Assembly: GCF_004366735.1 (NCBI RefSeq)
Contig: NZ_SOQX01000005.1
Coordinates: forward strand, 79,501 to 143,500
DNA length: 64,000 nt
Reading direction: 5' to 3'
Origin: Thiohalophilus thiocyanatoxydans
GTDB lineage: Bacteria; Pseudomonadota; Gammaproteobacteria; UBA6429; Thiohalophilaceae
Shown: positions 1 to 64,000 of the stretch, piece after piece
Numbering within the stretch: position 1 is the stretch's first letter
Layout: each line of letters opens with the position of its first letter
Notes under the pieces: generated by a model
What the model saw: the letters and a program-made list of their open reading frames with translations, nothing else
What the model was told of the DNA's origin: nothing
Database searches by the model: none
Translations under genes and position numbers: made by a program

Positions 1-147
1 CCCGGTGAGCGCAAAGGCGGCAATATCACCCTGCCGCGTCACAACCAGCCGTTCACCCTGCACGCCCGATTCGACACGGGCGAGGCGCGTGACGGCGATC
101 CCATCGAGATCACCCTGGAGGAGCTGCAATGCGCCGACAATCCCTGA
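1..147 (+). CDS. C-terminal fragment of an unidentified protein
   Basis: An open frame enters the window at base 1 and stops at TGA 145-147, giving the last 48 residues of a protein whose start lies outside. The tail is hydrophilic and ends in an acidic stretch (ITLEELQ). It overlaps the start of the TlpA-like redoxin by 19 bases, which suggests translational coupling and a shared operon. I do not recognise the family from this fragment; a periplasmic protein working with the redoxin is possible but is inference. Confidence 0.55.
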   Translation, partial: PGERKGGNITLPRHNQPFTLHARFDTGEARDGDPIEITLEELQCADNP

Positions 148-662
148 CCCGTTGGCTCTTCTGGCCCGGGTTATTACTGATCGCTCTCTCCGCCAGCGCC
201 CAGTCGCCCGAACTGCCCGCGGGGATCATTAAACACGATCCCTACCCGGCGCCACCGCTGGCCTTGCGCGATCTGGACGGGGAGCCCTATGCCCTGAAAA
301 ATCAGCGGGGAGCGCCCGTGTTTGTCCATTTCTGGGCCAGCTGGTGCGGCCCCTGCCGCGAGGAGATGCCCGCCATCCAGCGCATGTGGGATACCCTGGA
401 GGAGGAAGGCCTGAAGATTGCGCTGGTCAACACCGCCGAGGACGAGGATACGGTCTTCAGCTTTCTCGCCGCTCATGCGCCAACGATTCGCCCCCTGATG
501 GATCGCGACGGACAGGTGACCGAAGGCTGGGAACCGCGCGGCCTGCCCGCCACCTATCTGGTGGATGCGCAGGGCCAGGTGCAGTATCAGGCCATCGGCG
601 GCCGCCCCTGGGACGAGCCGGCGTACCTCGATTTTCTCCGTTCTCTGATCAAAGCGCCCTGA
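129..662 (+). CDS. TlpA/ResA-like periplasmic thiol-disulfide oxidoreductase
   Basis: This 177-residue protein has an N-terminal hydrophobic signal or anchor segment (about residues 9-24, ending in SASAQ) followed by a thioredoxin fold. The active site WCGPC is at residues 72-76 (C73, C76). The later GLPATYLVD holds the cis-proline loop typical of TlpA and ResA proteins. Family members act in the periplasm, usually reducing disulfides during cytochrome c maturation or supplying reductant to a dedicated partner. The gene overlaps the preceding partial gene, so its partner probably lies upstream of the window. TlpA is preferred over DsbE because no cytochrome c maturation genes are adjacent. 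Confidence 0.85.
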   Translation: MRRQSLTRWLFWPGLLLIALSASAQSPELPAGIIKHDPYPAPPLALRDLDGEPYALKNQRGAPVFVHFWASWCGPCREEMPAIQRMWDTLEEEGLKIALVNTAEDEDTVFSFLAAHAPTIRPLMDRDGQVTEGWEPRGLPATYLVDAQGQVQYQAIGGRPWDEPAYLDFLRSLIKAP

Positions 663-797
663 TCAAAAAGGCCGAATCACACTCCGGTGATTAACCCGAA
701 ACGGGTCGCACTTTTTTCACTGATAATGGTCTACAGTTTCACGTACGCACCAAGAATCGTTCACTCACAACCAATAATGCGACGAGGAGTTCTGTCA

Positions 798-1307
798 ATG
801 AAACTGAACATCAAACCCCTGTTTGCCACCCTGTTGGGCCTCTCCCTGCTGGGCCCGGCGGCCGTACAGGCCGAAAAGATGACCATCGGTATCAAGCAGC
901 TGAAGATGCAGACCGCGCTCAAAATCGCCGAGGCGACCATTGAGCAGTGCCGCAAGGAAGGGGTTCAGATCGCCGTCACGGTGGTCGATCGGGGCGGTAA
1001 TATCCAGGCCGTGCTGCGCGATGATCTGGCCATGGACATCACCCTTCCTATCAGCAAACAGAAAGCCCATACCGCCATGGCCTTCAACAGCCCGCTGTCC
1101 CAAATGGAAGGGCGTTTCGAAGGCGCCTATTCGGTGCCCAAGATTGACGGCCTGGTAATCAGTGCCGGCGGGATCCCGATCAACGTCGGCGGCAGCATCA
1201 TGGGCGGCATCGGTGTCAGCGGCGCCCCCTCCGGCGAGATCGACGAGAAATGCGCTCAAGCCGGCCTCAAAGCAGTGGAAGCCGATCTGGAAATGGAAGG
1301 CATGTAA
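798..1307 (+). CDS. Secreted GlcG/HbpS-family (heme-degrading-domain-like) protein
   Basis: The 169-residue product starts with a clear signal peptide (MKLNIKPLFA..., cleavage near AVQA-EK). The rest has the GlcG/HbpS fold pattern: ALKIAEATIEQC, then VTVVDRGGN, a KAHTAMAF helix, and the glycine-rich end GGIPINVGGSIMGGIGVSG. Members bind heme or small ligands, and periplasmic copies are often of unknown role. I chose the ATG at 798 because a GAGGAG ribosome site sits about 8 bases upstream and the signal peptide starts there; an upstream in-frame start at 687 would add a non-signal extension. It ends 35 bases before the convergent sensor kinase gene. Confidence 0.8.
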   Translation: MKLNIKPLFATLLGLSLLGPAAVQAEKMTIGIKQLKMQTALKIAEATIEQCRKEGVQIAVTVVDRGGNIQAVLRDDLAMDITLPISKQKAHTAMAFNSPLSQMEGRFEGAYSVPKIDGLVISAGGIPINVGGSIMGGIGVSGAPSGEIDEKCAQAGLKAVEADLEMEGM

Positions 1308-1341
1308 CCCAAACGCCCCGACGGTGTGATGCCATCGTGCA

Positions 1342-2727
1342 TCACGCTGTCGGACGTTTTCCTTTGTCCACACTGCTCGACAGCGGCAAATAGAGCGCAA
1401 TACACAGGCCCCCCTCTTCCCGGTTACTCGCCGCCACCCGTCCGCCGTGGGCCATCACCGCCCGCTTGGCAATCGCCAGTCCCAGACCGTAACCGTCACG
1501 CCCGCCGGTCGCCCCCTCGCCCGCACGGACAAACGGTTCAAAAATCGTCGCCAGATCCGCCGACGCCACCCCCGGTCCCCGATCACAAACCCGAATCACC
1601 ATCTCGGCCGCGTTCAGATCCGGTTTAACGCTCACCGACACGCTCGTCCCGGGCGCGGTATAGCGCACCGCGTTGCGAACCACATTCTCAAATGCCCGGC
1701 GCAGTAATTCCGGTTTACCGACCAGGCTCGCCTCGCCATCGAGGCTCAGCTTTACGCCGCGCCCGGCCGCCTCGGCTTCGAAACGGGCGTCTTCGACCAC
1801 CGTCTCCAGCAACGCCGACACATCCACCGGCTCATCGTGCTCACTGTCCACATGGGCTTCCAGTCGCGACAGGGTCAACAGCTCACCGACCAGCTCATCC
1901 AGCCGCCCGGTCTCGTGCTCGATCCGCGCCAGCATCTCGGGCAGTTTATCCGGCTGCTGATGGCCCAGTCCGACCGCCACCTGCAGCCGCGCCAGCGGTG
2001 AACGCAATTCATGCGAGACGTCGTGCAGCAGCCGCTGTTGCGCCGAAACCAGCGCCTGCAATTGCGCCGCCATGTGGTCGAAATCCCGGCCCAGATCGGC
2101 AATCTCGTCGCGACGACCGCCGATCCGGGGCATTACCCGGGTCGCCAGTTCGCCCCGGGCCAGGCGGTTGGCGGCCGACTGCAGATGACGAACCGGGCGG
2201 GTCAGATACCAGGCCAGGACCGCACTGAACAACAGGCTGGCGATCAGCGCCGCTACCAGCTGGAAGCTCAGCGAGGTGGAACGCGAAGCTTGCTGGGCCT
2301 GCTCCTGCGCCTCGCGGTTGGGCTGGGGGATAAAAATGACATACTCATGGCCATTATGCCCCAGCACCCGGCGCACCCCGGACAACATCTGCGCGCCGCG
2401 CAACTGTTCCCGAGCCCGCTCCAGGGCCACCGACGGCACCGGCCGCTCGAAGATATCCTTACCCGCCTCATCCACGATCAGCACCAGCGGCAGACGCCGC
2501 CCCGGCCAGCTGCGAAACAGCGATTCCACCGACTCCGGCCCGCCCTGGGCCAGCGCCAGGGCGGTCGCGTTGACCACAAAGTTGGCTCGCGGTCCCGCCG
2601 CCAGATCGGTGATCGCCTCGATCCGGCTTTGATTATAAAAATGGACAGCCAGCCCCACCCCGATGGCGATCAACACCAGGGTCAGCCAGAAACCCAGAAA
2701 GATTTTCCAGAACAGGCGACCCATCAA
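1342..2727 (-). CDS. cpxA: CpxA-like envelope stress sensor histidine kinase
   Basis: This 461-residue kinase has a transmembrane segment at about 8-29, a periplasmic sensor of roughly 125 residues, a second transmembrane segment at about 154-174, a HAMP linker, a HisKA domain with DVSHELRSP (phospho-acceptor H239), and an ATPase domain with N (ENVVRNAVRYT), G1 (CDRGPG), F (IFEPFVR) and G2 (GYGLGLAI) boxes. H-box wording and layout resemble CpxA, which autophosphorylates under envelope protein misfolding and passes phosphate to CpxR. It overlaps the upstream regulator gene by 4 bases (ATGA). The divergent CpxP/Spy-like gene supports the Cpx assignment over other OmpR-partner kinases. Confidence 0.85.
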   Translation of the reverse strand: MMGRLFWKIFLGFWLTLVLIAIGVGLAVHFYNQSRIEAITDLAAGPRANFVVNATALALAQGGPESVESLFRSWPGRRLPLVLIVDEAGKDIFERPVPSVALERAREQLRGAQMLSGVRRVLGHNGHEYVIFIPQPNREAQEQAQQASRSTSLSFQLVAALIASLLFSAVLAWYLTRPVRHLQSAANRLARGELATRVMPRIGGRRDEIADLGRDFDHMAAQLQALVSAQQRLLHDVSHELRSPLARLQVAVGLGHQQPDKLPEMLARIEHETGRLDELVGELLTLSRLEAHVDSEHDEPVDVSALLETVVEDARFEAEAAGRGVKLSLDGEASLVGKPELLRRAFENVVRNAVRYTAPGTSVSVSVKPDLNAAEMVIRVCDRGPGVASADLATIFEPFVRAGEGATGGRDGYGLGLAIAKRAVMAHGGRVAASNREEGGLCIALYLPLSSSVDKGKRPTA

Positions 2728-3404
2728 TCGTCCTGCAGTAATTGATAGCCAACGCCACGGACTGTCTGGATCGGTGAACGCCCGTCGGACAGGCTGCCCA
2801 GTTTGCGGCGCAGATTACTGACATGCATGTCCAGGCCGCGATCATAGCGTTCCAGCTCCCGGCCCAGCGCTTCATCGGAGAGATCCGCCTTGCTCACCAC
2901 CTGCCCGGCGTGACGCATCAGGCTCTCAAGAATATTGAACTCGGTACTGGTCAGTTCGAGCCGTTGCTCTCCCCAGCAGGCCACCCGCCGGGCCGGGTCA
3001 AGCGTGATCCGGCCCACTGTGCGCTGTTCTCCGGCGTCGACCTCGTGCGTACGCCGCAAAATGGCCCGCAAACGGGCCGCCAGCTCGCGCGGATTGCAGG
3101 GTTTGGGCAGATAATCATCGGCGCCCAGCTCCAGGCCGACGATCCGATCCACATCATCGCCGCGGGCGGTCAGCATCAATACCGGGATACGCGACTGCTG
3201 GCGAATCTGGCGCAACACCTCGACACCGTTCAGCCGCGGCAGCATCACATCCAGCACCACCACATCGTATTGCGCCGTCAGGGCCGCGGCCACGCCGCTC
3301 TCGCCGTCGTACACGGCATCCACCGTAAAACCCTCGGCGCCGAGATAATCGCTCAGCATCCCGGTCAACTCGGTATCATCATCAATCAGCAGTATCCGGC
3401 TCAT
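2724..3404 (-). CDS. cpxR: CpxR-like OmpR-family response regulator
   Basis: The 226-residue protein has a receiver domain with the acidic pocket IDDD at residues 7-10, phospho-acceptor D52 (VVLDVMLP), and K101 in KPCNPREL, a sequence typical of CpxR. A C-terminal OmpR-type winged helix follows, ending in the usual VRGVGYQL. Phosphorylated CpxR activates envelope chaperone and protease genes. It is the first gene of a two-gene minus-strand operon with the kinase. Three TTTAC half-sites lie 69-93 bases upstream, which suggests self-activation together with the divergent CpxP/Spy-like gene. Confidence 0.9.
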   Translation of the reverse strand: MSRILLIDDDTELTGMLSDYLGAEGFTVDAVYDGESGVAAALTAQYDVVVLDVMLPRLNGVEVLRQIRQQSRIPVLMLTARGDDVDRIVGLELGADDYLPKPCNPRELAARLRAILRRTHEVDAGEQRTVGRITLDPARRVACWGEQRLELTSTEFNILESLMRHAGQVVSKADLSDEALGRELERYDRGLDMHVSNLRRKLGSLSDGRSPIQTVRGVGYQLLQDD

Positions 3405-3472
3405 TCGTACAGGGGTTCCGTTATTAACAAGCGACGCTTATGTTGCCACAGACCCGCTTTCAGGATCAGGGA

Positions 3473-3497
3473 TTTACCTACCTTTACATTGATTTAC
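3473..3497 (-). promoter_or_regulatory. Triple CpxR-type half-site (GTAAA-N5-GTAAA-N5-GTAAA)
   Basis: On the plus strand TTTAC occurs at 3473-3477, 3483-3487 and 3493-3497, exactly 10 bases apart; on the minus strand this reads GTAAA-N5-GTAAA-N5-GTAAA. The known CpxR box is GTAAA-N5-GTAAA, so two overlapping boxes lie on the same helix face. The site sits in the only gap between cpxR (minus) and the CpxP/Spy-like gene (plus), placed to act on both. Confidence 0.75.
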
Positions 3498-3597
3498 CCG
3501 CCCGTGACCCAAGCTTGCAATCAGTTTGCCCATACTCTGCACATCGGATGACGGCACAGCGCCCATCCGCAGAGGATGAATCTGCGAGGAACCGGTC

Positions 3598-4059
3598 ATG
3601 AAAACGAAATCTTTTTTAGCTAACACTGTCATCGCACTCAGCCTGCTGGCCGGCAGCGTACCGGTGCTGGCCGGCGGCGGTGACGTCTGTGACAAAGACG
3701 CCAGACAGGCCGCCTCCAGTTCGCCCGGGCACGGCGAAAAGCCCCTGCGCCGGCTAATAGAGAGACTGGATCTGAGCCCGGCCCAGCGGGAACGGATCAA
3801 CACTATTGTTGCCGGGCAACGCAACACGCTGCTGAACAAACGCCAGTCCCTGCGGGACATCCACCAGCAGCTGTATCGGGCCGCCAGCCACGAGGATTAT
3901 GACGCCGCGCAGGTCGATCAGCTGCTTGAACAGCAATCCCGTCTTGCCGCGGAGATGACGGCTCAGCGGACTGATATGGTGCAAAAGATCTACCAGCAGA
4001 TAACACCGCAACAACAGGCGACGTTTCAATCAATGCGTCATCGCCACCACAGAGGCTAA
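3598..4059 (+). CDS. CpxP/Spy-family periplasmic LTXXQ-motif protein
   Basis: This 153-residue protein begins with a signal peptide (cleavage near VPVLA-GGG). The mature part is almost entirely charged helix, with an LSPAQRERI motif (LTXXQ-like) at about residue 58 and a QQITPQQQATF repeat of the motif near the end, then a histidine-rich tail (RHRHHRG). CpxP and Spy are periplasmic helical hairpin proteins that act as chaperones, and CpxP also holds CpxA inactive. Its position opposite cpxRA across a CpxR-type site supports a CpxP-like feedback role. The histidine tail could bind metal, which is inference. Confidence 0.8.
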   Translation: MKTKSFLANTVIALSLLAGSVPVLAGGGDVCDKDARQAASSSPGHGEKPLRRLIERLDLSPAQRERINTIVAGQRNTLLNKRQSLRDIHQQLYRAASHEDYDAAQVDQLLEQQSRLAAEMTAQRTDMVQKIYQQITPQQQATFQSMRHRHHRG

Positions 4060-4100
4060 CCACTTTCTTGTTCATGCTCTCTCTCCCCTGAGTGTGCTTT

Positions 4101-4128
4101 GCGGGCCATCTTTGGCCCGCTTTTTTTT
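4101..4128 (+). terminator. Rho-independent terminator after the CpxP-like gene
   Basis: GCGGGCC (4101-4107) pairs with GGCCCGC (4114-4120) around a short loop, followed by eight T at 4121-4128. It lies 42 bases after the stop of the CpxP-like gene. The 283 bases from here to the next gene hold no open frame I can support. Confidence 0.85.
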
Positions 4129-4411
4129 GCCTGAATCACGCCACCCCGGTCAGGTATAACATCTCTCTCGTTTTGCCAGGCGCTTCTCACCGGCTTCAAC
4201 CCGGCAATCAAACCCGCTGACCGATCTCCCGTTGTCCGCTCAGCATAGATAGGCATGAAGATGCTGTTACAGCCCCTCTCAACCGGTTGTCGCCGTTCAC
4301 CGGGCAAACACCGCGACCTCTGCCCGTCTTTGGCAGGCAAGGCGTCCCGCCCGCGCATTGATAACACGAGCGCTTTGTATAACGACGAAGCGGGCGGTGG
4401 GCGGAGTTTTA

Positions 4412-5032
4412 TTACCCTGTCCCGGCCTGCTGCAGCTCCCGCCAGGCCGAGCTAATCACCCGCCAGGCGGAGCGTAACAACAGGAGCACCAGCGCCAGTG
4501 CGACCACGATATCCGGCCAGCCCGAACCGGTCAGCCACACCCCGCCGGCGGCCAGGAACACCGAGATGTTGGCGGCAATATCGTTGCGCGAACACTCCCA
4601 CACCGAGCTCATGTTCACATCCTCGTGCCGGTGTCGCCACAGCAGATACAGACAAAGGCTATTGGCCAGCAGCGCCAGCACGCTGAACAGCCCCATCAGT
4701 TCAAAGACCGGCACGCTGGGCACGCTCAGCCGGTAAATAATCTGGCCCGCTACCGCGCAGGCCGCCAGCAGAATCAGCACCCCCTTGAACAGGGCCACTT
4801 TGGCCTTGACCGTCGCCCCGCGTGACACGGCATAGAGACTCAGGGCATAGGTCAGCGCATCACCGAAGTTATCCAGACTGTCCGCCAGCAGGGCACTCGA
4901 ACGGGCATACAGGGCCCCGATCACGATCACCACGAACATCACGGCATTGATCGCCAACACCGCCCGCAAGGTCGTCCGCTGGCGCTGTTGCACCGGTTGC
5001 AACCCACAGTCACTGTCACAACATCCGCTCAT
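4412..5032 (-). CDS. Small cation diffusion facilitator-like transporter
   Basis: The 206-residue protein has five to six hydrophobic segments and the CDF signature LLADSLDNFGDALTY (D51, D55) with a second polar site (CSRNDIAANIS) in a later helix. CDF proteins export divalent metals such as Zn, Co, Cd or Fe by proton antiport. This one is short: it stops just after the last membrane segment and lacks the usual cytoplasmic C-terminal dimerisation domain. It starts with a cysteine cluster (MSGCCDSDCG), a likely soft-metal site. It stands alone, with its promoter region facing the NsrR gene. The substrate is not predictable from sequence. Confidence 0.75.
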   Translation of the reverse strand: MSGCCDSDCGLQPVQQRQRTTLRAVLAINAVMFVVIVIGALYARSSALLADSLDNFGDALTYALSLYAVSRGATVKAKVALFKGVLILLAACAVAGQIIYRLSVPSVPVFELMGLFSVLALLANSLCLYLLWRHRHEDVNMSSVWECSRNDIAANISVFLAAGGVWLTGSGWPDIVVALALVLLLLRSAWRVISSAWRELQQAGTG

Positions 5033-5165
5033 GCTCTCTCCTGTTATTGCGGGCCCGGTTTTGGCGCAGCGGCTTGTCCCGCTGTAAAACCATAAACTTT
5101 TAATTACTTTTAGCTGTCGGCTTTTATTCTACCCGCCGAATCCGGCGGCTGTCGTGGTGTGACTT

Positions 5166-5195
5166 TTGCGACTCTATGTAGTAAATTCAATACTA
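5166..5195 (+). promoter_or_regulatory. Probable nsrR promoter with an overlapping palindrome
   Basis: A -35-like TTGCGA (5166-5171) and -10-like AATACT (5189-5194) are 17 bases apart. An inverted repeat TAGTA (5179-5183) / TACTA (5191-5195) overlaps the -10. The location fits autorepression by the downstream Rrf2 regulator, but the match to published NsrR sites is only partial. Confidence 0.4.
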
Positions 5196-5221
5196 GATAT
5201 ACACCACAGTAGCCTGGAATC

Positions 5222-5668
5222 ATGCACCTGAAACGGTTTACCGATTTTGCCCTGCGCGTTCTGATTTATCTGGCGTTGCACCCGGGAAAGACCATTTCGA
5301 TCAACGAGATTGCCCGCGCCTTTGATATGTCCCGCAACCACCTGCTCAAGGTCATTAACGAGCTGGTGGCCAGCGAAATGATCACCACCTATCGCGGCAA
5401 AAGCGGGGGAATCCGGCTGGCCCGGGATCCGGCTGCTATCAATGTCGGTCATCTGGTCCGACGTCTGGAGGGTGAAACCCCGCTGATCAACTGTAACGAA
5501 CCATTGTGTCCCATTCTGCCGGCCTGCACATTGAATCAGGCGCTGGATGAGGCGCAAAGTGCCTTTTTCGAGCAGCTGGAACGCTATACGCTCGCGGACC
5601 TGATTGGCAACAAACAGGGGAGACTGGTCAATCTACTGGCCCATGCCCAAGCCGGAGGCACCCCATGA
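5222..5668 (+). CDS. nsrR: NsrR-type Rrf2 family [Fe-S] regulator (nitric oxide sensor)
   Basis: This 148-residue protein is a close fit to NsrR. It begins MHLKRFTDFALR, has a winged helix with MSRNHLLKVINEL and GKSGGIRLA, and carries three cluster-binding cysteines at C91, C96 and C102 (CNEPLCPILPAC), the same positions as in E. coli NsrR. NsrR holds an iron-sulfur cluster that is destroyed by NO, relieving repression of NO defence genes. The gene overlaps the following CBS-domain gene by 4 bases. A bacteriohemerythrin, a common type of NsrR target, lies 830 bases downstream on the other strand. Confidence 0.9.
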   Translation: MHLKRFTDFALRVLIYLALHPGKTISINEIARAFDMSRNHLLKVINELVASEMITTYRGKSGGIRLARDPAAINVGHLVRRLEGETPLINCNEPLCPILPACTLNQALDEAQSAFFEQLERYTLADLIGNKQGRLVNLLAHAQAGGTP

Positions 5669-6024
5669 GTCACTCCTCATCATCCCGCGATCTGCGCCGG
5701 GAGGATTTTCAAAAAGCCCTCAGGGATTTCGATACTTATATCGATATTACGCTGGAGGATCTGATGCAACTGGACAAGATGGCGCAAAAACACGCTCGCC
5801 TGCGCGAGACGGAAGGCCTTCCGCTGCGGGAAATCATGACAAGCGAGGTGATTACGGTTAACCCCGATACCCCCCTGTCGGATGCGGCCCGGATTCTGGT
5901 GGAACAACGGATTAGCGGCTTGCCGGTCACCGCGGATGACGGCAAGCTGATCGGCGTGGTAACCGAGGCGGATTTTCTCTGTGCCATGGGGATCCCCTGC
6001 CACCATCCGACACACAACGTCTAG
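5665..6024 (+). CDS. CBS-domain protein, N-terminal part (ends at an in-frame amber codon)
   Basis: The frame gives 119 residues: a charged helical leader of about 52 residues, then one CBS motif (LREIMTSEVITVNPDTPL ... GLPVTADDGKLIGVVTEADFL). CBS motifs normally work as pairs that bind adenosine nucleotides. Reading ends at TAG 6022-6024 in the context HHPTHNV-stop-QTLENMF. The same frame continues without another stop into a second CBS motif, so this is probably the first half of a CBS-pair protein interrupted by a TGG-to-TAG or CAG-to-TAG change. It is coupled to nsrR (4-base overlap). It may be a functional single-CBS protein, a pseudogene, or read through. Confidence 0.65.
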   Translation: MSHSSSSRDLRREDFQKALRDFDTYIDITLEDLMQLDKMAQKHARLRETEGLPLREIMTSEVITVNPDTPLSDAARILVEQRISGLPVTADDGKLIGVVTEADFLCAMGIPCHHPTHNV

Positions 6025-6039
6025 CAAACGCTGGAGAAT

Positions 6040-6264
6040 ATGTTCCGCCATCCTCCCCGCACAACTGACATGCCCTCAAAAGTGGGCGATATCATGATTC
6101 AGCAGGTTGTCAGCATTAACGAGAACCGGCCCCTGCAGGACGTGATCGAACAGATGAAAAAACATCATATCAAACGGGTTATCGTAACCGGTGATCAGGG
6201 GCAGGTCAGCGGTATCGTCACCCGGTCCAATCTGGTCCAGATCCTGCTCCAGCAGATATTGTAG
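6040..6264 (+). CDS. CBS-domain protein, C-terminal part (same frame after amber codon)
   Basis: This 74-residue open frame encodes a second CBS motif (VGDIMIQQVVSINENRPL ... KRVIVTGDQGQVSGIVTRSNLVQ). It lies in exactly the same reading frame as the preceding CBS gene, separated only by the TAG at 6022 and five further codons. An ATG at 6040 has a weak GGAG three bases upstream; a second ATG at 6070 has no clear ribosome site. Poor initiation signals favour an originally continuous CBS-pair protein ending here. The 237 bases after the stop contain no supported gene. Confidence 0.5.
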   Translation: MFRHPPRTTDMPSKVGDIMIQQVVSINENRPLQDVIEQMKKHHIKRVIVTGDQGQVSGIVTRSNLVQILLQQIL

Positions 6265-6501
6265 GACCTTGTCCGCCATGGAATGCAGATGGCTGCGTTG
6301 TTCCATGCGCTGCAGCCGTCCGCAAGACTCGCCGCGTCACTTTGCCGGGTTACCCCCCTGCCGTCCGGTTGGCTTTCAGGGCGGCGATGCGTTCGGCCAG
6401 GGAGGATGGGACATGAACAGACGCGAAAAGCCCTGCCCGATTCTGCCCGAAATTCCAAACGCCGCCAGCTCACCCGGTCCAATAGCCCGCCATGGCCTGT
6501 T

Positions 6502-6999
6502 CTATTTGTGTTGCAGGGAATTCCAGAACTTACCCACCCAGGAGCGTTTTTCATAACTTTGCTGGACGCCCCGGGAAATAAAGTGCGACGTATATTGCCG
6601 ATCCTCCTCCATGATGTGCTTGGTCAGCCACATCTTGAGAAAATGGAGCAATTCAAAGTTGACCGACTTTTTACCTTCGGCCAGCTTCTGGCTCAAGGTA
6701 TGGACCTCATTGAGCAATAACTCATGATGGTGCTTGTGCTCGTCATACTCGGGATAACCGAGAATTCGCATCAGGCTCTCTTCGACTGCAAAATGAATTC
6801 GGGTGTATTCCAGCAGCTCCGCCAGAATCCGTTGCGCCGCTTCGGAGCCGTGGTGCTCCACAATCGCCTTGTGTAGATCATTCAGCAAATCCACAAGAAT
6901 TTTATGCTGATCATCGATCTCCTCGATACCGACACTCAGCTCATCGGACCACTCGACCAGTTTCTCTTCCGAACCCGTGTTCATGGCAGGTTGCGACAT
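6502..6999 (-). CDS. Bacteriohemerythrin (O2/NO-binding di-iron protein)
   Basis: This 165-residue four-helix bundle carries the hemerythrin ligand set: H32 (DDQHK), H69xxxE73 (HFAVEE), H88 to H92 (HKHHH) and H128xxxxD133 (HIMEED). Bacterial hemerythrins bind O2 or NO reversibly and serve oxygen delivery or NO protection. I start at the ATG at 6999 because GGAGAG stands a few bases upstream; an in-frame start at 7041 would lie before it. The promoter has an FNR-type box at the class II position, so induction at low oxygen or by NO is likely. The gene is single, facing the CBS genes. Confidence 0.85.
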   Translation of the reverse strand: MSQPAMNTGSEEKLVEWSDELSVGIEEIDDQHKILVDLLNDLHKAIVEHHGSEAAQRILAELLEYTRIHFAVEESLMRILGYPEYDEHKHHHELLLNEVHTLSQKLAEGKKSVNFELLHFLKMWLTKHIMEEDRQYTSHFISRGVQQSYEKRSWVGKFWNSLQHK

Positions 7000-7077
7000 A
7001 ATACTCTCTCCGAAAAAATGCCACGCCTTACGGCGTGACAAGGGGCTTGCGATGACTTGATTTGGCTAACGCGACTG

Positions 7078-7118
7078 ATCATACCAAAGCCCATTGGACA
7101 CATTCTGATCCAGATCAA
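7078..7118 (-). promoter_or_regulatory. FNR/Anr/Dnr-type class II promoter of the bacteriohemerythrin
   Basis: On the minus strand TTGAT-CTGG-ATCAG occupies 7118-7105, matching the FNR consensus TTGAT-N4-ATCAA at 9 of 10 positions. A -10 TATGAT is at 7083-7078. The predicted start near 7071 puts the box centre close to -41, the position used by FNR-class activators that contact RNA polymerase directly. No good -35 is needed in such promoters, and none is seen. Confidence 0.65.
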
Positions 7119-7152
7119 ACCCGACGCAATCAAGCCAATAATAAACAGGCAC

Positions 7153-7181
7153 AAAAAAAGGGGCCCGAAGGCCCCTTTTTT
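7153..7181 (-). terminator. Bidirectional-looking terminator after fusA2
   Basis: A GGGGCC / GGCCCC stem with loop CGAA is flanked by A7 on one side and T6 on the other. On the minus strand it ends 20 bases beyond the EF-G stop with a run of T, so it should end fusA2 transcription. Confidence 0.85.
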
Positions 7182-7201
7182 ACCACCGCATAACGCCCGC
7201 T

Positions 7202-9283
7202 TTATTTGGCGTTGCGCTCCTGGGCTTCCTTGATCACCTCGTCGGCGACATTCGCCGGACACGGCATGTAGTGCGAGAACTCCATGGAAAACTGGCCACG
7301 GCCGGAGGTCATGGTCCGCAGATCGCCAATGTAGCCGAACATTTCGCTCAGCGGGCAGTCAGCCTTCACGCGCACGCCGGTGGGACCCGGTTCCTGGGAC
7401 TTGATCATGCCGCGGCGACGGTTGAGGTCACCGATGACATCACCCACGTTATCTTCGGGTGAGAACACGTCAACCTTCATCACCGGCTCCATCAACTGCG
7501 GACCGGCCTTGGGCATGGACTGACGATAGGCGGCATTGGCGGCCAGTTCATAGGCTACCGCGGAGGAGTCCACCGGGTGATAGCCACCATCGACCAGGGT
7601 CACTTTGAAGTCCAGGCAGGGGTAACCCGCCAGCACACCCTTGACCGAGCTCTTCTCAAAGCCCTTTTGCACGGCCGGCCAGAATTCACGCGGCACGTTA
7701 CCGCCGGTCACCTGGGATTCGAATTCGAATCCGCTGCCCGGTTCGCCCGGCTCGATGGTGTAATCGATCTTGGCGAACTGTCCGGAACCGCCGGTCTGTT
7801 TCTTGTGGGTGTAGGTGTCTTCGATCTTCTGGGTAATGGTTTCGCGATAGGCCACCTGCGGCTTGCCGACCACGACTTCCACGTTATGGGTCCGCTTGAG
7901 GATGTCGACCTTGATATCCAGATGCAGCTCGCCCATGCCCTTGAGAATGGTCTCGCCACTGTCTTCGTCGGTTTCGACGCGGAACGAGGGATCCTCGGCC
8001 ACCATCTTGCCGATGGCGATCCCCATCTTCTCGGCCGCCGCCTTGTCTTTCGGCGCGACCGCCACGGAGATGACCGGATCGGGGAAGACCATCGGTTCCA
8101 GGGTCGCCGGCTTGTTGGGATCGCACAGGGTATGACCGGTCTGGGTGTGCTTGAGGCCAATCAGAGCCACGATATCACCCGCATGGGCGGAGTCGCGCTC
8201 TTCGCGATCGTCGGCGCTCATTTCCACGATACGGCCGATACGTTCGGTCTTGCCGGTGGCGGTATTGAGGACGCTGTCACCTTTTTTGATCTTGCCCGAG
8301 TAAATCCGGGTAAAGGTGAGGGCGCCGTAACGGTCGTCCATGATCTTGAAGGCCAGCGCGCGGAAAGGCTTGTCGGTATCGACAATCGCATACTCGCCGG
8401 TTTCGTTGCCTTCCAGATCGACTTCCGGCTGCGGCGGGACCTGGGTCGGATCGGGCAGATAGTCCACGACCGCGTCCAGCACCAGCTGCATACCCTTGTT
8501 CTTGAAGGCTGAACCGCAATAGGTGGGGAAGAAGTCCAGATTGATGGTGCCCTTGCGGATACACCGCTTGAGGTCCTCGACTGACGGTTCCTCGCCATCC
8601 AGGTATTTTTCCATCAATTCGTCGTCCTGCTCGACGGCGGTTTCGATCATCTTTTCGCGCCATTCTTCGACCTGGTCGACCATGTCGGCCGGCACGTCCT
8701 GGAGTTCATAGTTTTCCGGCAGGCCGGTATCGTCCCAGACCCAGGCTTGACGGGTGAGCAGGTCCACCAGCCCGCTGAATTTGTCCTCGATACCGATGGG
8801 CAGCACCATCACCAGCGGCGTGGCGGCCAGCACTTTTTCCACCTGGGCGACCACCCGATAAAAATCGGCGCCGACGCGATCCAGCTTGTTGACGAAAATC
8901 AGGCGCGAAACAGCGGATTCGTTGGCATAACGCCAGTTGGTTTCCGACTGCGGTTCGACGCCGCCGGAGCCACAGAACACACCAATACCACCGTCCAGGA
9001 CTTTCAGGGAACGGTACACCTCGATGGTGAAGTCCACGTGACCGGGGGTATCGATGATATTGAGGCGATGATCCTTCCAGGCACAGCTGGTGGCGGCGGA
9101 CTGGATGGTAATCCCGCGCTCGGATTCCTGGTCCATGAAGTCCATGGTGGATTCGCCGTCATGCACCTCACCCAGCTTGTGGATTTTTCCACTCAGCTTG
9201 AGGATACGTTCGGTGGTGGTGGTTTTGCCGGCATCCACGTGCGCGAAAATGCCGATGTTTCTGTACTTGCTCAAATCAATCAT
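7202..9283 (-). CDS. fusA2: Elongation factor G, second-copy (EF-G2) type
   Basis: The 693-residue translational GTPase has G1 [13 protein letters not shown]2/G3 [10 protein letters not shown] and DTPGHVD, and G4 NKLD, followed by EF-G domains II-V ([23 protein letters not shown]). EF-G moves tRNA and mRNA on the ribosome and helps recycle ribosomes. The beginning [19 protein letters not shown] and insertions such as [22 protein letters not shown] differ from canonical FusA and match the second EF-G found in Vibrio, Shewanella and relatives. The gene stands alone, not next to rpsL, rpsG or tuf. I use the ATG at 9283, with AGGTAG just upstream, rather than an in-frame start six codons earlier. 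Confidence 0.9.
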
Positions 9284-9406
9284 GTTTCTACCTGTAATCA
9301 ATTCAGTTGCCCGCGACTGTCAGCCGGGCCGGTTGTGATGGTATATAAAGCCTGGACCACCACCAGAAGTCTGCCTGTGCGGCTATAGCGCCAAAAACAG
9401 CCGCGC

Positions 9407-9435
9407 ATTATACCCAAAGTGACAAAAAATGTGCA
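9407..9435 (-). promoter_or_regulatory. Sigma70-type promoter of fusA2
   Basis: On the minus strand TGCACA (9435-9430) and a perfect TATAAT (9412-9407) are separated by 17 bases. The predicted start near 9400 leaves a leader of about 117 bases before the EF-G start codon. Confidence 0.6.
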
Positions 9436-9767
9436 TGACAATCGGGACCGGGAGAGCGATTTTACGGAAAAATCGCCGGGTTCGGGCGGGTAAAACGCCG
9501 ACGCGGCGTTGTCAGCCCGATATGGGGCCGGAATCGACCGCTTCAAGTGTGCACCATTGAGTCAGCCGAATCAGGTTGTCTATATATAAAGTTGGCGTGC
9601 CTGCCGGCAATCCGGCGCCGGTAAAAGCCCCCCGACTGCCCTGAAATGCCCCGACAAGCCCGCATCAAGAGCCGGTGAACCGAGTTTTGTGTTTCCTGGT
9701 GTCATTGCGGTGAAACCGGTGAGCATTGCCCTATGGCGCTGTTCCCCGAACCGACCCGGCGGGCCTG
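9436..9767. other. Intergenic region without a supported gene
   Basis: These 332 bases lie between the fusA2 promoter and the 3' end of the CnoX-like gene. They include an AT-rich run (TATATATAAA near 9582) but no open frame with a start signal, tRNA-like fold or repeat that I can support. Confidence 0.5.
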
Positions 9768-10628
9768 TCACCGCAAGTGGCGACGATACGCCAGAACAAG
9801 CGGGTGCTCGTCGCCCAGCAGGTTGAATAGCCGCCGCATCGCCTGTGGGGCATAACCCGCATCAAATTCCGCCGCCTGCTCACGCAGTGTCGCCAGCTGT
9901 TGCAACGCCGGGGCGTAGTCTTCACTCACGACGTAGTGGGCGACCAGTTGCTGGCGGGGTTCCAGCGCGCCCGGATCGGCGGCCACCTGCGCCTCCAGGA
10001 CAGCCGGATCCCGGGCCGGATCCCGGACCGCATAAAACGTCAGCAGATCATGCAAGTGACTGATTTCCGGATGCTCGGCCAGATGGGTCGGCAGGCTGTC
10101 GAGCACCTTCAGCGCTTCGGCATAGCGCTGCTCGTGCTTGAGCAATTTGCACAGGGTCAGCGGCAGGCGCGGATTGTCGTGATCGGCCGCGACCGCTTCG
10201 GCAATCTTCTCGTACGCGGCCTGCTGTTCGCCGCCGGCATACAGATCGACCGCGTCGGCCAGCGCCAGATCCGAATCGCGGGCCACGTATTGCTCCAGCA
10301 ATTTGCGCAGCGCCGCTTCCGGCAGGTCGCCCTGGCGGGTCGCCACCACCTCGCCGCGGCGGAACAGTTTCAGGGTCGGGACGCGGCTCACAGCATAATG
10401 CCGGCAGAGATCCCGCTCGGCATCCGCATTGATATGGACCAACAGGGCACGACCGGCATACTGCTGAATCAGCTTCTCCAGCATCGGCGACAATCTTGCA
10501 CACCTGTCCACTGCGGGCGAGCAGAAATTGACCAGCACCGGCCCCCGATGGGAGTTTTCCCGCACCCGCGGCGCGAAATTCTCGCCATCGGCGCTCAGGA
10601 TGTAGGGGGAATCCGGCGTCTCATTCAT
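9768..10628 (-). CDS. cnoX: CnoX (YbbN)-like thioredoxin-TPR chaperedoxin
   Basis: This 286-residue protein has an N-terminal thioredoxin fold (residues about 10-115, cis-proline at SRVPTLKLF) and a C-terminal TPR-like helical region. The active-site region reads FCSPAVDRC: the first catalytic cysteine is replaced (V40) and only the second remains (C43). E. coli CnoX similarly has SQHC, and acts as a redox-regulated holdase that hands clients to chaperones. The start at 10628 begins close to the thioredoxin fold; a TTG at 10694 with GAGAGGA very close upstream is an alternative that adds 22 residues. No operon partner is evident. Confidence 0.8.
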   Translation of the reverse strand: MNETPDSPYILSADGENFAPRVRENSHRGPVLVNFCSPAVDRCARLSPMLEKLIQQYAGRALLVHINADAERDLCRHYAVSRVPTLKLFRRGEVVATRQGDLPEAALRKLLEQYVARDSDLALADAVDLYAGGEQQAAYEKIAEAVAADHDNPRLPLTLCKLLKHEQRYAEALKVLDSLPTHLAEHPEISHLHDLLTFYAVRDPARDPAVLEAQVAADPGALEPRQQLVAHYVVSEDYAPALQQLATLREQAAEFDAGYAPQAMRRLFNLLGDEHPLVLAYRRHLR

Positions 10629-10733
10629 CGTCCGCGGTACTGTCTCTGCAGGAATTGGGCCATCTACTGAAACATATCCCCCCACCCGGTTCAATTCCTC
10701 TCGCCCGCCGCGCCGGTCAGGGTGAATTTTTTG

Positions 10734-10763
10734 TTGTTGTACTGACTTGAAACGGGGTATGAT
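10734..10763 (+). promoter_or_regulatory. Probable cold-shock gene promoter with a long leader
   Basis: TTGTTG (10734-10739) and TATGAT (10758-10763) are 18 bases apart. The predicted start near 10770 gives an untranslated leader of about 170 bases before the csp start codon, similar to the roughly 160-base thermosensing leaders of cspA-type mRNAs. Confidence 0.5.
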
Positions 10764-10942
10764 GGATCCACTTTGAAAGAAGTCATGGCTGCGAAAGGCA
10801 CCATGTTATTAACTGCATATTATTAAGGTTCTTCAAGAAATACCGGCGCGACCTCAGTTGTACCTTCCCGATTTTTCCTGAATTCTGCCTCAAATGATTT
10901 GCACGACCATTATTTACATATAGAAAGATTGAGGTATTTTCC

Positions 10943-11146
10943 ATGGTTAACGGTACCGTTAAGTGGTTTAACGAATCCAAAGGTTTTGGCTTTATCACTC
11001 CGGAAGACGGCGGCAAAGACGTCTTCGTTCATTTCTCCGCCATTGTCGGTGATGGCTTCCGGACCCTGGCTGAAGGCCAACAGGTCAGCTTTGAAGTCGA
11101 AAACGGCCCCAAGGGCCCGCAGGCAGCACGCGTTACCGCCGCCTGA
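10943..11146 (+). CDS. CspA-family cold shock protein
   Basis: The 67-residue product is a single cold-shock domain with RNP1 (KGFGFI) and RNP2 (DVFVHF) and the usual start [11 protein letters not shown]. Such proteins bind single-stranded RNA and DNA and melt mRNA structure, acting as RNA chaperones in the cytoplasm. Length and motif spacing are normal. The long leader and a strong terminator make it a single-gene unit. Which of the several Csp paralogues it matches cannot be told from sequence. Confidence 0.95.
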
Positions 11147-11170
11147 GCCGGATTTCCAATCCGCACCCCG

Positions 11171-11203
11171 AAACGGCAGCCCCAGGGCTGCCGTTTCTTT
11201 TTT
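11171..11203 (+). terminator. Rho-independent terminator after csp
   Basis: AAACGGCAGCC (11171-11181) pairs with GGCTGCCGTTT (11186-11196) around a short loop and is followed by a T-rich run. Confidence 0.9.
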
Positions 11204-11357
11204 CCCCTCCCGAAAATTTTCAGCCCCGTCCAGACCTTCCCCTGCGAAATTCGACGTCAGCCAATACAGCTGGGCCGCACTTGCCCGCCCACGACGGCTT
11301 GATAAAATGCTCCTGTCAGCATTGGCTGAACGACTGCCCCCACAAGGACCCGTTGCG

Positions 11358-12302
11358 ATGGTTCACTTTATCCTGCGCGTTATAGCTGTCATCACCTTGT
11401 TATACGCCTCCACGGCACAGGCGGAACCCCGGTTTTCGATGCAGCCGGAACAGGTCGCCTCCGGTATTTACGCGGTTATCCCGCCGACAAGAGAGCTCCC
11501 CAATCCCCAAAATCGTGGCTGGAATTCGAACAGTGCCTTTATCGTTACCGGCGACGGGGTGCTGGTGGTGGATACCGGCAGTTCCACCGAAATCGGCGAG
11601 TCCTTGAAAACGGCGATTGCCGGGGTCACCGATCAGCCGGTCCGCTGGATTCTCAACACCCATGCCCACGGCGATCACTGGCTGGGCAACGCGGCATTCG
11701 AGAACAGTGTGGAAAAAATCTATGCCACCCCCCCGGTTATCGATCAGATCCGCTCACAGGGAGAGAACTGGGTCGCCAATTTCAAGCGCCTGACCGACGG
11801 TGCCACAGGCAACTCCCGGATTGTCCCGCCGGACACCCCCATTGATTCACGCCAGGAACTGCAACTGGGTAACAAAGCGATCGTGCTGTTTCCCTCCGGC
11901 GACAGCCACTCCCCCGGGGATCTGCTGCTCTGGTTGCCGGATGACAAAGTGTTGATCAGCGGCGATGTCATCTACTCGGATCGCATGCCCTCGACCAACA
12001 ATTCAAACCTGCAGCAGTGGATCAAGCTCCTGCCCGAGCTGGAACAATTGCAGCCCGAAGTGGTCATACCGGGACACGGCAGCATCACGGATGTGCGAGG
12101 CATTGAACAACTGCATAAACTGCTCACTGCACTGTGGCAGAGCGTGGAAGAGGGTTATCACGCCGGGCTGGCCGCTTATGAAACCGTGCCACTGGTCCGC
12201 GAGCGGCTGGCCGACTTTGCCGAAACCTACCCCGGGATGGACGAAAAACTGCCCCGGGATGTGCCGCGGGTCTATTTACAGGTTGAGGCCGCGACTTTTT
12301 AA
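11358..12302 (+). CDS. Exported metallo-beta-lactamase-fold hydrolase (SoxH-like)
   Basis: The 314-residue protein starts with a signal peptide (ends STAQA-EP) and contains the metallo-beta-lactamase motif HAHGDH at residues 102-107. Further metal ligands lie in GDSHSPGD, SGDVIYSD and the terminal PGHG. Related exported proteins include SoxH and quinoprotein-associated metallohydrolases; substrate is unknown. I chose the ATG at 11358, which has AGGA nine bases upstream and starts the signal peptide. The frame is open much further upstream, but that part overlaps the csp gene. It stands alone. Confidence 0.8.
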   Translation: MVHFILRVIAVITLLYASTAQAEPRFSMQPEQVASGIYAVIPPTRELPNPQNRGWNSNSAFIVTGDGVLVVDTGSSTEIGESLKTAIAGVTDQPVRWILNTHAHGDHWLGNAAFENSVEKIYATPPVIDQIRSQGENWVANFKRLTDGATGNSRIVPPDTPIDSRQELQLGNKAIVLFPSGDSHSPGDLLLWLPDDKVLISGDVIYSDRMPSTNNSNLQQWIKLLPELEQLQPEVVIPGHGSITDVRGIEQLHKLLTALWQSVEEGYHAGLAAYETVPLVRERLADFAETYPGMDEKLPRDVPRVYLQVEAATF

Positions 12303-12321
12303 CACGCATGCCAAATACCAG

Positions 12322-12404
12322 GCGTAGGTCAGGTTGCGCACAGCGCTACCTGACATTCTCCGTATCGCAGGATGTCACACAGGCTAACGCCAGCGTGACC
12401 TACA
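12322..12404. repeat. Imperfect intergenic inverted repeat
   Basis: GTAGGTCA near 12324 is inverted as TGACCTAC near 12396, with further imperfect complementarity inside (GCGCACAGCGC, GCTAACGCCAGC). Similar short intergenic palindromes are common in proteobacteria. It lies directly behind the metallo-hydrolase gene and could stabilise or end that mRNA. Confidence 0.45.
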
Positions 12405-12532
12405 GGACTAGCCAGAATATAAAGTGTGCATAAATTTTGAATAGTTGTTAAGAATAATCGATCACGAACAAAAACATGGAGTTATCACCACTGATGACAC
12501 TCTCCCTCACTCGACTGGAGTCATAGAAACAC

Positions 12533-13084
12533 ATGCGCCTGGGTAACAGTACAACCTGTTACGGTCCCGTTGCGATACTTTTCCACTGGTTGACGGCACT
12601 GGGAGTCATCGGGCTGTTCGGCCTGGGGCTGTGGATGGTGGAACTGACCTACTACGATAACTGGTACAATGAAGCGCCTGCCATTCACCGTTCGGTCGGG
12701 ATATTGCTGTTCGCGCTGGTCGCCCTGCGGCTGCTCTGGCGGCTTATCAACCCCCATCCTGAACCTCTTGGCCAGCCACTGGAGAAACGGCTGGCTATCG
12801 GGATGCACTGGTTGCTCTACCTGTTCCTGTTTGCAGTCCTGATCAGTGGCTATTTTATCTCCTCTGCCAAGGGGAGACCGGTTGGAGTATTTGACTGGTT
12901 TTCGGTGCCGGCGACCCTGCACGACCTGCCCAATCAGGAAGATATTGCCGGCGTGATTCACCTGTGGCTGGCCTGGGGGCTGATTATCCTGAGTAGCGGC
13001 CACACCCTGGCGGCACTCAAGCACCACTTAATCGACCGCGACGCCAGCCTGCGTCGCATTTTACGTTTCACTAATGATAAATAA
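12533..13084 (+). CDS. Cytochrome b561 (YceJ-like)
   Basis: The 183-residue integral membrane protein has four hydrophobic segments with histidines suited to two b hemes: ILFHWLT (H18), AIHRSVG, GMHWLLY and a late SSGHTLAALKHH. Family members pass electrons across the inner membrane between quinone and periplasmic partners, or act as superoxide:quinone oxidoreductases. It is followed after 14 bases by a YceI-family gene, the same pair as yceJ-yceI in E. coli. Confidence 0.85.
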   Translation: MRLGNSTTCYGPVAILFHWLTALGVIGLFGLGLWMVELTYYDNWYNEAPAIHRSVGILLFALVALRLLWRLINPHPEPLGQPLEKRLAIGMHWLLYLFLFAVLISGYFISSAKGRPVGVFDWFSVPATLHDLPNQEDIAGVIHLWLAWGLIILSSGHTLAALKHHLIDRDASLRRILRFTNDK

Positions 13085-13098
13085 CCAAGGAGTTCAAC

Positions 13099-13677
13099 AT
13101 GTCACGTACGCGCATCACCTCATTTCTGATCGGTCTGCTATTGCTTGCCAGTGGCCCGCTCATGGCCGCCGAGTACAAACTCGATACCGAGGGGCAGCAC
13201 GCCTTTATCCAGTTCCGCATCCAGCACCTGGGTTACAGCTGGCTGTACGGACGGTTTAACGATTTCGACGGCAGTTTTACCTACGATGCCGACAACCCGG
13301 ACAAATCCGAGGTCGAAATCACAATCGATATGGCCAGCATCGACTCCAATCACGCCGAACGTGACAAACATCTGCGTGAAGAAGACTTCTTTCATGTCAA
13401 AAAATATCCCGAGGCCCGCTTTGTCAGCACCTCCTTCGAGGAACATGACGATGATACCGCCACGCTCAAGGGTGATCTGACTATCAAGGATGTAACCCGC
13501 AATGTAACCATTGATGTGGAACATGTCGGCCACGGCGAGGACCCCTGGGGGGGATATCGCCGGGGTTTTCAGGGCACCACGACTATTAAGCTGAAGGACT
13601 TCAATATTGATTACGACCTGGGGCCGGCCTCAACCCATGCCGAGGTCACCCTGGCTATCGAGGGGGTGCGTCAGTAA
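13099..13677 (+). CDS. yceI: YceI-family periplasmic lipocalin-like protein
   Basis: The 192-residue protein has a signal peptide (cleavage near LMAA-EY) and the YceI beta-barrel pattern: HAFIQFRIQHLGYSW at the start, DFFHVKKYPEARF in the middle and a terminal THAEVTLAIEG. YceI proteins bind isoprenoid-like lipids such as polyprenyl quinones in a lipocalin barrel. The start codon has a good AAGGAG 7 bases upstream. It forms an operon with the cytochrome b561 gene, which suggests a quinone-linked redox role (inference). Confidence 0.9.
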   Translation: MSRTRITSFLIGLLLLASGPLMAAEYKLDTEGQHAFIQFRIQHLGYSWLYGRFNDFDGSFTYDADNPDKSEVEITIDMASIDSNHAERDKHLREEDFFHVKKYPEARFVSTSFEEHDDDTATLKGDLTIKDVTRNVTIDVEHVGHGEDPWGGYRRGFQGTTTIKLKDFNIDYDLGPASTHAEVTLAIEGVRQ

Positions 13678-13694
13678 CACCTGGTTTTACGAAA

Positions 13695-13730
13695 CCGCCG
13701 GACCGGTGAACCTTTAACCGGGCCCGGCGG
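13695..13730. terminator. Hairpin between convergent yceI and SLC13 genes
   Basis: CCGCCGG-A-CCGGT pairs with AACCGG-G-CCCGGCGG around a small loop. It lies between two convergent stop codons and could end transcription from both sides, although no long T run follows. Confidence 0.45.
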
Positions 13731-13734
13731 CCAT

Positions 13735-15216
13735 TTATTGCACGCCCAGATCCAGCAGCCACGGCAAGGCCAGGCTGATAAAACCGGTGATCATCACCGC
13801 GCCAATCAGATTGAGCCAGATCCCGACCCGCGCCATTTGTGGAATAGTCACCTGGCGACTGGCGAACACAATGGCATTGGGCGGTGTGGCCACTGGCAGC
13901 ATAAAGGCAAACGAGGCCGCCAGTGCGGCACTGGCCATCAGGGCCAGTGGCGCCACTTCGGCCGCCAGGGCAAAGCCGGACATCACCGGCAATAACAGCG
14001 AAGCGGTCGCGGTGTTGGAGGTCACTTCGGTCATAAAAATCACCAGCAACACTACCGCACCCACCAGAACAACCGTGTTCGCACCTTGCAACAGGGACAG
14101 CTGCCCACCGAGCCATTCGGTCAGACCACTGGCAGCAAAGCCGCTGGCCAGGGCAAAACCGCCTCCGAACAGAATAATAATATCCCAGGGAATGCGTACC
14201 GCCGTCTTCCAGTCGAGCAGGAACTCGCCCTTTTTCAGATCGGCCGGAATCACGAATAACAACAGGGCACCAAGAATCGCCACACTGGAATCGGTAATCT
14301 CGCTCAATGCCGGAATATCAGTCAACAGGCCACGGAACAACCAGGCAGTCACCACCAGGCCGAACACGATCAACACCCGCTTTTCCTGCCGGTTCATCGG
14401 CCCCAGAGCCGCCAGTTGCTCACTTATCACCGTATGCCCGCCCTGAAACTCTTTGGCCATAGTCTGGCGAAACGCCACCCGGGTCAGGAACCACCAGGTG
14501 ATGACCAGCATCACCAGCGACAGTGGGGCGGCGAACAACATCCATTCGGCAAAACCGATACTGTAGCCGTACTGTTTTTCCACCACGCCGGCGAGAATCG
14601 CATTCGGTGGCGTGCCAATCAGGGTCGCGATCCCGCCAATAGAGGCGGCATAGGCAATCCCCAGCATCAGTGAAATCCCGAACCAGGTAGGCGGCAGGAC
14701 ATCGTCTTCACCCGGCTGGTCCGGTGACAACTGGCGTAATACCGCAATACCAATGGTCACCATTAACATGGCTGTGGCGGTGTTGCTGATCCAGCATGAC
14801 AAAAAGGCGGTTGCCAGCATAAAGCCCATCAAGACCCGGCTCGGTGTTGTTCCGACCAGCCGGATGGTCTGCAGAGCGATTCGCTTGTGTAACCCCCAGC
14901 GCTCGATCGCCATGGCAATTAAAAATCCACCCATGAACAGATAGATCAGATGGTTGGCATAGGAGGACGTCACTTTGGCGGTTGGCATCACCCCCAGCAA
15001 CGGGAATAATGCGATCGGGATCAGGGCGGTAGCCGGAATCGGGATCGCCTCGGTAATCCACAGGGTCGCCATCAACAGGGTGACCGCAGCGGCCCTTTGT
15101 CCTTCCGGCGACATCCCTTCCGGTGTCGGTATCAAAAGCATCACGACAAAAAGCAGGGGCCCCAATCCAAGGCCGATCAATTGCCGTCGGCTAAAGCCGA
15201 TTTCCTTCAGTCGCAT
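13735..15216 (-). CDS. SLC13/DASS-family sodium:anion symporter
   Basis: The 493-residue membrane protein has about eleven to twelve hydrophobic segments and DASS signatures: SNTATAMLMV in the first half and a matching SNTATASLLLPV in the second, the two Na+/substrate clamp motifs, plus LPVATPPNAIVFAS near the end. Family members import C4-dicarboxylates, citrate, sulfate or phosphate with sodium. Substrate is not resolved here; dicarboxylates are common. It is a single minus-strand gene with a poorly defined promoter in the 150-base gap upstream. Confidence 0.85.
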   Translation of the reverse strand: MRLKEIGFSRRQLIGLGLGPLLFVVMLLIPTPEGMSPEGQRAAAVTLLMATLWITEAIPIPATALIPIALFPLLGVMPTAKVTSSYANHLIYLFMGGFLIAMAIERWGLHKRIALQTIRLVGTTPSRVLMGFMLATAFLSCWISNTATAMLMVTIGIAVLRQLSPDQPGEDDVLPPTWFGISLMLGIAYAASIGGIATLIGTPPNAILAGVVEKQYGYSIGFAEWMLFAAPLSLVMLVITWWFLTRVAFRQTMAKEFQGGHTVISEQLAALGPMNRQEKRVLIVFGLVVTAWLFRGLLTDIPALSEITDSSVAILGALLLFVIPADLKKGEFLLDWKTAVRIPWDIIILFGGGFALASGFAASGLTEWLGGQLSLLQGANTVVLVGAVVLLVIFMTEVTSNTATASLLLPVMSGFALAAEVAPLALMASAALAASFAFMLPVATPPNAIVFASRQVTIPQMARVGIWLNLIGAVMITGFISLALPWLLDLGVQ

Positions 15217-15316
15217 GATGTCTCCCTGTTTTCGCCCGGTACCAACCCGGATGAGCCATTACGACAACCCTACTCAAACTTCCCGGAGCCGGCAATCATC
15301 GCGCCTGCATGGAGAT

Positions 15317-15349
15317 AAAAAAACCCGTATCCAGGACCGGATACGGGTT
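15317..15349 (-). terminator. Rho-independent terminator of the iron-uptake operon
   Basis: AACCCGTATCC (15322-15332) pairs with GGATACGGGTT (15339-15349); on the minus strand the stem is followed by a run of T. It lies 36 bases after the receptor gene stop and ends the tonB-exbBD-hemP-receptor unit. Confidence 0.9.
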
Positions 15350-15384
15350 GAGGTACACCAATTGCAGAGGAGTTTTTCTAAAGT

Positions 15385-17625
15385 CTAGAAGTCGTGTTTC
15401 AGACCCAGCATGAACGTCTGCGGCTTGCCCGGACGAACACCGGCCGGGCGCCGGGCCACGGCATAGGTTTCATCCAGCAGGTTCTCGACAGTCAGGTAGA
15501 CTTTACTGTTTTCGGCAAACCGATAATCACCGCCAAGGTCGACAACCATATGGGAGTCGACTTTTTCATCCGCCGGGATTCCGCCCTGCCCGGCCACGGT
15601 CCGCATTTCGCCCATGTACTTGGCGGCCAGATCGACACGCCAGTTGCTATGTTCCACACCGATACCGGCTGTCAACTGATGCTGCGGCAAATAGGGCATC
15701 TCATCACCCGGCTCGACCGTGCCCCATTCACCGAAGCTGCTGGAAAAGCCGTTGTCAAAGGTAGCATCGGTATAGGTGTAACCCAAGCGCAGGGGCAGTG
15801 CATAAGACTTGTCACTGTTTGCCGCCAGGTCCCAGCTCAGTGATGCTTCCAGACCCTGCACGGTAACCTCGCCAGCCTGGAATTCATCGCCGATGGAGCA
15901 GCCACTACCACTGGAAGCGGTACAGGTCCCCAGCAAATTGCTGTAATCATTATGAAAGGCAATCGCCTCGCCTCGCATTACACCGTCGTCATAACGCAGC
16001 CCGGCTTCGAAGTTGACACTCTTTTCCGGATCCGCATCGGAGCCCGGTGACGGCGGTGTAAATCCGCGATGCACACCGGCCAGCAGGCTGATCCTGTCAT
16101 TATACTGATAGGTCGCGCCCAGCCCCGGAATCCAGATATCCACAGAGTGTTCGGTGACAGTCAGGTTACTGCCGGTACGGTTGGGATCACTGGTGCCGTA
16201 ATCCATCCGCTTGGTATCGATGGATTCGTAACGCAGTCCCGGCTGCAAAGTCCATTTGTCGAACTGGATGGTATCCTGAACAAATGCCGCCCAAGCTTCG
16301 GCACCCGACACCCGGTTACTCTCGGAACCCGGCGCACCGGCTGTAGTCAAGACCATAGTGCCGTTATCCATTTTGTACTGATCAACATGCTGGAAACGGT
16401 CGACCTCATCCTCGTGATAGCGCAGGCCATACTCGATATCGTGCCGAGTGTCGCCCTGATCAAACGACATGCCCAGTACGGACTGGATACCCTGAGAATA
16501 ATATTCCCGGTTATTGGCTTTGACCTCCAGATAGTCATCCGCGCTGTCCCCACCGCGAATTACTGCCATTTCGGCCGAATGGCTATTCGGATCGTCCAGA
16601 ATCCCACTGATGCCGTTGCCGTTGACCTTGCCCAGTTTGTACCAGTTACGCGCGAAGTCCTGGCGATAAAAGGTTGTGGTTACGTCCATTTTCGGTGACA
16701 GCTCGGCAAAATGGCGCAGGCTGTACTGCTCCTGTTCGGCATTCATCTGGTCCCGTTGCGAGGCCGCATAACGACGGAACGGCGTGGCATCAAAATCGTC
16801 CTGGGTGAGTCCCAGATAGGTTTCATTGGACACTTCATCATAGGCGCCCAGCTTGAGTTCCAGCTCCTGATAGGTATCCGCCTCGGCATCGGTATTGATA
16901 CGGAACTTTGTCAGGTAATCCTCGGTATCGAAACCGGTGTTGCCGCCGTTATCCAGGTTTTTGAAACCGTCGGAGCTGTACTGGAAGGTTTCCGCCATCC
17001 AGCTGAACTGTTCACCGCTGTCACCCATATGGGCATGGGTGCGACGGGTGGTATCACTACCCTGGCTCACGTCGACCTGACCGCCGAATTCGTTGGGAAT
17101 TGAGCGGCTGATCAGATTCAAGGCCCCGCCGGTGGTATTGGGCCCGTACTTGATGGAACTGGATCCCTTGCGAACCTCGACGGACTCCATTCGCCCGGCA
17201 GAAGGGAAATAATAAGCTGCCGGTGCGGAATAGGGCGCGGGTGCGGCCAGCACACCGTCCTCCATCAGAGTAATGCGAGCGCTACGATCCACCCCGGTAC
17301 CACGCATGCCGATATTCGGACGCAGACCGTAACCCTCTTCTTCCTGCAGGTTGACGCCGGGCACTTCGCGCAGGATGCGGTTGATATCGCTGTATTCGTG
17401 TTTTTCCAGCTCTTCCTCGCTGATAAAGTGCGCAGACCCGGCTACCTCCTGTGCGCCCTGCTGACCGCCGACGACAGTCACCCGGTCAAGAGTACGCGTT
17501 GAAGCCGAGCTGCTGTCAGCGGCGTAAGCCGACTGCATCGACGCCATGGCCACCGCCACGGCGGCCGCCAGTGGTGTAAACCCTCGTGAAGTATTGCGGG
17601 TATAGCAGGATTGTTTATTGTGCAT
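15385..17625 (-). CDS. TonB-dependent outer membrane receptor (FecA-type, iron or heme)
   Basis: The 746-residue protein has a signal peptide (ends SAYA-AD), a TonB box-like DRVTVVGG, a plug domain (NRILREVPGVNL ... GSSSIKYGPNTTGGALNLIS) and a 22-strand barrel with TonB-dependent receptor end motifs (VENLLDETYAV) and a final Phe. The plug sequence resembles FecA-class receptors but lacks the N-terminal signalling domain of FecA itself. Ligand could be a ferric siderophore, citrate or heme; the neighbouring hemP hints at heme. It is the last gene of a minus-strand operon, 106 bases after hemP, and probably under Fur control through the promoter upstream of tonB. Confidence 0.88.
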   Translation of the reverse strand: MHNKQSCYTRNTSRGFTPLAAAVAVAMASMQSAYAADSSSASTRTLDRVTVVGGQQGAQEVAGSAHFISEEELEKHEYSDINRILREVPGVNLQEEEGYGLRPNIGMRGTGVDRSARITLMEDGVLAAPAPYSAPAAYYFPSAGRMESVEVRKGSSSIKYGPNTTGGALNLISRSIPNEFGGQVDVSQGSDTTRRTHAHMGDSGEQFSWMAETFQYSSDGFKNLDNGGNTGFDTEDYLTKFRINTDAEADTYQELELKLGAYDEVSNETYLGLTQDDFDATPFRRYAASQRDQMNAEQEQYSLRHFAELSPKMDVTTTFYRQDFARNWYKLGKVNGNGISGILDDPNSHSAEMAVIRGGDSADDYLEVKANNREYYSQGIQSVLGMSFDQGDTRHDIEYGLRYHEDEVDRFQHVDQYKMDNGTMVLTTAGAPGSESNRVSGAEAWAAFVQDTIQFDKWTLQPGLRYESIDTKRMDYGTSDPNRTGSNLTVTEHSVDIWIPGLGATYQYNDRISLLAGVHRGFTPPSPGSDADPEKSVNFEAGLRYDDGVMRGEAIAFHNDYSNLLGTCTASSGSGCSIGDEFQAGEVTVQGLEASLSWDLAANSDKSYALPLRLGYTYTDATFDNGFSSSFGEWGTVEPGDEMPYLPQHQLTAGIGVEHSNWRVDLAAKYMGEMRTVAGQGGIPADEKVDSHMVVDLGGDYRFAENSKVYLTVENLLDETYAVARRPAGVRPGKPQTFMLGLKHDF

Positions 17626-17731
17626 GTCAGTCTCCCATTGATTGAACGACTTGTTTTGGGCTGGCTGACTGGTACTGACAGGTACACAGCTGGCTGGCGG
17701 TAATTAAGTTAATGTTGAATTTTGAATGCCG

Positions 17732-17911
17732 TTATTTGGTTAATATCAGTTTGCCGCTGCGGGTTTTGCGCAGCATGTAAATCTCGCCCCGGTGTTCGAT
17801 ATGTAGCGTGCGACCTGCCGGCAGAAGGGCCTCGCTGCTCACCAGGCGGACTCCCGGATCTCCCACTGTACCGGTTGGTACGTTACGGTCTGTTTGTCGC
17901 TTCTCGTTCAT
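17732..17911 (-). CDS. hemP: HemP/HmuP-family hemin uptake protein
   Basis: A 59-codon gene runs from ATG at 17911 to TAA at 17734-17732. The product starts MNEKRQTDRN, continues VRLVSSEALLPAGRTLHIEH, then GEIYMLRKT, and ends RSGKLILTK. The SS-E-L-x6-I-H-G-x2-Y-LR-T-x-GKLILTK pattern is that of HemP/HmuP, small proteins that activate or assist heme receptor expression. It lies 11 bases after exbD and immediately before the receptor gene, the usual place for hemP, which supports a real gene. Confidence 0.85.
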   Translation of the reverse strand: MNEKRQTDRNVPTGTVGDPGVRLVSSEALLPAGRTLHIEHRGEIYMLRKTRSGKLILTK

Positions 17912-17922
17912 ATTCGTGCCTG

Positions 17923-18333
17923 TTATCTGGACTCCGGCTCGGTAACAAAACCAATATTTTCAACCCCATGGCGGCGTGCCACGGCCATGACTTTGGCAAT
18001 CTGCTCATAGGTTGCGGAGCGATCCGCCTGCAAGTGCAGTTCCGGTTGCGCTCTGCCCAACCCCTGAACCCGGTTAACAAACTGCTCCCAGGAGACCGGT
18101 TCCTCTTTCCAGATCAACTGGCCATCCGCCTCGATACTGACAATTACAGTCTCCTCATCCTGCTCGCTCGGTGTCGAAGAGGCCGCCGGCAACTCCACTT
18201 TGACCGCGTGAGTAATCACCGGCGCGGTAATAATGAACACCACCAGCAGTACCAGCATCACATCCACCAGCGGGATCATGTTGATCTCCGCCATAGGTTG
18301 TTCACTCGACTGGCCGAATCCACCAAAGGCCAT
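17923..18333 (-). CDS. exbD: ExbD energy-transduction protein
   Basis: The 136-residue protein has a short cytoplasmic start, one membrane helix with the conserved aspartate (MIPLVDVMLVLLVVF) and a periplasmic domain ending in the ExbD/TolR fold. ExbD forms the proton-driven motor with ExbB and energises TonB. Its ATG overlaps the exbB stop by one base (TAATG), so translation is coupled. It is followed by hemP. Confidence 0.92.
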   Translation of the reverse strand: MAFGGFGQSSEQPMAEINMIPLVDVMLVLLVVFIITAPVITHAVKVELPAASSTPSEQDEETVIVSIEADGQLIWKEEPVSWEQFVNRVQGLGRAQPELHLQADRSATYEQIAKVMAVARRHGVENIGFVTEPESR

Positions 18334-19046
18334 TACGCCCCCTCCGCGGCCATGCGCAACGGCAGCGTGTTCGACGGCAGCCGGGAGACGCCCGCCCCGG
18401 TCATCAAAAAGGCATGCAGATCGTGGGCAAAGGCATCCATCTCATCCATCAATACCCTATTGGCTCGCACCCGGGCGTTGTAGGCCAGCACTGCGGGAAT
18501 CGCTGCGGCCAGACCGGCGGCGGTGGCAATCAGCGCCTCGCCCAGCGGCCCGGCCACGACTTCCATACTGGCCGACCCCTGCGCCGCAATATCCAGCAGG
18601 GCGTGGTAAATCCCCCATACCGTGCCGAACAGGCCGACGAACGGCGCGGTACTGCCGATGGAGGCCAGCAGGGTCAGACCCGACTGCAGACGGGCACTCT
18701 CACTGTTCATGGCATTGCGAATGGTACGCACCAGAAATTCATCGCTGCTGCAGGCATCGCCCAGCCGGACATGCTCCCGATCGCGGTAATGACGCAGACC
18801 GGTGATACCGGCAACCGCTATCCGACCGAGTGGACTGCGCGACTGTTCGGCAATCTGTTCCGCTTCGGCCACATCGCGGGCATTCCAGAAGTCAGCCACA
18901 AAACGGCGGTTGGCTTTACGCTGACCCCGCACCAGCACGATACCGGCCAGTATCAGATACCAGGTGGCCACGGACATCAGTACCAGGATCAGGAACACGG
19001 CAATCAAAACCCCGTCGCCCTGCGCAAAAACATAATCCAGTGACAT
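18333..19046 (-). CDS. exbB: ExbB motor protein (MotA/TolQ/ExbB family)
   Basis: The 237-residue protein has three membrane segments: an N-terminal one (about 12-38), then a cytoplasmic loop, then two in the MotA/TolQ/ExbB domain with LASIGSTAPFVGLFGTVWGI and GLAAAIPAVLAYN. ExbB pentamers with ExbD use the proton gradient to drive TonB. I start at the ATG at 19046 with GGAGAG nine bases upstream, five bases after the tonB stop; an in-frame TTG at 19055 would overlap that stop. Confidence 0.92.
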   Translation of the reverse strand: MSLDYVFAQGDGVLIAVFLILVLMSVATWYLILAGIVLVRGQRKANRRFVADFWNARDVAEAEQIAEQSRSPLGRIAVAGITGLRHYRDREHVRLGDACSSDEFLVRTIRNAMNSESARLQSGLTLLASIGSTAPFVGLFGTVWGIYHALLDIAAQGSASMEVVAGPLGEALIATAAGLAAAIPAVLAYNARVRANRVLMDEMDAFAHDLHAFLMTGAGVSRLPSNTLPLRMAAEGA

Positions 19047-19051
19047 AAACG

Positions 19052-19750
<699 letters not shown>

Positions 19751-19812
19751 GCACCAACGGCCCCATTGACTCAAACCTCTCCGGCAGATATTCGGCCGGT
19801 CACCAGGCACGA

Positions 19813-19842
19813 ATCGTAATGGTAATGAGAATCGTTGTCAAT
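19813..19842 (-). promoter_or_regulatory. Fur-type box overlapping the tonB operon promoter
   Basis: On the minus strand a perfect -35 TTGACA (19842-19837) and -10 TACGAT (19818-19813) are 18 bases apart. TGAGAAT-C-GTTGTCA (19826-19840, plus strand) matches the Fur 7-1-7 consensus TGATAAT-N-ATTATCA at 12 of 14 positions and covers the -35 and spacer. This predicts iron repression of the five-gene operon. Confidence 0.75.
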
Positions 19843-20104
19843 TAGATAATCAAAAAATTAAAGCCACCATGCAAATTACCGATATTAGCCGAAGAGAGTG
19901 TTGAATCCCGGGCACGTCCGGCCCCACCGGGCCATGTGGCCAGCAACACAGCTCCAGGAGCTTTACCCGGACATACCTGCCAGTCAGCCGACAGTGGCCG
20001 ACCGCCCAGGCAGGCAGTGGCGGGATCGTTATGAATATTGGATTGGGTAATTCATGCCATACAGCCAACCAGCGCCCGTAACCAGGGCGGCATCCGGTCA
20101 CCGG

Positions 20105-21826
20105 ATGATCCTTTGTCAGCGTTTCATTGCGGTGTTATTGATTTCTCTGCTCCTGAGTACCAGCCCGCGTTGCGCTACCGCCGAGGGCGGCGATATGCCG
20201 GAAATTGAGATCAGTTCACTTGAGAGCAGGTTGTTGCGCGATCCTGTCCAGCACTGGACGAGCGAGACACAGACCCGTATTGACGAGTTGCCGATCGACG
20301 CGTTTCGCCCACTGACCGACGAGCAAGTCAATCAGGGAATCACCGATCGTGACTACTGGATTCGTTTCAGAGTATCCAACGCTGACAACAACAATCCGGT
20401 TCGCTGGGTTCTCCATCACGAGACCAGTTATCTGGATGAGATGAGCGTCTATTACGCGGATAACGATCAACCTCTGCAAAAAGTTACCCTGAGCGACAGA
20501 GAGCCCTTCACTGAGCGACCTGTGGATTATCGCACCCTGGCGTTTGAGCATACCACGCGACAAAACAGTTACACCGATCTTTATCTGCGCCTGCGCTATG
20601 AAAAACCTGACGCCATGTCGCTGAATGTATATCTCAGTCGTGCCGATATTTTCTACAACAAAAGTCGTAAGGAGTACTTTTTATTTGGCACCTATTACGG
20701 CGTGATGGGTTCACTGCTGATTATTGCTCTGGTTTTTGCCAGCATAATGCGGCAGGTTGTCTATCTTTATTATGCCGTATTTCTTGCCTCAAGCATTCTG
20801 ATGTGGGCATTGTTAAACGGGTTTGCCTTTCAATATCTATGGCCAGGATCTGTCTACTGGCAAAATGAAGGGTTTCATATCATATTTTTAGCGACTGCCA
20901 TCACAGCCCTGCAGTTCTCGCGTCATTTCCTTCAGACCGCCCGCTGCTGTCCGCGAATCAACAAAATAATATACCTGGCGCAATGGATTATGATCGGCGG
21001 CATTTTGTTGCGTTTTGCCGGTTTATATACACCAGTTCTGTACCTGTCGTTTGTTTCTCTGGCTCTGCTGGCTCTGCTACCGTTACTGGGGTATTTCGCC
21101 TATCAATACGGCATGCGTTATGCCCGCTGGTACAGCATCGCCTGGCTGTTCTATGGTATCAGTCTCGTATTCAGTGTACTGAGCGCGGGCAGCAACCTGT
21201 TATCCTGGGGCATGACCCCTCTGATCTTTACCCAGATCGGGGGTGTACTGGAGTCGGTCTTCCTGTTGATTGCATTAGGCGAACGACTGGTCGGCTGGGA
21301 CCGGGACAGACTGCATGCCCTTGAGATCGCCAACAAGGACCCCCTGACCGGCCTGGGCAACCGCCGTGCTCTGGAAGAGGCCTTTGACAGCCTGAAGATT
21401 CAGCTTCGTTCGACCGACAAACCGGTTTTTCTGCTCATGATTGATCTGGACCATTTCAAGGAGATCAACGACGAGTATGGCCACGATGCCGGGGATTATA
21501 TATTGCAGCACCTTGCCCGGATTTTATCCCTCCTGTGTCGGCCGGAAGATATCTGTATACGTTACGGCGGCGAGGAATTTGCCGTCCTTACCCGAATGGA
21601 TAACGTCGAGCAGGCATGTCAATTTTCAGAGCGTATTCGTACCGAATTTGCCAATCAACCAACCACCTATGAGGAGACGCCGATCCCGCATACCCTGACA
21701 ATCGGTGTTGCGGGGCCCATCGAGTCCGGGCATGAAATCAAGCGTGCTGAACTACTTCGCCAGGCTGATGCGGCACTCTATCGCGCCAAACAGGCCGGAC
21801 GGAACCAGACTGTCGTCTATGCGTAA
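20105..21826 (+). CDS. Diguanylate cyclase with 7TMR-DISM sensor
   Basis: From ATG 20105 the 573-residue protein has a signal peptide, a periplasmic beta-rich 7TMR-DISM type 2 domain (about 30-160, WIRFRVSNADNNN ... LYLRLRYE), seven membrane helices (about 185-375) and a GGDEF domain with GGEEF at residues 488-492. RPED stands five residues before it, the product-inhibition I-site, so an active, feedback-controlled c-di-GMP synthase is expected. The sensor probably binds a carbohydrate or other periplasmic ligand. An ATG at 20054 would add 17 residues before the signal peptide and is less likely. It is a single gene, divergent from the tonB operon. Confidence 0.88.
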   Translation: MILCQRFIAVLLISLLLSTSPRCATAEGGDMPEIEISSLESRLLRDPVQHWTSETQTRIDELPIDAFRPLTDEQVNQGITDRDYWIRFRVSNADNNNPVRWVLHHETSYLDEMSVYYADNDQPLQKVTLSDREPFTERPVDYRTLAFEHTTRQNSYTDLYLRLRYEKPDAMSLNVYLSRADIFYNKSRKEYFLFGTYYGVMGSLLIIALVFASIMRQVVYLYYAVFLASSILMWALLNGFAFQYLWPGSVYWQNEGFHIIFLATAITALQFSRHFLQTARCCPRINKIIYLAQWIMIGGILLRFAGLYTPVLYLSFVSLALLALLPLLGYFAYQYGMRYARWYSIAWLFYGISLVFSVLSAGSNLLSWGMTPLIFTQIGGVLESVFLLIALGERLVGWDRDRLHALEIANKDPLTGLGNRRALEEAFDSLKIQLRSTDKPVFLLMIDLDHFKEINDEYGHDAGDYILQHLARILSLLCRPEDICIRYGGEEFAVLTRMDNVEQACQFSERIRTEFANQPTTYEETPIPHTLTIGVAGPIESGHEIKRAELLRQADAALYRAKQAGRNQTVVYA

Positions 21827-22230
21827 CTCAGGTTAGCTGTGCTGTCGCCTGATACCCGGTTCCGAGAGAAGGCTACGTCACATTAACTCGTTTAATAAGC
21901 AAGCTATACTTATCATCCGGGGATTGTCATATATGTTCGACGCCTCGATTATCATGGCGTTGAACAGGCCAACCTTAAACAGTCAGCCAGAAGGCTCGGG
22001 GTGTCTGTTTCAATTACCCTGCAAAAATCGACCGGGAAGAGTAATCGTCGACATAGGTGAGCATGATCGGCATCAATACCAGTTGCATAGAGCATTTGTA
22101 CATTGACATCACAACACCTTATTTTTATAAGCAATCAATCGTAATGCTTTCCAGATCGCATCGAGCAACATCATCAAATGATGTGCTATAGAATGCTATA
22201 GATAGAAAAGAAAAACTCGGAGGGGATCGT
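21827..22230 (+). promoter_or_regulatory. Intergenic region with palindrome and promoter-like sequence before a small gene
   Basis: Most of this 404-base stretch has no supported gene. At 22168-22184 lies a perfect palindrome ACATCAT-CAA-ATGATGT, followed at once by two copies of TGCTATAGA, each an extended -10-like sequence. The palindrome could be an operator for the 29-aa gene that follows. Confidence 0.4.
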
Positions 22231-22320
22231 ATGCACAAAGCCGGAAAATTGCTGCTTGCGTGCCTTATTTGTTTCTCAGTAATAGGGGGAGCAGTCTGGC
22301 TGGTCCAGCAATTACTTTAG
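22231..22320 (+). CDS. Candidate 29-aa single-pass membrane protein
   Basis: ATG at 22231 to TAG at 22318-22320 encodes 29 residues: a short basic start (MHKAGK) and one hydrophobic helix of about 20 residues (LLLACLICFSVIGGAVWLV) ending QQLL. A near-perfect ribosome site, GGAGGGG, ends 5 bases before the ATG, and promoter-like sequence lies just upstream. Small proteins of this shape often modulate transporters or kinases, but no function can be named. The gene converges on the conserved unknown gene behind aceK. Confidence 0.5.
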   Translation: MHKAGKLLLACLICFSVIGGAVWLVQQLL

Positions 22321-22338
22321 AGCCCACCCTGATCAGGG

Positions 22339-22626
22339 TTATGCGATTTTAATTCTGACCACGCTCATCACCTCCATTTGTATACCGGCTACGCTTATTT
22401 GATCCGGATAGTAAGTCAGGTTAACTCGTGCGCCGCTCAGATCTTTGTATTTTTTCTTGCGTTTATAGCGAAACGGGACATCAACGCCTTCAATCATCAC
22501 TGTATTGATAATCCATTCACCTTCCTCTCGTTGCACATGTGAGACAACCTTGACATCCTCCGAATGAACAAGTTTGTCATGCCTGGCCAGCATTTTTTTC
22601 GGATTGGTGGCGGTTTTTTTTCGCAC
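22339..22626 (-). CDS. Conserved-looking small basic protein of unknown function
   Basis: From a GTG at 22626 the frame gives 95 residues, rich in basic residues at the start (VRKKTATNPKKMLARHDK), then a beta-strand pattern (VKVVSHVQREEGEWIINTVMI ... YKRKKKYKDLSGARVNLTYY). AAGGG lies 7 bases before the GTG. It begins 32 bases after the aceK stop, so it is probably the last gene of the aceA-aceK operon. I do not recognise the family. An ATG at 22593 would give 84 residues. Confidence 0.6.
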   Translation of the reverse strand: MRKKTATNPKKMLARHDKLVHSEDVKVVSHVQREEGEWIINTVMIEGVDVPFRYKRKKKYKDLSGARVNLTYYPDQISVAGIQMEVMSVVRIKIA

Positions 22627-22658
22627 AAATACACCCTTGATCTGGACAGTGTCCGTTA

Positions 22659-24401
22659 TTATTCGGGAAAACGTTCTTCGGCAACGTAATGCTGGAGCTT
22701 TTTCCAATACTCGGCATCAAGCAGTTCGGGATGCAGTTGCTCAAACAATTCACGCTGTATGGGATCCGGGAACAGGAACGTCGCAAATTCTTCCGGAAAA
22801 ACGTCATTCGGACCAACAGAATACCATGGCTCGGAGGCAAGTTCATCCTCGGGGTAACGGGGAGGAGGGATCTTGCGAAAATTACATTCAAGCAGAGGCT
22901 GAATTTCATCATAATCGTAAAAAATCACCCGCCCATAACTGGTTATACCAAAATTTTTCGGCAGTAAATCGCCGGGAAAAATACCGGCTGCGGCGATATC
23001 CCGAATAGCGTCGCCATAGTCCTGTACTGCATGGCGCAGGGCCTCGCCACTGACTCGCTTGATATACAGATTAAACGGTTCAAGCCGGCGCTCGATAAAC
23101 AGATGCTTTACCACCAACTGATTATCTTCTTCCGATATTTGTGACGGTGCCTCGGTATACAATTCTTCAAGTAACTCGGTAGTAAACCGTTTCACCGGCA
23201 GAGCTGTGTAGGAGAACTCCCAGGCATCTGACAGTCGTCCGACACGGTCATGCTGCTTGACCATATGATAACGGTCGATGACCTTCTGACGAGTCGTATC
23301 CTTCGGCGGCCGAAACTGATCACGAATCAGTTTGAATACATAGGGATAGGACGGCAGGGTAAATACCATCATGACCAGACCTCTACTCCCCGGCGCGGTC
23401 TCAATCGGATCCGAGGAACGTTGCAAATGATCGAGAAAATCACGATAGAATTCCGCTTTACCCTGTTTGTGAAAACCAATCTGTGTGTACAGATCGGCGG
23501 CGGTTTTCTCCGGGAGAAATCCCAGAAGAAAACGGATCAGTGCGGATGGGACCTCTGTATCGACCAGAAAATAGGCTCGTGCCGAGGTAAACATACTGGC
23601 TACTTCGTCGCGTTCACAGACCAGTCTTTCGACATAGGCCGTTCCGTTCGTATTGCGCCGGATGCGCAGAATAAACGGCAGCCGATCCGGACCATTGATG
23701 ATTCGTCCAACCAGATAGGCAGTGCGATTACGATAAAACGGCTGGTACAACATCTGGACTTGAAAATGTCGTGCCAGCTTCTGTGACAGACCGGCGTATT
23801 GACGCATATCTGTCGTAATCTGGCGCAGGTCCGCACGCAGGTCGCTGAAGGGCAAACCGACATCAGCTTCTTGCAGAATTCTCAGTAATGTAGTGCGCCA
23901 GCCCTCCCGCAGCGGGTAAAAACTGTGATAGACGGGTTCATCACTGTCCAGACGCTCCGTCGAGACCGAGGGCCTGACAAATATAAAATCATTATTGTAA
24001 TAATGCCGCTCGAACAGTCCGACAAAAACGGAATTGTAGAAAGTTTCAGCAAGCTCGGGTTGACGATGGCCGTAAAGCAATCCCATATAATGAAACTTGA
24101 TCTCCTGCCACAATTCGGTATTAAGCACCTCCACATCGAATCGTTGGCGCAACTCACTGATCGTTTCACGCACCCGACTGTCATACAGATTAATACGCCG
24201 GATTGCCGCATACCGGCTGGCCATCCAGTCACCGTGAATGAAGTTATCCCGTGCTTCACGGGTCATATCCCGGAAAATAACAAAATGCCGGTTAAACCCT
24301 TCCAGAATTGTCTCGGCAATTTCCGTCACCAGCGGTTTGCTATGACCCGGTATCGGGACGGCGTGCAGGGGCGGGTTCCGGTCGTCTTGCCCGGTTTTCA
24401 C
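22659..24401 (-). CDS. aceK: Isocitrate dehydrogenase kinase/phosphatase
   Basis: The 580-residue protein is collinear with AceK: an N-terminal regulatory region, then a kinase-like C-terminal half with the nucleotide loop APGSRGLVMMVF, FKLIRDQF and the late FGITSYGRVIFYDYDE. AceK phosphorylates isocitrate dehydrogenase to lower its activity and send isocitrate to the glyoxylate bypass, and removes the phosphate when needed. It starts 4 bases after the aceA stop, so the two are one operon. The malate synthase gene usual in enteric aceBAK is not here. Confidence 0.93.
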   Translation of the reverse strand: MKTGQDDRNPPLHAVPIPGHSKPLVTEIAETILEGFNRHFVIFRDMTREARDNFIHGDWMASRYAAIRRINLYDSRVRETISELRQRFDVEVLNTELWQEIKFHYMGLLYGHRQPELAETFYNSVFVGLFERHYYNNDFIFVRPSVSTERLDSDEPVYHSFYPLREGWRTTLLRILQEADVGLPFSDLRADLRQITTDMRQYAGLSQKLARHFQVQMLYQPFYRNRTAYLVGRIINGPDRLPFILRIRRNTNGTAYVERLVCERDEVASMFTSARAYFLVDTEVPSALIRFLLGFLPEKTAADLYTQIGFHKQGKAEFYRDFLDHLQRSSDPIETAPGSRGLVMMVFTLPSYPYVFKLIRDQFRPPKDTTRQKVIDRYHMVKQHDRVGRLSDAWEFSYTALPVKRFTTELLEELYTEAPSQISEEDNQLVVKHLFIERRLEPFNLYIKRVSGEALRHAVQDYGDAIRDIAAAGIFPGDLLPKNFGITSYGRVIFYDYDEIQPLLECNFRKIPPPRYPEDELASEPWYSVGPNDVFPEEFATFLFPDPIQRELFEQLHPELLDAEYWKKLQHYVAEERFPE

Positions 24402-24405
24402 ATCC

Positions 24406-25737
24406 TCAGGACCTGGTGTTTTTCGAGTCGTCGAACTGCTCCTCTTCGGTTGATCCGGTTAACGCGGTCACCGACGAAAACCCGCCCTGAATAGTGCTTG
24501 TCACATCATCAAAATAACCCGCTCCCACTTCCTGTTGATGTGATACGAATGTATAACCTTTCTCCCGTGCGGCAAATTCGGGCTGCTGCACTTTGTCAAC
24601 GTAATGCCTCATACCTTCACCACGGGCATAGTCGTATGCCAGGTCAAACATGTTAAACCACATGCTGTGTATCCCGGCGAGCGTAATAAATTGATACTTG
24701 TAACCCAGCTCCGCCAGGTCATCCTGAAAACGGGCAATGCTTTTCTCGTCCAGGTTCTTGCGCCAGTTAAAAGAGGGTGAACAGTTATACGCCAGAAACT
24801 TGTCGGGATTATCCGCAAGCACCGCCTGGGCAAACTCACGCGCAAAACCGATGTCCGGGGTACCGGTCTCGCACCAGACCAGATCCGCATACGGCGCGTA
24901 GGAAACACCGCGTGAGATGGCCTGCTCCAGGCCATTTTTGACCCGATAAAAACCCTCGGCTGTACGCTCTCCTGTCAAGAATGGCTGATCATGAGGATCA
25001 ATATCCGAGGTAAGCAAATTGCCCGCTTCAGCATCGGTGCGCGCCAGAACGATCGTCGGTACATTGCAAACATCGGCGGCGAACCGCGCGGCAATTAATT
25101 TGTGAACCGCCTCCTGGGTGGGAACCAGTACCTTGCCGCCCATGTGACCACACTTTTTAACCGCGGCAAGCTGATCTTCGTAATGCACCCCGGCGGCACC
25201 GGCCGCGATCATGTTTTTCATCAGTTCAAAAGCGTTGAGTACGCCGCCAAACCCCGCTTCGGCATCAGCGACGATCGGCAGAAAATAATCAATATAACCG
25301 GCATCCTCCGGCCCCAGACCGTTCGCCCACTGGATTTCATCGGCTCGCTTAAAAGTGTTGTTGATACGCCGCACCATGGTCGGCACCGAATCGTAGGCAT
25401 AGAGCGACTGGTCGGGATACATGGTCTCCGAGGTATTGCCGTCGGCCGCCACCTGCCAGCCGGACAGGTAAATGGCTTCAACGCCGGCCTTGGCCTGCTG
25501 CATGGCCTGTCCCGCGGTAATCGCCCCCATGCAATTGACATAACCTTTTTTTGCCTCCCCGTGTAGCTGCCGCCAGAGTTTATTCGCCCCCTGTCGTGCA
25601 TAGGTATATTCCGGTTGTATCGAGCCGCGCAGACGGACGACATCGGCGGCTGTATAGCCCCGCTTTACCCCCGCCCAACGGGAATCCTGAGCCCATACCT
25701 GCTCAAGCTCACGAATCTGCTCTTCGCGTGTTTTCAT
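24406..25737 (-). CDS. aceA: Isocitrate lyase
   Basis: The 443-residue enzyme has the isocitrate lyase signature KKCGHMGGK with catalytic C196. It splits isocitrate to glyoxylate and succinate, allowing growth on acetate or fatty acids. Length is normal for the bacterial short form. It heads a minus-strand operon with aceK and a small unknown gene. Its presence means the organism can use C2 compounds even if it also oxidises sulfur. Confidence 0.95.
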
Positions 25738-26120
25738 TTCGGCTCCCTTACGGCCAATCCGGGTGAAGTCGGTTACCTGTCATCATGAACTGTAATTAAA
25801 CAGAACCACGTACTATTAGTTAAAGATAGATGCAGATTGCCTCGCCTGCCAGCGCCCGGGTTCCCCTCTGCCTGTACCCCGCGCCGGAACGCCTAAAAAT
25901 AGCACACAAAAAATTGGGTTATTTAAACCGCCGACAATCCACGGCGCGAAACCGCCTTCCCGGATCACAGGGCGGCTCCCCCTGAAAACGACTCGTACTC
26001 GAAATCCTGCGATCCCGGCCAATTCAGCGGTGCTTCTATCTTGTTTCGGGACTTTGCTCTCGTCTAAAATTTGCCACACAATTCATTGATTTTTGTAGAA
26101 ACATCCAACAGAGTAAGCAC
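25738..26120. other. Divergent promoter region between aceA and the HD-GYP gene
   Basis: This 383-base gap separates two divergent genes and must hold both promoters. AT-rich blocks occur near 25790-25830 and 26085-26110. I see no clear operator, repeat or small gene. Confidence 0.45.
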
Positions 26121-27326
26121 ATGCCAATCAAAAAAATCCGGTCAGATCACGTCGAAATCGGCATGTACGTCTCCAGCCTTGACCGCCCCTGGGTCGAGAC
26201 GCCATTCCTGTTTCAGGGTTTTGTCATTAACGACCAGAACGATATAGATGAGCTGTGTCGCCACACTCAACACGTCTACGTGGTCGTTCCCGATGAGGAG
26301 ATCCAACTTACCCGTAGAGAACCCAACCAACCGGAGGCGTCTGCGCAATCGGAGCTCCCTCGCCAGACGAACTATAAGGGCGAATCAAATGTCGATGATG
26401 AGATCAACAAAGTCCGGCATTCTCACGCACTCTTCCCGGAACTTTTCTCCGAAGTCGAGTCGATAATTCGCACAGGAGGACCGTTACCCTTCGAACTTTT
26501 CAAACAACCCGCCCAGAATCTGGTGCAGAGCGTCACCAAAACCCCCGACGCTTACATCTGGCTGACACAGCTGAAAAAGTTTGATTCTTATATTTACAAA
26601 AGCGCGCTTACAGCGGCTATCTGGGCAACCGCCCTGGGCAACAAGCTGGGTATTGTTGAAGAGGAGCTGCAAAATCTGGCGATCGGCTGCATGCTGATGG
26701 ATATTGGCAAACTCAGTTTGCCGCCAGAAATTTTACACAAGCCCGGACGCCTCACCAATGAAGAGTGGGAGCAGATGAAAACACATGTTGACCTTGGCTT
26801 GGAGCGTCTCCAGAGCAATGCCCAGTATCCGTCGAGTGTTCTGGATATCGTACGCACCCATCATGAGCGACTTGACGGTTCCGGCTACCCGAACGGTTTG
26901 AAAGGCGATCGCATCTCACTTTTCGGACAGATTGCAGGTATGGTGGACCAGTATGTCGCAGTGACCAACCCCCGCCCCTATGCGGAAACCATATCACCCT
27001 CGAAAGCCGAAGAGATGCTGTATAACCAACGTGGAACGTTATTTGATGAAATGCTGGTGGAATATTTTATCCAGGCCTTGAGTACGTATCCGACTGGTTC
27101 GCTGGTTGAGCTGAGCTCCGGTGAGGTCGGTATTGTCAAAGCCCAGAAATCCGGACATAACCTCAGACCGGATGTCATCCTACTGCTTGACCCGGATAAA
27201 CAGCCTTATGGCAGCTTTACCTTGATCAACCTGGATAATTACAACCATAACGGAACTCCGGTCAGAATCGCCAAAACGCTTGCCGATGGCGAGTATGGCA
27301 TTGATATCGAAGAACTGTCGTTATAA
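26121..27326 (+). CDS. DUF3391/HD-GYP-type protein with altered metal-site residues
   Basis: The 401-residue protein has an N-terminal DUF3391 region (about 1-130, KKIRSDHVEIGMYV) and a C-terminal HD-GYP-like domain. The GYP part (THHERLDGSGYP, 246-257) and H222 are intact. The HD pair, however, reads MD (M193-D194 in MLMDIGK), and the usual first histidine of the domain is K160. HD-GYP enzymes break down c-di-GMP at a two- or three-metal site; losing two ligands suggests weak or no catalysis and perhaps a binding or signalling role. It is a single gene, convergent with the ATPase gene. Confidence 0.8.
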   Translation: MPIKKIRSDHVEIGMYVSSLDRPWVETPFLFQGFVINDQNDIDELCRHTQHVYVVVPDEEIQLTRREPNQPEASAQSELPRQTNYKGESNVDDEINKVRHSHALFPELFSEVESIIRTGGPLPFELFKQPAQNLVQSVTKTPDAYIWLTQLKKFDSYIYKSALTAAIWATALGNKLGIVEEELQNLAIGCMLMDIGKLSLPPEILHKPGRLTNEEWEQMKTHVDLGLERLQSNAQYPSSVLDIVRTHHERLDGSGYPNGLKGDRISLFGQIAGMVDQYVAVTNPRPYAETISPSKAEEMLYNQRGTLFDEMLVEYFIQALSTYPTGSLVELSSGEVGIVKAQKSGHNLRPDVILLLDPDKQPYGSFTLINLDNYNHNGTPVRIAKTLADGEYGIDIEELSL

Positions 27327-27451
27327 CAGACCGGATACGGCTGCCTTTTGCAATCTGCTAACGGTAAATGGATCTGACTTAACCTGTTCCTTGTCCCCGA
27401 ATGCACATCATGATGGCGCCGTTGTTTATATTTTTAACTACCAGGATTATT

Positions 27452-28786
27452 TCACAGCATATCAATATGGGGCAGTGTACTGAGTCCGCCCATTGCCTGC
27501 AATTCAGTCAGGCTGGTCACACCCTCGGCAACCTTTTCCAGACCGTCATCAATCAGAAAACGGTGTCGACGATCATTGAGTCGTCGGTAGAGCGTTCGGC
27601 GATCGGCACCTTCCAGGAGTAACTGATATTCCTGCGGGTCAATGCGCCAGAGTTCGAATATGCCGGTGCGCCCGTGATACCCCGTATTATGACACTGCTC
27701 GCACCCCTCGGCGCGCCAGACACGGGAAGGTGGCCGACGCCCCAGTTTTTCCAGCCAGTTCTGGGCGCTCTCATCGGGTTCGGTTTCTACCCTGCAATGC
27801 GGGCATAATTTGCGAACCAGTCGTTGAGCAATGACCAGCACCAGTGTAGAGGAGATATCCTGACCACTCAGATCATAATTACGCAACGTATCGATAACCC
27901 CGACCGCATCACGACTGTGCAATGTCCCCATCAGAGCCCGACCACTGGTCGCCGCGGTAATCGCAGCACGGGCTGAGGCGGCTTCACGAATTTCCCCGAG
28001 CATCAGATAATCGGGATCCAGGCGCAACATCGCCTTCACACCCGAGGCAAAATCCAGCCCATGGCGCAGATCAACCTGGATATGGTTAATGCCGTCAATT
28101 TCGTACTCCACCGGATCCTCGATAGTCACGACATTGCGTTGTTGCAGCTTGAGTTTGTGCAGCAGGCTATAGAGCGTGGTGGTCTTGCCGCTGCCTGTCG
28201 GGCCGGCCACCAGCAACATTCCGCTGATGTTGTCGATCCACTCCTGAATCTGCTCCAGCCCCTGTTCATGCAGACCGAGTTCCTGCAGATACAGCACATC
28301 CTCCAGCGGCTGAAAGATCCGGATACTGAGTTTATGACCGTGCAGTGTGGGGGCGTAGGTCAGGCGCATGTCGATCGTCTGATCCTGTAGCACGTAGCTG
28401 ATCCGGCTCTCCTCGGGCGTAAAACGGCGTTCGATGTTGAGTCGGGCCATCGCCTTGAACTGGTTGATCAGGCGCAGTCCTTCCCGCTCCGCCAGCAACG
28501 CCCCGTCCAGTATCCGGCCATCCACCCGTAAACGTACCAGGATACCGCTGGAACTGGCATCGATATGAATATCCGTGGCCCGCTCCCGCATGGCATCGAG
28601 CAGTAATGCCTCGGCCTCGAGCGGCAGATCCTCAACGCTCTCTTCCCGATCCTCATCCCCCTGTTCGAGGACCCGCCGAAGCTCCCGAACCAGACGATAA
28701 TGCAGAGTACGCGGCCAGTTATCTGATACGGCCAGTCCGACACTCTGCGCTTCGCGCTCCTCATCATGCTGCTGGTTCATAGGCAC
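27452..28786 (-). CDS. Stand-alone GspE/PilB-type secretion ATPase
   Basis: The 444-residue ATPase has Walker A GPTGSGKT (195-202), an aspartate box (TIEDPVEYEI), Walker B (LMLGEIRE, 261-268), a His box (GTLHSRDAVG) and a zinc site with CPHC and CEQC. It belongs to the type II secretion / type IV pilus assembly ATPases. The N-terminal domain is short, without the full N1 domain of GspE. No other secretion or pilus gene is adjacent, so its partner system must be elsewhere or it has another role. Confidence 0.85.
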   Translation of the reverse strand: MPMNQQHDEEREAQSVGLAVSDNWPRTLHYRLVRELRRVLEQGDEDREESVEDLPLEAEALLLDAMRERATDIHIDASSSGILVRLRVDGRILDGALLAEREGLRLINQFKAMARLNIERRFTPEESRISYVLQDQTIDMRLTYAPTLHGHKLSIRIFQPLEDVLYLQELGLHEQGLEQIQEWIDNISGMLLVAGPTGSGKTTTLYSLLHKLKLQQRNVVTIEDPVEYEIDGINHIQVDLRHGLDFASGVKAMLRLDPDYLMLGEIREAASARAAITAATSGRALMGTLHSRDAVGVIDTLRNYDLSGQDISSTLVLVIAQRLVRKLCPHCRVETEPDESAQNWLEKLGRRPPSRVWRAEGCEQCHNTGYHGRTGIFELWRIDPQEYQLLLEGADRRTLYRRLNDRRHRFLIDDGLEKVAEGVTSLTELQAMGGLSTLPHIDML

Positions 28787-28967
28787 ACCTTACGAAAACT
28801 CCGACCGAACTCACAGACTGGCTGCGGTCAATGCTTGATGGGTGATACTTTATTTTGCCGGGGTTTTGGTGGAATTTACAAGCCGGATCACTCATTCTGT
28901 ATTGACCGCCAGGTAAGAGGAATCGAATAATAACCAAACCCGACCGTTTGACGATGGAGAGTACAAC

Positions 28968-29810
28968 ATGGTGCGGTCTTTCTCCCGGCTGATCCCGGCA
29001 CTGTTACTGGCAACACCTGTTGCGCAGACACTCCATGCCGGCCAGCAATACTTCGACGTGCATATTCACTACAGCCAGGACGTCTGGGACAGCCTCTCCC
29101 CGCAGGCGGCGCTCGACAAACTGCGCGCGGCGGGCATTACCCGGGCCCTGGTCTCCAGTACCGGCGATACCGGAACACGGCGGCTGTACCGTGCCGCTCC
29201 GGAGATGATCATTCCCGCCTTGCGGCCCTACCGTCAGCGCGGCGAACGTTCCCAGTGGATGCATGACGAAAGTGTCATCCCCTATCTGGAACAAAAGCTG
29301 GCCGAGCATTCTTATATCGCGATCGGTGAATTTCATCTGCAGGGCAGGGAGGCTGATCTGCCCGTGGTCAGGAAAATGGTCCAGCTGGCACGCGAGAACA
29401 ATCTGATACTCCACGCCCATGTTGACGCCGACGCCATCCACCGACTGTACGCGCACGATCCCGATGCCCGCATCCTCTGGGCCCACGCCGGTTTTGAAAA
29501 CGCCGCAACGGTCAGGGAGCTCATGGAGACCTATCCCGATCTGTGGGCCGATCTCTCATTTCGCCGGGATATTTATCCCGCCAGCCGTTTTCTACCCGAC
29601 TGGGAGGCGCTGCTGGTCAAACACGCCGATCGCTTTATGCTCGGTGTCGACACCTACCGGCCCGAACGTTGGGAACGAATCGAAGCGACACTGGCATGGT
29701 ACGAAGGCATGTTTTCCGCCCTGCCCGACAGCGTGGCCGAGAATATTCGCTACCAGAACGCCGCGCGTCTCATCGGCCGAGCCTTCGAGAACAGGGCAGC
29801 AACCCCCTGA
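28968..29810 (+). CDS. Exported amidohydrolase-family TIM-barrel protein
   Basis: The 280-residue protein has a signal peptide (cleavage near LHA-GQ) and a metal-dependent hydrolase pattern: FDVHIHY just after it, IGEFHLQG, LHAHVDADA, LWAHAGFEN and a late LGVDTYRPE. These fit the amidohydrolase-2 / TatD-like barrel with HxH and later His and Asp ligands. Export is unusual for this fold. The substrate is unknown and the gene stands alone. Confidence 0.75.
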   Translation: MVRSFSRLIPALLLATPVAQTLHAGQQYFDVHIHYSQDVWDSLSPQAALDKLRAAGITRALVSSTGDTGTRRLYRAAPEMIIPALRPYRQRGERSQWMHDESVIPYLEQKLAEHSYIAIGEFHLQGREADLPVVRKMVQLARENNLILHAHVDADAIHRLYAHDPDARILWAHAGFENAATVRELMETYPDLWADLSFRRDIYPASRFLPDWEALLVKHADRFMLGVDTYRPERWERIEATLAWYEGMFSALPDSVAENIRYQNAARLIGRAFENRAATP

Positions 29811-30021
29811 GCGCATTGATCATCGCGCTTATCCCGGGACGGTCACGCCCGGTTGCGGGCCACTCGCCCCGGGAAGAACCCTCGGCAGGCGCCCCCCGAC
29901 TCATAACCGGCTTGCGCATCAGGAGCCTGGCGGATCGTGACGCGACTCTCCGACGCCACGGCATTCCTGTTCCGGAATACCCCACGTCACACTGATCAGC
30001 AAATAGCCGGGGAATAGAATC

Positions 30022-30057
30022 AAAAAGGCCGGACGGTGGCGTCATCACCGTCCGGCC
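30022..30057 (-). terminator. Rho-independent terminator after the fructose-bisphosphate aldolase gene
   Basis: GGCCGGACGGTG pairs with CACCGTCCGGCC; on the minus strand the stem is followed by TTTTTG. It lies 30 bases beyond the aldolase stop. Confidence 0.9.
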
Positions 30058-30086
30058 AGGCCCTGAGACACGATTGTCGGTCCCGT

Positions 30087-31127
30087 TCAGGCGGCTTCCT
30101 GCCGTTCCATTTCATCCCTGTATTCGCCTTTACTTGCCAGCGAATTCAGTTTGGCCCGATGCAATAACGCCTTGCGGGCGGCTTCGACCCGGGCGGGATC
30201 GCCCTTCCAGGTTGTCAGTGCCTGATGTTGCAGGGCACGGGCATAGGAGAAGGTGAGCCGCCAGGGCAGCGCCAGCTCCGCCGCCAGCCGGTTCATGGTA
30301 TTCAGATGCTGGGTGGCCTGCTCGTCACTCTGCCCGCCGGAGAGAAAGGCGATTCCCGGCACGGCCGCGGGCACGGTCTGTTGCAGGCACTCAAGGGTAC
30401 GTTCGGCCACTTCCTGAACACTCGCCTGTTTGGCATTTTCCTTGCCGCTGAGCACCATGCTGGGTTTGAGTACCATGCCTTCGAAGAAAATATTCTGCCG
30501 ATACAGCTGCTCGAAGACCGTGTGCTGGGTTTCACGGGTGATGGCAAAACTATCCTCGATGGAATGGCCGCCGTCCAGCAACACTTCGGGCTCGACGATC
30601 GGCACCAGCCCGGCTTCCTGGCACAGCGCCGCGTAGCGTGCCAGGGCATGAGCATTGGCCTCAATGCAACCGCGACCGGGCAGGCCTTTTTCCATGTCGA
30701 TGGTAATCACAGCGCGCCATTTACAAAACCGCGCACCAAAACCCCGGTACTCTTCGAGCCGTTCACGCAGGCCATCCAGTCCTTCGGTTACCTTCTCGCC
30801 CGGATGCAACGCCAGATCCTTGGCCCCGGTGTCGACCTTGATACCGGGAATAATGCCCTGCTCCTGCATCAGTTCCGTAAAGGCGCGCCCCTCCGGATTT
30901 TTCTGGCGAATGGTCTCGTCGTACAAAATGGCGCCGCTGATATAGTCACCCAGCCCCGGCGTACCGAGCAGCAAATCCCGATAGGTCACCCGGTTGGGCT
31001 CGGTATTCTCGACCCCCACCGCCTGCAGGCGCTTGCCGCAGGTTGGATTGCTCTCATCCATTGCCAGAATGCCCTGACCGGGTGCCACCATGGCAGTGGC
31101 GGTCTGTTTCAGTGCAGCGTGATCCAT
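30087..31127 (-). CDS. Class I fructose-1,6-bisphosphate aldolase
   Basis: The 346-residue enzyme matches the animal/plant-like class I aldolases: GILAMDESNPTCGKRL near the start, FCKWRAVITI in the middle and the Schiff-base lysine region GMVLKPSMV. It splits fructose-1,6-bisphosphate to two triose phosphates without metal. It is a single gene with a strong terminator. A second, unrelated class I aldolase of the FbaB type lies 1.8 kb away. Confidence 0.93.
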   Translation of the reverse strand: MDHAALKQTATAMVAPGQGILAMDESNPTCGKRLQAVGVENTEPNRVTYRDLLLGTPGLGDYISGAILYDETIRQKNPEGRAFTELMQEQGIIPGIKVDTGAKDLALHPGEKVTEGLDGLRERLEEYRGFGARFCKWRAVITIDMEKGLPGRGCIEANAHALARYAALCQEAGLVPIVEPEVLLDGGHSIEDSFAITRETQHTVFEQLYRQNIFFEGMVLKPSMVLSGKENAKQASVQEVAERTLECLQQTVPAAVPGIAFLSGGQSDEQATQHLNTMNRLAAELALPWRLTFSYARALQHQALTTWKGDPARVEAARKALLHRAKLNSLASKGEYRDEMERQEAA

Positions 31128-31381
31128 TCCACGACCTCCTGTTACTGGTTGCGTTTAACGCGCCACTCCCGGCACCGGCACATCAAGCGACGGTCCGGGA
31201 TAGCGGCAACGGGTTGAATGTCTCGTGTAAAGCTAGCGCAGAAAGTCGCTCACGGCTAAAAAATATTGTTTATGTCACAACCCGGTATTCGATAGTTGCA
31301 CTCATAGTGCACCATAAAAGCGGCGCAAGCGCGCTCGTGCCGGGCATTTACAAACTGGTAGAAAATAGAAGGGAATAAGCT

Positions 31382-31480
31382 ATGACAAAAAATGCAGGAT
31401 CAGGCGTGCTTTATAACTTCAGTTTATTAAATAAACAACCAGGGAGAGACGCAACAGCGTCAGAGGTAATGTCCGAATAA
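31382..31480 (+). CDS. Possible 32-aa small protein
   Basis: ATG 31382 to TAA 31478-31480 encodes 32 mostly polar residues (MTKNAGSGVLYNFSLLN ... ASEVMSE). AGAAGGGA stands about 6 bases upstream. It lies in the 416-base gap between two minus-strand genes; the rest of the gap shows no gene. Without conservation data this remains a weak candidate. Confidence 0.25.
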   Translation: MTKNAGSGVLYNFSLLNKQPGRDATASEVMSE

Positions 31481-31511
31481 AAACGGATCTGTCACGGGAT
31501 GACAGATCCGT
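31477..31511 (-). terminator. Rho-independent terminator after the porin gene
   Basis: ACGGATCTGTCA pairs with TGACAGATCCGT around CGGGA; on the minus strand the stem is followed by TTTTT. It is 33 bases past the porin stop. Confidence 0.88.
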
Positions 31512-31543
31512 CTGGTGTTACACCCTGTTAAAAGCAGCCGGCC

Positions 31544-32623
31544 TCAGAACTTGTAGACCGCACCCACAGAGATGGCGGAGGGACTGCCACCGGCTTCGGT
31601 GGTCAACTCGTCACCGTGACCGCCGTCGATCCCCTGATAGTTGGCGTTGGCGTCATTATCGGTCAGGGTATAGGCCGCATAGATCTGGGTTGCCTTGTCC
31701 AGCTGGTTGAATACCCCCAGCGCCAGGTGCTGGGCGCCGGAGTCGGCCTGCCCGCTGTGATCGTCCGCGACAAGATACTGCACGCGCATATCCAGCGCCT
31801 CGTCGAACCGGTATTTGGCATTCACCCCGTATGCGTCCCGGTCGTAAGTCGTATCATCACTGTCGGTGGACTCATAGATGGCACCGAACTGAAGTTGATC
31901 CAAGGTGTAGGTAGCCGTTAGACGCAGGTTGTCGACTTCTTCTGTCGCACCATCAGGTGCAGGAGCAATTGACCACTGTTCCAGTGCGGCACCGACGCTC
32001 AGCTGACTCGCGCTGTAGGTGAGCGACACGCTGGTCAGATCATTGTCGTTGTTATCCTGCCCGCCGCTAACATTGTCAGAATAGGGATCGGCCGAATACA
32101 TGGCACGTAATTCCAGCGCATCAAACTGGTTGCTGTATAAAATGGCATTCTCCGCCCGATCATTGAGCACATTGCCATACCCATCACTGTAGGCGCCGAG
32201 AATCGCGCGTCGATCGCCAATCGTGTCACTGAACATCGCCCAGCTCGATCCAAGTGACTTGGAAGGCGTGTCGTAATGGCCGGCAAGCACCTGACCGAAG
32301 CGACCTTTCAGCCCCAGGAAACTATTACGCGAGCCAAATCTACTGCCTTCGCCGCCTTCGGCAATATCTACGTTCTGTTCGTACTGCCACAGCAGCGTCA
32401 TGGTCGGATTGATCTCATGCTCGCCCTTGAAACCGATGCGGGTCGAGTTGTTCGATACACTAAACTGACTGTCCTCGCCCGTCGCATCCGGATCGCTGTA
32501 ATCGAGCGAGACATGCGCCTTGCCATACAGTTCAAGTTTTTTGCCGATCAATTCAACCGCCTGCCCCATCCCGGGCAGGGTAAAAAAAAGGATGGATCCG
32601 GCAAGTAAATGCTGTTTTTTCAT
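31544..32623 (-). CDS. Gram-negative general porin
   Basis: The 359-residue outer membrane protein has a signal peptide (ends GQA-VE), a 16-strand-like alternation with porin motifs near the start (LELYGKAHVSLDY, NNSTRIGFKGEHEI, FLGLKGRFGQVLAGHYDTP) and a terminal VGAVYKF ending in Phe for barrel assembly. It forms a diffusion channel. The acidic surface (many Asp in loops) fits a saline habitat. A strong Fur-like box lies 120 bases upstream, so iron-linked control is likely. Confidence 0.9.
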   Translation of the reverse strand: MKKQHLLAGSILFFTLPGMGQAVELIGKKLELYGKAHVSLDYSDPDATGEDSQFSVSNNSTRIGFKGEHEINPTMTLLWQYEQNVDIAEGGEGSRFGSRNSFLGLKGRFGQVLAGHYDTPSKSLGSSWAMFSDTIGDRRAILGAYSDGYGNVLNDRAENAILYSNQFDALELRAMYSADPYSDNVSGGQDNNDNDLTSVSLTYSASQLSVGAALEQWSIAPAPDGATEEVDNLRLTATYTLDQLQFGAIYESTDSDDTTYDRDAYGVNAKYRFDEALDMRVQYLVADDHSGQADSGAQHLALGVFNQLDKATQIYAAYTLTDNDANANYQGIDGGHGDELTTEAGGSPSAISVGAVYKF

Positions 32624-32741
32624 TCAATGACTCCTCAGAGCGCTGTGTTTAAACTTGTGGTACACGAATTACGAGACAATGTTATTCAGTATCATCCGTT
32701 AATTCTGTGAACCTGAATTGTGATCTCACATTCTTTCAATT

Positions 32742-32760
32742 GAAAATGATAATCAATTTC
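32742..32760 (-). promoter_or_regulatory. Strong Fur-type box upstream of the porin
   Basis: GAAAATGATAATCAATTTC matches the 19-base Fur consensus GATAATGATAATCATTATC at 16 of 19 positions. It lies 119 bases upstream of the porin start and 148 bases upstream of fbaB, in the divergent gap, so it could control either gene. Confidence 0.7.
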
Positions 32761-32907
32761 TCCCTGACTCTCCCTTGTCGATAATTCTGAAGACAATTTC
32801 CAAAAATTGACTATGCTTGTAGTTAACAGTGCGTTTCCGCTGCCTTAGCGCAGTCAATTTCATGTGGCATGCTGTTCGGTACACCAGAGGCCACCACGGG
32901 AAAGATA

Positions 32908-33957
32908 ATGACCGATATTACCGCTTTTCTCGGCGACGAGTCCGACGATCTACTCAATCACCATTGTACCACCCTGCCCGGCGCGGACCTGCATCTGCCC
33001 GGCCCCGATTATCTGGAACGGGTTGTGGCGCGCAAGAATCGCAAACCGGCGATGTTGCGCAACCTCAATGCCATATTTCAACAGGGTCGCCTGGCCGGCA
33101 CCGGGTATGTCTCGATTCTGCCGGTGGATCAGGGCGTGGAGCATACTGCCGGTGCGTCGTTCGCGCCCAATCCCGCCTATTTTGATCCGGCCAACCTGTT
33201 TGAGCTGGCCATCGAGGGAGGCTGCAATGCCATTGCCTCCACCCTCGGTGTGCTCCAATCAGTGGCCCGGGACTATGCCCACAAAATTCCGATGATCCTC
33301 AAGATCAACCATAACGAGCTGCTGAGCTACCCCAAACATTATGATCAGACCCTGTTTGCCAGTGTCGACCAGGCCTTTGACATGGGCGCCGTGGCCGTCG
33401 GTGCCACAGTCTACTACGGCTCACCCGAATCCCGTCGCCAGATCATGGAGATCAGCGAGGCCTTTGAACATGCCCACTCGCTGGGGCTGGTGACGGTCTT
33501 GTGGGCCTATTTGCGTAATGACGCTTTCAAACAGCAGGACCATGACTATCATACCGCGGCGGATCTGACCGGCCAGGCCAACCACCTGGCGGCCACCATC
33601 GATGCCGATATCATCAAACAGAAGCAGGCGACCCTTAACGGCGGCTTCAACGCCATCGGTTTTGGCAAAACCCACCCCGGTATGTATGACAAACTGGCCT
33701 CCGAACATCCGATTGACCTGGTCCGCTACCAGGTCGCCAATTGCTATATGGGCCGGGTCGGCATGATCAATTCCGGCGGTGCCTCCGGTGAAAATGATTT
33801 GCACCAGGCCGTACGGACCGCGGTGATCAACAAGCGGGCCGGTGGTATGGGCCTGATCAGCGGCCGCAAGGCATTTCAGAAACCGATGGCGGAAGGCGTC
33901 GCGCTGTTGAATGCCATCCAGGATGTCTATCGGGACGCGGATGTCACTATCGCCTGA
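32908..33957 (+). CDS. fbaB: FbaB/DhnA-type class I fructose-bisphosphate aldolase
   Basis: The 349-residue protein matches the archaeal-type class I aldolase of E. coli Fba[39 protein letters not shown] and DADIIKQKQ, which contains the Schiff-base lysine candidate. It makes or splits fructose-1,6-bisphosphate and may work mainly in gluconeogenesis. I use ATG 32908, preceded by GGAAAG, rather than an in-frame ATG at 32869. It is divergent from the porin gene. Confidence 0.92.
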
Positions 33958-33982
33958 CCGGTCCTGGCCGGCCAGGCCGTAA

Positions 33983-34453
33983 TCAAAACTCCCAGTTACG
34001 ACTCACACCGGGTTTGATGGACTCCAGTTGCTGAACAATCCTGTCGCGATTGGTCAGCAAGGGCTCATCGCCCATGCGCTTGAGCACCTCTTCTTCGTGC
34101 GCATTGTGCTCGACCATCGCCTGATAGAGCGGCTCCAGGGAGGTCTCAAAGTGATCGAAATTGCGGTTTTTTATCACCTTGGCCAGATCGTTCAGCAAGC
34201 GTTCCAGATTGTCATGCTCATACATCAGATCCCCGAGATCATCGTCCGGATCCGCAACTTCCTGTTTGAAAAACGGGTAAATCACCTCGTCTTCCATTTG
34301 TATATGTAATTTAAGATCATCACTCACGCTATTGAACAGCTGCACAGCCGTTTTCCAGTCTTCGGCACCGGCAGCAAGCTCACATTGCTTGACGGTCTCC
34401 TCAAAACGACGATGATCGTGTACCAGCCAGTTATCGGTACTCTTTTGTGGCAT
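33983..34453 (-). CDS. Hemerythrin HHE-domain protein
   Basis: The 156-residue helical protein has HHE cation-binding motifs: VHDHRRFEE at the start, HIQMEDEVIYP, YEHDNLERLL and VEHNAHEEEVL. These supply the His and Glu ligands of a di-iron centre. It follows the SQR gene by 25 bases on the same strand, so the two are likely one operon. The pairing suggests a role in oxygen or sulfide handling near SQR, which is inference. Confidence 0.85.
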   Translation of the reverse strand: MPQKSTDNWLVHDHRRFEETVKQCELAAGAEDWKTAVQLFNSVSDDLKLHIQMEDEVIYPFFKQEVADPDDDLGDLMYEHDNLERLLNDLAKVIKNRNFDHFETSLEPLYQAMVEHNAHEEEVLKRMGDEPLLTNRDRIVQQLESIKPGVSRNWEF

Positions 34454-34478
34454 ATCTCCTCCCCCCGGGTAAATCTGC

Positions 34479-35774
<1,296 letters not shown>

Positions 35775-35815
35775 CTATATCTATTGAATAGTGGCACAAA
35801 AAACCGGAAATGGAA

Positions 35816-35829
35816 TTGACCAAGATCAG
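35816..35829 (-). promoter_or_regulatory. Weak FNR-type box upstream of sqr
   Basis: TTGAC-CAAG-ATCAG matches the FNR consensus at 8 of 10 positions, centred about 70 bases before the sqr start. The AT-rich TATAGTATAAAT in between could hold the -10, though the spacing to the box is not clearly class II. Confidence 0.35.
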
Positions 35830-35860
35830 AATTGATGAAATTTTCCAATTTTTATGCCGT

Positions 35861-36481
35861 TCAACCCCGGTAGACATATAAATAGAAACAGAACTGCTGC
35901 ATCCTGCCCGCCGGGGTCTGATGCCCGTCCTCGCGACTGCCAAGCAGCTCGAACCCGTCACTCAGTGTCTGGCCCATCAACTCGGCATTATAGCGCCGCA
36001 CCGGCAGACCACTGCACATCTGCGGGCCATCGAGCGAGAAGGCCCCGATCACCAGATGACCGCCCACCTGCAGCCCCTTGCGCAGGGCGGCAACATACGC
36101 CGCCTGTTCCGCGGTCTCGGTCAAAAAGTGAAACACCGCCCGATCGTGCCAGAGAGAGTATCGGCGCTGGGGCGCAAATTCGATGATATCGGCCGTGATC
36201 CAGTCAACATCCGCCGCCCGGGGACCCAATCGCTGCTGCGCCGCCAGCAATGCCGGTTCGGCTATATCCAGCACGCTTAGATCCGTATAACCGGTTTCCA
36301 GCAGGCAATCCACCAGGGTGGACGCGCCACCGCCTATATCGATCAACGGGGCGTCGCGACCACAACCGGCGCGCCGGATAAGCGCCAGCGAGACCTCGGG
36401 ACGGGGCTGATACCAGCTCACTTCCCGGGCATCCCGGTCCCGGTAAATCTGCTCCCAGTGCTGGCGTCGTGAAAAAGACAT
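35861..36481 (-). CDS. Class I SAM-dependent methyltransferase
   Basis: The 206-residue protein has the Rossmann-type SAM site: motif I LIDIGGGAS, motif II LSVLDIAE, and a post-motif LWHDRAVFHFL. It begins with a REVSWYQPRPE segment common in small-molecule methyltransferases of the methyltransferase-12/25 group. Substrate is unknown. A perfect FNR-type box lies about 95 bases upstream. Confidence 0.8.
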   Translation of the reverse strand: MSFSRRQHWEQIYRDRDAREVSWYQPRPEVSLALIRRAGCGRDAPLIDIGGGASTLVDCLLETGYTDLSVLDIAEPALLAAQQRLGPRAADVDWITADIIEFAPQRRYSLWHDRAVFHFLTETAEQAAYVAALRKGLQVGGHLVIGAFSLDGPQMCSGLPVRRYNAELMGQTLSDGFELLGSREDGHQTPAGRMQQFCFYLYVYRG

Positions 36482-36576
36482 GCTGTTTTGATACCCGTTT
36501 GACCGTGGTTAGCTGACGTGCATCGGCTATCGCCGGTGGCGATTTACTCTTGTTGATCAAAGGGCACCATCACACC

Positions 36577-36590
36577 TTGATCAGGATCAA
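36577..36590 (-). promoter_or_regulatory. Perfect FNR/Dnr-type box upstream of the methyltransferase
   Basis: TTGAT-CAGG-ATCAA fits the FNR consensus TTGAT-N4-ATCAA at all ten fixed positions. It lies in the gap between the sodium channel gene and the methyltransferase gene, both minus strand, so it should act on the methyltransferase. A matching -10 is not obvious at the class II distance. Confidence 0.6.
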
Positions 36591-36641
36591 TTACGAGCGG
36601 GATGAGAAGGCAGGTTAAGGCGGGTTATTGAAAAACGCCGG

Positions 36642-37517
36642 TTAATCGACGCGGTTGTTGTCCGGGTTGGCCTGTTCGCTGGCCAGGGTCGTACGCAATG
36701 CCCGAATGTCGTTTCGCAGGGCGCGGATCTCCTCCTCGATCGCCCCGCCTTCCTGATGGATTGTCTCCTCGATCTCGCCGCGATCCCGGGCATGGTCGGC
36801 CTCATGCATGGTCTGCATCGTATCCACAATAATCCCGATGAACAGGTTGAGCATGGTAAAAGTGGCAATCAGGATAAACGGCACAAAAAACAGCCAGGCA
36901 TGGGGATACTGTTCCATTACCGGACGAACGATACCCATCGACCAGCTCTCCAGGGTCATGATCTGGAACAGGGTATACATCGACGCGCCAATCGAACCGA
37001 ACCATTCGGGAAAGGAGTCACCGAACAGACCGGTTGCCATCACCGCGAAGACATAAAACAGCAACAGCATCAATCCGGCGATCGAGGCAATCCCCGGCAC
37101 GGCATGCAACAGCGCCTCGACGATAAAGCGCAGCTTGGGCACCATGGAGATTAAACGCAGGACACGTAATACACGCAACGCACGCAGTACCGCCAACGGT
37201 CCACTGGCCGGGATCAGGGCAATAGCCACCACGACAAAATCAAACACATTCCAGGCCACGCTGAAAAACCGCAGCCGGTAGGCGAACAGCTTGACGGCAA
37301 TCTCCACCACAAATACGCCCAGGATAATCCTGTCTGCACCGATCAGAAACGGTCCCATATGTGCCATCACGGTACCGGAAGTCTCCAGCCCGAGGATCAC
37401 CGCATTCACAATGATCAGCGCGATGATCGCATACTGGGTGCGCGACGATTCGATCCAGCGTCCGGCACGAGCACGTAGTGAGTCGGGATCCAGGTCCCGG
37501 AGAATAACATCGACCAT
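36642..37517 (-). CDS. Bacterial voltage-gated sodium channel (NavBac family)
   Basis: The 291-residue protein is a single six-helix channel domain. S4 carries regularly spaced arginines (R112, R115, R118, R121), the pore has the selectivity filter TLESWSM (188-194, identical to NavAb), S6 follows (FTMLNLFIGIIVDTM), and a C-terminal coiled coil (EEEIRALRNDIRALR) would hold the tetramer. NavBac channels admit Na+ on depolarisation and affect motility, pH or chemotaxis. ATG 37517 starts the conserved region; a GTG at 37580 would add 21 residues with no clear ribosome site. Confidence 0.9.
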   Translation of the reverse strand: MVDVILRDLDPDSLRARAGRWIESSRTQYAIIALIIVNAVILGLETSGTVMAHMGPFLIGADRIILGVFVVEIAVKLFAYRLRFFSVAWNVFDFVVVAIALIPASGPLAVLRALRVLRVLRLISMVPKLRFIVEALLHAVPGIASIAGLMLLLFYVFAVMATGLFGDSFPEWFGSIGASMYTLFQIMTLESWSMGIVRPVMEQYPHAWLFFVPFILIATFTMLNLFIGIIVDTMQTMHEADHARDRGEIEETIHQEGGAIEEEIRALRNDIRALRTTLASEQANPDNNRVD

Positions 37518-37715
37518 GGTAATAACAGATTCGAAGAGTTTTGACTGACACCCCGGCCTGCCGACAGTGACAGACCGCACCTGTCCCGAAGCCTGTGGCC
37601 CGGGGCGGGCGCAGTTTACCAGCTTTTGCCTCCCGGCCGGTAATCCCGTTTGTGCAGCCAGCCATTTCCGCGCAAAACAGATGCCCCGGTCCGGGGAGTG
37701 ATAAACTCCCCGTCC

Positions 37716-38459
37716 ATGTTCCCCTCAATTCCGTTAGAACTGCTGCTGACGACCGGCGCCATCCTGCTCGCGGCCTATATCTTTCGTGGCATCACCGGTT
37801 TCGGTTCCGGCTTAATCGCCATTCCACTGCTGGCGCTGTTTATGCCGCTGACCTTCGTGGTCCCCTATATCAGTTTTGTGGATGTGGCAGCGTCCCTCGT
37901 GCATGGCTGGCGCCACCGTCGACACACCGCCTGGCGGGAGGTGTTGACGGTCCTGCCGTTTACCATACTGGGAGTCGCGCTGGCCCTGTACCTGCTGAAA
38001 AACCTGGACAGGTCGACCCTGAGCAATGCGCTGGGAGGCTTCGTTTTACTGTTCGCGCTCTACAGCCTTATCGGCCCGACCCTGAATCGCCACCAATGCA
38101 GCGCCCGCTGGTCCGTTGCCGCGGGCTCGCTGGGCGGTATCGTCGGCACCCTGTTCGGAACCGGCGGTCCCCTGTATGTTATCTATTATCAGTTGCGCGG
38201 CCTGTCCAAAAATACGTTCCGCTCCACCATCGCCACGGTATTTCTCATCGAAGGCGGCATCCGCCTCGTCGGTTACGCGGCGGCGGGGCTATATCATCTG
38301 GAAATTCTGTTCTGGATCACGGCCTCATTGCCATTGATGGCAATCGGTTTGTATATCGGTGGCCATATTCATACCTCGATTACCCAGCGCCAGTTTCAAC
38401 ATGCCATCGGCATACTGTTGATCATCAGCGGCGTCGCGCTGTTGACGAAAACCTCGTAA
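37716..38459 (+). CDS. TauE/SafE-family sulfite/anion exporter
   Basis: From ATG 37716 the 247-residue protein has about eight membrane helices with the family motif GITGFGSGLIAIPLLAL near the start and a matching GTLFGTGGPLYVIYY in the second half. TauE/SafE proteins move sulfite, sulfoacetate or other organosulfur anions across the inner membrane, mostly outward. It is a single gene divergent from the sodium channel. A GTG at 37698 is an alternative start. With SQR close by, export of sulfite made during sulfur oxidation is plausible but not shown. Confidence 0.85.
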   Translation: MFPSIPLELLLTTGAILLAAYIFRGITGFGSGLIAIPLLALFMPLTFVVPYISFVDVAASLVHGWRHRRHTAWREVLTVLPFTILGVALALYLLKNLDRSTLSNALGGFVLLFALYSLIGPTLNRHQCSARWSVAAGSLGGIVGTLFGTGGPLYVIYYQLRGLSKNTFRSTIATVFLIEGGIRLVGYAAAGLYHLEILFWITASLPLMAIGLYIGGHIHTSITQRQFQHAIGILLIISGVALLTKTS

Positions 38460-38724
38460 TCCCGTCGGTGCACCAAAAAACTAACCGGGCGGTTCAGTAC
38501 CGGGCGAGATGGTTTCCGGCAAGATAAAACGCGTTACCACTTGCTTATATGCTGAATCCGCTCCCTCAAGACAGGCGACCCGGCTGTTTTGTGACTTGTA
38601 ACACATTCTATGCGTACTATTATTTAAAATAACAACATCATTAATTTCCCTGTGGTTTATCAGGGAAAGCAGGCCTGCTACATCGGCCAGAGTCACTTAA
38701 CACTTTTCCGGAGGGGCCCCATCC

Positions 38725-39021
38725 ATGGAAAATATCAGCTTGATCATCACAATACTGGCCGTCATCACCATGTTGTATGCCTTATGGCAGGTCTTTGCAT
38801 TAAAAGAACATATACAGGGCGGAATGGTTGGCCGACGCTGGAGAATCCTGGCGGCACTGGTTGTGCTGTTTGCCCTGGGGTATATAGCCATGCCGTTTAT
38901 GGGGCAACTGCCCGTGAATACCCTGCACAGCGTGGTTGCGGTGATTTTCCTGTTCGGGGCGATCTATGTCGTGGTAACCATTTCACTCATCAAACGCATT
39001 ATTCTTGCGCTCAGCGAGTAA
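38725..39021 (+). CDS. Small membrane protein of unknown function
   Basis: The 98-residue protein has three hydrophobic segments (about 5-25, 40-58, 65-92) with a basic loop GGMVGRRWR. A very strong GGAGGGG ribosome site precedes the ATG. I do not recognise the family. It is followed 17 bases later by another unknown gene with an equally strong ribosome site, so they are probably one operon. Confidence 0.65.
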   Translation: MENISLIITILAVITMLYALWQVFALKEHIQGGMVGRRWRILAALVVLFALGYIAMPFMGQLPVNTLHSVVAVIFLFGAIYVVVTISLIKRIILALSE

Positions 39022-39038
39022 CACGGGAGGGGTCTGTC

Positions 39039-39536
39039 ATGGATACATCCATTGTCTTCTCGAAAACCCGATCTGGTGAGCAGGCGATCGCCACACGCCG
39101 CGCAAATCTCGATCGAAAACTCCGCATGGTTCTGATTCTGGTGGATGGCCAATCGGACATTAATCAGTTGCACAACAAAGCTGCGGGATTAGACGGTCTT
39201 GAGCAAGCGCTGGAACGCCTCGCACTGGACGGTTTTATCGAGGCCAATAACAAGGCCTGGCAGCAACTGAATACCAGGCCGGAACAGAGCGAAGATCTGG
39301 AAAGTGACGGATCCTTCGATGCCCAGGCCGTCAAGGCGAAACTGGTGGATGCGGCGATTCTCGTGCTGGGCAATGATGCTGAAAAAATCACCCGGATGCT
39401 GCGTGAAGCCCCGGATACGCCGGACGGCCTGGAAGCGGCCATTACCCGTTGCAAGAAAATGGTGGACCTGACTATCGACGAAAGTCGCTCTGCAGAGTTG
39501 AGGCAGAAGTGTCTGGAAATCATCGGCAGGATATAA
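39039..39536 (+). CDS. Unknown cytoplasmic protein, two helical parts
   Basis: From ATG 39039, with GGGAGGGG close upstream, the 165-residue protein has an N-terminal part that looks like a small winged-helix or response-output domain (LRMVLILVDGQSDINQLHNK ... ALERLALDGFIE) and a C-terminal helical part (VDAAILVLGNDAEKITRML). No known catalytic motif is visible. The open frame extends upstream of this start but overlaps the preceding membrane protein gene. It may act with that protein. Confidence 0.65.
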   Translation: MDTSIVFSKTRSGEQAIATRRANLDRKLRMVLILVDGQSDINQLHNKAAGLDGLEQALERLALDGFIEANNKAWQQLNTRPEQSEDLESDGSFDAQAVKAKLVDAAILVLGNDAEKITRMLREAPDTPDGLEAAITRCKKMVDLTIDESRSAELRQKCLEIIGRI

Positions 39537-39697
39537 GCCCAAAAACTCAACCGCCGTGTAGTATACGTTTACCTTTTTGGATGCGCTTAAAACCAAACGG
39601 GTAACAGAAAGCCTGTCGTACATCTCAGCCGCCGACTGACTGGTTAGAACCAATAACACGCGTCCGGATGTATAACAACTCCGGAAAGACAGTTGCG

Positions 39698-40660
39698 TCA
39701 TGCCGCGCCCCATATGACAACTCTATCGCGCCCCGCTTTTTTGGCCTGATACAACGCGGCATCAACCCGGCTGAATATCTTCTCAGGGGTGTCGTCCTGA
39801 CATATTGTATAAATACCAATGGAGACACTGACTGCGGGCAACGCCTCGCCATTACAGGTTTCGATTTTATTCTCACGAATAAGCATTCGTAGACGCTGTG
39901 CAATCTGTTCCGCATTTTGAGAACTTGTATCAGGAAGAACGAGAATCAGCTCTTCGCCCCCGTAACGAACAGCCGCATCATGTTCGCGCAGGTTATCCCG
40001 AATTACGTTTGCAACACGCTGCAATACACTATCACCTGCCAGATGACCATACTGATCATTGAACTGCTTGAAATGATCAATATCCAGCATAATTATGCTG
40101 CTTGGCGGATAACCTACGGCCTGCTCCCGCATAATTTCCGGTAGCTTTTCTTCCAGCCAGTGGCGGTTGCGTAATCCCGTCAGCGAATCGGTCTGCGCCT
40201 TTTCCGAGAAAACACGCTGTTTCTCCATGCCTTCGGTAATCAACTTGTTATCTTCACGCAAGCGAAAGGAAACAGCGCGCAGGAAATTCCGCGCGGCAAC
40301 ATGTGAGCGCTCGATTAAATTCCACCATACACTGGCATGTATCGCCAGCAATTTGACATCGGTATCGGTTATAACCGTCGCTGAGGGGCGCATATTGTCG
40401 ATTACCGACATTTCACCGACCCATCCGCCCCGCTCAACATAGGTTTGTATGCCACCTTGCTGCTGACTGAACTGAACGATTAGCCGACCATCCAGCAGAA
40501 TATAGATTGTTTCGTTATCCTGATCCGGAGAGAGCAAAACCCGGTTTTTTTTCATGTGAATCAGTTCACACTGGTTAAGCAACCAGTTCAAATCGGCCTG
40601 CTTCACTCCCCGTAAAAGGGACAGTTCAGCCAGCTCATCAATAGAAACCCTGTGGTTCAT
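39698..40660 (-). CDS. Cyclic nucleotide-binding domain diguanylate cyclase
   Basis: The 320-residue cytoplasmic protein has an N-terminal cNMP-binding domain (about 10-130: LLRGVKQADLNWLL, ILLDGRLIVQF, GGWVGEMSVID) and a C-terminal GGDEF domain with GGEEL and an I-site REHD five residues earlier. This predicts c-di-GMP synthesis under control of a cyclic nucleotide or another small ligand. The cNMP domain lacks the typical RxA arginine of cAMP sites in MRPSATV, so the ligand is open. It is a single gene. Confidence 0.88.
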   Translation of the reverse strand: MNHRVSIDELAELSLLRGVKQADLNWLLNQCELIHMKKNRVLLSPDQDNETIYILLDGRLIVQFSQQQGGIQTYVERGGWVGEMSVIDNMRPSATVITDTDVKLLAIHASVWWNLIERSHVAARNFLRAVSFRLREDNKLITEGMEKQRVFSEKAQTDSLTGLRNRHWLEEKLPEIMREQAVGYPPSSIIMLDIDHFKQFNDQYGHLAGDSVLQRVANVIRDNLREHDAAVRYGGEELILVLPDTSSQNAEQIAQRLRMLIRENKIETCNGEALPAVSVSIGIYTICQDDTPEKIFSRVDAALYQAKKAGRDRVVIWGAA

Positions 40661-41194
40661 ACAACATCAGTTCATAACATAGTCTATTCCTTACTATATT
40701 CGGTTTTCGATGCGCGGGCAGGAACACTTTTGCTACACACTACGCAAATCTCGCCGCCTGATTAACCAGCCACCGGGTCAAATACCCGCATCGAAATCCG
40801 GATCACTCAATCTTCGGCTTATGCGTTATACCTGCCGGGTCGCCGAGCACAGGAACGTATGCCCCTGCGTCTCCCGGAAAGTGCAGGGAACACACCCTGT
40901 ACCGGTATCCGGAATGTTCATTCAGCTGTTCACCCTGGCCGGTTTACAGGGCGTGGATTGCCAATACCCCATTATTTCATGAGGGTGTTTCACCGGGCGT
41001 GAGGCGCGTGACATTCAAATGGCCTGTTGGATAGCCTCCGGCAAGACGGAACCGAAAAGAGCAGGATTGATAAGTCGGTTATAACCAGCCTGAATACAGC
41101 AGTCAGGTTTTGATGCGAACAGGCTGATTATCCAACCCACCCACGACAGGCATACCAGGTCGCATGTTCGAGAAGCAGCGTGTTATCCTGCGGC
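40661..41194. other. Intergenic region without a supported gene
   Basis: This 534-base gap lies between two minus-strand genes. It holds the promoter of the cyclic nucleotide-binding cyclase near 40690, but the rest shows no start-coupled open frame, tRNA fold or clear repeat. A 90-codon plus-strand frame at 40710 has biased, implausible composition and no ribosome site. Confidence 0.5.
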
Positions 41195-42055
41195 TCAAAC
41201 ACGCCGTCCGGCCATGTATGTTTCAAACATGGCAGCAGAAACAACGATCAAGCCGCCGAGGATCGTGGTTGCCGTCGGCCATTCCCCCAGAAGTAATGCA
41301 GCGAACAGGCTTGCATAGACTACCTGCAGACAGGCGACCAGGCTGGCGGTTTTGGCCTTGAAGTTACGCAGACTGAAAGCGAAAAGCGTATGCGGCAAAG
41401 CGGTGAATATCACGCCCAGCAGTAGAAGCTGACTCCATTGAGCAGTGCTGACTTGCGGAATGACCGCCGAACCAAACGGCAACAGCACCAGGATGGTGAT
41501 CAGTATCTGATACATCAATGCCTGCTTGGCCGGATAACGGCGGAAGTAGCGTCCCTGGACGATATTACGCAAGGCGAACAACAGGGCCGAAAGCATGCCC
41601 CACAACACCCCCTGTGTCGTGGCATTATCGAGGCGAAACTCGGGAACCAGCAGATAGATTCCAAATACCACCCCGATGCCGCTGATCACATCCACCCAGT
41701 GAGGCCGATCACCATGAAACAGCGGCTCCAGAAACACCGTCATCACCGGGAAGGTATACAATGCAATTACACCAACTGCGATGGAGGAGACCTGCATGGC
41801 ATGAAAGTAGGTTACCCAGTGACCGGCCAGCAGAACGCCGAGCAACAAAACGGTCGCGTAATCACCCCGTGTTTGTAACTTTACCGGATCACCCTGCCAG
41901 CGGATCACCGCCCATAGCGCCGCCACGGCGAACAGGCTGCGTAAAAGGGTAATCTCCAGCGCCGGCAGGGCGATGAGCCTGGAAAACAGTGCCGTCAATC
42001 CGAACAGAAAAACGGCGGAATGAACGGCCCACAGGCCTTTATGAGTCGGGTGCAT
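41195..42055 (-). CDS. DMT superfamily EamA-type transporter
   Basis: The 286-residue protein has ten hydrophobic helices in two EamA repeats (first ending near VVFGIYLLVPE, second starting WGMLSALLFALRNIVQGR). Family members export amino acids, nucleotides or other metabolites. The substrate is unknown. The gene stands alone, with a short palindrome 78 bases upstream of its start. Confidence 0.82.
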   Translation of the reverse strand: MHPTHKGLWAVHSAVFLFGLTALFSRLIALPALEITLLRSLFAVAALWAVIRWQGDPVKLQTRGDYATVLLLGVLLAGHWVTYFHAMQVSSIAVGVIALYTFPVMTVFLEPLFHGDRPHWVDVISGIGVVFGIYLLVPEFRLDNATTQGVLWGMLSALLFALRNIVQGRYFRRYPAKQALMYQILITILVLLPFGSAVIPQVSTAQWSQLLLLGVIFTALPHTLFAFSLRNFKAKTASLVACLQVVYASLFAALLLGEWPTATTILGGLIVVSAAMFETYMAGRRV

Positions 42056-42132
42056 ACCGTTTCCTGTCGCGCCGAATCAATAATGACTAAACATTAAGCT
42101 AACATAAACCGGCAGGCAACGAATCCTGCACC

Positions 42133-42148
42133 TGATACTATTGTATCA
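42133..42148. promoter_or_regulatory. Palindrome upstream of the EamA transporter
   Basis: TGATAC-TATT-GTATCA is a perfect inverted repeat with a 4-base centre, 78 bases upstream of the transporter start. It looks like an operator for an unidentified regulator. Confidence 0.4.
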
Positions 42149-42312
42149 AAATCAGGCAATGCTCAATCGTGAACACCTGACAAGGATAAATAAGTATTCC
42201 GAATATCAATACAGGAAAGCGGAGCTGTTATCCCTGGCAGGCACGGCAGTCCCGATTAACGTTAAATAATCCGTCATTCGTAACGCCTGTTTAGTGCTTT
42301 GCGCTGATTATC

Positions 42313-45255
42313 TCAAAGGCTCTGTCGATCTCCGGCAGGCAGCTCAAATCCTTTGTCTCTGAAAAGACGTATGCAGGCATCAACCACGTCCGGCTCGTAC
42401 TTGCTTCCACTTAGCGCCTGGATCTCCTCCAGTGCCGCATCGAGTCCCAGCGCCGCGCGATAGGGGCGGTGCGAGGCGATCGCCTCTACCACGTCGGCCA
42501 CCGCCAGTATTTTTGATTCGAAAAGGATCTGCTCGTCACGCAGAGCGTCCGGATAACCGGTACCGTCCAGGCGTTCATGGTGTTCCCGTATCATCCGGGC
42601 AACCGGCCAGGGAAAGGGAATGTCCTGGACGATCTCATAACCGACGGTGGTATGGGCCTTGATAAGCTCGAACTCCATCGCGCTGAGCCGGCCCGGCCGG
42701 GTCAGGATCTCCGCCGGAATGTAGATCTTGCCGATATCGTGGATCTGCCCGGCCAGTCTCAGTCCTTCGATACGCTCCGGCTCCAGCTCCAGCTCGGTGC
42801 CGATCGCCGCCGCCAGCATCGCCACACGGTACTGGTGGCCGGCGGTATACGGATCCCGTTTCTCGATGGTCAGCGCCATGGCCTCGATGGTGGCATAGAG
42901 CATCTCCCGAAGCCTGTTCACCGCCTGTTCCCGATCCGCCTTGGTTCGCAGTGCGCCTATGCCGTAGCCCAGGTCGTTGGCCAGTTCCTGTAACAGCTCG
43001 AACTCTTCTTTATCAAAGGCATCGGGGGTCGATGAATAGAGCGTCAGCGTGCCCAGCACCGCGTCATCGGTCATGATGGGCAACGCCACCAGTGACGCAT
43101 AATCATGTTCCCGTGCCGCCTCCCGCCAGGGGCCGAAATTCTCGTCACTGGCCACATCCTGAACCGCGATCGCCTTCGCCTGTCGGATGGCCTGTCCGAC
43201 CGGGCCCTGGCCGCGCGGCGACGCCTCCGCCCAGCTGGCCGCCACCCGGTCCACATAGCCGGCGTCGTAGCCGGCACGGGCTACCGGCTGCACGCTTTTG
43301 TTCTCATCGCTTTGCGCATAGCCCACCCAGGCCAGACGGTAATCGCCCAGCTCGACAATGATCCGGCAGATCTCATCCAGCAACTGCTGTTCATCCTCGG
43401 TGCGCACCAGCGCCTCGTTACAGGCACTGAGCGTTCTCAGGGCACGGTTGGTCCGTTGCAGGACCATCTCGGAATGGCGCAGTTCGGTCACATCCTGTAC
43501 CGTGCCGACCATTCGTACCGGTTCACCCTTTTCATTGCGAAAAAGCTGCGCCTGCTCATGCACCACACGCTCGGTACCGTCCGGGCGCAGGATACGGTGA
43601 TCGATACTGTAGGGCTCGTCGTTCTGAAGCGCCCTGTCGACGGCATTCATCACCGCTTGACGATCCTCGGGATGGATGCGTTCCAGAAAGGCCTCGTAGG
43701 TCGCTTCGAACTCCTGCGTCTCAAGCCCGAAGATGCGATAAATTTCGTCCGACCACCACAGCGATCCCTGCACAATATCCCAGTCCCAGTTTCCCAGCTG
43801 GGCGATACGCTGGGCCTGCTCAAGGCTCTCCCGGGTAGCCTGCAACGCCAGTTCCGCCTGTTTATGCCTGGTGACATCGTTCAGGGTAAATACCAGCCCC
43901 TCGACCTTGCCCTCGTCGTCCTTGATCGGTTGCAACCGCCAGTCCCAGTAGGTGATCCCCCACTGTGGGTGATCGGGGTATTCAAACGGTTTTGCCGTTG
44001 CGGTATAGGGTTCCCCCGTTTCCACGACCTGACGAAAGATCGCTTCGTTCTCTGCATCCGGATAGAGATCAAAATGGTTTTTGCCGGGGAAAAAATCGGC
44101 CGTCTTCTCATCACCCCGGGCATACTGCTCGTTGACCCGGATGAAGTTGAATTTGGCATCGAGGTAAGCCACCTTGATGTCGATGGCCTCGAACATGGTC
44201 TCGAGCAGTTGATTATTGTTCGTCAGTTGTTGTTCATAGCGGGTGCGACGAATGGCCGTGGCGAGCAGATGGGCGATACTCTGCAGGAAATTGACTTCAT
44301 CATCGCTGAACACTCTGGTCGTGCGGGCCAGAACTTCCAGTACGCCAAAGGGCGCCTCCACAGCGGGAATAAGCACCCCGATGCCGCTGACCACCTCATC
44401 TTCGACCAGTAAACTTGTCGCCTGGAAACGACTATCGGCGCGCAGGTCTTCGACATTGACCGGTTCCTGCCCCTCAAGGACCCGGGCCGCCAGCACATCG
44501 TGGTCAACAGACATGGTCGCCGGCACAGACACGTCGCCGGCCGCTGCACGCAGACGCAGTGCCTCCCCCGAAGGCAACCGTTCCAGCACCCGGCAATCTT
44601 CCACCGCCAGGGCATCGGCAACCGCTTTGACGGCCTGCTGCATGAGTTCATCGGAATCGCTGCGTTCCAGGGCGTGACCACCCAGCGCAACCAGGACCGC
44701 CTGACGCCGATCCCGGGCCTCGAGGGTTTCCCGTGCCTGCTCGGCCGCGGTCACATTTTCCAGCACATGAACGGAAAAACGGTACTCATCGTCCTGACTC
44801 GAAACCACAAAACCCCGGGAACGGTAGATCGCCCCTTTGGCCGTGGTAAACAGTTCGTCACTGAGCCCACCCGGCTCCTGCGCGCTGGCGCAGCCCGACA
44901 GGGGGCCATCGCGTCTGGGGAAGACCTCCCAGTAGACCCGGCCGACAAGCTCGGCGAGTTCGCGCCCGGCACAATCGGCGTAGGCGCGGTTTGCATGCAG
45001 TATCCGGTAGTCCCGGTCATGGAAAAACATGGGATCGGGCACCGCATCGAACGCCTGGATCCATTCCAGCCGGGTCGTCTCGCAATCCGCAAAGGCCGCT
45101 TCCAGCTCGGCAAGAATCGAATCCGGAACAGCGGACCCGTCCCCGGCGGAGGATGACGCCGGCACGTTCTCTTCCAGCCATTGGCGCAGACGGGCTATTT
45201 TGGCGTCAACAGCCCCGGACGTCTTCTCGCGGGAAACGAGTTGATCCCGACTCAC
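42313..45255 (-). CDS. Multi-sensor PAS/GAF HD-GYP c-di-GMP phosphodiesterase
   Basis: The 980-residue cytoplasmic protein has, in order, PAS (about 55-175), GAF (190-345), PAS (350-470), PAS with PAC (480-605), GAF (615-770) and a complete HD-GYP domain (785-970). The HD-GYP part keeps QIHDIGK, AHTTVGYE, REHHERLDGTGYP and AVADVVEA, so metal-dependent c-di-GMP hydrolysis is expected. Five sensor modules could respond to light, redox state, small ligands or NO; no specific cofactor motif stands out. It is a single gene. Confidence 0.9.
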   Translation of the reverse strand: MSRDQLVSREKTSGAVDAKIARLRQWLEENVPASSSAGDGSAVPDSILAELEAAFADCETTRLEWIQAFDAVPDPMFFHDRDYRILHANRAYADCAGRELAELVGRVYWEVFPRRDGPLSGCASAQEPGGLSDELFTTAKGAIYRSRGFVVSSQDDEYRFSVHVLENVTAAEQARETLEARDRRQAVLVALGGHALERSDSDELMQQAVKAVADALAVEDCRVLERLPSGEALRLRAAAGDVSVPATMSVDHDVLAARVLEGQEPVNVEDLRADSRFQATSLLVEDEVVSGIGVLIPAVEAPFGVLEVLARTTRVFSDDEVNFLQSIAHLLATAIRRTRYEQQLTNNNQLLETMFEAIDIKVAYLDAKFNFIRVNEQYARGDEKTADFFPGKNHFDLYPDAENEAIFRQVVETGEPYTATAKPFEYPDHPQWGITYWDWRLQPIKDDEGKVEGLVFTLNDVTRHKQAELALQATRESLEQAQRIAQLGNWDWDIVQGSLWWSDEIYRIFGLETQEFEATYEAFLERIHPEDRQAVMNAVDRALQNDEPYSIDHRILRPDGTERVVHEQAQLFRNEKGEPVRMVGTVQDVTELRHSEMVLQRTNRALRTLSACNEALVRTEDEQQLLDEICRIIVELGDYRLAWVGYAQSDENKSVQPVARAGYDAGYVDRVAASWAEASPRGQGPVGQAIRQAKAIAVQDVASDENFGPWREAAREHDYASLVALPIMTDDAVLGTLTLYSSTPDAFDKEEFELLQELANDLGYGIGALRTKADREQAVNRLREMLYATIEAMALTIEKRDPYTAGHQYRVAMLAAAIGTELELEPERIEGLRLAGQIHDIGKIYIPAEILTRPGRLSAMEFELIKAHTTVGYEIVQDIPFPWPVARMIREHHERLDGTGYPDALRDEQILFESKILAVADVVEAIASHRPYRAALGLDAALEEIQALSGSKYEPDVVDACIRLFRDKGFELPAGDRQSL

Positions 45256-45368
45256 AAACTGCCCCTTTTATCGCCTTACAAGAAACCTTGTCTGCTCAAG
45301 GGTAAGGCGCCGGGCACCTCGTGTCCAGATACAATCATACAGGGTACGCTACCGGTATACTGTCTGTG

Positions 45369-46463
45369 TCAGATAACCCCGGCTTTGTGCGCTTCCTCGT
45401 ACAGAGGATAATCGGTATAGCCTTTTTCATCACCACCATAAAATGTCGATGGGTCCGGTTCATTCAACGGCAGATCCTCCTTCAGGCGACGCACCAGATC
45501 CGGATTGGCCAGAAACGGCACGCCAAAAGCGATCAGATCCGCATCCCCGTTTTCTATTGCCGTCTGCGCCCGTGCCTTGTCGTAACCATTGTTGGCCATG
45601 TAAGGGCCGTCAAATTGATCGCGCAACGCGCGATAATCCAGCGTGCGACTCTGGTTTAGCATGTCGCCCTCAAGCAGATGCAGATAGGCCAGACCGCGTA
45701 CATTCAACTGGCGGATGAAATAGCTGAAATGATTTTGCGGATCCGAGTCGCGCATGTCATTGAAGCTGTTCTCCGGCGTCAGCCGTACCCCGACCCGGTT
45801 TGCTGGCCAGACGGTGCACACCGCATCGAGTACTTCATTGAGTAACCGCATGCGGTTCTCGACACTGCCGCCATAGGGATCCTCACGCTGGTTGGTGCCG
45901 TCGCGCAGGAACTGATCGATCAGATACCCGTTGGCACCGTGTACCTCGATACCGTCGAAGCCGGCCTGTTTGGCCATCTCTGCGGCATGTTCATACTGGG
46001 CGACAATTCCCGGAATCTCATCGGTCTCCAGGGCACGCGGTTCAATAAACGGCTTGGGGCCGTCATAGGTAAACGCCTCCCCCTCGGGGCGAATCGCTGA
46101 CGGGGCCACCGGCGTGGCATGGTCCGGTAACAGATCCGGATGGGAGATGCGTCCGCAATACCATAACTGGATGAAGATCCGGCTGCCGGCCTCATGTACG
46201 GCATTGACGATGCGGCGCCAGCCATCAACCTGCGCCTCGCTGTGAATGCCCGGTGTGGCCGGGTAACCGATCCCTTCGGGGGAGACTTGTGAGGCCTCGG
46301 TGATGATCAGCCCCGCCCCGGCGCGTTGCTGATAATAGGTCACCGCCAGCGGATTGGGCACATTGCCCTCAATCGCCCGGTTGCGGGTCATGGGCGCCAT
46401 GACAACCCGGTTGGCCAGGGTCAGATCCCCGATTTTTGTCGGTTCAAACAGATTGGCAGGCAT
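45369..46463 (-). CDS. nemA: Old yellow enzyme family alkene reductase (NemA-like)
   Basis: The 364-residue flavoprotein has the OYE pattern: NLFEPTKIGDLTLANRVVMAPMTRNRA at the start, HGANGYLIDQFL with the substrate-binding His and Asn, and DQREDPYGGSVENR-like NQREDPYGGSVENR. It uses NADPH and FMN to reduce activated double bonds, quinones and nitro compounds. ATG 46463 is chosen because AAGGAG stands just upstream; an in-frame start at 46559 would lie before it. It is next to a NemR-like regulator region, as in E. coli nemRA. Confidence 0.9.
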   Translation of the reverse strand: MPANLFEPTKIGDLTLANRVVMAPMTRNRAIEGNVPNPLAVTYYQQRAGAGLIITEASQVSPEGIGYPATPGIHSEAQVDGWRRIVNAVHEAGSRIFIQLWYCGRISHPDLLPDHATPVAPSAIRPEGEAFTYDGPKPFIEPRALETDEIPGIVAQYEHAAEMAKQAGFDGIEVHGANGYLIDQFLRDGTNQREDPYGGSVENRMRLLNEVLDAVCTVWPANRVGVRLTPENSFNDMRDSDPQNHFSYFIRQLNVRGLAYLHLLEGDMLNQSRTLDYRALRDQFDGPYMANNGYDKARAQTAIENGDADLIAFGVPFLANPDLVRRLKEDLPLNEPDPSTFYGGDEKGYTDYPLYEEAHKAGVI

Positions 46464-46532
46464 TGAAGACTCCTTATGCGGTTCGTGTCGGTTCGTTATT
46501 CGTTGTGTCACGTTGTTCAGGGGATTATTACC

Positions 46533-46551
46533 CGGGTTCAGAATGAACCCG
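46533..46551. promoter_or_regulatory. Palindrome in the leader of the old yellow enzyme gene
   Basis: CGGGTTCA-GAA-TGAACCCG is a perfect 8-base-arm inverted repeat 70-88 bases upstream of the start codon. It differs from the 16-base palindromes near tetR and tusA, so it may bind another regulator. Confidence 0.4.
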
Positions 46552-46663
46552 ATCGACACGGCGTCTACCCCATGGCGTCGATCGGACTCACACTATCCCC
46601 ATAACTGTACGCCATTTCCAACGTTTATGGGTAGAATGAAGGCCCGTAATACGGTTGCCTGAT

Positions 46664-47221
46664 TCACGTTGCGGGACGTTCCCAGGCGTACTGAGTCATC
46701 GCCTCATCGAGCGGAGTCTGCGCGATGTGGTTGAAGTAGTTGCTCAGAGTCTTCATGCCGACAGCCAGGATCACATCGCCCACCTGCTGCATCCCGAAAC
46801 CGGCATCGAGAAAGTCGCGAATATCCGCTTCACTCAGCCAACCGCGCTTGTCCACCATTTTGGCGGTAAAGGTGCGCAGGGCTTCGAGTTTGGGATCGTC
46901 GATGGGGCGATCATCACGCAGTGCCGCGATCGCCTCGGCCGGGACCTGCGCCATGTCGGCGATCATGGAGTGAGCGGCGACACAATAGTCACAACCGTTG
47001 TAGCGGCTGACCGCGAGCAGGGCAACCTGCTGCTCCTGCGGGCTCAGGCTGCTGTTGGCGTAGAGCCCGGAAAGGGTCAGATACCCCTCGGCCAGCGCCG
47101 GTGAATTGGCCATGCCGCTGATCAGGTTGGGGACAAAGCCGAAGGCCTGTTTGGCCTGGTCCATGGTCGGCAGTGCGGCTTGCGGGGCGGAATTTTCATC
47201 GTGAAAGGTAAACTGGGTCAT
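46664..47221 (-). CDS. Carboxymuconolactone decarboxylase / AhpD-family protein
   Basis: The 185-residue protein has the CMD core with CDYCVAAH (C77, C80, H84), the redox pair of AhpD-like peroxidases. Such proteins reduce peroxides or electrophiles with thiol help. It is divergent from the TetR gene, and its predicted promoter and start region carry two palindromes of the shared 16-base type. It lies upstream of the old yellow enzyme gene on the same strand, 200 bases away. Confidence 0.85.
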   Translation of the reverse strand: MTQFTFHDENSAPQAALPTMDQAKQAFGFVPNLISGMANSPALAEGYLTLSGLYANSSLSPQEQQVALLAVSRYNGCDYCVAAHSMIADMAQVPAEAIAALRDDRPIDDPKLEALRTFTAKMVDKRGWLSEADIRDFLDAGFGMQQVGDVILAVGMKTLSNYFNHIAQTPLDEAMTQYAWERPAT

Positions 47222-47242
47222 TGGAGCGCCTCCCGGTTGATT

Positions 47243-47308
47243 TTGAATGAATGTTCAATATCGACCAGTATGGCAATACTTGAACGTTTGTTCAAGTATT
47301 GCTATGAT
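47243..47308. promoter_or_regulatory. Divergent promoters with two TetR-type operators
   Basis: Operator A is TTGAATGAATGTTCAA (47243-47258). Operator B is TTGAACGTTTGTTCAA (47280-47295), the core of a 30-base perfect palindrome with arms GCAATACTTGAAC at 47273-47285 and its complement at 47290-47302. For tetR (plus), TTGAAC 47280-47285 and TATGAT 47303-47308 are 17 apart. For the CMD gene (minus), TTGAAC 47295-47290 and CATACT 47272-47267 are 17 apart. Both -35 hexamers lie inside operator B. Confidence 0.75.
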
Positions 47309-47474
47309 ACTTTATACACTGACCTGACAAAGTCATGAAGATCTCGGTCGGGTGACTGTATGCCAGGTGCCTGATCGCAGGAAAGGTCATGATTGGCCAC
47401 GGTCCGGCCTGCATTCATCGGACAAAGAAGGTCCCCGACACAGCAAGCGACACGACATAGAGTGAGACAACACC

Positions 47475-48071
47475 ATGCCACGCCCCATTGAATTTGATCG
47501 CGAGGAAGCCCTGCGCCGCGCCATGAGCGTTTTCTGGCGCCAGGGCTACCACGCCACCTCGGTCAAGGACCTGAGCGCCGCGACCCATCTGCAGCCGGGC
47601 AGCCTGTACGGCACGTTTCGCAACAAACGCAGTCTGTTCATCGCCGCGCTGGATGCCTACTTCAGCGGTATCCGCGAGCGTATCCAGTCCTGTCTGCATG
47701 GCGATGGAGCACCGTTGACGCGGCTACGTACCTTTTTTGACATGTTAATCGAGGAGATGGTGGGCGATTCGGACAACAAGGGGTGTCTGCTGGTCAACAC
47801 GCTGCTCGAGACGCCGGCGGATGATACGGAAATCAACCGGCGGGTAAGCGACATGTTCGCCGAGGTGGAAGCGGAGTTTGCTCGCGTACTGCGTGAGGCG
47901 CAATCCCGCGGCGAACTGGACGCCAGCCGCGATCCGGCCGCCCTGGCGCGTCTGCTGGTGGCCGGTATCTACGGGCTGCGGGTCTATCACAAGACCCGGC
48001 CCGACGCCGAAAAAGTCCACGAAATCATCGATAACCTGTTTTATGCTCTGGGCACGCCGGCAAAACATTGA
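47475..48071 (+). CDS. TetR/AcrR-family regulator, NemR-like
   Basis: The 198-residue protein has a TetR N-terminal DNA-binding domain (ATSVKDLSAATHLQPGSLYGTFRNK, given here as part of the helix-turn-helix at about 25-50) and a helical ligand domain. C104 in KGCLLVNTL lines up with C106 of E. coli NemR (SGCL), the residue that senses quinones, bleach and other electrophiles; C73 is a second candidate. It is divergent from the CMD gene across two palindromic operators, so autorepression is likely. Confidence 0.85.
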   Translation: MPRPIEFDREEALRRAMSVFWRQGYHATSVKDLSAATHLQPGSLYGTFRNKRSLFIAALDAYFSGIRERIQSCLHGDGAPLTRLRTFFDMLIEEMVGDSDNKGCLLVNTLLETPADDTEINRRVSDMFAEVEAEFARVLREAQSRGELDASRDPAALARLLVAGIYGLRVYHKTRPDAEKVHEIIDNLFYALGTPAKH

Positions 48072-48181
48072 ACCGGCGTGGCCGTACTTCAATAGCATAG
48101 ACGCTCCGACCAGCCGATCACTGCGGGTTCGCGAAATGCCCCTGCGCCTCGCAGTGGGTACCGGTATTCAGCTTCGCATGT

Positions 48182-48922
48182 TCAAAGCTGTTGCAAGGCC
48201 TCGACAATCGCCGCCGGTTCCATCCGTTCCTTGTAGTCCACATCGGCGGCGCCCGCCCGAATGACACCCTCGCGGTCGATAATATAGGTCGCCGGTACCG
48301 GCAGCACATAGCGACCGTCACCGTTATAGTCGGCCAGATCGAGGCCGAAATTACGCCGGTAGACATCAACCAGCTCCATCGGCACCTCGAAGTAGAGGTT
48401 GTAGGCTTTCATCGCCGAGCTGTCCAGATCGCTCAGAATCTCGAACGGGTAATCGTCTTCCTTCACCTGCTTCAGCGACTTGTCCGGCTTTTGCGGTGTC
48501 ACTGTGATCAACTGCGCCCCCTCGGCCTTGATCGCCGGCAGGCTTTCGCGCAGGGTATGCAGTTGCAGATTGCAGTAAGGACACCAGGCACCGCGATAGA
48601 ATACGAGCACGACCGGCCCCTTCTTCAGCTGTTCATACAGACTGACTGAGTCGCCAAATGCATTCGGCAGGGTAAAGTCCGGTGCCTTCTCGCCTATCTT
48701 GAGTCCCGGATCCGGCATGTTTTCCGCCAGATCCTCGCCGGCCTGTTGCATGATCCGTTGATCTTCGGGGCTCAGTTTGGACCCTTTCGACTTTTGCTTG
48801 CGTTCAGCCTCAAATTGTTCCCGTGCCTGTTCGTAGCTGGGAACGGATTCGGCCGCCGCCGGTGGCAGCGCCAGAGCGGTGAGCAGAAAAACAGGCAGTG
48901 CCACTTGGTACAGGGTGCGCAT
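48182..48922 (-). CDS. Exported AhpC/TSA-type peroxiredoxin-like protein
   Basis: The 246-residue protein has a signal peptide (ends AAA-ES), a charged coiled-coil-like linker (about 30-70) and a thioredoxin-like AhpC/TSA domain with GAWCPYCNLQL (C114, C117). Proteins of this class reduce peroxides or disulfides in the periplasm. It follows dsrE2 by 70 bases on the same strand and may belong to the tusA-dsrE2 transcript. Confidence 0.85.
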   Translation of the reverse strand: MRTLYQVALPVFLLTALALPPAAAESVPSYEQAREQFEAERKQKSKGSKLSPEDQRIMQQAGEDLAENMPDPGLKIGEKAPDFTLPNAFGDSVSLYEQLKKGPVVLVFYRGAWCPYCNLQLHTLRESLPAIKAEGAQLITVTPQKPDKSLKQVKEDDYPFEILSDLDSSAMKAYNLYFEVPMELVDVYRRNFGLDLADYNGDGRYVLPVPATYIIDREGVIRAGAADVDYKERMEPAAIVEALQQL

Positions 48923-48992
48923 AATTCGTCCTTTTTAATCTCAAAGAGTTAACTGCCCGTCATCAATGGACAGTGCTTGTGCCAGAGCCTTA

Positions 48993-49475
48993 TCAGGTAA
49001 ACAGGCAGATATCCGAGTCGCCGGCGAATTCAAAGAACATCGCCGCGCCGCCGTATTCAATCCCTTCGATAAAACTTGTCTGTTCCATATCAAACAGATC
49101 CACGGTCATCTGACAGGCGATCATTTTCACATCCGCCTCCATGCAGAGACCGCGCAAATCCTCGACACTCGCCACACCCTTGCTTTTAAGTTTGCTTTTC
49201 ATCATCGAGGTCATGAGCGACTGCATGCCGGGGATGGCTGTCCCGAGTACCGGAAACCATTTATCCATGCCCAGGGGCATCGGCATGCCGGGGTTACCCA
49301 GCGGCGAGACCTTCAGATCCAGATCCCGGCGTAGCAGTTGCAATCCATAGAAGGTGAAGAAGATCTGTACCTGGTAGCCCAGTGCCGCGGCAGTGGAGGC
49401 CAGGATAAACGGCGGATACGCCCAGTCCAGCGTACCCTTGGTGGCAATAATGGCCAGTTTCTTTTCATCACTCAT
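48993..49475 (-). CDS. DsrE2-family sulfur-transfer protein
   Basis: The 160-residue protein matches DsrE2: KLAIIATKGTLDWAYPP at the start, a hydrophobic middle (FFTFYGLQLL) and two conserved cysteines, C111 (LCMEAD) and C121 (IACQMTVDLF). DsrE2 proteins occur next to tusA and rhodanese genes in sulfur oxidisers, where they are thought to carry sulfane sulfur at the membrane. It starts 15 bases after tusA. Confidence 0.88.
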   Translation of the reverse strand: MSDEKKLAIIATKGTLDWAYPPFILASTAAALGYQVQIFFTFYGLQLLRRDLDLKVSPLGNPGMPMPLGMDKWFPVLGTAIPGMQSLMTSMMKSKLKSKGVASVEDLRGLCMEADVKMIACQMTVDLFDMEQTSFIEGIEYGGAAMFFEFAGDSDICLFT

Positions 49476-49490
49476 GGTCTTCTCCCGTCT

Positions 49491-49715
49491 TCAGGCTTTT
49501 TGAATCAAAAAGTGAAACGTCCCGTTTTCCTCGCGAGACTCCTGCAGCTGATGCCCGGTCTGCCTGGCAAAGGCTTCAAAATCCCTGACCGCTCCCGGGT
49601 CGGTCGCCTCGATGTGCAGCACCTGGCCGGCGTCCATTTGCGCAATCGATTTTTTGGCACGCAAAATCGGCAACGGACAATTGAGCCCTTTGGCATCCAG
49701 TTCCTGATCGGCCAT
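49491..49715 (-). CDS. tusA: TusA sulfur-carrier protein
   Basis: The 74-residue protein has the TusA signature KGLNCPLPILRAKK with the persulfide-carrying C13 in CPLP. TusA passes sulfane sulfur between enzymes; in sulfur oxidisers it works with rhodanese, DsrE2 and the sHdr or Dsr systems. It is the first gene of the tusA-dsrE2(-peroxiredoxin) unit, whose predicted promoter carries the same kind of palindrome as the tetR region. Confidence 0.93.
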   Translation of the reverse strand: MADQELDAKGLNCPLPILRAKKSIAQMDAGQVLHIEATDPGAVRDFEAFARQTGHQLQESREENGTFHFLIQKA

Positions 49716-49757
49716 AACGTCCTCCTCGGGTTGAATGGGGTTCAGCGCGCATTATTC

Positions 49758-49813
49758 ATGAACGAGCGCTCAATAATTAACTTCACTGTAGCTGTTATTG
49801 AGCGATCATTCAA
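49758..49813 (-). promoter_or_regulatory. tusA promoter with two operators like those at tetR
   Basis: Palindromes TTGAGCGATCATTCAA (49798-49813) and ATGAACGAGCGCTCAA (49758-49773) share the TTGA-N8-TCAA form with the tetR-region operators. On the minus strand -35 TTGAAT (49813-49808) lies inside the first, and -10 TACAGT (49790-49785) follows after 17 bases, with the second palindrome just downstream. The layout nearly superimposes on the CMD promoter. Confidence 0.7.
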
Positions 49814-49987
49814 GTACTCGGCAATCTTTTCCCCGGCAACCGAAAAGACCCACATCAGGTTTGGCTTTTGCAGAATAAAATGAGTTAAAACGAGAGGTTG
49901 GCGAGTGCTAGCCCTTCTATACTGTCCCTGTTACGCTGGCCAGCAACGGGTTGATTCAGACCCGACCAACCCGATCGAGGCACCCGC

Positions 49988-50785
49988 ATGTGGATGCGAA
50001 CAACCTGCAATCTTGAGTTCCAACTGGCCTACCCCACGCCGTTGATTCTCATGCTGCGTGCTCGCAGCGGACCGCGGCAGTGGATTGCGCGGGAGAGCTA
50101 TACCCTTGCACCCGTTCTGCCCGTGCAGGAGTATACGGACATCTTCGGCAATCTCTGCCAGCGCCTGACCGCACCGGCCGGGGAGTTTTATGTCCGCACC
50201 TCCGCGGATGTCATCACCCGCGACAGCCTTGAAGAAGCACCGGGCGGTGGTTTTGTCGACATCCCGGATCTGCCGGACAACGTGCTCATGTACCTGCTGC
50301 CCAGCCGCTATTGCGAGTCGGACAGGTTCGGCAACATGGCGCGGGAGATCGTCGACGGGCTGCCACTGGGCTACGACCAGGTGGCGCAAATCACCCACTG
50401 GCTGCGCGAGTCAATTCGCTATGCGCCGGGCACCAGCGCCTTTCCCCTTTCGGCGGTCGAGGTCAATCTGCAGGGCGAAGGCGTCTGCCGGGATCTCTCC
50501 CATCTGGGCATCAGCCTGTGCCGGGCACTCAGTATTCCGGCACGGCTGGTGGTCGGATATCTGCACGCCCTGGAACCGATGGACATGCACGCCTGGTTCG
50601 AGGCCTATGTGGACAACCACTGGTACACCTTCGATCCCACCGAGAGCACCCTGCGCGGCGGACGACTCGCTGTCGCCTACGGACGCGACGCGGCCGATGT
50701 GGCAATCTACACCCAGTTCGGCCCGCCGGCCACTTACAGTGATATGCAGGTCGGTGTCGAACTGCTCGAAGTCCCGCCCGGTTGA
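49988..50785 (+). CDS. Transglutaminase-like protein
   Basis: The 265-residue protein has an N-terminal beta region (bacterial transglutaminase-like N domain) and a transglutaminase core with catalytic C167 (GEGVCRDLSHLG), H201 (DMHAWFEAYV) and D216 (TFDPTE). Such enzymes act as cysteine proteases or amidases, often on cross-links; substrates are usually unknown. No signal peptide is seen. The gene stands alone, and the 292 bases after it hold no supported gene. Confidence 0.85.
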   Translation: MWMRTTCNLEFQLAYPTPLILMLRARSGPRQWIARESYTLAPVLPVQEYTDIFGNLCQRLTAPAGEFYVRTSADVITRDSLEEAPGGGFVDIPDLPDNVLMYLLPSRYCESDRFGNMAREIVDGLPLGYDQVAQITHWLRESIRYAPGTSAFPLSAVEVNLQGEGVCRDLSHLGISLCRALSIPARLVVGYLHALEPMDMHAWFEAYVDNHWYTFDPTESTLRGGRLAVAYGRDAADVAIYTQFGPPATYSDMQVGVELLEVPPG

Positions 50786-51077
50786 TGCCGGCAACCCCGT
50801 ATTACACGGTTATCCCACCTGCCCAACAACGGTATCTCTCCGCTCGTCATCACCCTGCCATCCAAAGGACTTCACTCGCGTGTTGCAGTATGGCGTAGCG
50901 GACAAAGTCCGTTGTATCGAGAAAGCAAGCACCCGTCTTGCCCGATCAGGGCTCGTCCGGGATATCGCGAAACCCGTATGAAAACCGTCTGTTCTCACGA
51001 TCTGTATTATTGAGCTCAAAGGTGGCAGCAGACTTGTAACACACGACAAAGCGCCGTCCACGATTGTCCATTTCTAC

Positions 51078-51563
51078 TCATAAAGCATTCCGGGACGATA
51101 CGCCCCCTCCGGAATCGGGTCGGATAATAAGGCGTTGGTGATAGTTATCAATACACTCATAGCAAATATATGAGCCATCACCGAACACCAGCTGATCTGA
51201 ACTGGAAAATGTTTTTCTGCAAAAATCGCAACGGGGAACCAACTCATGCTGTTCCCTGCGTTTTGCGGCCTCCTGGGGTTTCAGCCAGCTGATCGACACA
51301 CCGGCGTACTCGGTTTGTGCGTTACGCCTGGCTTCATCAATACTTTCAAAGTGTCGGGTGTGCAGGGTTTTCCAGTCATCATCACAATAATACAGCGCAA
51401 AACCCGTCCCCTCCCTTTTTTGGCATATCGCCAGTTGGGTGACACGACAGGCGTAATGCCTTGGCCGGTTCAAAATCCCGCCTGGCTGCGGCGATTGATC
51501 ACCTTCCAATACAGCAAATGCCTTGACTGTGGAGCAATTCAAAATTCGCGGTATATTTCTCAT
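51078..51563 (-). CDS. Unknown protein with a ClpX-type C4 zinc finger
   Basis: From ATG 51563, with AAGGAGGT five bases upstream, the 161-residue protein has an uncharacterised N-terminal half and a C-terminal zinc finger C112-x2-C115-x18-C134-x2-C137 (CDFC ... GDGSYICYECIDNYHQRL). This closely matches the zinc domain of ClpX, which binds adaptors and substrates, but no AAA ATPase domain follows. It could be an adaptor, a decoy or a nucleic-acid-linked factor. Confidence 0.7.
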   Translation of the reverse strand: MRNIPRILNCSTVKAFAVLEGDQSPQPGGILNRPRHYACRVTQLAICQKREGTGFALYYCDDDWKTLHTRHFESIDEARRNAQTEYAGVSISWLKPQEAAKRREQHELVPRCDFCRKTFSSSDQLVFGDGSYICYECIDNYHQRLIIRPDSGGGVSSRNAL

Positions 51564-51806
51564 CACTACCTCCTTGAGAAGACCCGGTGGAGAGCGAATA
51601 AAAAGTATAGACCCGTTCAGGCGAATGCTGAAAAATAAAAACAAACAAAGATAGTGTGATCAATTCTGCTTGCCTGCCGACCCGCGAGACATTGATCTTG
51701 TTGATAAAACGGCATTTCAGCAGATAATGGAAAGCAGAAATACTTATATTAGTTATTTTTTATATCGACTACAACCTCATTAAAGACATCGCTATTCCAT
51801 GGTGAG

Positions 51807-52730
51807 TCATTCCTGCTCGCCATTACCAAACAGATTGAACAGGTTCAGATCCACCTCGAATGGCACCTCTTTTGCCGCATCAAGCTTTGACTCAAGTCTG
51901 CCAAAGTAATAAGCCATTTGGTGGTGTTGCAGATTACTTTCCGAGGGAATCTGTTTGCTGAAGTCGGTAACACGTAGCATGCTGGCAACGCCTTCCAGTA
52001 TCGCGTAGTGATTATCCGGCAGCAGGATCACTTCCTGGCCGATGTGCCAGTATATATCCAGCTTATAAATGTCCGAATAATCCAGAGGCGGCAAAAGAGG
52101 CACCATATCCCTGGGTGTTACCACGCGAAGAATGTTCAGATGAGAAAATTTTTCCGCCCCTGCAATATTGGTAACTTTCGGCTGACCAAAGGTCACAACT
52201 CGCGTCACATCAAACTGATCCAGGTCCAGATACATAGCCAGAATCAATGCCACAGCACCACCCAGGCTGTGTCCGGTGGTACTGAGTGCATAATCAGGTT
52301 TCAAATTCGGTTTGACTTCCCGGTATATTCTTTCCGCCGCCAGAGAGAATCCCCGATGCAGACGCACTCCTGCATGCGCATCGGTGACGAGTTTAAGGTC
52401 CATATCCAGCATGGTGTTTTCAACATTCGATGTGCCTCTTACTGCAATAACCTGGGTTTTGTCCTTATCATTTGTCAGCAGGTAATAGGCAACGGACAGT
52501 TTCGGGATATCGCCGTAATGAGTGAGAGAGTAATCACTTGACTGCCCGATCTCGTCAATTCGGGACTTGCCGAGATAGGCGGCATTTGAAAAGCGAGCAT
52601 AATCCTTTACCAATTCGAAATCGATCGCATCCTGTCCCGCGACCGTTACGCCGGGAACCACGCCAAGGGAACCCAGAATGATCAGAAAAAATAATAATCG
52701 GGCCTGATTGAGAAAGCGCAATAGAAACAT
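51807..52730 (-). CDS. Exported class 3 lipase
   Basis: The 307-residue alpha/beta hydrolase has a signal peptide, the oxyanion-side IAVRGTSN, the nucleophile elbow TTGHSLGGAVA (S155), and later Asp and His candidates in VTPRDMVP and PDNHYAIL. Class 3 lipases cleave triacylglycerols or phospholipids. It lies 47 bases before the neighbouring membrane-anchored gene on the same strand; the two could be one unit. Confidence 0.85.
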   Translation of the reverse strand: MFLLRFLNQARLLFFLIILGSLGVVPGVTVAGQDAIDFELVKDYARFSNAAYLGKSRIDEIGQSSDYSLTHYGDIPKLSVAYYLLTNDKDKTQVIAVRGTSNVENTMLDMDLKLVTDAHAGVRLHRGFSLAAERIYREVKPNLKPDYALSTTGHSLGGAVALILAMYLDLDQFDVTRVVTFGQPKVTNIAGAEKFSHLNILRVVTPRDMVPLLPPLDYSDIYKLDIYWHIGQEVILLPDNHYAILEGVASMLRVTDFSKQIPSESNLQHHQMAYYFGRLESKLDAAKEVPFEVDLNLFNLFGNGEQE

Positions 52731-52777
52731 TCGTTTTGTTTATAAATCCGCATGCATCTTCATTAATCCTTAAACCC

Positions 52778-53578
52778 CTACTGCAACATATTTTTCAGCT
52801 TGTCTTCCGCTTTTTTCTTCTCTTTTTCGATTTCGGAATCCGCCTTGTCCTTCATTTTGGCTTTCTCTTCTTCCACTTTTTCCCTGGCCTCGGTTTCAAG
52901 TTTATCCAGTTCCGCATCGATCCCTTTTTTCCTGATTTCCTTGTTTGCTGTATCAATCAGACGTTGCAGAATCTCTCTGGTGAGCTCACTCGCGGTTGCC
53001 CCCTGGCTGCCGCCCAGATCGGTCATGTGGATAGCTGGAAGTTCCAGATCGTAGTCCTTGTCAAGTGGTGTCACTTTTGCGGTGATACGACCCTGTTCAA
53101 AGATCAGGCGTCGAATAATCAGCCTCGGTCCCTGTGCATCGGCTTTTTCCGAGCCGGATTTATCCTCCCCTGCAGCCCTGCTGGCAACAAGATTTTTCTT
53201 CAACTCATACAGATTGGCTTTTTTGTCCGCGTTGATTTCAAAAAATACGCCGGGCTCCCGTACAGTCACATGATTGATAACATAAGGCTCCTCCCTGACC
53301 GATTTAAGATCAATCCCCATTCCCGTTTCACCCAGGGTAATGGCATTCGGCAGATCAAAACCTTCGGGGTTGGCGACGCTCAGTTCATAAATCGCACCAT
53401 CTCCCTCGGTAAGTTTGATTCGGACTCTGTCCACCCGAACGGCAGTCTGCGTCGCCTCGGAACCGTATTTTTCGATGGCGCCTTTGACGATCGCATCAAG
53501 ATTGGTGAACAAATAAAACAGACCGGCGGTGATCGCTATCACTACCAGTACAACCAGGCTGAGAATAATTTTTTTCAT
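52778..53578 (-). CDS. Membrane-anchored AsmA-like protein with a coiled-coil tail
   Basis: The 266-residue protein has an N-terminal membrane anchor (MKKIILSLVVLVVIAITAG), a beta-rich middle that resembles part of an AsmA domain (ELSVANPEGFDLPNAITLGETG ... LIIRRLIFEQGRI, shown in part) and a charged coiled-coil end rich in Lys and Glu. AsmA-type proteins are involved in lipid transport or envelope stability. It is upstream of the lipase gene on the same strand. Confidence 0.65.
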   Translation of the reverse strand: MKKIILSLVVLVVIAITAGLFYLFTNLDAIVKGAIEKYGSEATQTAVRVDRVRIKLTEGDGAIYELSVANPEGFDLPNAITLGETGMGIDLKSVREEPYVINHVTVREPGVFFEINADKKANLYELKKNLVASRAAGEDKSGSEKADAQGPRLIIRRLIFEQGRITAKVTPLDKDYDLELPAIHMTDLGGSQGATASELTREILQRLIDTANKEIRKKGIDAELDKLETEAREKVEEEKAKMKDKADSEIEKEKKKAEDKLKNMLQ

Positions 53579-53801
53579 TTCTGATACCGGATGGATACCC
53601 TGTTGGCTATATACTTGATTCTACTAACATAGTGGATTGCCCGGGCCTATTCAACGACTTATACTGGCTTCTGGATACCATTATTTATGTTGATTTCTGT
53701 TACATTCAGGTACTGGTTAGCATCTGCATGATTATCCGGCAATTTCCTCTGTTGCTGTTTTAGCCGGCAACTATCGATACCAACAGACGGCGGGGAACAC
53801 T

Positions 53802-55496
53802 ATGTACAATGTCGCCACCCGGGGCCCCTTCAAAGGGTTGAATCCACGCGCGGCCTTTCTCTCCATGCTGGGTGTGCTCATCATCACCTTGCTGGCGATC
53901 TACCGCACCGCCGAGGTTGAGCAGGCAGTCGTTGCCAGCCGCGCTTTTCTCACCCCACTGCTGGAGTGGTATTATGTGGTCGTGATGGCATTTTTTCTTG
54001 CCATGGTAATCTGGCTGGGAACGGGTCGTTACAAAAACGTGCGCCTCGGTCACGATGAGGAAGTCCCCGAATTCACCACCCTCTCCTGGCTCGCCATGCT
54101 GTTTGCCGCCGGCATGGGTGTCGGGTTGCTGTTCTGGGCGGTTGCCGAACCCTTGAGTCACTACGCAGGTAATCCATTTGTGATCGGCGATAACAACCCG
54201 ATGGCAGCGGATATGTCGATGGTTCTTACCTACTTTCACTGGGGCTTGAATGCCTGGGGTGTCTTTGCCCTGCTGGCGTTAATTCTTGCCTACTTCGGTT
54301 TCCGCAAGGGGCAGCCCCTGGCCCTGCGCTCCGCCCTGCATCCCTTGCTCGGCAAGCACACCCACGGGTGGGCCGGGGATATGGTGGATCTGCTCGCGAT
54401 TCTCGCCACGGTCTTCGGCATCGTCACCACGTTGGGACTGGGCGTACAGCAGTTCGGCGCCGGGCTGGAGCATATTACCGGTCTGGTTAACAGCACGACC
54501 AGCCAGCTTTTCATCACCTTCGCCCTGACTCTGATCGCGATTATCTCGGTCGTTACCGGCTTGCATGTCGGCGTCCAGCGGATCAGTCAGGCCAACCTGT
54601 GGCTCAGTGTCGCACTGCTGGTCCTGTTGCTGATCTGGGGCCCTACCCAGTATCTGTTGTCACTGGTTGTTCAATCCACCGGCACCTACTTTCAGAACCT
54701 CCTGTCTCTCTCCTTTTATACCCATGCCAACCAGCCGGGTGACTGGCATGCCAACTGGACAGTGTTTTACTGGGGCTGGTGGCTTGCCTGGGCGCCTTTT
54801 GTGGGGCTGTTCATTGCCCGTATTTCCCGTGGTCGCACCCTGCGGGAGTTCGTCTTCGGCGTATTACTGATACCCACACTGATCACCTTTGTCTGGCTCG
54901 GTTTGCTGGGTGGTACCGCGCTCTACGCCGAAACCACCGGCCTGGCCAGCATTGCCGAACAGGTGGCCGAGAATCTGACCCGGGCCACCTTTATCACCAT
55001 GGCAACCCTGCAACCGGCGGCCATCGGCTGGGCCGGTGCGATCCTGATTACCGTACTCATTGCCACCTACCTGCTGACTTCGGCCAACGCCGGCATCATC
55101 GTCATCAATACCCTGCTGGCCCACGGCGCCACCGATCATCGTCCGGTTCATCTGATCCTCTGGGGTCTGGCCATCGGCCTGTTGACCGCAGTGTTGTTAC
55201 TGGGTGGCGGACTGGAAACCCTCCAGGGTGCCGTGATCATGGCCGCCCTGCCGTTTTCCCTGGTAATGCTGGTAATGGCGGTAGGCCTGCTGCGCGGCCT
55301 CCAGGATGAACGTTATGCACCACGCCCCGGCGAATACAACATCATCCCCAGCGAGCCATGGCAAATCCCCGATCGTTTACCCGAATCTTATGATGAAGAG
55401 GACAGTGCGCCATCGATCGCTGACAGCGAGGGTAGTCCGGAACAGGAGGAACATCGGGTCGGATCGGGAGCCGGGGAACACCCGTCAAACAACTGA
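53802..55496 (+). CDS. BCCT-family betaine/choline/carnitine transporter
   Basis: The 564-residue carrier has twelve membrane helices with the BCCT signature GMGVGLLFWAVAEP and the later FYWGWWLAWAPFVGLFIARISRGRT-type segment (tryptophan-rich substrate box). The acidic C-terminal tail may take part in osmosensing. BCCT carriers import glycine betaine or related compatible solutes with Na+ or H+ under high salt. It is a single gene and supports a saline habitat. Confidence 0.92.
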   Translation: MYNVATRGPFKGLNPRAAFLSMLGVLIITLLAIYRTAEVEQAVVASRAFLTPLLEWYYVVVMAFFLAMVIWLGTGRYKNVRLGHDEEVPEFTTLSWLAMLFAAGMGVGLLFWAVAEPLSHYAGNPFVIGDNNPMAADMSMVLTYFHWGLNAWGVFALLALILAYFGFRKGQPLALRSALHPLLGKHTHGWAGDMVDLLAILATVFGIVTTLGLGVQQFGAGLEHITGLVNSTTSQLFITFALTLIAIISVVTGLHVGVQRISQANLWLSVALLVLLLIWGPTQYLLSLVVQSTGTYFQNLLSLSFYTHANQPGDWHANWTVFYWGWWLAWAPFVGLFIARISRGRTLREFVFGVLLIPTLITFVWLGLLGGTALYAETTGLASIAEQVAENLTRATFITMATLQPAAIGWAGAILITVLIATYLLTSANAGIIVINTLLAHGATDHRPVHLILWGLAIGLLTAVLLLGGGLETLQGAVIMAALPFSLVMLVMAVGLLRGLQDERYAPRPGEYNIIPSEPWQIPDRLPESYDEEDSAPSIADSEGSPEQEEHRVGSGAGEHPSNN

Positions 55497-55674
55497 ATCA
55501 GCCTCGCCGCCGCATTAACTCCGCGCCCGGGAACCGGGAAGTGTAATCAGGCAGGTTTGATTCATTGTCTCAAGGTAGTCGGCTCACGCCAGCCCCGATC
55601 CATCCACATCCCTGTGAATGTTGCTTTAGCAGGACCGGACAAATTACCTCTCCTCCGGCAGGCAATAATCGGAC

Positions 55675-56898
55675 TTAGAAACGATAACCGATATTGAACC
55701 CCATGGACTGCTCCGAGAGGCTTATTTTCGTGTTGTTGGGACCGGTTAACGTCTTCTCCGGAACCAGCATGTAGTGCCAGCCCAGATCCCAATGGTTATT
55801 GAGCGCGACGTTCATGCCCACGGTGTAATGGGTCTCGACAATGGCAGGCAAAAGCAAATTGTTACCGACCTCGTCTTCGCCGAAAGGCGATTCAGCATAA
55901 TTGTAACCGGCGCGCAGCGTCACCCGCTCGCTGGCATCGTAGGCGACACCCAACGCGTAAACGATCTGATCGTCCCAGCCTGGATCCATCGCAAACTCAG
56001 CCTCGCCCGGTCCCTTGACCGACAGCTTGTCCATGGTATCGGACCAGTTGAGCCACTTGATGTCGGTGGAGACCGTCAGGCTCCGGGTCGCCCGGTACGC
56101 CAAGCCGATTGCGGCCTGCTGGGGATAATCGAGATCCAGCTTGTAGGTACCGGCCGGAAAATCGTCACCCTTCACGCTGATATCGCCTTCCGCCAGCTGG
56201 TACTCCATCGGATCGAAGAACTGCTTGGACTTGTAGTTAAAGCCCAGGGTCAGTTGATCGTTCACATCGTACAGGATGCCGATTCCCATCCCGAGACCAA
56301 AGCCACTGGCGCCCCGGCCCAGGTCAAAATTTATGTCGCGGTATGAGTCACGCTGCTTGAAAGCCACCGACTGGTAATCGATATTCAGGGTCACGCCCAC
56401 GCTGTAGCGCTCGTTGACGTTCCAGGCAAACCCGGGCGCCATCTGCCAGAAAGAAATGTTGCTGTAGCCGTCCCAGTCTTGATTTGGCATCGTCGTGGTC
56501 GGCGCGTAATCCACGCCCATCCCAGAAGTGCCGTACATGCCGCCGCCGAAATAGACATCGCTGCCCCCGGAGGTGGGCGCGGTCCAGCCGATGGCCGGCA
56601 CGCCGTATATATCAACCGCACTGTTCGCCACATCGCCGCCGTTGGCAGTGAAATCGACGTCACGATCCGGCATAAAGGCCTCCATGGAAAAGTCAGCCCG
56701 GGCCCCGACGCGGGCCATGCCGGCCGGATTGGAGACCGCGGTCATGGCGCTGCCGGGATTGGCGGTCACGGCACCGCCGAGGCTCTTTTGATAGGCGCCG
56801 ACCCCGATCAGCTGGTAACCGTTGGTGGCATGGGCGGAAAATGAAAAGGTCGCGGTCAACAGTACGACGAGCCGCAGAATGTTCTGGATAGGTTTCAT
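55675..56898 (-). CDS. OmpP1/FadL-family outer membrane transporter
   Basis: The 407-residue protein has a signal peptide (ends AHA-TN), the FadL-type start TNGYQLIGVGAYQKSLGGA, with NPAG soon after, and a barrel ending in GFNIGYRF. The family takes hydrophobic compounds such as long-chain fatty acids or aromatics through the outer membrane by a side opening. Together with aceA-aceK and the lipase it may serve fatty acid use. It is a single gene. Confidence 0.9.
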   Translation of the reverse strand: MKPIQNILRLVVLLTATFSFSAHATNGYQLIGVGAYQKSLGGAVTANPGSAMTAVSNPAGMARVGARADFSMEAFMPDRDVDFTANGGDVANSAVDIYGVPAIGWTAPTSGGSDVYFGGGMYGTSGMGVDYAPTTTMPNQDWDGYSNISFWQMAPGFAWNVNERYSVGVTLNIDYQSVAFKQRDSYRDINFDLGRGASGFGLGMGIGILYDVNDQLTLGFNYKSKQFFDPMEYQLAEGDISVKGDDFPAGTYKLDLDYPQQAAIGLAYRATRSLTVSTDIKWLNWSDTMDKLSVKGPGEAEFAMDPGWDDQIVYALGVAYDASERVTLRAGYNYAESPFGEDEVGNNLLLPAIVETHYTVGMNVALNNHWDLGWHYMLVPEKTLTGPNNTKISLSEQSMGFNIGYRF

Positions 56899-57114
56899 AA
56901 CAGACTCACTTTTTTCTATTTTTTACAACAAGTTACCTCCCTGATAACTCACCAGCGCCGCTCGGGCAGCGCGCATGGTACCGCACCATAGCAATAAATT
57001 GAAAATATTCTAATATATTAACCTTAAGAAACAGGCAGGTATGCCCCAGACCCGGAACCGGGACGCAAGCGGCAGCCGCCAGCCACAAACGGGACCCATC
57101 AAGCCGGCCGGGGG

Positions 57115-58290
57115 TTATGCCGGGGCTCGGGACTCGCGCAGGGCCAGCGGCAAGAACAGCAGGGCGCAAAGCACTTCCAGTCCGCCGATGATCGCAAACG
57201 CCATCGGATAGGCCGGCAGACTGCTGTGGCTGAACAGTGCCAGCAGGGCGCCGCCACTGAGCGGCCCCAGCACGAAGCCGAGCGAACCGGCGAAGTTGAA
57301 CCCGCTCATCGCCAGCGCCTTGTGTTCCGGGCGGGAGAGATCGGCGACCAGCACCAGCGAAGGGGCGTACATCAGGGAGGCGGTCACCCCGCCGGCGAAC
57401 ATCAACCACCCAATCGCGCCGCCGGGGGCAAAACCGATGGCAATGAGCATGATCCCGTAGGCCGCGCTGCCACCCAGCATCATCAGTAACGGATTCCAGC
57501 GCTGCGACAACAGCCCGGCCGGATAGGTGAGCAGTGAGAACGGGATCAGAAACAGTGCCATTACCATGCCGATCGCCGCCGCACCCAGACCGATGACATT
57601 GCTCAGGTAGAGCGACAAGGTGGAAACGATAAATCCCACTGTGAGCCGATCGACAAAGGCAAAGGTATAGGGCAGCAGCAGGCGGCGATTCTGCGGCAAG
57701 GCGCGCAGCAGAGCGCCAATCCGCTGATGGGTGTGTTGCGCGGGCCGGTCACGCAACAGCAGCAGGGCAAACAGTGTCAGTCCACCCAGCAGCCAGAAGC
57801 TCATTTGCAACACCTGTTCGGCGCCCTGCTGTTCGCCGATAAACCCGCCCAGTGGCGCGCCGCTGGCGACGCCCAGCCCGACCGCGGCACCGACCAGCCC
57901 CATGGCCCCGCCGGTACCGCGCTGGCGTACATGATCCACCGCCAGCGCCATCAACAGGCTCAGACTGGTGATATGGGCGCAGCCTTCGACAAAGCGCCAG
58001 AGCAGATAGATCGAATAGTCCCAGTTCAGGGTCAGCATCAACAGGGAAAGTGCATTCACCGCCAGAGCCGCGACAATGATCGCCTTGCGCCGTCGCCACC
58101 AGTCGGAAAGCAGCCCGGCGATCGGAACAAACAGCAATGCACCGAACATGTTCGCCGCCATGAACAGGTGCTGTTCAAAATCTCCCAGTTGCGGGTAGCG
58201 GCCCAGAGTCAGCTCGCGCAACACAGGCACCATCCCCGTAACCGGCAGCATCAGCAGGTAAATGGTCAGAACGATAGGCGGTAAGGGCAT
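57115..58290 (-). CDS. MFS transporter
   Basis: The 391-residue protein has twelve hydrophobic helices with MFS motif A-like LLSDWWRRRKAI between helices 2 and 3 and a weaker one in the second half. It could export drugs or metabolites. No substrate is evident and the gene stands alone; the 216 bases before the FadL-family gene show nothing else. Confidence 0.82.
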   Translation of the reverse strand: MPLPPIVLTIYLLMLPVTGMVPVLRELTLGRYPQLGDFEQHLFMAANMFGALLFVPIAGLLSDWWRRRKAIIVAALAVNALSLLMLTLNWDYSIYLLWRFVEGCAHITSLSLLMALAVDHVRQRGTGGAMGLVGAAVGLGVASGAPLGGFIGEQQGAEQVLQMSFWLLGGLTLFALLLLRDRPAQHTHQRIGALLRALPQNRRLLLPYTFAFVDRLTVGFIVSTLSLYLSNVIGLGAAAIGMVMALFLIPFSLLTYPAGLLSQRWNPLLMMLGGSAAYGIMLIAIGFAPGGAIGWLMFAGGVTASLMYAPSLVLVADLSRPEHKALAMSGFNFAGSLGFVLGPLSGGALLALFSHSSLPAYPMAFAIIGGLEVLCALLFLPLALRESRAPA

Positions 58291-58376
58291 GGAGAGATAA
58301 TTTACAGATTCAAGCCAGCTTGACTTGCCACTGACAGAGCAGCGAACAGTTGATACTCAAGTGACCCACACAGAAT

Positions 58377-58422
58377 AAGGGGCGATGATAAGTCGAAGAA
58401 CTCATATTAATCACCGCCCCTT
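58377..58422 (-). terminator. Possible hairpin after the rhodanese gene
   Basis: AAGGGGCG (58377-58384) pairs with CGCCCCTT (58415-58422) around a 30-base loop. It lies 36 bases beyond the rhodanese stop. The T run is weak and the loop long, so termination is uncertain. Confidence 0.35.
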
Positions 58423-58457
58423 CCGGTTTTATTCAAGGCCGCAGTCAGGCGACAAGA

Positions 58458-59276
58458 TTATTTTATACCGAATTCTCGCATCATCTCGGCATAATAGGCC
58501 TCGGCGCCTTCATGCATGAAATAATAATCCTTGAGATTGACCCGCTCCAGCATATATTGTAACCAGCGAACCTGCTTGCCCACTTCATCGTATACGAGCA
58601 GTGTCTTGCTCTCCTTTTTCGCCTTCTCGATATACTGCTCAAGTTTCTGCCGGTCGTCCAGGCTCGCCCAGCGCTCCACGCCCGGAAACAGTCCCGTTGC
58701 ACCACGCTGGTATTTATCACGTACATCAATAATCAGGCTTTGTGAATCCTGGCTGTTGGCTTCATGACTGAATTTGTCGGGATCCAGCAGATGCTGCTGA
58801 AATTTGTTACGGGAAATAATGTCTTCCGGCTTGACCGGACTTTTACCCAGCAACTCGGCATGCTCGGGGTACGCCTGGGCCCATTCGAACACCCCGGCAT
58901 CATAGGCGTAGGTATCGGTGATCCCCTCGCTGGCCGCCTTCTTTGCAGCAAGATAGGACTTCATACAAGTCCGCCCGTTACAATAGAAGACAATGGGCTT
59001 GTCGGTACGATCCCGCAGCGCCTTGATCTCCGCCTCGAAGGCATTGCCGGCAACCGGAATATTCACCGCGCCGCTAATCCGCAAGGTATCGAACTCCAGG
59101 CTGGACCGGGCGTCCACCACCGTGACCTCATCCAACCTCTCCAGCAGCTCGCTCTGCTCAATAACACTAATAGCGGGAAATTCGGCCCGGCCGGGAAACC
59201 CCTCGTCATCGGCATACACGGCTGAGATCCAGAGCAGCCCGCTCAGGGCGAAGATAAAGACACGTCGAAACATCAA
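58458..59276 (-). CDS. Exported tandem rhodanese-domain protein
   Basis: The 272-residue protein has a signal peptide (ends VYA-DD) and two rhodanese domains. The first has the active loop CNGRTCMKS with C99. In the second the matching position reads VYDEVGKQ, with no cysteine, so only the first is likely active. Periplasmic rhodaneses move sulfane sulfur, fitting the sulfur-oxidising context. It stands alone. Confidence 0.85.
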   Translation of the reverse strand: MMFRRVFIFALSGLLWISAVYADDEGFPGRAEFPAISVIEQSELLERLDEVTVVDARSSLEFDTLRISGAVNIPVAGNAFEAEIKALRDRTDKPIVFYCNGRTCMKSYLAAKKAASEGITDTYAYDAGVFEWAQAYPEHAELLGKSPVKPEDIISRNKFQQHLLDPDKFSHEANSQDSQSLIIDVRDKYQRGATGLFPGVERWASLDDRQKLEQYIEKAKKESKTLLVYDEVGKQVRWLQYMLERVNLKDYYFMHEGAEAYYAEMMREFGIK

Positions 59277-59895
59277 AACATCCTCTATTAGTATATGGTC
59301 ATATTATAATTGACTCTTTTCGAAAAGTCTTCACTCCACTTCCTCAAGGCGATTCATCCAAGGTCCTGATGCATTAACTGTCGGGGTGGTCGGGTAGAGC
59401 CGTCTGCTGTACGCCGTTAATACCGGATAACTTGTGCGGTTACAGAGTTGATGTGTACAGAGCTTTACCGCCACCCTCGCCTCCAGCACTTCGGACCGAG
59501 GGATTCGACACAGCCGGTATAGGATCAATGATCCGGGCCCTGGCCATAGACGGGGTCGATCCAACTGTGTGCAGAAATCCTGCTCCGCGGCTTTCGCAGC
59601 AAACTGATACAGGCCAATCTGCAAAGTCAGCCACGCGATAAAACAGCCCCGATGACTCGGGCGCATCGCCATGCGCCGGTGTTTGTCGCATCTCCGATGA
59701 GTGGCATATTGAGGTCTGCCCTTTGCTTTCAGCCAATCGTCCACCGAGGGATGTCCCCGAGCCGGGCCGGGTCACCTTGCGCGGCTAAAGCGACACATTG
59801 CGAATTGTGTCTGATTTCAGGTTCACAATGGCTTGTATAGTAACCATTAGCCGCGCTCGAAGACCCTGCAACTGAAAACGGGAATATCAGTTCAT
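59277..59895. other. Long intergenic region without a recognised gene
   Basis: These 619 bases lie between the divergent rhodanese gene and the PDC sensor gene. Partial open frames exist on both strands, but none has a ribosome site or a recognised motif. An ATTGTG / CACAAT inverted repeat lies at 59804-59829. The region may be a decayed gene or hold regulatory RNA; nothing can be shown. Confidence 0.4.
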
Positions 59896-60840
59896 ATGCC
59901 ATGGAAACACAGTATTCGCCGCCAGCGTGCAGAGCTTGCGCGCGCATTGCGCCAACCCATGGCACAACTGGCACCACAACTGGTTCCCATCTGGGGCAAC
60001 CGCCGCCGGATGGAGACCCTGCTGGCGCGGAACATTTTCAAAATTCCCTATTGCTTGCAAGTGTACGTCCTGAAAACCGATGGCATACAGATAACCGATA
60101 ACATCGGGCACGGAGGAAGTATGCCCGGCCATTACCATCGGGATCGTTCCCGACGCCCGTACATGAAAGAGCTCGTACCGACACAGGATTTCCTGATTTC
60201 CGACGCCTACATGAGCCTCTCGGAGCAACGTCCCTCATTAACCGCCCTGCAGATCATTCGCAACGAACACGCAGTGCTCGGTTTCCTGGGTATCGACTTT
60301 GATTTGCGCGACTTGCCCGTCACCGCCGGGCTTTTCCGGCAATCCGCTGAATGGCGTCAGTTCAAGGGGGATCCGGCTATCAGGAACCTGGTATTTCAGC
60401 AATCCCGTGTAGAGAGTCCGCTGGACAGCAATATAGATCAGGTGATGAGCATCCTTGAGGAACTGCTGACCCAGAACGGAATATTCCAGGTGCAAATTCA
60501 TTTCTCCAGTAGCCAGGCGATTATCTGGCTGACACTCGATCCCTATCGCTATCGCCTGCTGGATATCGATGCCCTGACTGATCCGGATATCTGCCTCGCC
60601 TATCCTCACGAGCCCTATCCGTCGCTTGTCCTGATGGAACCGGAAAAAATCGCCGGGATTCTCAATACCTTCAAGGCTCTGCGCACCACTGATGAAACCT
60701 TTTATCTGCGCCAGGCGTCGATCAATATTTTCAGCGGCATGGTCAGCGTTACTTTCTCATGCGATGGAACACACTATATGCGTTATGATGAATTCCTCGA
60801 AAAAAATACCGCATTCTGGTTTGGGAACTCTGCTGCCTGA
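59896..60840 (+). CDS. Stand-alone PDC/Cache-like sensor-domain protein
   Basis: The 314-residue protein carries a PDC (PAS-like) sensor core (GHYHRDRSRRPYMKEL, DFLISDAYMSLSEQRPSLTA, given in part; LGFLGIDFDLRDL) normally found outside the membrane in chemoreceptors and cyclases. Here there is no signal peptide, membrane helix or output domain, so it is probably cytoplasmic and may control another protein. It converges on the adjacent diguanylate cyclase gene, 40 bases away. Confidence 0.65.
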   Translation: MPWKHSIRRQRAELARALRQPMAQLAPQLVPIWGNRRRMETLLARNIFKIPYCLQVYVLKTDGIQITDNIGHGGSMPGHYHRDRSRRPYMKELVPTQDFLISDAYMSLSEQRPSLTALQIIRNEHAVLGFLGIDFDLRDLPVTAGLFRQSAEWRQFKGDPAIRNLVFQQSRVESPLDSNIDQVMSILEELLTQNGIFQVQIHFSSSQAIIWLTLDPYRYRLLDIDALTDPDICLAYPHEPYPSLVLMEPEKIAGILNTFKALRTTDETFYLRQASINIFSGMVSVTFSCDGTHYMRYDEFLEKNTAFWFGNSAA

Positions 60841-60880
60841 GCCTCCAGGGAGAGGAGAGGCTTGAGAGAGGGGGAGCGCT

Positions 60881-62305
60881 TCAGACTGCTTCCAGCGTAA
60901 ACCGGGTTACCTGATTCCGGCCGTTCGCCTTACTGGTGTACAACGCGTTGTCAGCGACTTCAATCACATCATGTTTTTCATAGCAGGAATTGCAGGTCGC
61001 CACCCCTACGCTGATAGTTACGTGAACTTCTCCGGCGGAGGTTGATACCGTTTTCTGTGAAATGGCGCAGCGCAGCCGCTCAGCCAGCACCTGGGCTCCC
61101 TCAGCGTCGGTTTCGGGCAATATCACCATAAACTCTTCACCTCCATAGCGCGCGGCAAGATCAATTTGGCGAATTTCACTCAATATGACTTCCCCGACAT
61201 GTCGTAACACCTTATCGCCGGCCTGATGACCGTAGTTGTCGTTGACTTGCTTGAAATGGTCAAGATCAAATAATAGCACTGACAGAGGGCGTTCGAAACG
61301 CCGCGCACGCTCAAGTTCGTTATCAAGCAGTGTTTGCATATACGCGTGATTAAACAAACCTGTCAGTCCATCCTGGTGCGACAGCTCAAAGAGTTCTTTC
61401 TCACGCAACAATGTTCGGATAATGGGACGTAGCGCGATTACCGATAGAAGAATAACAACCAGCAGCACTACTAACAGTATACCGATGAGAATTAGCAGCT
61501 GACGATCGATGTCGGCAAAAAAACGATCCCTGTTTACAACAGCATACAATTGCCAGTTGTGTCCTTCCACGTATCGGGATTTGACAATATGAGCCTCATC
61601 GACCTCTCCACTGTCAAGGTATGTTTCAAGAACATCGACTGTGATTACATTGTGGCCTCCGTGCGGCCAGTAGATGATCTCCCCATCTTTGACAATGGCA
61701 TAACAGCCCTGTTCATCCAGGGTCGATTCGACAATCTTTTCGATGCCGACATCATCCATCACCAGTATGTCTGCCCCGACCTTCCTTTCCCCTTTGTCGG
61801 CAATATTTGAGCAATACACTAAATATTCTTCATTCCCGACTTGCCTGCGCCCAAGCATACGGATTTCATCCAGTTCCCGGAGATTGCATTCGTTCACAAT
61901 ATGTTCGGGCAACGCCACCCCTACGGAAAACAGTAAATTACCGCCCGGGTCGAAGCGACTGATACCGACCGCCTCTCGATTTGCACCGAGGGCATCGGAA
62001 AGTTTGGGGGCGCTGAATGCAACAAGCTCTTCCTTGCTGACTTTCCCATCCAGATAGGCGATTTGCCTGTTGCGGATAGCCGTCCGGCTGGCACTCTGTC
62101 TTGCTAAATCGTAATGCTTGTCGAGCATACCCTGCAGCAACCAGAGCCCACCGTCGAGGTAATGGACGATTTCTTCCTCATGCTCCTCATGCAGGCGATC
62201 CACCAGCGGGCGGAAACCGAATAGATAGAAGGTGAGAATCAGTGTCAGGCCACTGACTACCATCACAAGGTATAATTTGGCGATATCCCGACGAAAATTT
62301 TCCAT
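60881..62305 (-). CDS. Membrane diguanylate cyclase with a periplasmic sensor
   Basis: The 474-residue protein has membrane helices at about 10-30 and 275-297 around a periplasmic Cache-like sensor of about 240 residues, then a GGDEF domain with YGGEEF and an I-site RQID five residues before it. It should make c-di-GMP with product inhibition in answer to a periplasmic signal. It converges on the PDC sensor gene. Confidence 0.88.
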   Translation of the reverse strand: MENFRRDIAKLYLVMVVSGLTLILTFYLFGFRPLVDRLHEEHEEEIVHYLDGGLWLLQGMLDKHYDLARQSASRTAIRNRQIAYLDGKVSKEELVAFSAPKLSDALGANREAVGISRFDPGGNLLFSVGVALPEHIVNECNLRELDEIRMLGRRQVGNEEYLVYCSNIADKGERKVGADILVMDDVGIEKIVESTLDEQGCYAIVKDGEIIYWPHGGHNVITVDVLETYLDSGEVDEAHIVKSRYVEGHNWQLYAVVNRDRFFADIDRQLLILIGILLVVLLVVILLSVIALRPIIRTLLREKELFELSHQDGLTGLFNHAYMQTLLDNELERARRFERPLSVLLFDLDHFKQVNDNYGHQAGDKVLRHVGEVILSEIRQIDLAARYGGEEFMVILPETDAEGAQVLAERLRCAISQKTVSTSAGEVHVTISVGVATCNSCYEKHDVIEVADNALYTSKANGRNQVTRFTLEAV

Positions 62306-62527
62306 TACTTTACACAGGAACTGGGTTAAGGTGGGCTGCTAACCATCGGATAGATAATTGGGCCATACCTGTCCGTCGGCAGAAGTGTGACGACCTTTAA
62401 CTAGTTTGTGACTCACCGGTTTACTGGGCACATAATGGCACGCTCTTGTTATCAATCGACACAAGCGAGATTGCATCCTGCAATAATAATTCAGGATTCC
62501 CCGGCCTCTGCTTATGACCTACCCACG

Positions 62528-62860
62528 TTACATATCATTGAGATAGGACTTGGCTTCTTCACCGGGATTGGGTAAACCCGCGATACGCCAGGCGTTGAGA
62601 CAGCTCTGAAACAGATCGTGAACCCAGAATTTGTCTTTCCCCAGCCGATGGCAGACGCTGTTCATGGCCGGCGCCACGCCAAACTTCTTGTAGTAATCCC
62701 GCAGACTGTAGATCACCAGCCAGTGGTCGTCTGTCAGCGGCGCCACTTTCAGTTGCTCCGCAATCGTGCTGGCCGTCTCTTCCGTCCACTGCGTCGGATC
62801 GACGATGAGGCCGGCTTCATCCATCTCCGGCAAATCTGTATTTTGTCTCACGGCGGTCAT
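62528..62860 (-). CDS. DsrC/TusE-family protein lacking both redox cysteines
   Basis: The 110-residue protein has the DsrC/TusE core (DEAGLIVDPTQWTEE, LTDDHWLVIYSLRDYYKKFG, MNSVCHRLGKDKF). In DsrC the final cysteine is next to last and another lies in CxIAGLP; here the first position reads W (AWRIAGLP) and the end is SYLNDM with no cysteine. Such forms have been set apart as regulatory DsrC-like proteins. I start at ATG 62860, preceded by AAGGAGGAACGT; the upstream ATG would add 15 residues. Confidence 0.85.
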   Translation of the reverse strand: MTAVRQNTDLPEMDEAGLIVDPTQWTEETASTIAEQLKVAPLTDDHWLVIYSLRDYYKKFGVAPAMNSVCHRLGKDKFWVHDLFQSCLNAWRIAGLPNPGEEAKSYLNDM

Positions 62861-63309
62861 ACGTTCCTCCTTGCGGTATTTACCGGGGAACTGTGTGGGC
62901 TTCATGATTCCGCTCTTGCTTCAAGTATAGACGACCACAACGTGAGTAAACGCGCAGACAAAAACATTTCCTGTGCAGGGATAACAACAACGGGACTGAC
63001 CGGTTTCAGCCCGTCAGTCGGGAATGGGCCGCACTGTTCACTTCCCGGGAAGGTCCCTTTCAGGCTGCAGCCATCGACAGCACAGCCGATCAGATGAATA
63101 GCGGGGCATACACGACTCCCGGCCGGATCCCGCCCCAGCAGCACAGCTAATCCGGCAACATTATTAAACATAGAGGGAGATAGACCATGGTACAGCCCAT
63201 CATCCTGTACAGCCGGTTACTGCTCGCACACGGCATGGCGTGGTGCTGTTGCCGGGTAAACCCTGATTCGCAAAAGCAGCGTAATCGACAGCAAAGCGGA
63301 CGATCGGGT
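62861..63309. other. Intergenic region without a supported gene
   Basis: These 449 bases lie between two minus-strand genes. A plus-strand frame from ATG 63187 has a GAGGGAG ribosome-like site but runs into the small exported gene on the other strand and is Arg/Pro-rich, so I do not call it. Confidence 0.45.
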
Positions 63310-63588
63310 TTATTTATCCCGGGTGGAGTCCCGGGTCCGCTGCAACCGGGTCCGCTCCAGCGGGATAATCCGGCTATAACCGTGAGCAACATTGCTCAAC
63401 ACACATTTTTGTTTATCACGGTAACAGCAGATATAGATCGCCGATTTGCCGGTTTCACTGACTGTGCCATTCGTCGCCTGGCAATAGGCGCGCGGGCTGA
63501 ATTCGGCAGCCTGCTGTGCCGTAACAGATGATTGACCGAACAACAGCAGTGCGCCTGTCACGACGAGGGATAACCATGCCTTGTTCAT
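63310..63588 (-). CDS. Small exported cysteine-containing protein
   Basis: From ATG 63588, with GAGGAG about 7 bases upstream, the 92-residue product has a signal peptide (ends SVTA-QQ) and four cysteines (AYCQAT, YICCYRDKQKC) that could form disulfides. The tail is basic. I do not recognise the family. It lies 30 bases after the partial methyltransferase gene on the same strand. Confidence 0.55.
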   Translation of the reverse strand: MNKAWLSLVVTGALLLFGQSSVTAQQAAEFSPRAYCQATNGTVSETGKSAIYICCYRDKQKCVLSNVAHGYSRIIPLERTRLQRTRDSTRDK

Positions 63589-63618
63589 AACCATTCTCCT
63601 CTGTTCGGTCGCCGCCTC

Positions 63619-64000
63619 TTATTGCGGGACGGCAACGATTTCCAGAACTTCTCCCTGGGTATGGGTCGTGCCGTCGTCGGCCAGATTGTAATCCCGCCAC
63701 AGCTGTACAAGATCCGCGTGCAACGCTGCCTGCCCCGCCGCATCCAGGGCGGCAAAGGCCCGAACCACCGGTCCGAAGTTTTGTCGATAAAACCCCACGA
63801 CCTCCTCGGGCGTATAGGGATAGCGGAATTCAAACAGCTGTCTGTCGAAATGCAGATCCACCGGCCTCTCGGCAAAGCGTTCCCTGACCCGGGATTCGGT
63901 ACCCCACATCAGCGGCGATGGCATCGGCGGCGGGGGCACATGCCGGGCCACGGTCTTGAAGAAGTGTCCAACGAAACCTTCCGGTGTCCAGTTGGCCATC
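63619..64000 (-). CDS. Class I SAM methyltransferase, C-terminal part (cut by window end)
   Basis: The visible 126 residues begin ANWTPEGFVGHFFKTVARH, with HVPPPPMPSPLMWG, the end of the methyltransferase fold seen in small-molecule class I methyltransferases of the UbiE/methyltransferase-25 type; the SAM-binding N-terminal part lies outside the window. The methionine at 63999 is probably internal. Substrate is unknown. Confidence 0.7.
   Translation of the reverse strand, partial: MANWTPEGFVGHFFKTVARHVPPPPMPSPLMWGTESRVRERFAERPVDLHFDRQLFEFRYPYTPEEVVGFYRQNFGPVVRAFAALDAAGQAALHADLVQLWRDYNLADDGTTHTQGEVLEIVAVPQ

Follow-up and report, generated by a model that had tools for sequence, protein, structure and literature searches.

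DsrC-like genes are often numerous in sulfur oxidisers, and one of them lies in a 64,000-nucleotide stretch of the Thiohalophilus thiocyanatoxydans genome (referred to as the window; C5:79501-143500 of a 202,649-base contig). Its product belongs to the DsrC family and has neither of the two catalytic cysteines, CysA and CysB. The features discussed are as follows, with residues counted from the start of the open reading frame.

62528..62860, minus strand: DsrC-family gene, an open reading frame of 110 amino acids plus stop, without CysA, with W91 at the CysB site, conserved C70 and C87, and the tail NPGEEAKSYLNDM
62866..62872, minus strand: Shine-Dalgarno sequence AAGGAGG, five bases 5' of the ATG at 62860
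62651..62653, minus strand: Cys70 codon; cysteine in 80/82 clade members and in 0/64 other paralogue rows
62600..62602, minus strand: Cys87 codon; the residue opens a predicted helix (87-93) and precedes W91, at the CysB site, by four positions
62588..62590, minus strand: W91 codon, at the CysB site; tryptophan in 82/82 clade members
62531..62560, minus strand: C-terminal arm, residues 101-110, with a predicted helix 101-109; the control model is the genome's own DsrC
60881-62305, minus strand: GGDEF protein, downstream of the gene
58458-59276, minus strand: double rhodanese protein (two rhodanese stretches), near the gene

The ATG at 62860 is favoured over the one at 62905 as the start codon because of the Shine-Dalgarno sequence in front of it. 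The earlier note had allowed that an assembly error at the 3' end might hide the true C-terminus; this is ruled out by the position of the gene in the middle of its contig, by the copy in the sister species (the only other genome of the genus), which is 95% identical across all 110 residues and has an identical stop, and by the recurrence of the tail in dozens of genomes, among relatives and in a genome scan. Comparison of the two species' copies gives a dN of 0.023 and a dS of 0.667 (NG86), or 0.028 and 0.531 (YN00); with a dN/dS of about 0.04 (0.035-0.05), the gene is under strong purifying selection, which speaks against a pseudogene. A scan for promoters and terminators returned nothing better than chance.

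Family membership is clear. The protein passes the Pfam DsrC model PF04358 (67.8 bits, cut-off 24.9) and TIGR03342 (60.7 bits, cut-off 53.5), and fails the TusE equivalog PRK11508 (34.8 bits, cut-off 191). In structure comparison of its AlphaFold2 model (pLDDT 88.5), the best solved matches are 2v4j_C, 3or1_C and 3or2_C at Z 13.8, the first with an rmsd of 2.2 over 99 aligned residues; eight DsrC-family chains match at Z 10.4-13.8, and the next unrelated row stands at Z 4.4, unrelated folds under Z 5 not being taken as homology. On the profiles and the predicted fold, the gene is a real, conserved DsrC-family relative, and the DsrC core fold that the earlier note had recognised is borne out.

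With DsrC (DsvC), the trisulfide-forming partner of DsrAB, the protein shares its fold, its Pfam and TIGR03342 membership and the AGLP motif. The likeness ends at the C-terminus, where, aligned to the canonical DsrC of this genome (...KQACKYAGLPKPTGCV), the protein has W91 at the CysB position and its arm, lacking the penultimate cysteine (CysA), continues instead as NPGEEAKSYLNDM. The double loss and the extended arm were correctly described before, as was their consequence: because the sequence has neither cysteine, no DsrC-type CysA-CysB trisulfide is possible. The alignment also leaves a 7-column gap, corresponding to a missing 7-residue loop. A 7-8 residue insertion is considered necessary for DsrC function (PMC4164917), and the missing loop is, on our reading of the alignment, probably this insertion. 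An N-terminal β-hairpin predicted for the genome's own DsrC is absent from the model, and the gene, on C5, is outside the dsr locus, canonical dsrC and dsrA being on C2. The protein thus lacks the arm cysteines and the dsr operon location of a true DsrC, and probably the insertion. TusE, a member of the tRNA 2-thiolation relay, belongs to the same superfamily and differs in having the penultimate cysteine. In having neither conserved C-terminal cysteine, the protein falls among the cysteine-lacking homologues.

Such homologues were reportedly named RspA, in a regulatory sense, by Venceslau et al. 2014; RspA resembles the window protein in having no C-terminal cysteine. The same is true of phage DsrC proteins, five of which have neither cysteine motif according to PMC8190135, and others are described without the second cysteine and without the insertion (PMC4164917). 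DsrC has also been given a putative part in transcriptional regulation (PMC7787665, citing the Venceslau et al. 2014 review). DsrC homologues without one or both cysteines are thus already described. What probably sets the window clade apart from them is its own conserved C70 and C87 and its PGEEAKxY tail, for which no report was found in the full-text literature searched, mostly without subscription papers.

The host genome has eight DsrC-family genes above the Pfam cut-off. Among them, the canonical DsrC follows dsrEFH-like genes (recognised by eye), L004 has both cysteines and a shorter body, L003 has CysB only, and five have neither CysA nor CysB (L002, L005, L006, the window gene and L008). 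Because a canonical DsrC is present in the same genome, the window gene does not replace it. L006 (L006:1474-1803, G000:C11) is a second paralogue of the window type, on a long branch, with C70 and C79 and no C87. Similar multiplicity is seen in nine relatives, with 6-9 DsrC-family matches each (tandem proteins counted twice), and in Allochromatium vinosum, another sulfur oxidiser, where PMC3368242 lists the TusE/DsrC/DsvC paralogues Alvin_0028, _0345, _0732 and _1508 beside DsrC; their transcripts respond differently on pyrite (PMC11267869).

Several of these paralogues are distinct from the window type. L002 (L002:1489-1830, G000:C2:387587-387892) is a different cysteine-less protein with the tail AGLPESRRKGGY or close to it, and its orthologues (L144, L145, L155, L156 and L160-L163) lie, counting the host copy, 6.2-6.7 kb from dsrC in eight genomes; in one more, G005, the orthologue is 2.8 kb from dsrA. 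Of ten genomes examined, the nine that carry dsrA all have this type, and it was not found in the tenth, which has no dsrA; as a regulator or subunit of Dsr, this type is possibly a better candidate than the window gene. There are also tandem DsrC proteins with two domains, about 245 residues long (L137, L138, L146, L153, and also L029 and L031), in which the C-terminal domain ends in AGLPEPQGCID or close to it, with CysA and no CysB; wherever the N-terminal domain was read, it had neither cysteine. L005 and L008, together with the relatives L167, L172-L174, L177, L179 and L180, make up a group without CysA whose own tail ends around FG; L173, L174, L179 and L180 retain CysB, which the other members have lost.

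A scan of 84,980 species genomes yielded 226 confirmed relatives of the window protein, the best 80 of which were analysed. In a 99-row tree of the paralogues of ten genomes, L018-L025 and 24 of the 80 scan loci picked by hand, the window type, including L006, forms a separate clade of 35 rows (SH-aLRT 100, stem 0.82), with the deeper order of the paralogues poorly resolved. By record names, most scan loci come from Gammaproteobacteria (Chromatiales, Thiotrichales, Acidiferrobacterales and a large number of unassigned metagenome-assembled genomes), with some Betaproteobacteria and one Alphaproteobacterium. Among IMG/VR viral contigs, none of 88 pattern matches was confirmed as a relative, and a phage origin was set aside.

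The clade is associated with the Dsr pathway, without a strict need for it. dsrA scores above cut-off in 33 of 58 relatives, comprising 12/13 with the window type and 21/45 without it (Fisher p 0.004); within the window's own bacterial family alone the association is not significant (p 0.12). The 13 were scored by profile score and tail, and the copies in G005, G031 and G036 are broken or partial (in G005:C49, L026, and G036:C153, L027, broken or truncated). G019, a genome 99% complete, has the gene and no dsrA. Thirty of the 80 scan loci were picked by hand for a further check: dsrA is above cut-off in the genomes of 24, the match is weaker or partial in 2, and no dsrA was found in 4. Two of the 30, L049 and L056, seem to repeat the genomes G019 and G006.

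Although the trisulfide is lost, the protein is not cysteine-less, a point that the earlier note had overlooked. C70 and C87 are both invariant in ten orthologues. An 82-row clade alignment was made up of the window protein, the sister-species copy, L006 and 79 of the 80 scan loci, leaving aside L121 (broken frame), L018-L027 and L028-L045 (some of L018-L025 share a genome with scan loci); in this alignment C70 is present in 80 rows, C87 in 73 and both together in 73. The scan patterns did not contain C70, and in the 70 loci matching only the AGLPNPGE pattern, which does not include C87, C70 occurs in 68 and C87 in 62. No cysteine is found at sites 70, 79 or 87 in any of 64 other DsrC-family rows drawn from ten genomes, with tandem proteins entered as two halves (site 70 being T, L, S, V, A, M, K or I), so the relocated cysteines are specific to the clade and not general to the DsrC fold.

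All nine rows without C87 carry C79, which is also present in 8 of the 73 rows with C87 (raw Fisher p 8e-8); two of the nine, L116 and L119, also lack C70 and are the 2/82 without both C70 and C87. A tree built without the cysteine columns has two changes at C87, four at C79 and one at C70, too few for a statistical claim, and an independent-pairs test of the C79/C87 swap is not significant, so that the swap is a hint only. C87 and C79 each open a predicted helix, and cysteines at such N-cap positions are frequently reactive. For C70, a buried role in packing is possible.

The tail is conserved, as W91...NPGEEAKxY, with W91, E101 and E102 in 82/82 rows each, A103 in 81/82 and Y106 in 79/82. 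Conservation within residues 93-101 is partly selected because the main scan pattern covers them; W91, E102, A103 and Y106 fall outside it. AlphaFold2 predicts a helix over residues 101-109, whereas the last ten residues of the genome's own DsrC are coil in a control model built from 29 sequences.

The reading that we tentatively prefer, as somewhat short of an even chance, is that of a thiol-bearing accessory or sensory DsrC paralogue with relocated cysteines, sulfur- or redox-responsive and not a substrate of DsrAB. The protein belongs to a distinct orthologous clade of the DsrC fold that coexists with true DsrC, has lost the CysA/CysB trisulfide arm and has acquired other thiols, Cys70 and Cys87 (Cys79 in some lineages), with a predicted acidic helix in place of the flexible C-terminal coil. 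The relocated thiols could accept sulfane sulfur or pair in a disulfide, and this change would alter how the conserved surface of W91 and the tail binds its partner, either a regulator of transcription or a protein of sulfur transfer. We infer the reaction with sulfane sulfur or oxidant, and signalling through a partner, from the clade-specific cysteines, the co-occurrence with dsr and some linkage to a CysB-type regulator.

In the main rival, possible though somewhat less likely, the protein would be a cysteine-independent regulator or binding decoy: its HTH-like core would attach to DNA, to a sulfur-transfer protein or to a LysR regulator, with the tail docking. The earlier note had moved from the missing trisulfide directly to such a role; the loss stands, and the implied absence of sulfur chemistry does not follow, given the conservation of C70 and C87. 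The retention of W91, E101, E102 and Y106 in the absence of the canonical cysteines speaks for this rival, as do weak fold matches of the model to LexA, TetR-type and sigma HTH domains, although at Z 2-4.4 these are in the range where the comparison tool warns of a merely common arrangement. Among the neighbour clusters of the 80 loci (with more than 1.15 kb of upstream sequence available in 77), there is no conserved operon partner and only LysR recurs widely: a divergent CysB-like LysR adjoins the gene in 16/80 loci, 54 to 140 bases away where measured. The one LysR tested scores best to CysB models, at 336 bits, below the cut-off of 436, and the LysR adjoining L091 is split across two frames. 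The regulator idea gains modest support from this, but 15 of the 16 linked loci are in one 30-row sister subclade and one is in the window's own 37-row clade, with no LysR beside the window gene itself; its own neighbours, encoding the GGDEF and double rhodanese proteins, an MFS protein and a FadL-like protein, do not recur among the neighbour clusters. A cysteine-independent role would also leave the near-invariant, clade-specific C70 and C87 unexplained.

A further proposal, a TusE-like sulfurtransferase in which C87 would carry the persulfide in place of CysB/CysA, for example from DsrEFH or TusBCD to a dedicated acceptor, is unlikely. C87 is one helical turn before the CysB site, and the dsrEFH-like genes precede dsrC at one host locus (by eye), but CysA, the residue persulfurated in DsrC according to PMC3397948, is missing, C87 is not universal in the clade and would sit on the protein body rather than on a swinging arm, and no tus or dsrE gene was seen by eye among the recurrent neighbour clusters of the 80 loci. 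A degenerate, non-functional DsrC copy, to which the loss of both catalytic cysteines and the broken or truncated copies in G005 and G036 might point, is highly improbable given the low dN/dS, a gene intact in most genomes, a deep conserved clade and the 226 relatives.

Returning to the thiol-bearing accessory or sensory paralogue, a more specific and rather unlikely form of it would add another thiol architecture to the DsrC superfamily. In place of the cysteines on the swinging arm, two on the protein body, C70 and either C87 or C79, would lie beneath a helical lid and act as a sulfane-sulfur or redox switch. Next to true DsrC, this switch would report the sulfur load of the cytoplasm in sulfur oxidisers that carry dsr genes. 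For members of the window-type clade, annotation as DsrC or TusE, a common marker of sulfur oxidation, would be wrong, and the clade's own cysteines and tail make what had been a vague 'cysteine-less paralogue' testable by mutagenesis and mass spectrometry.
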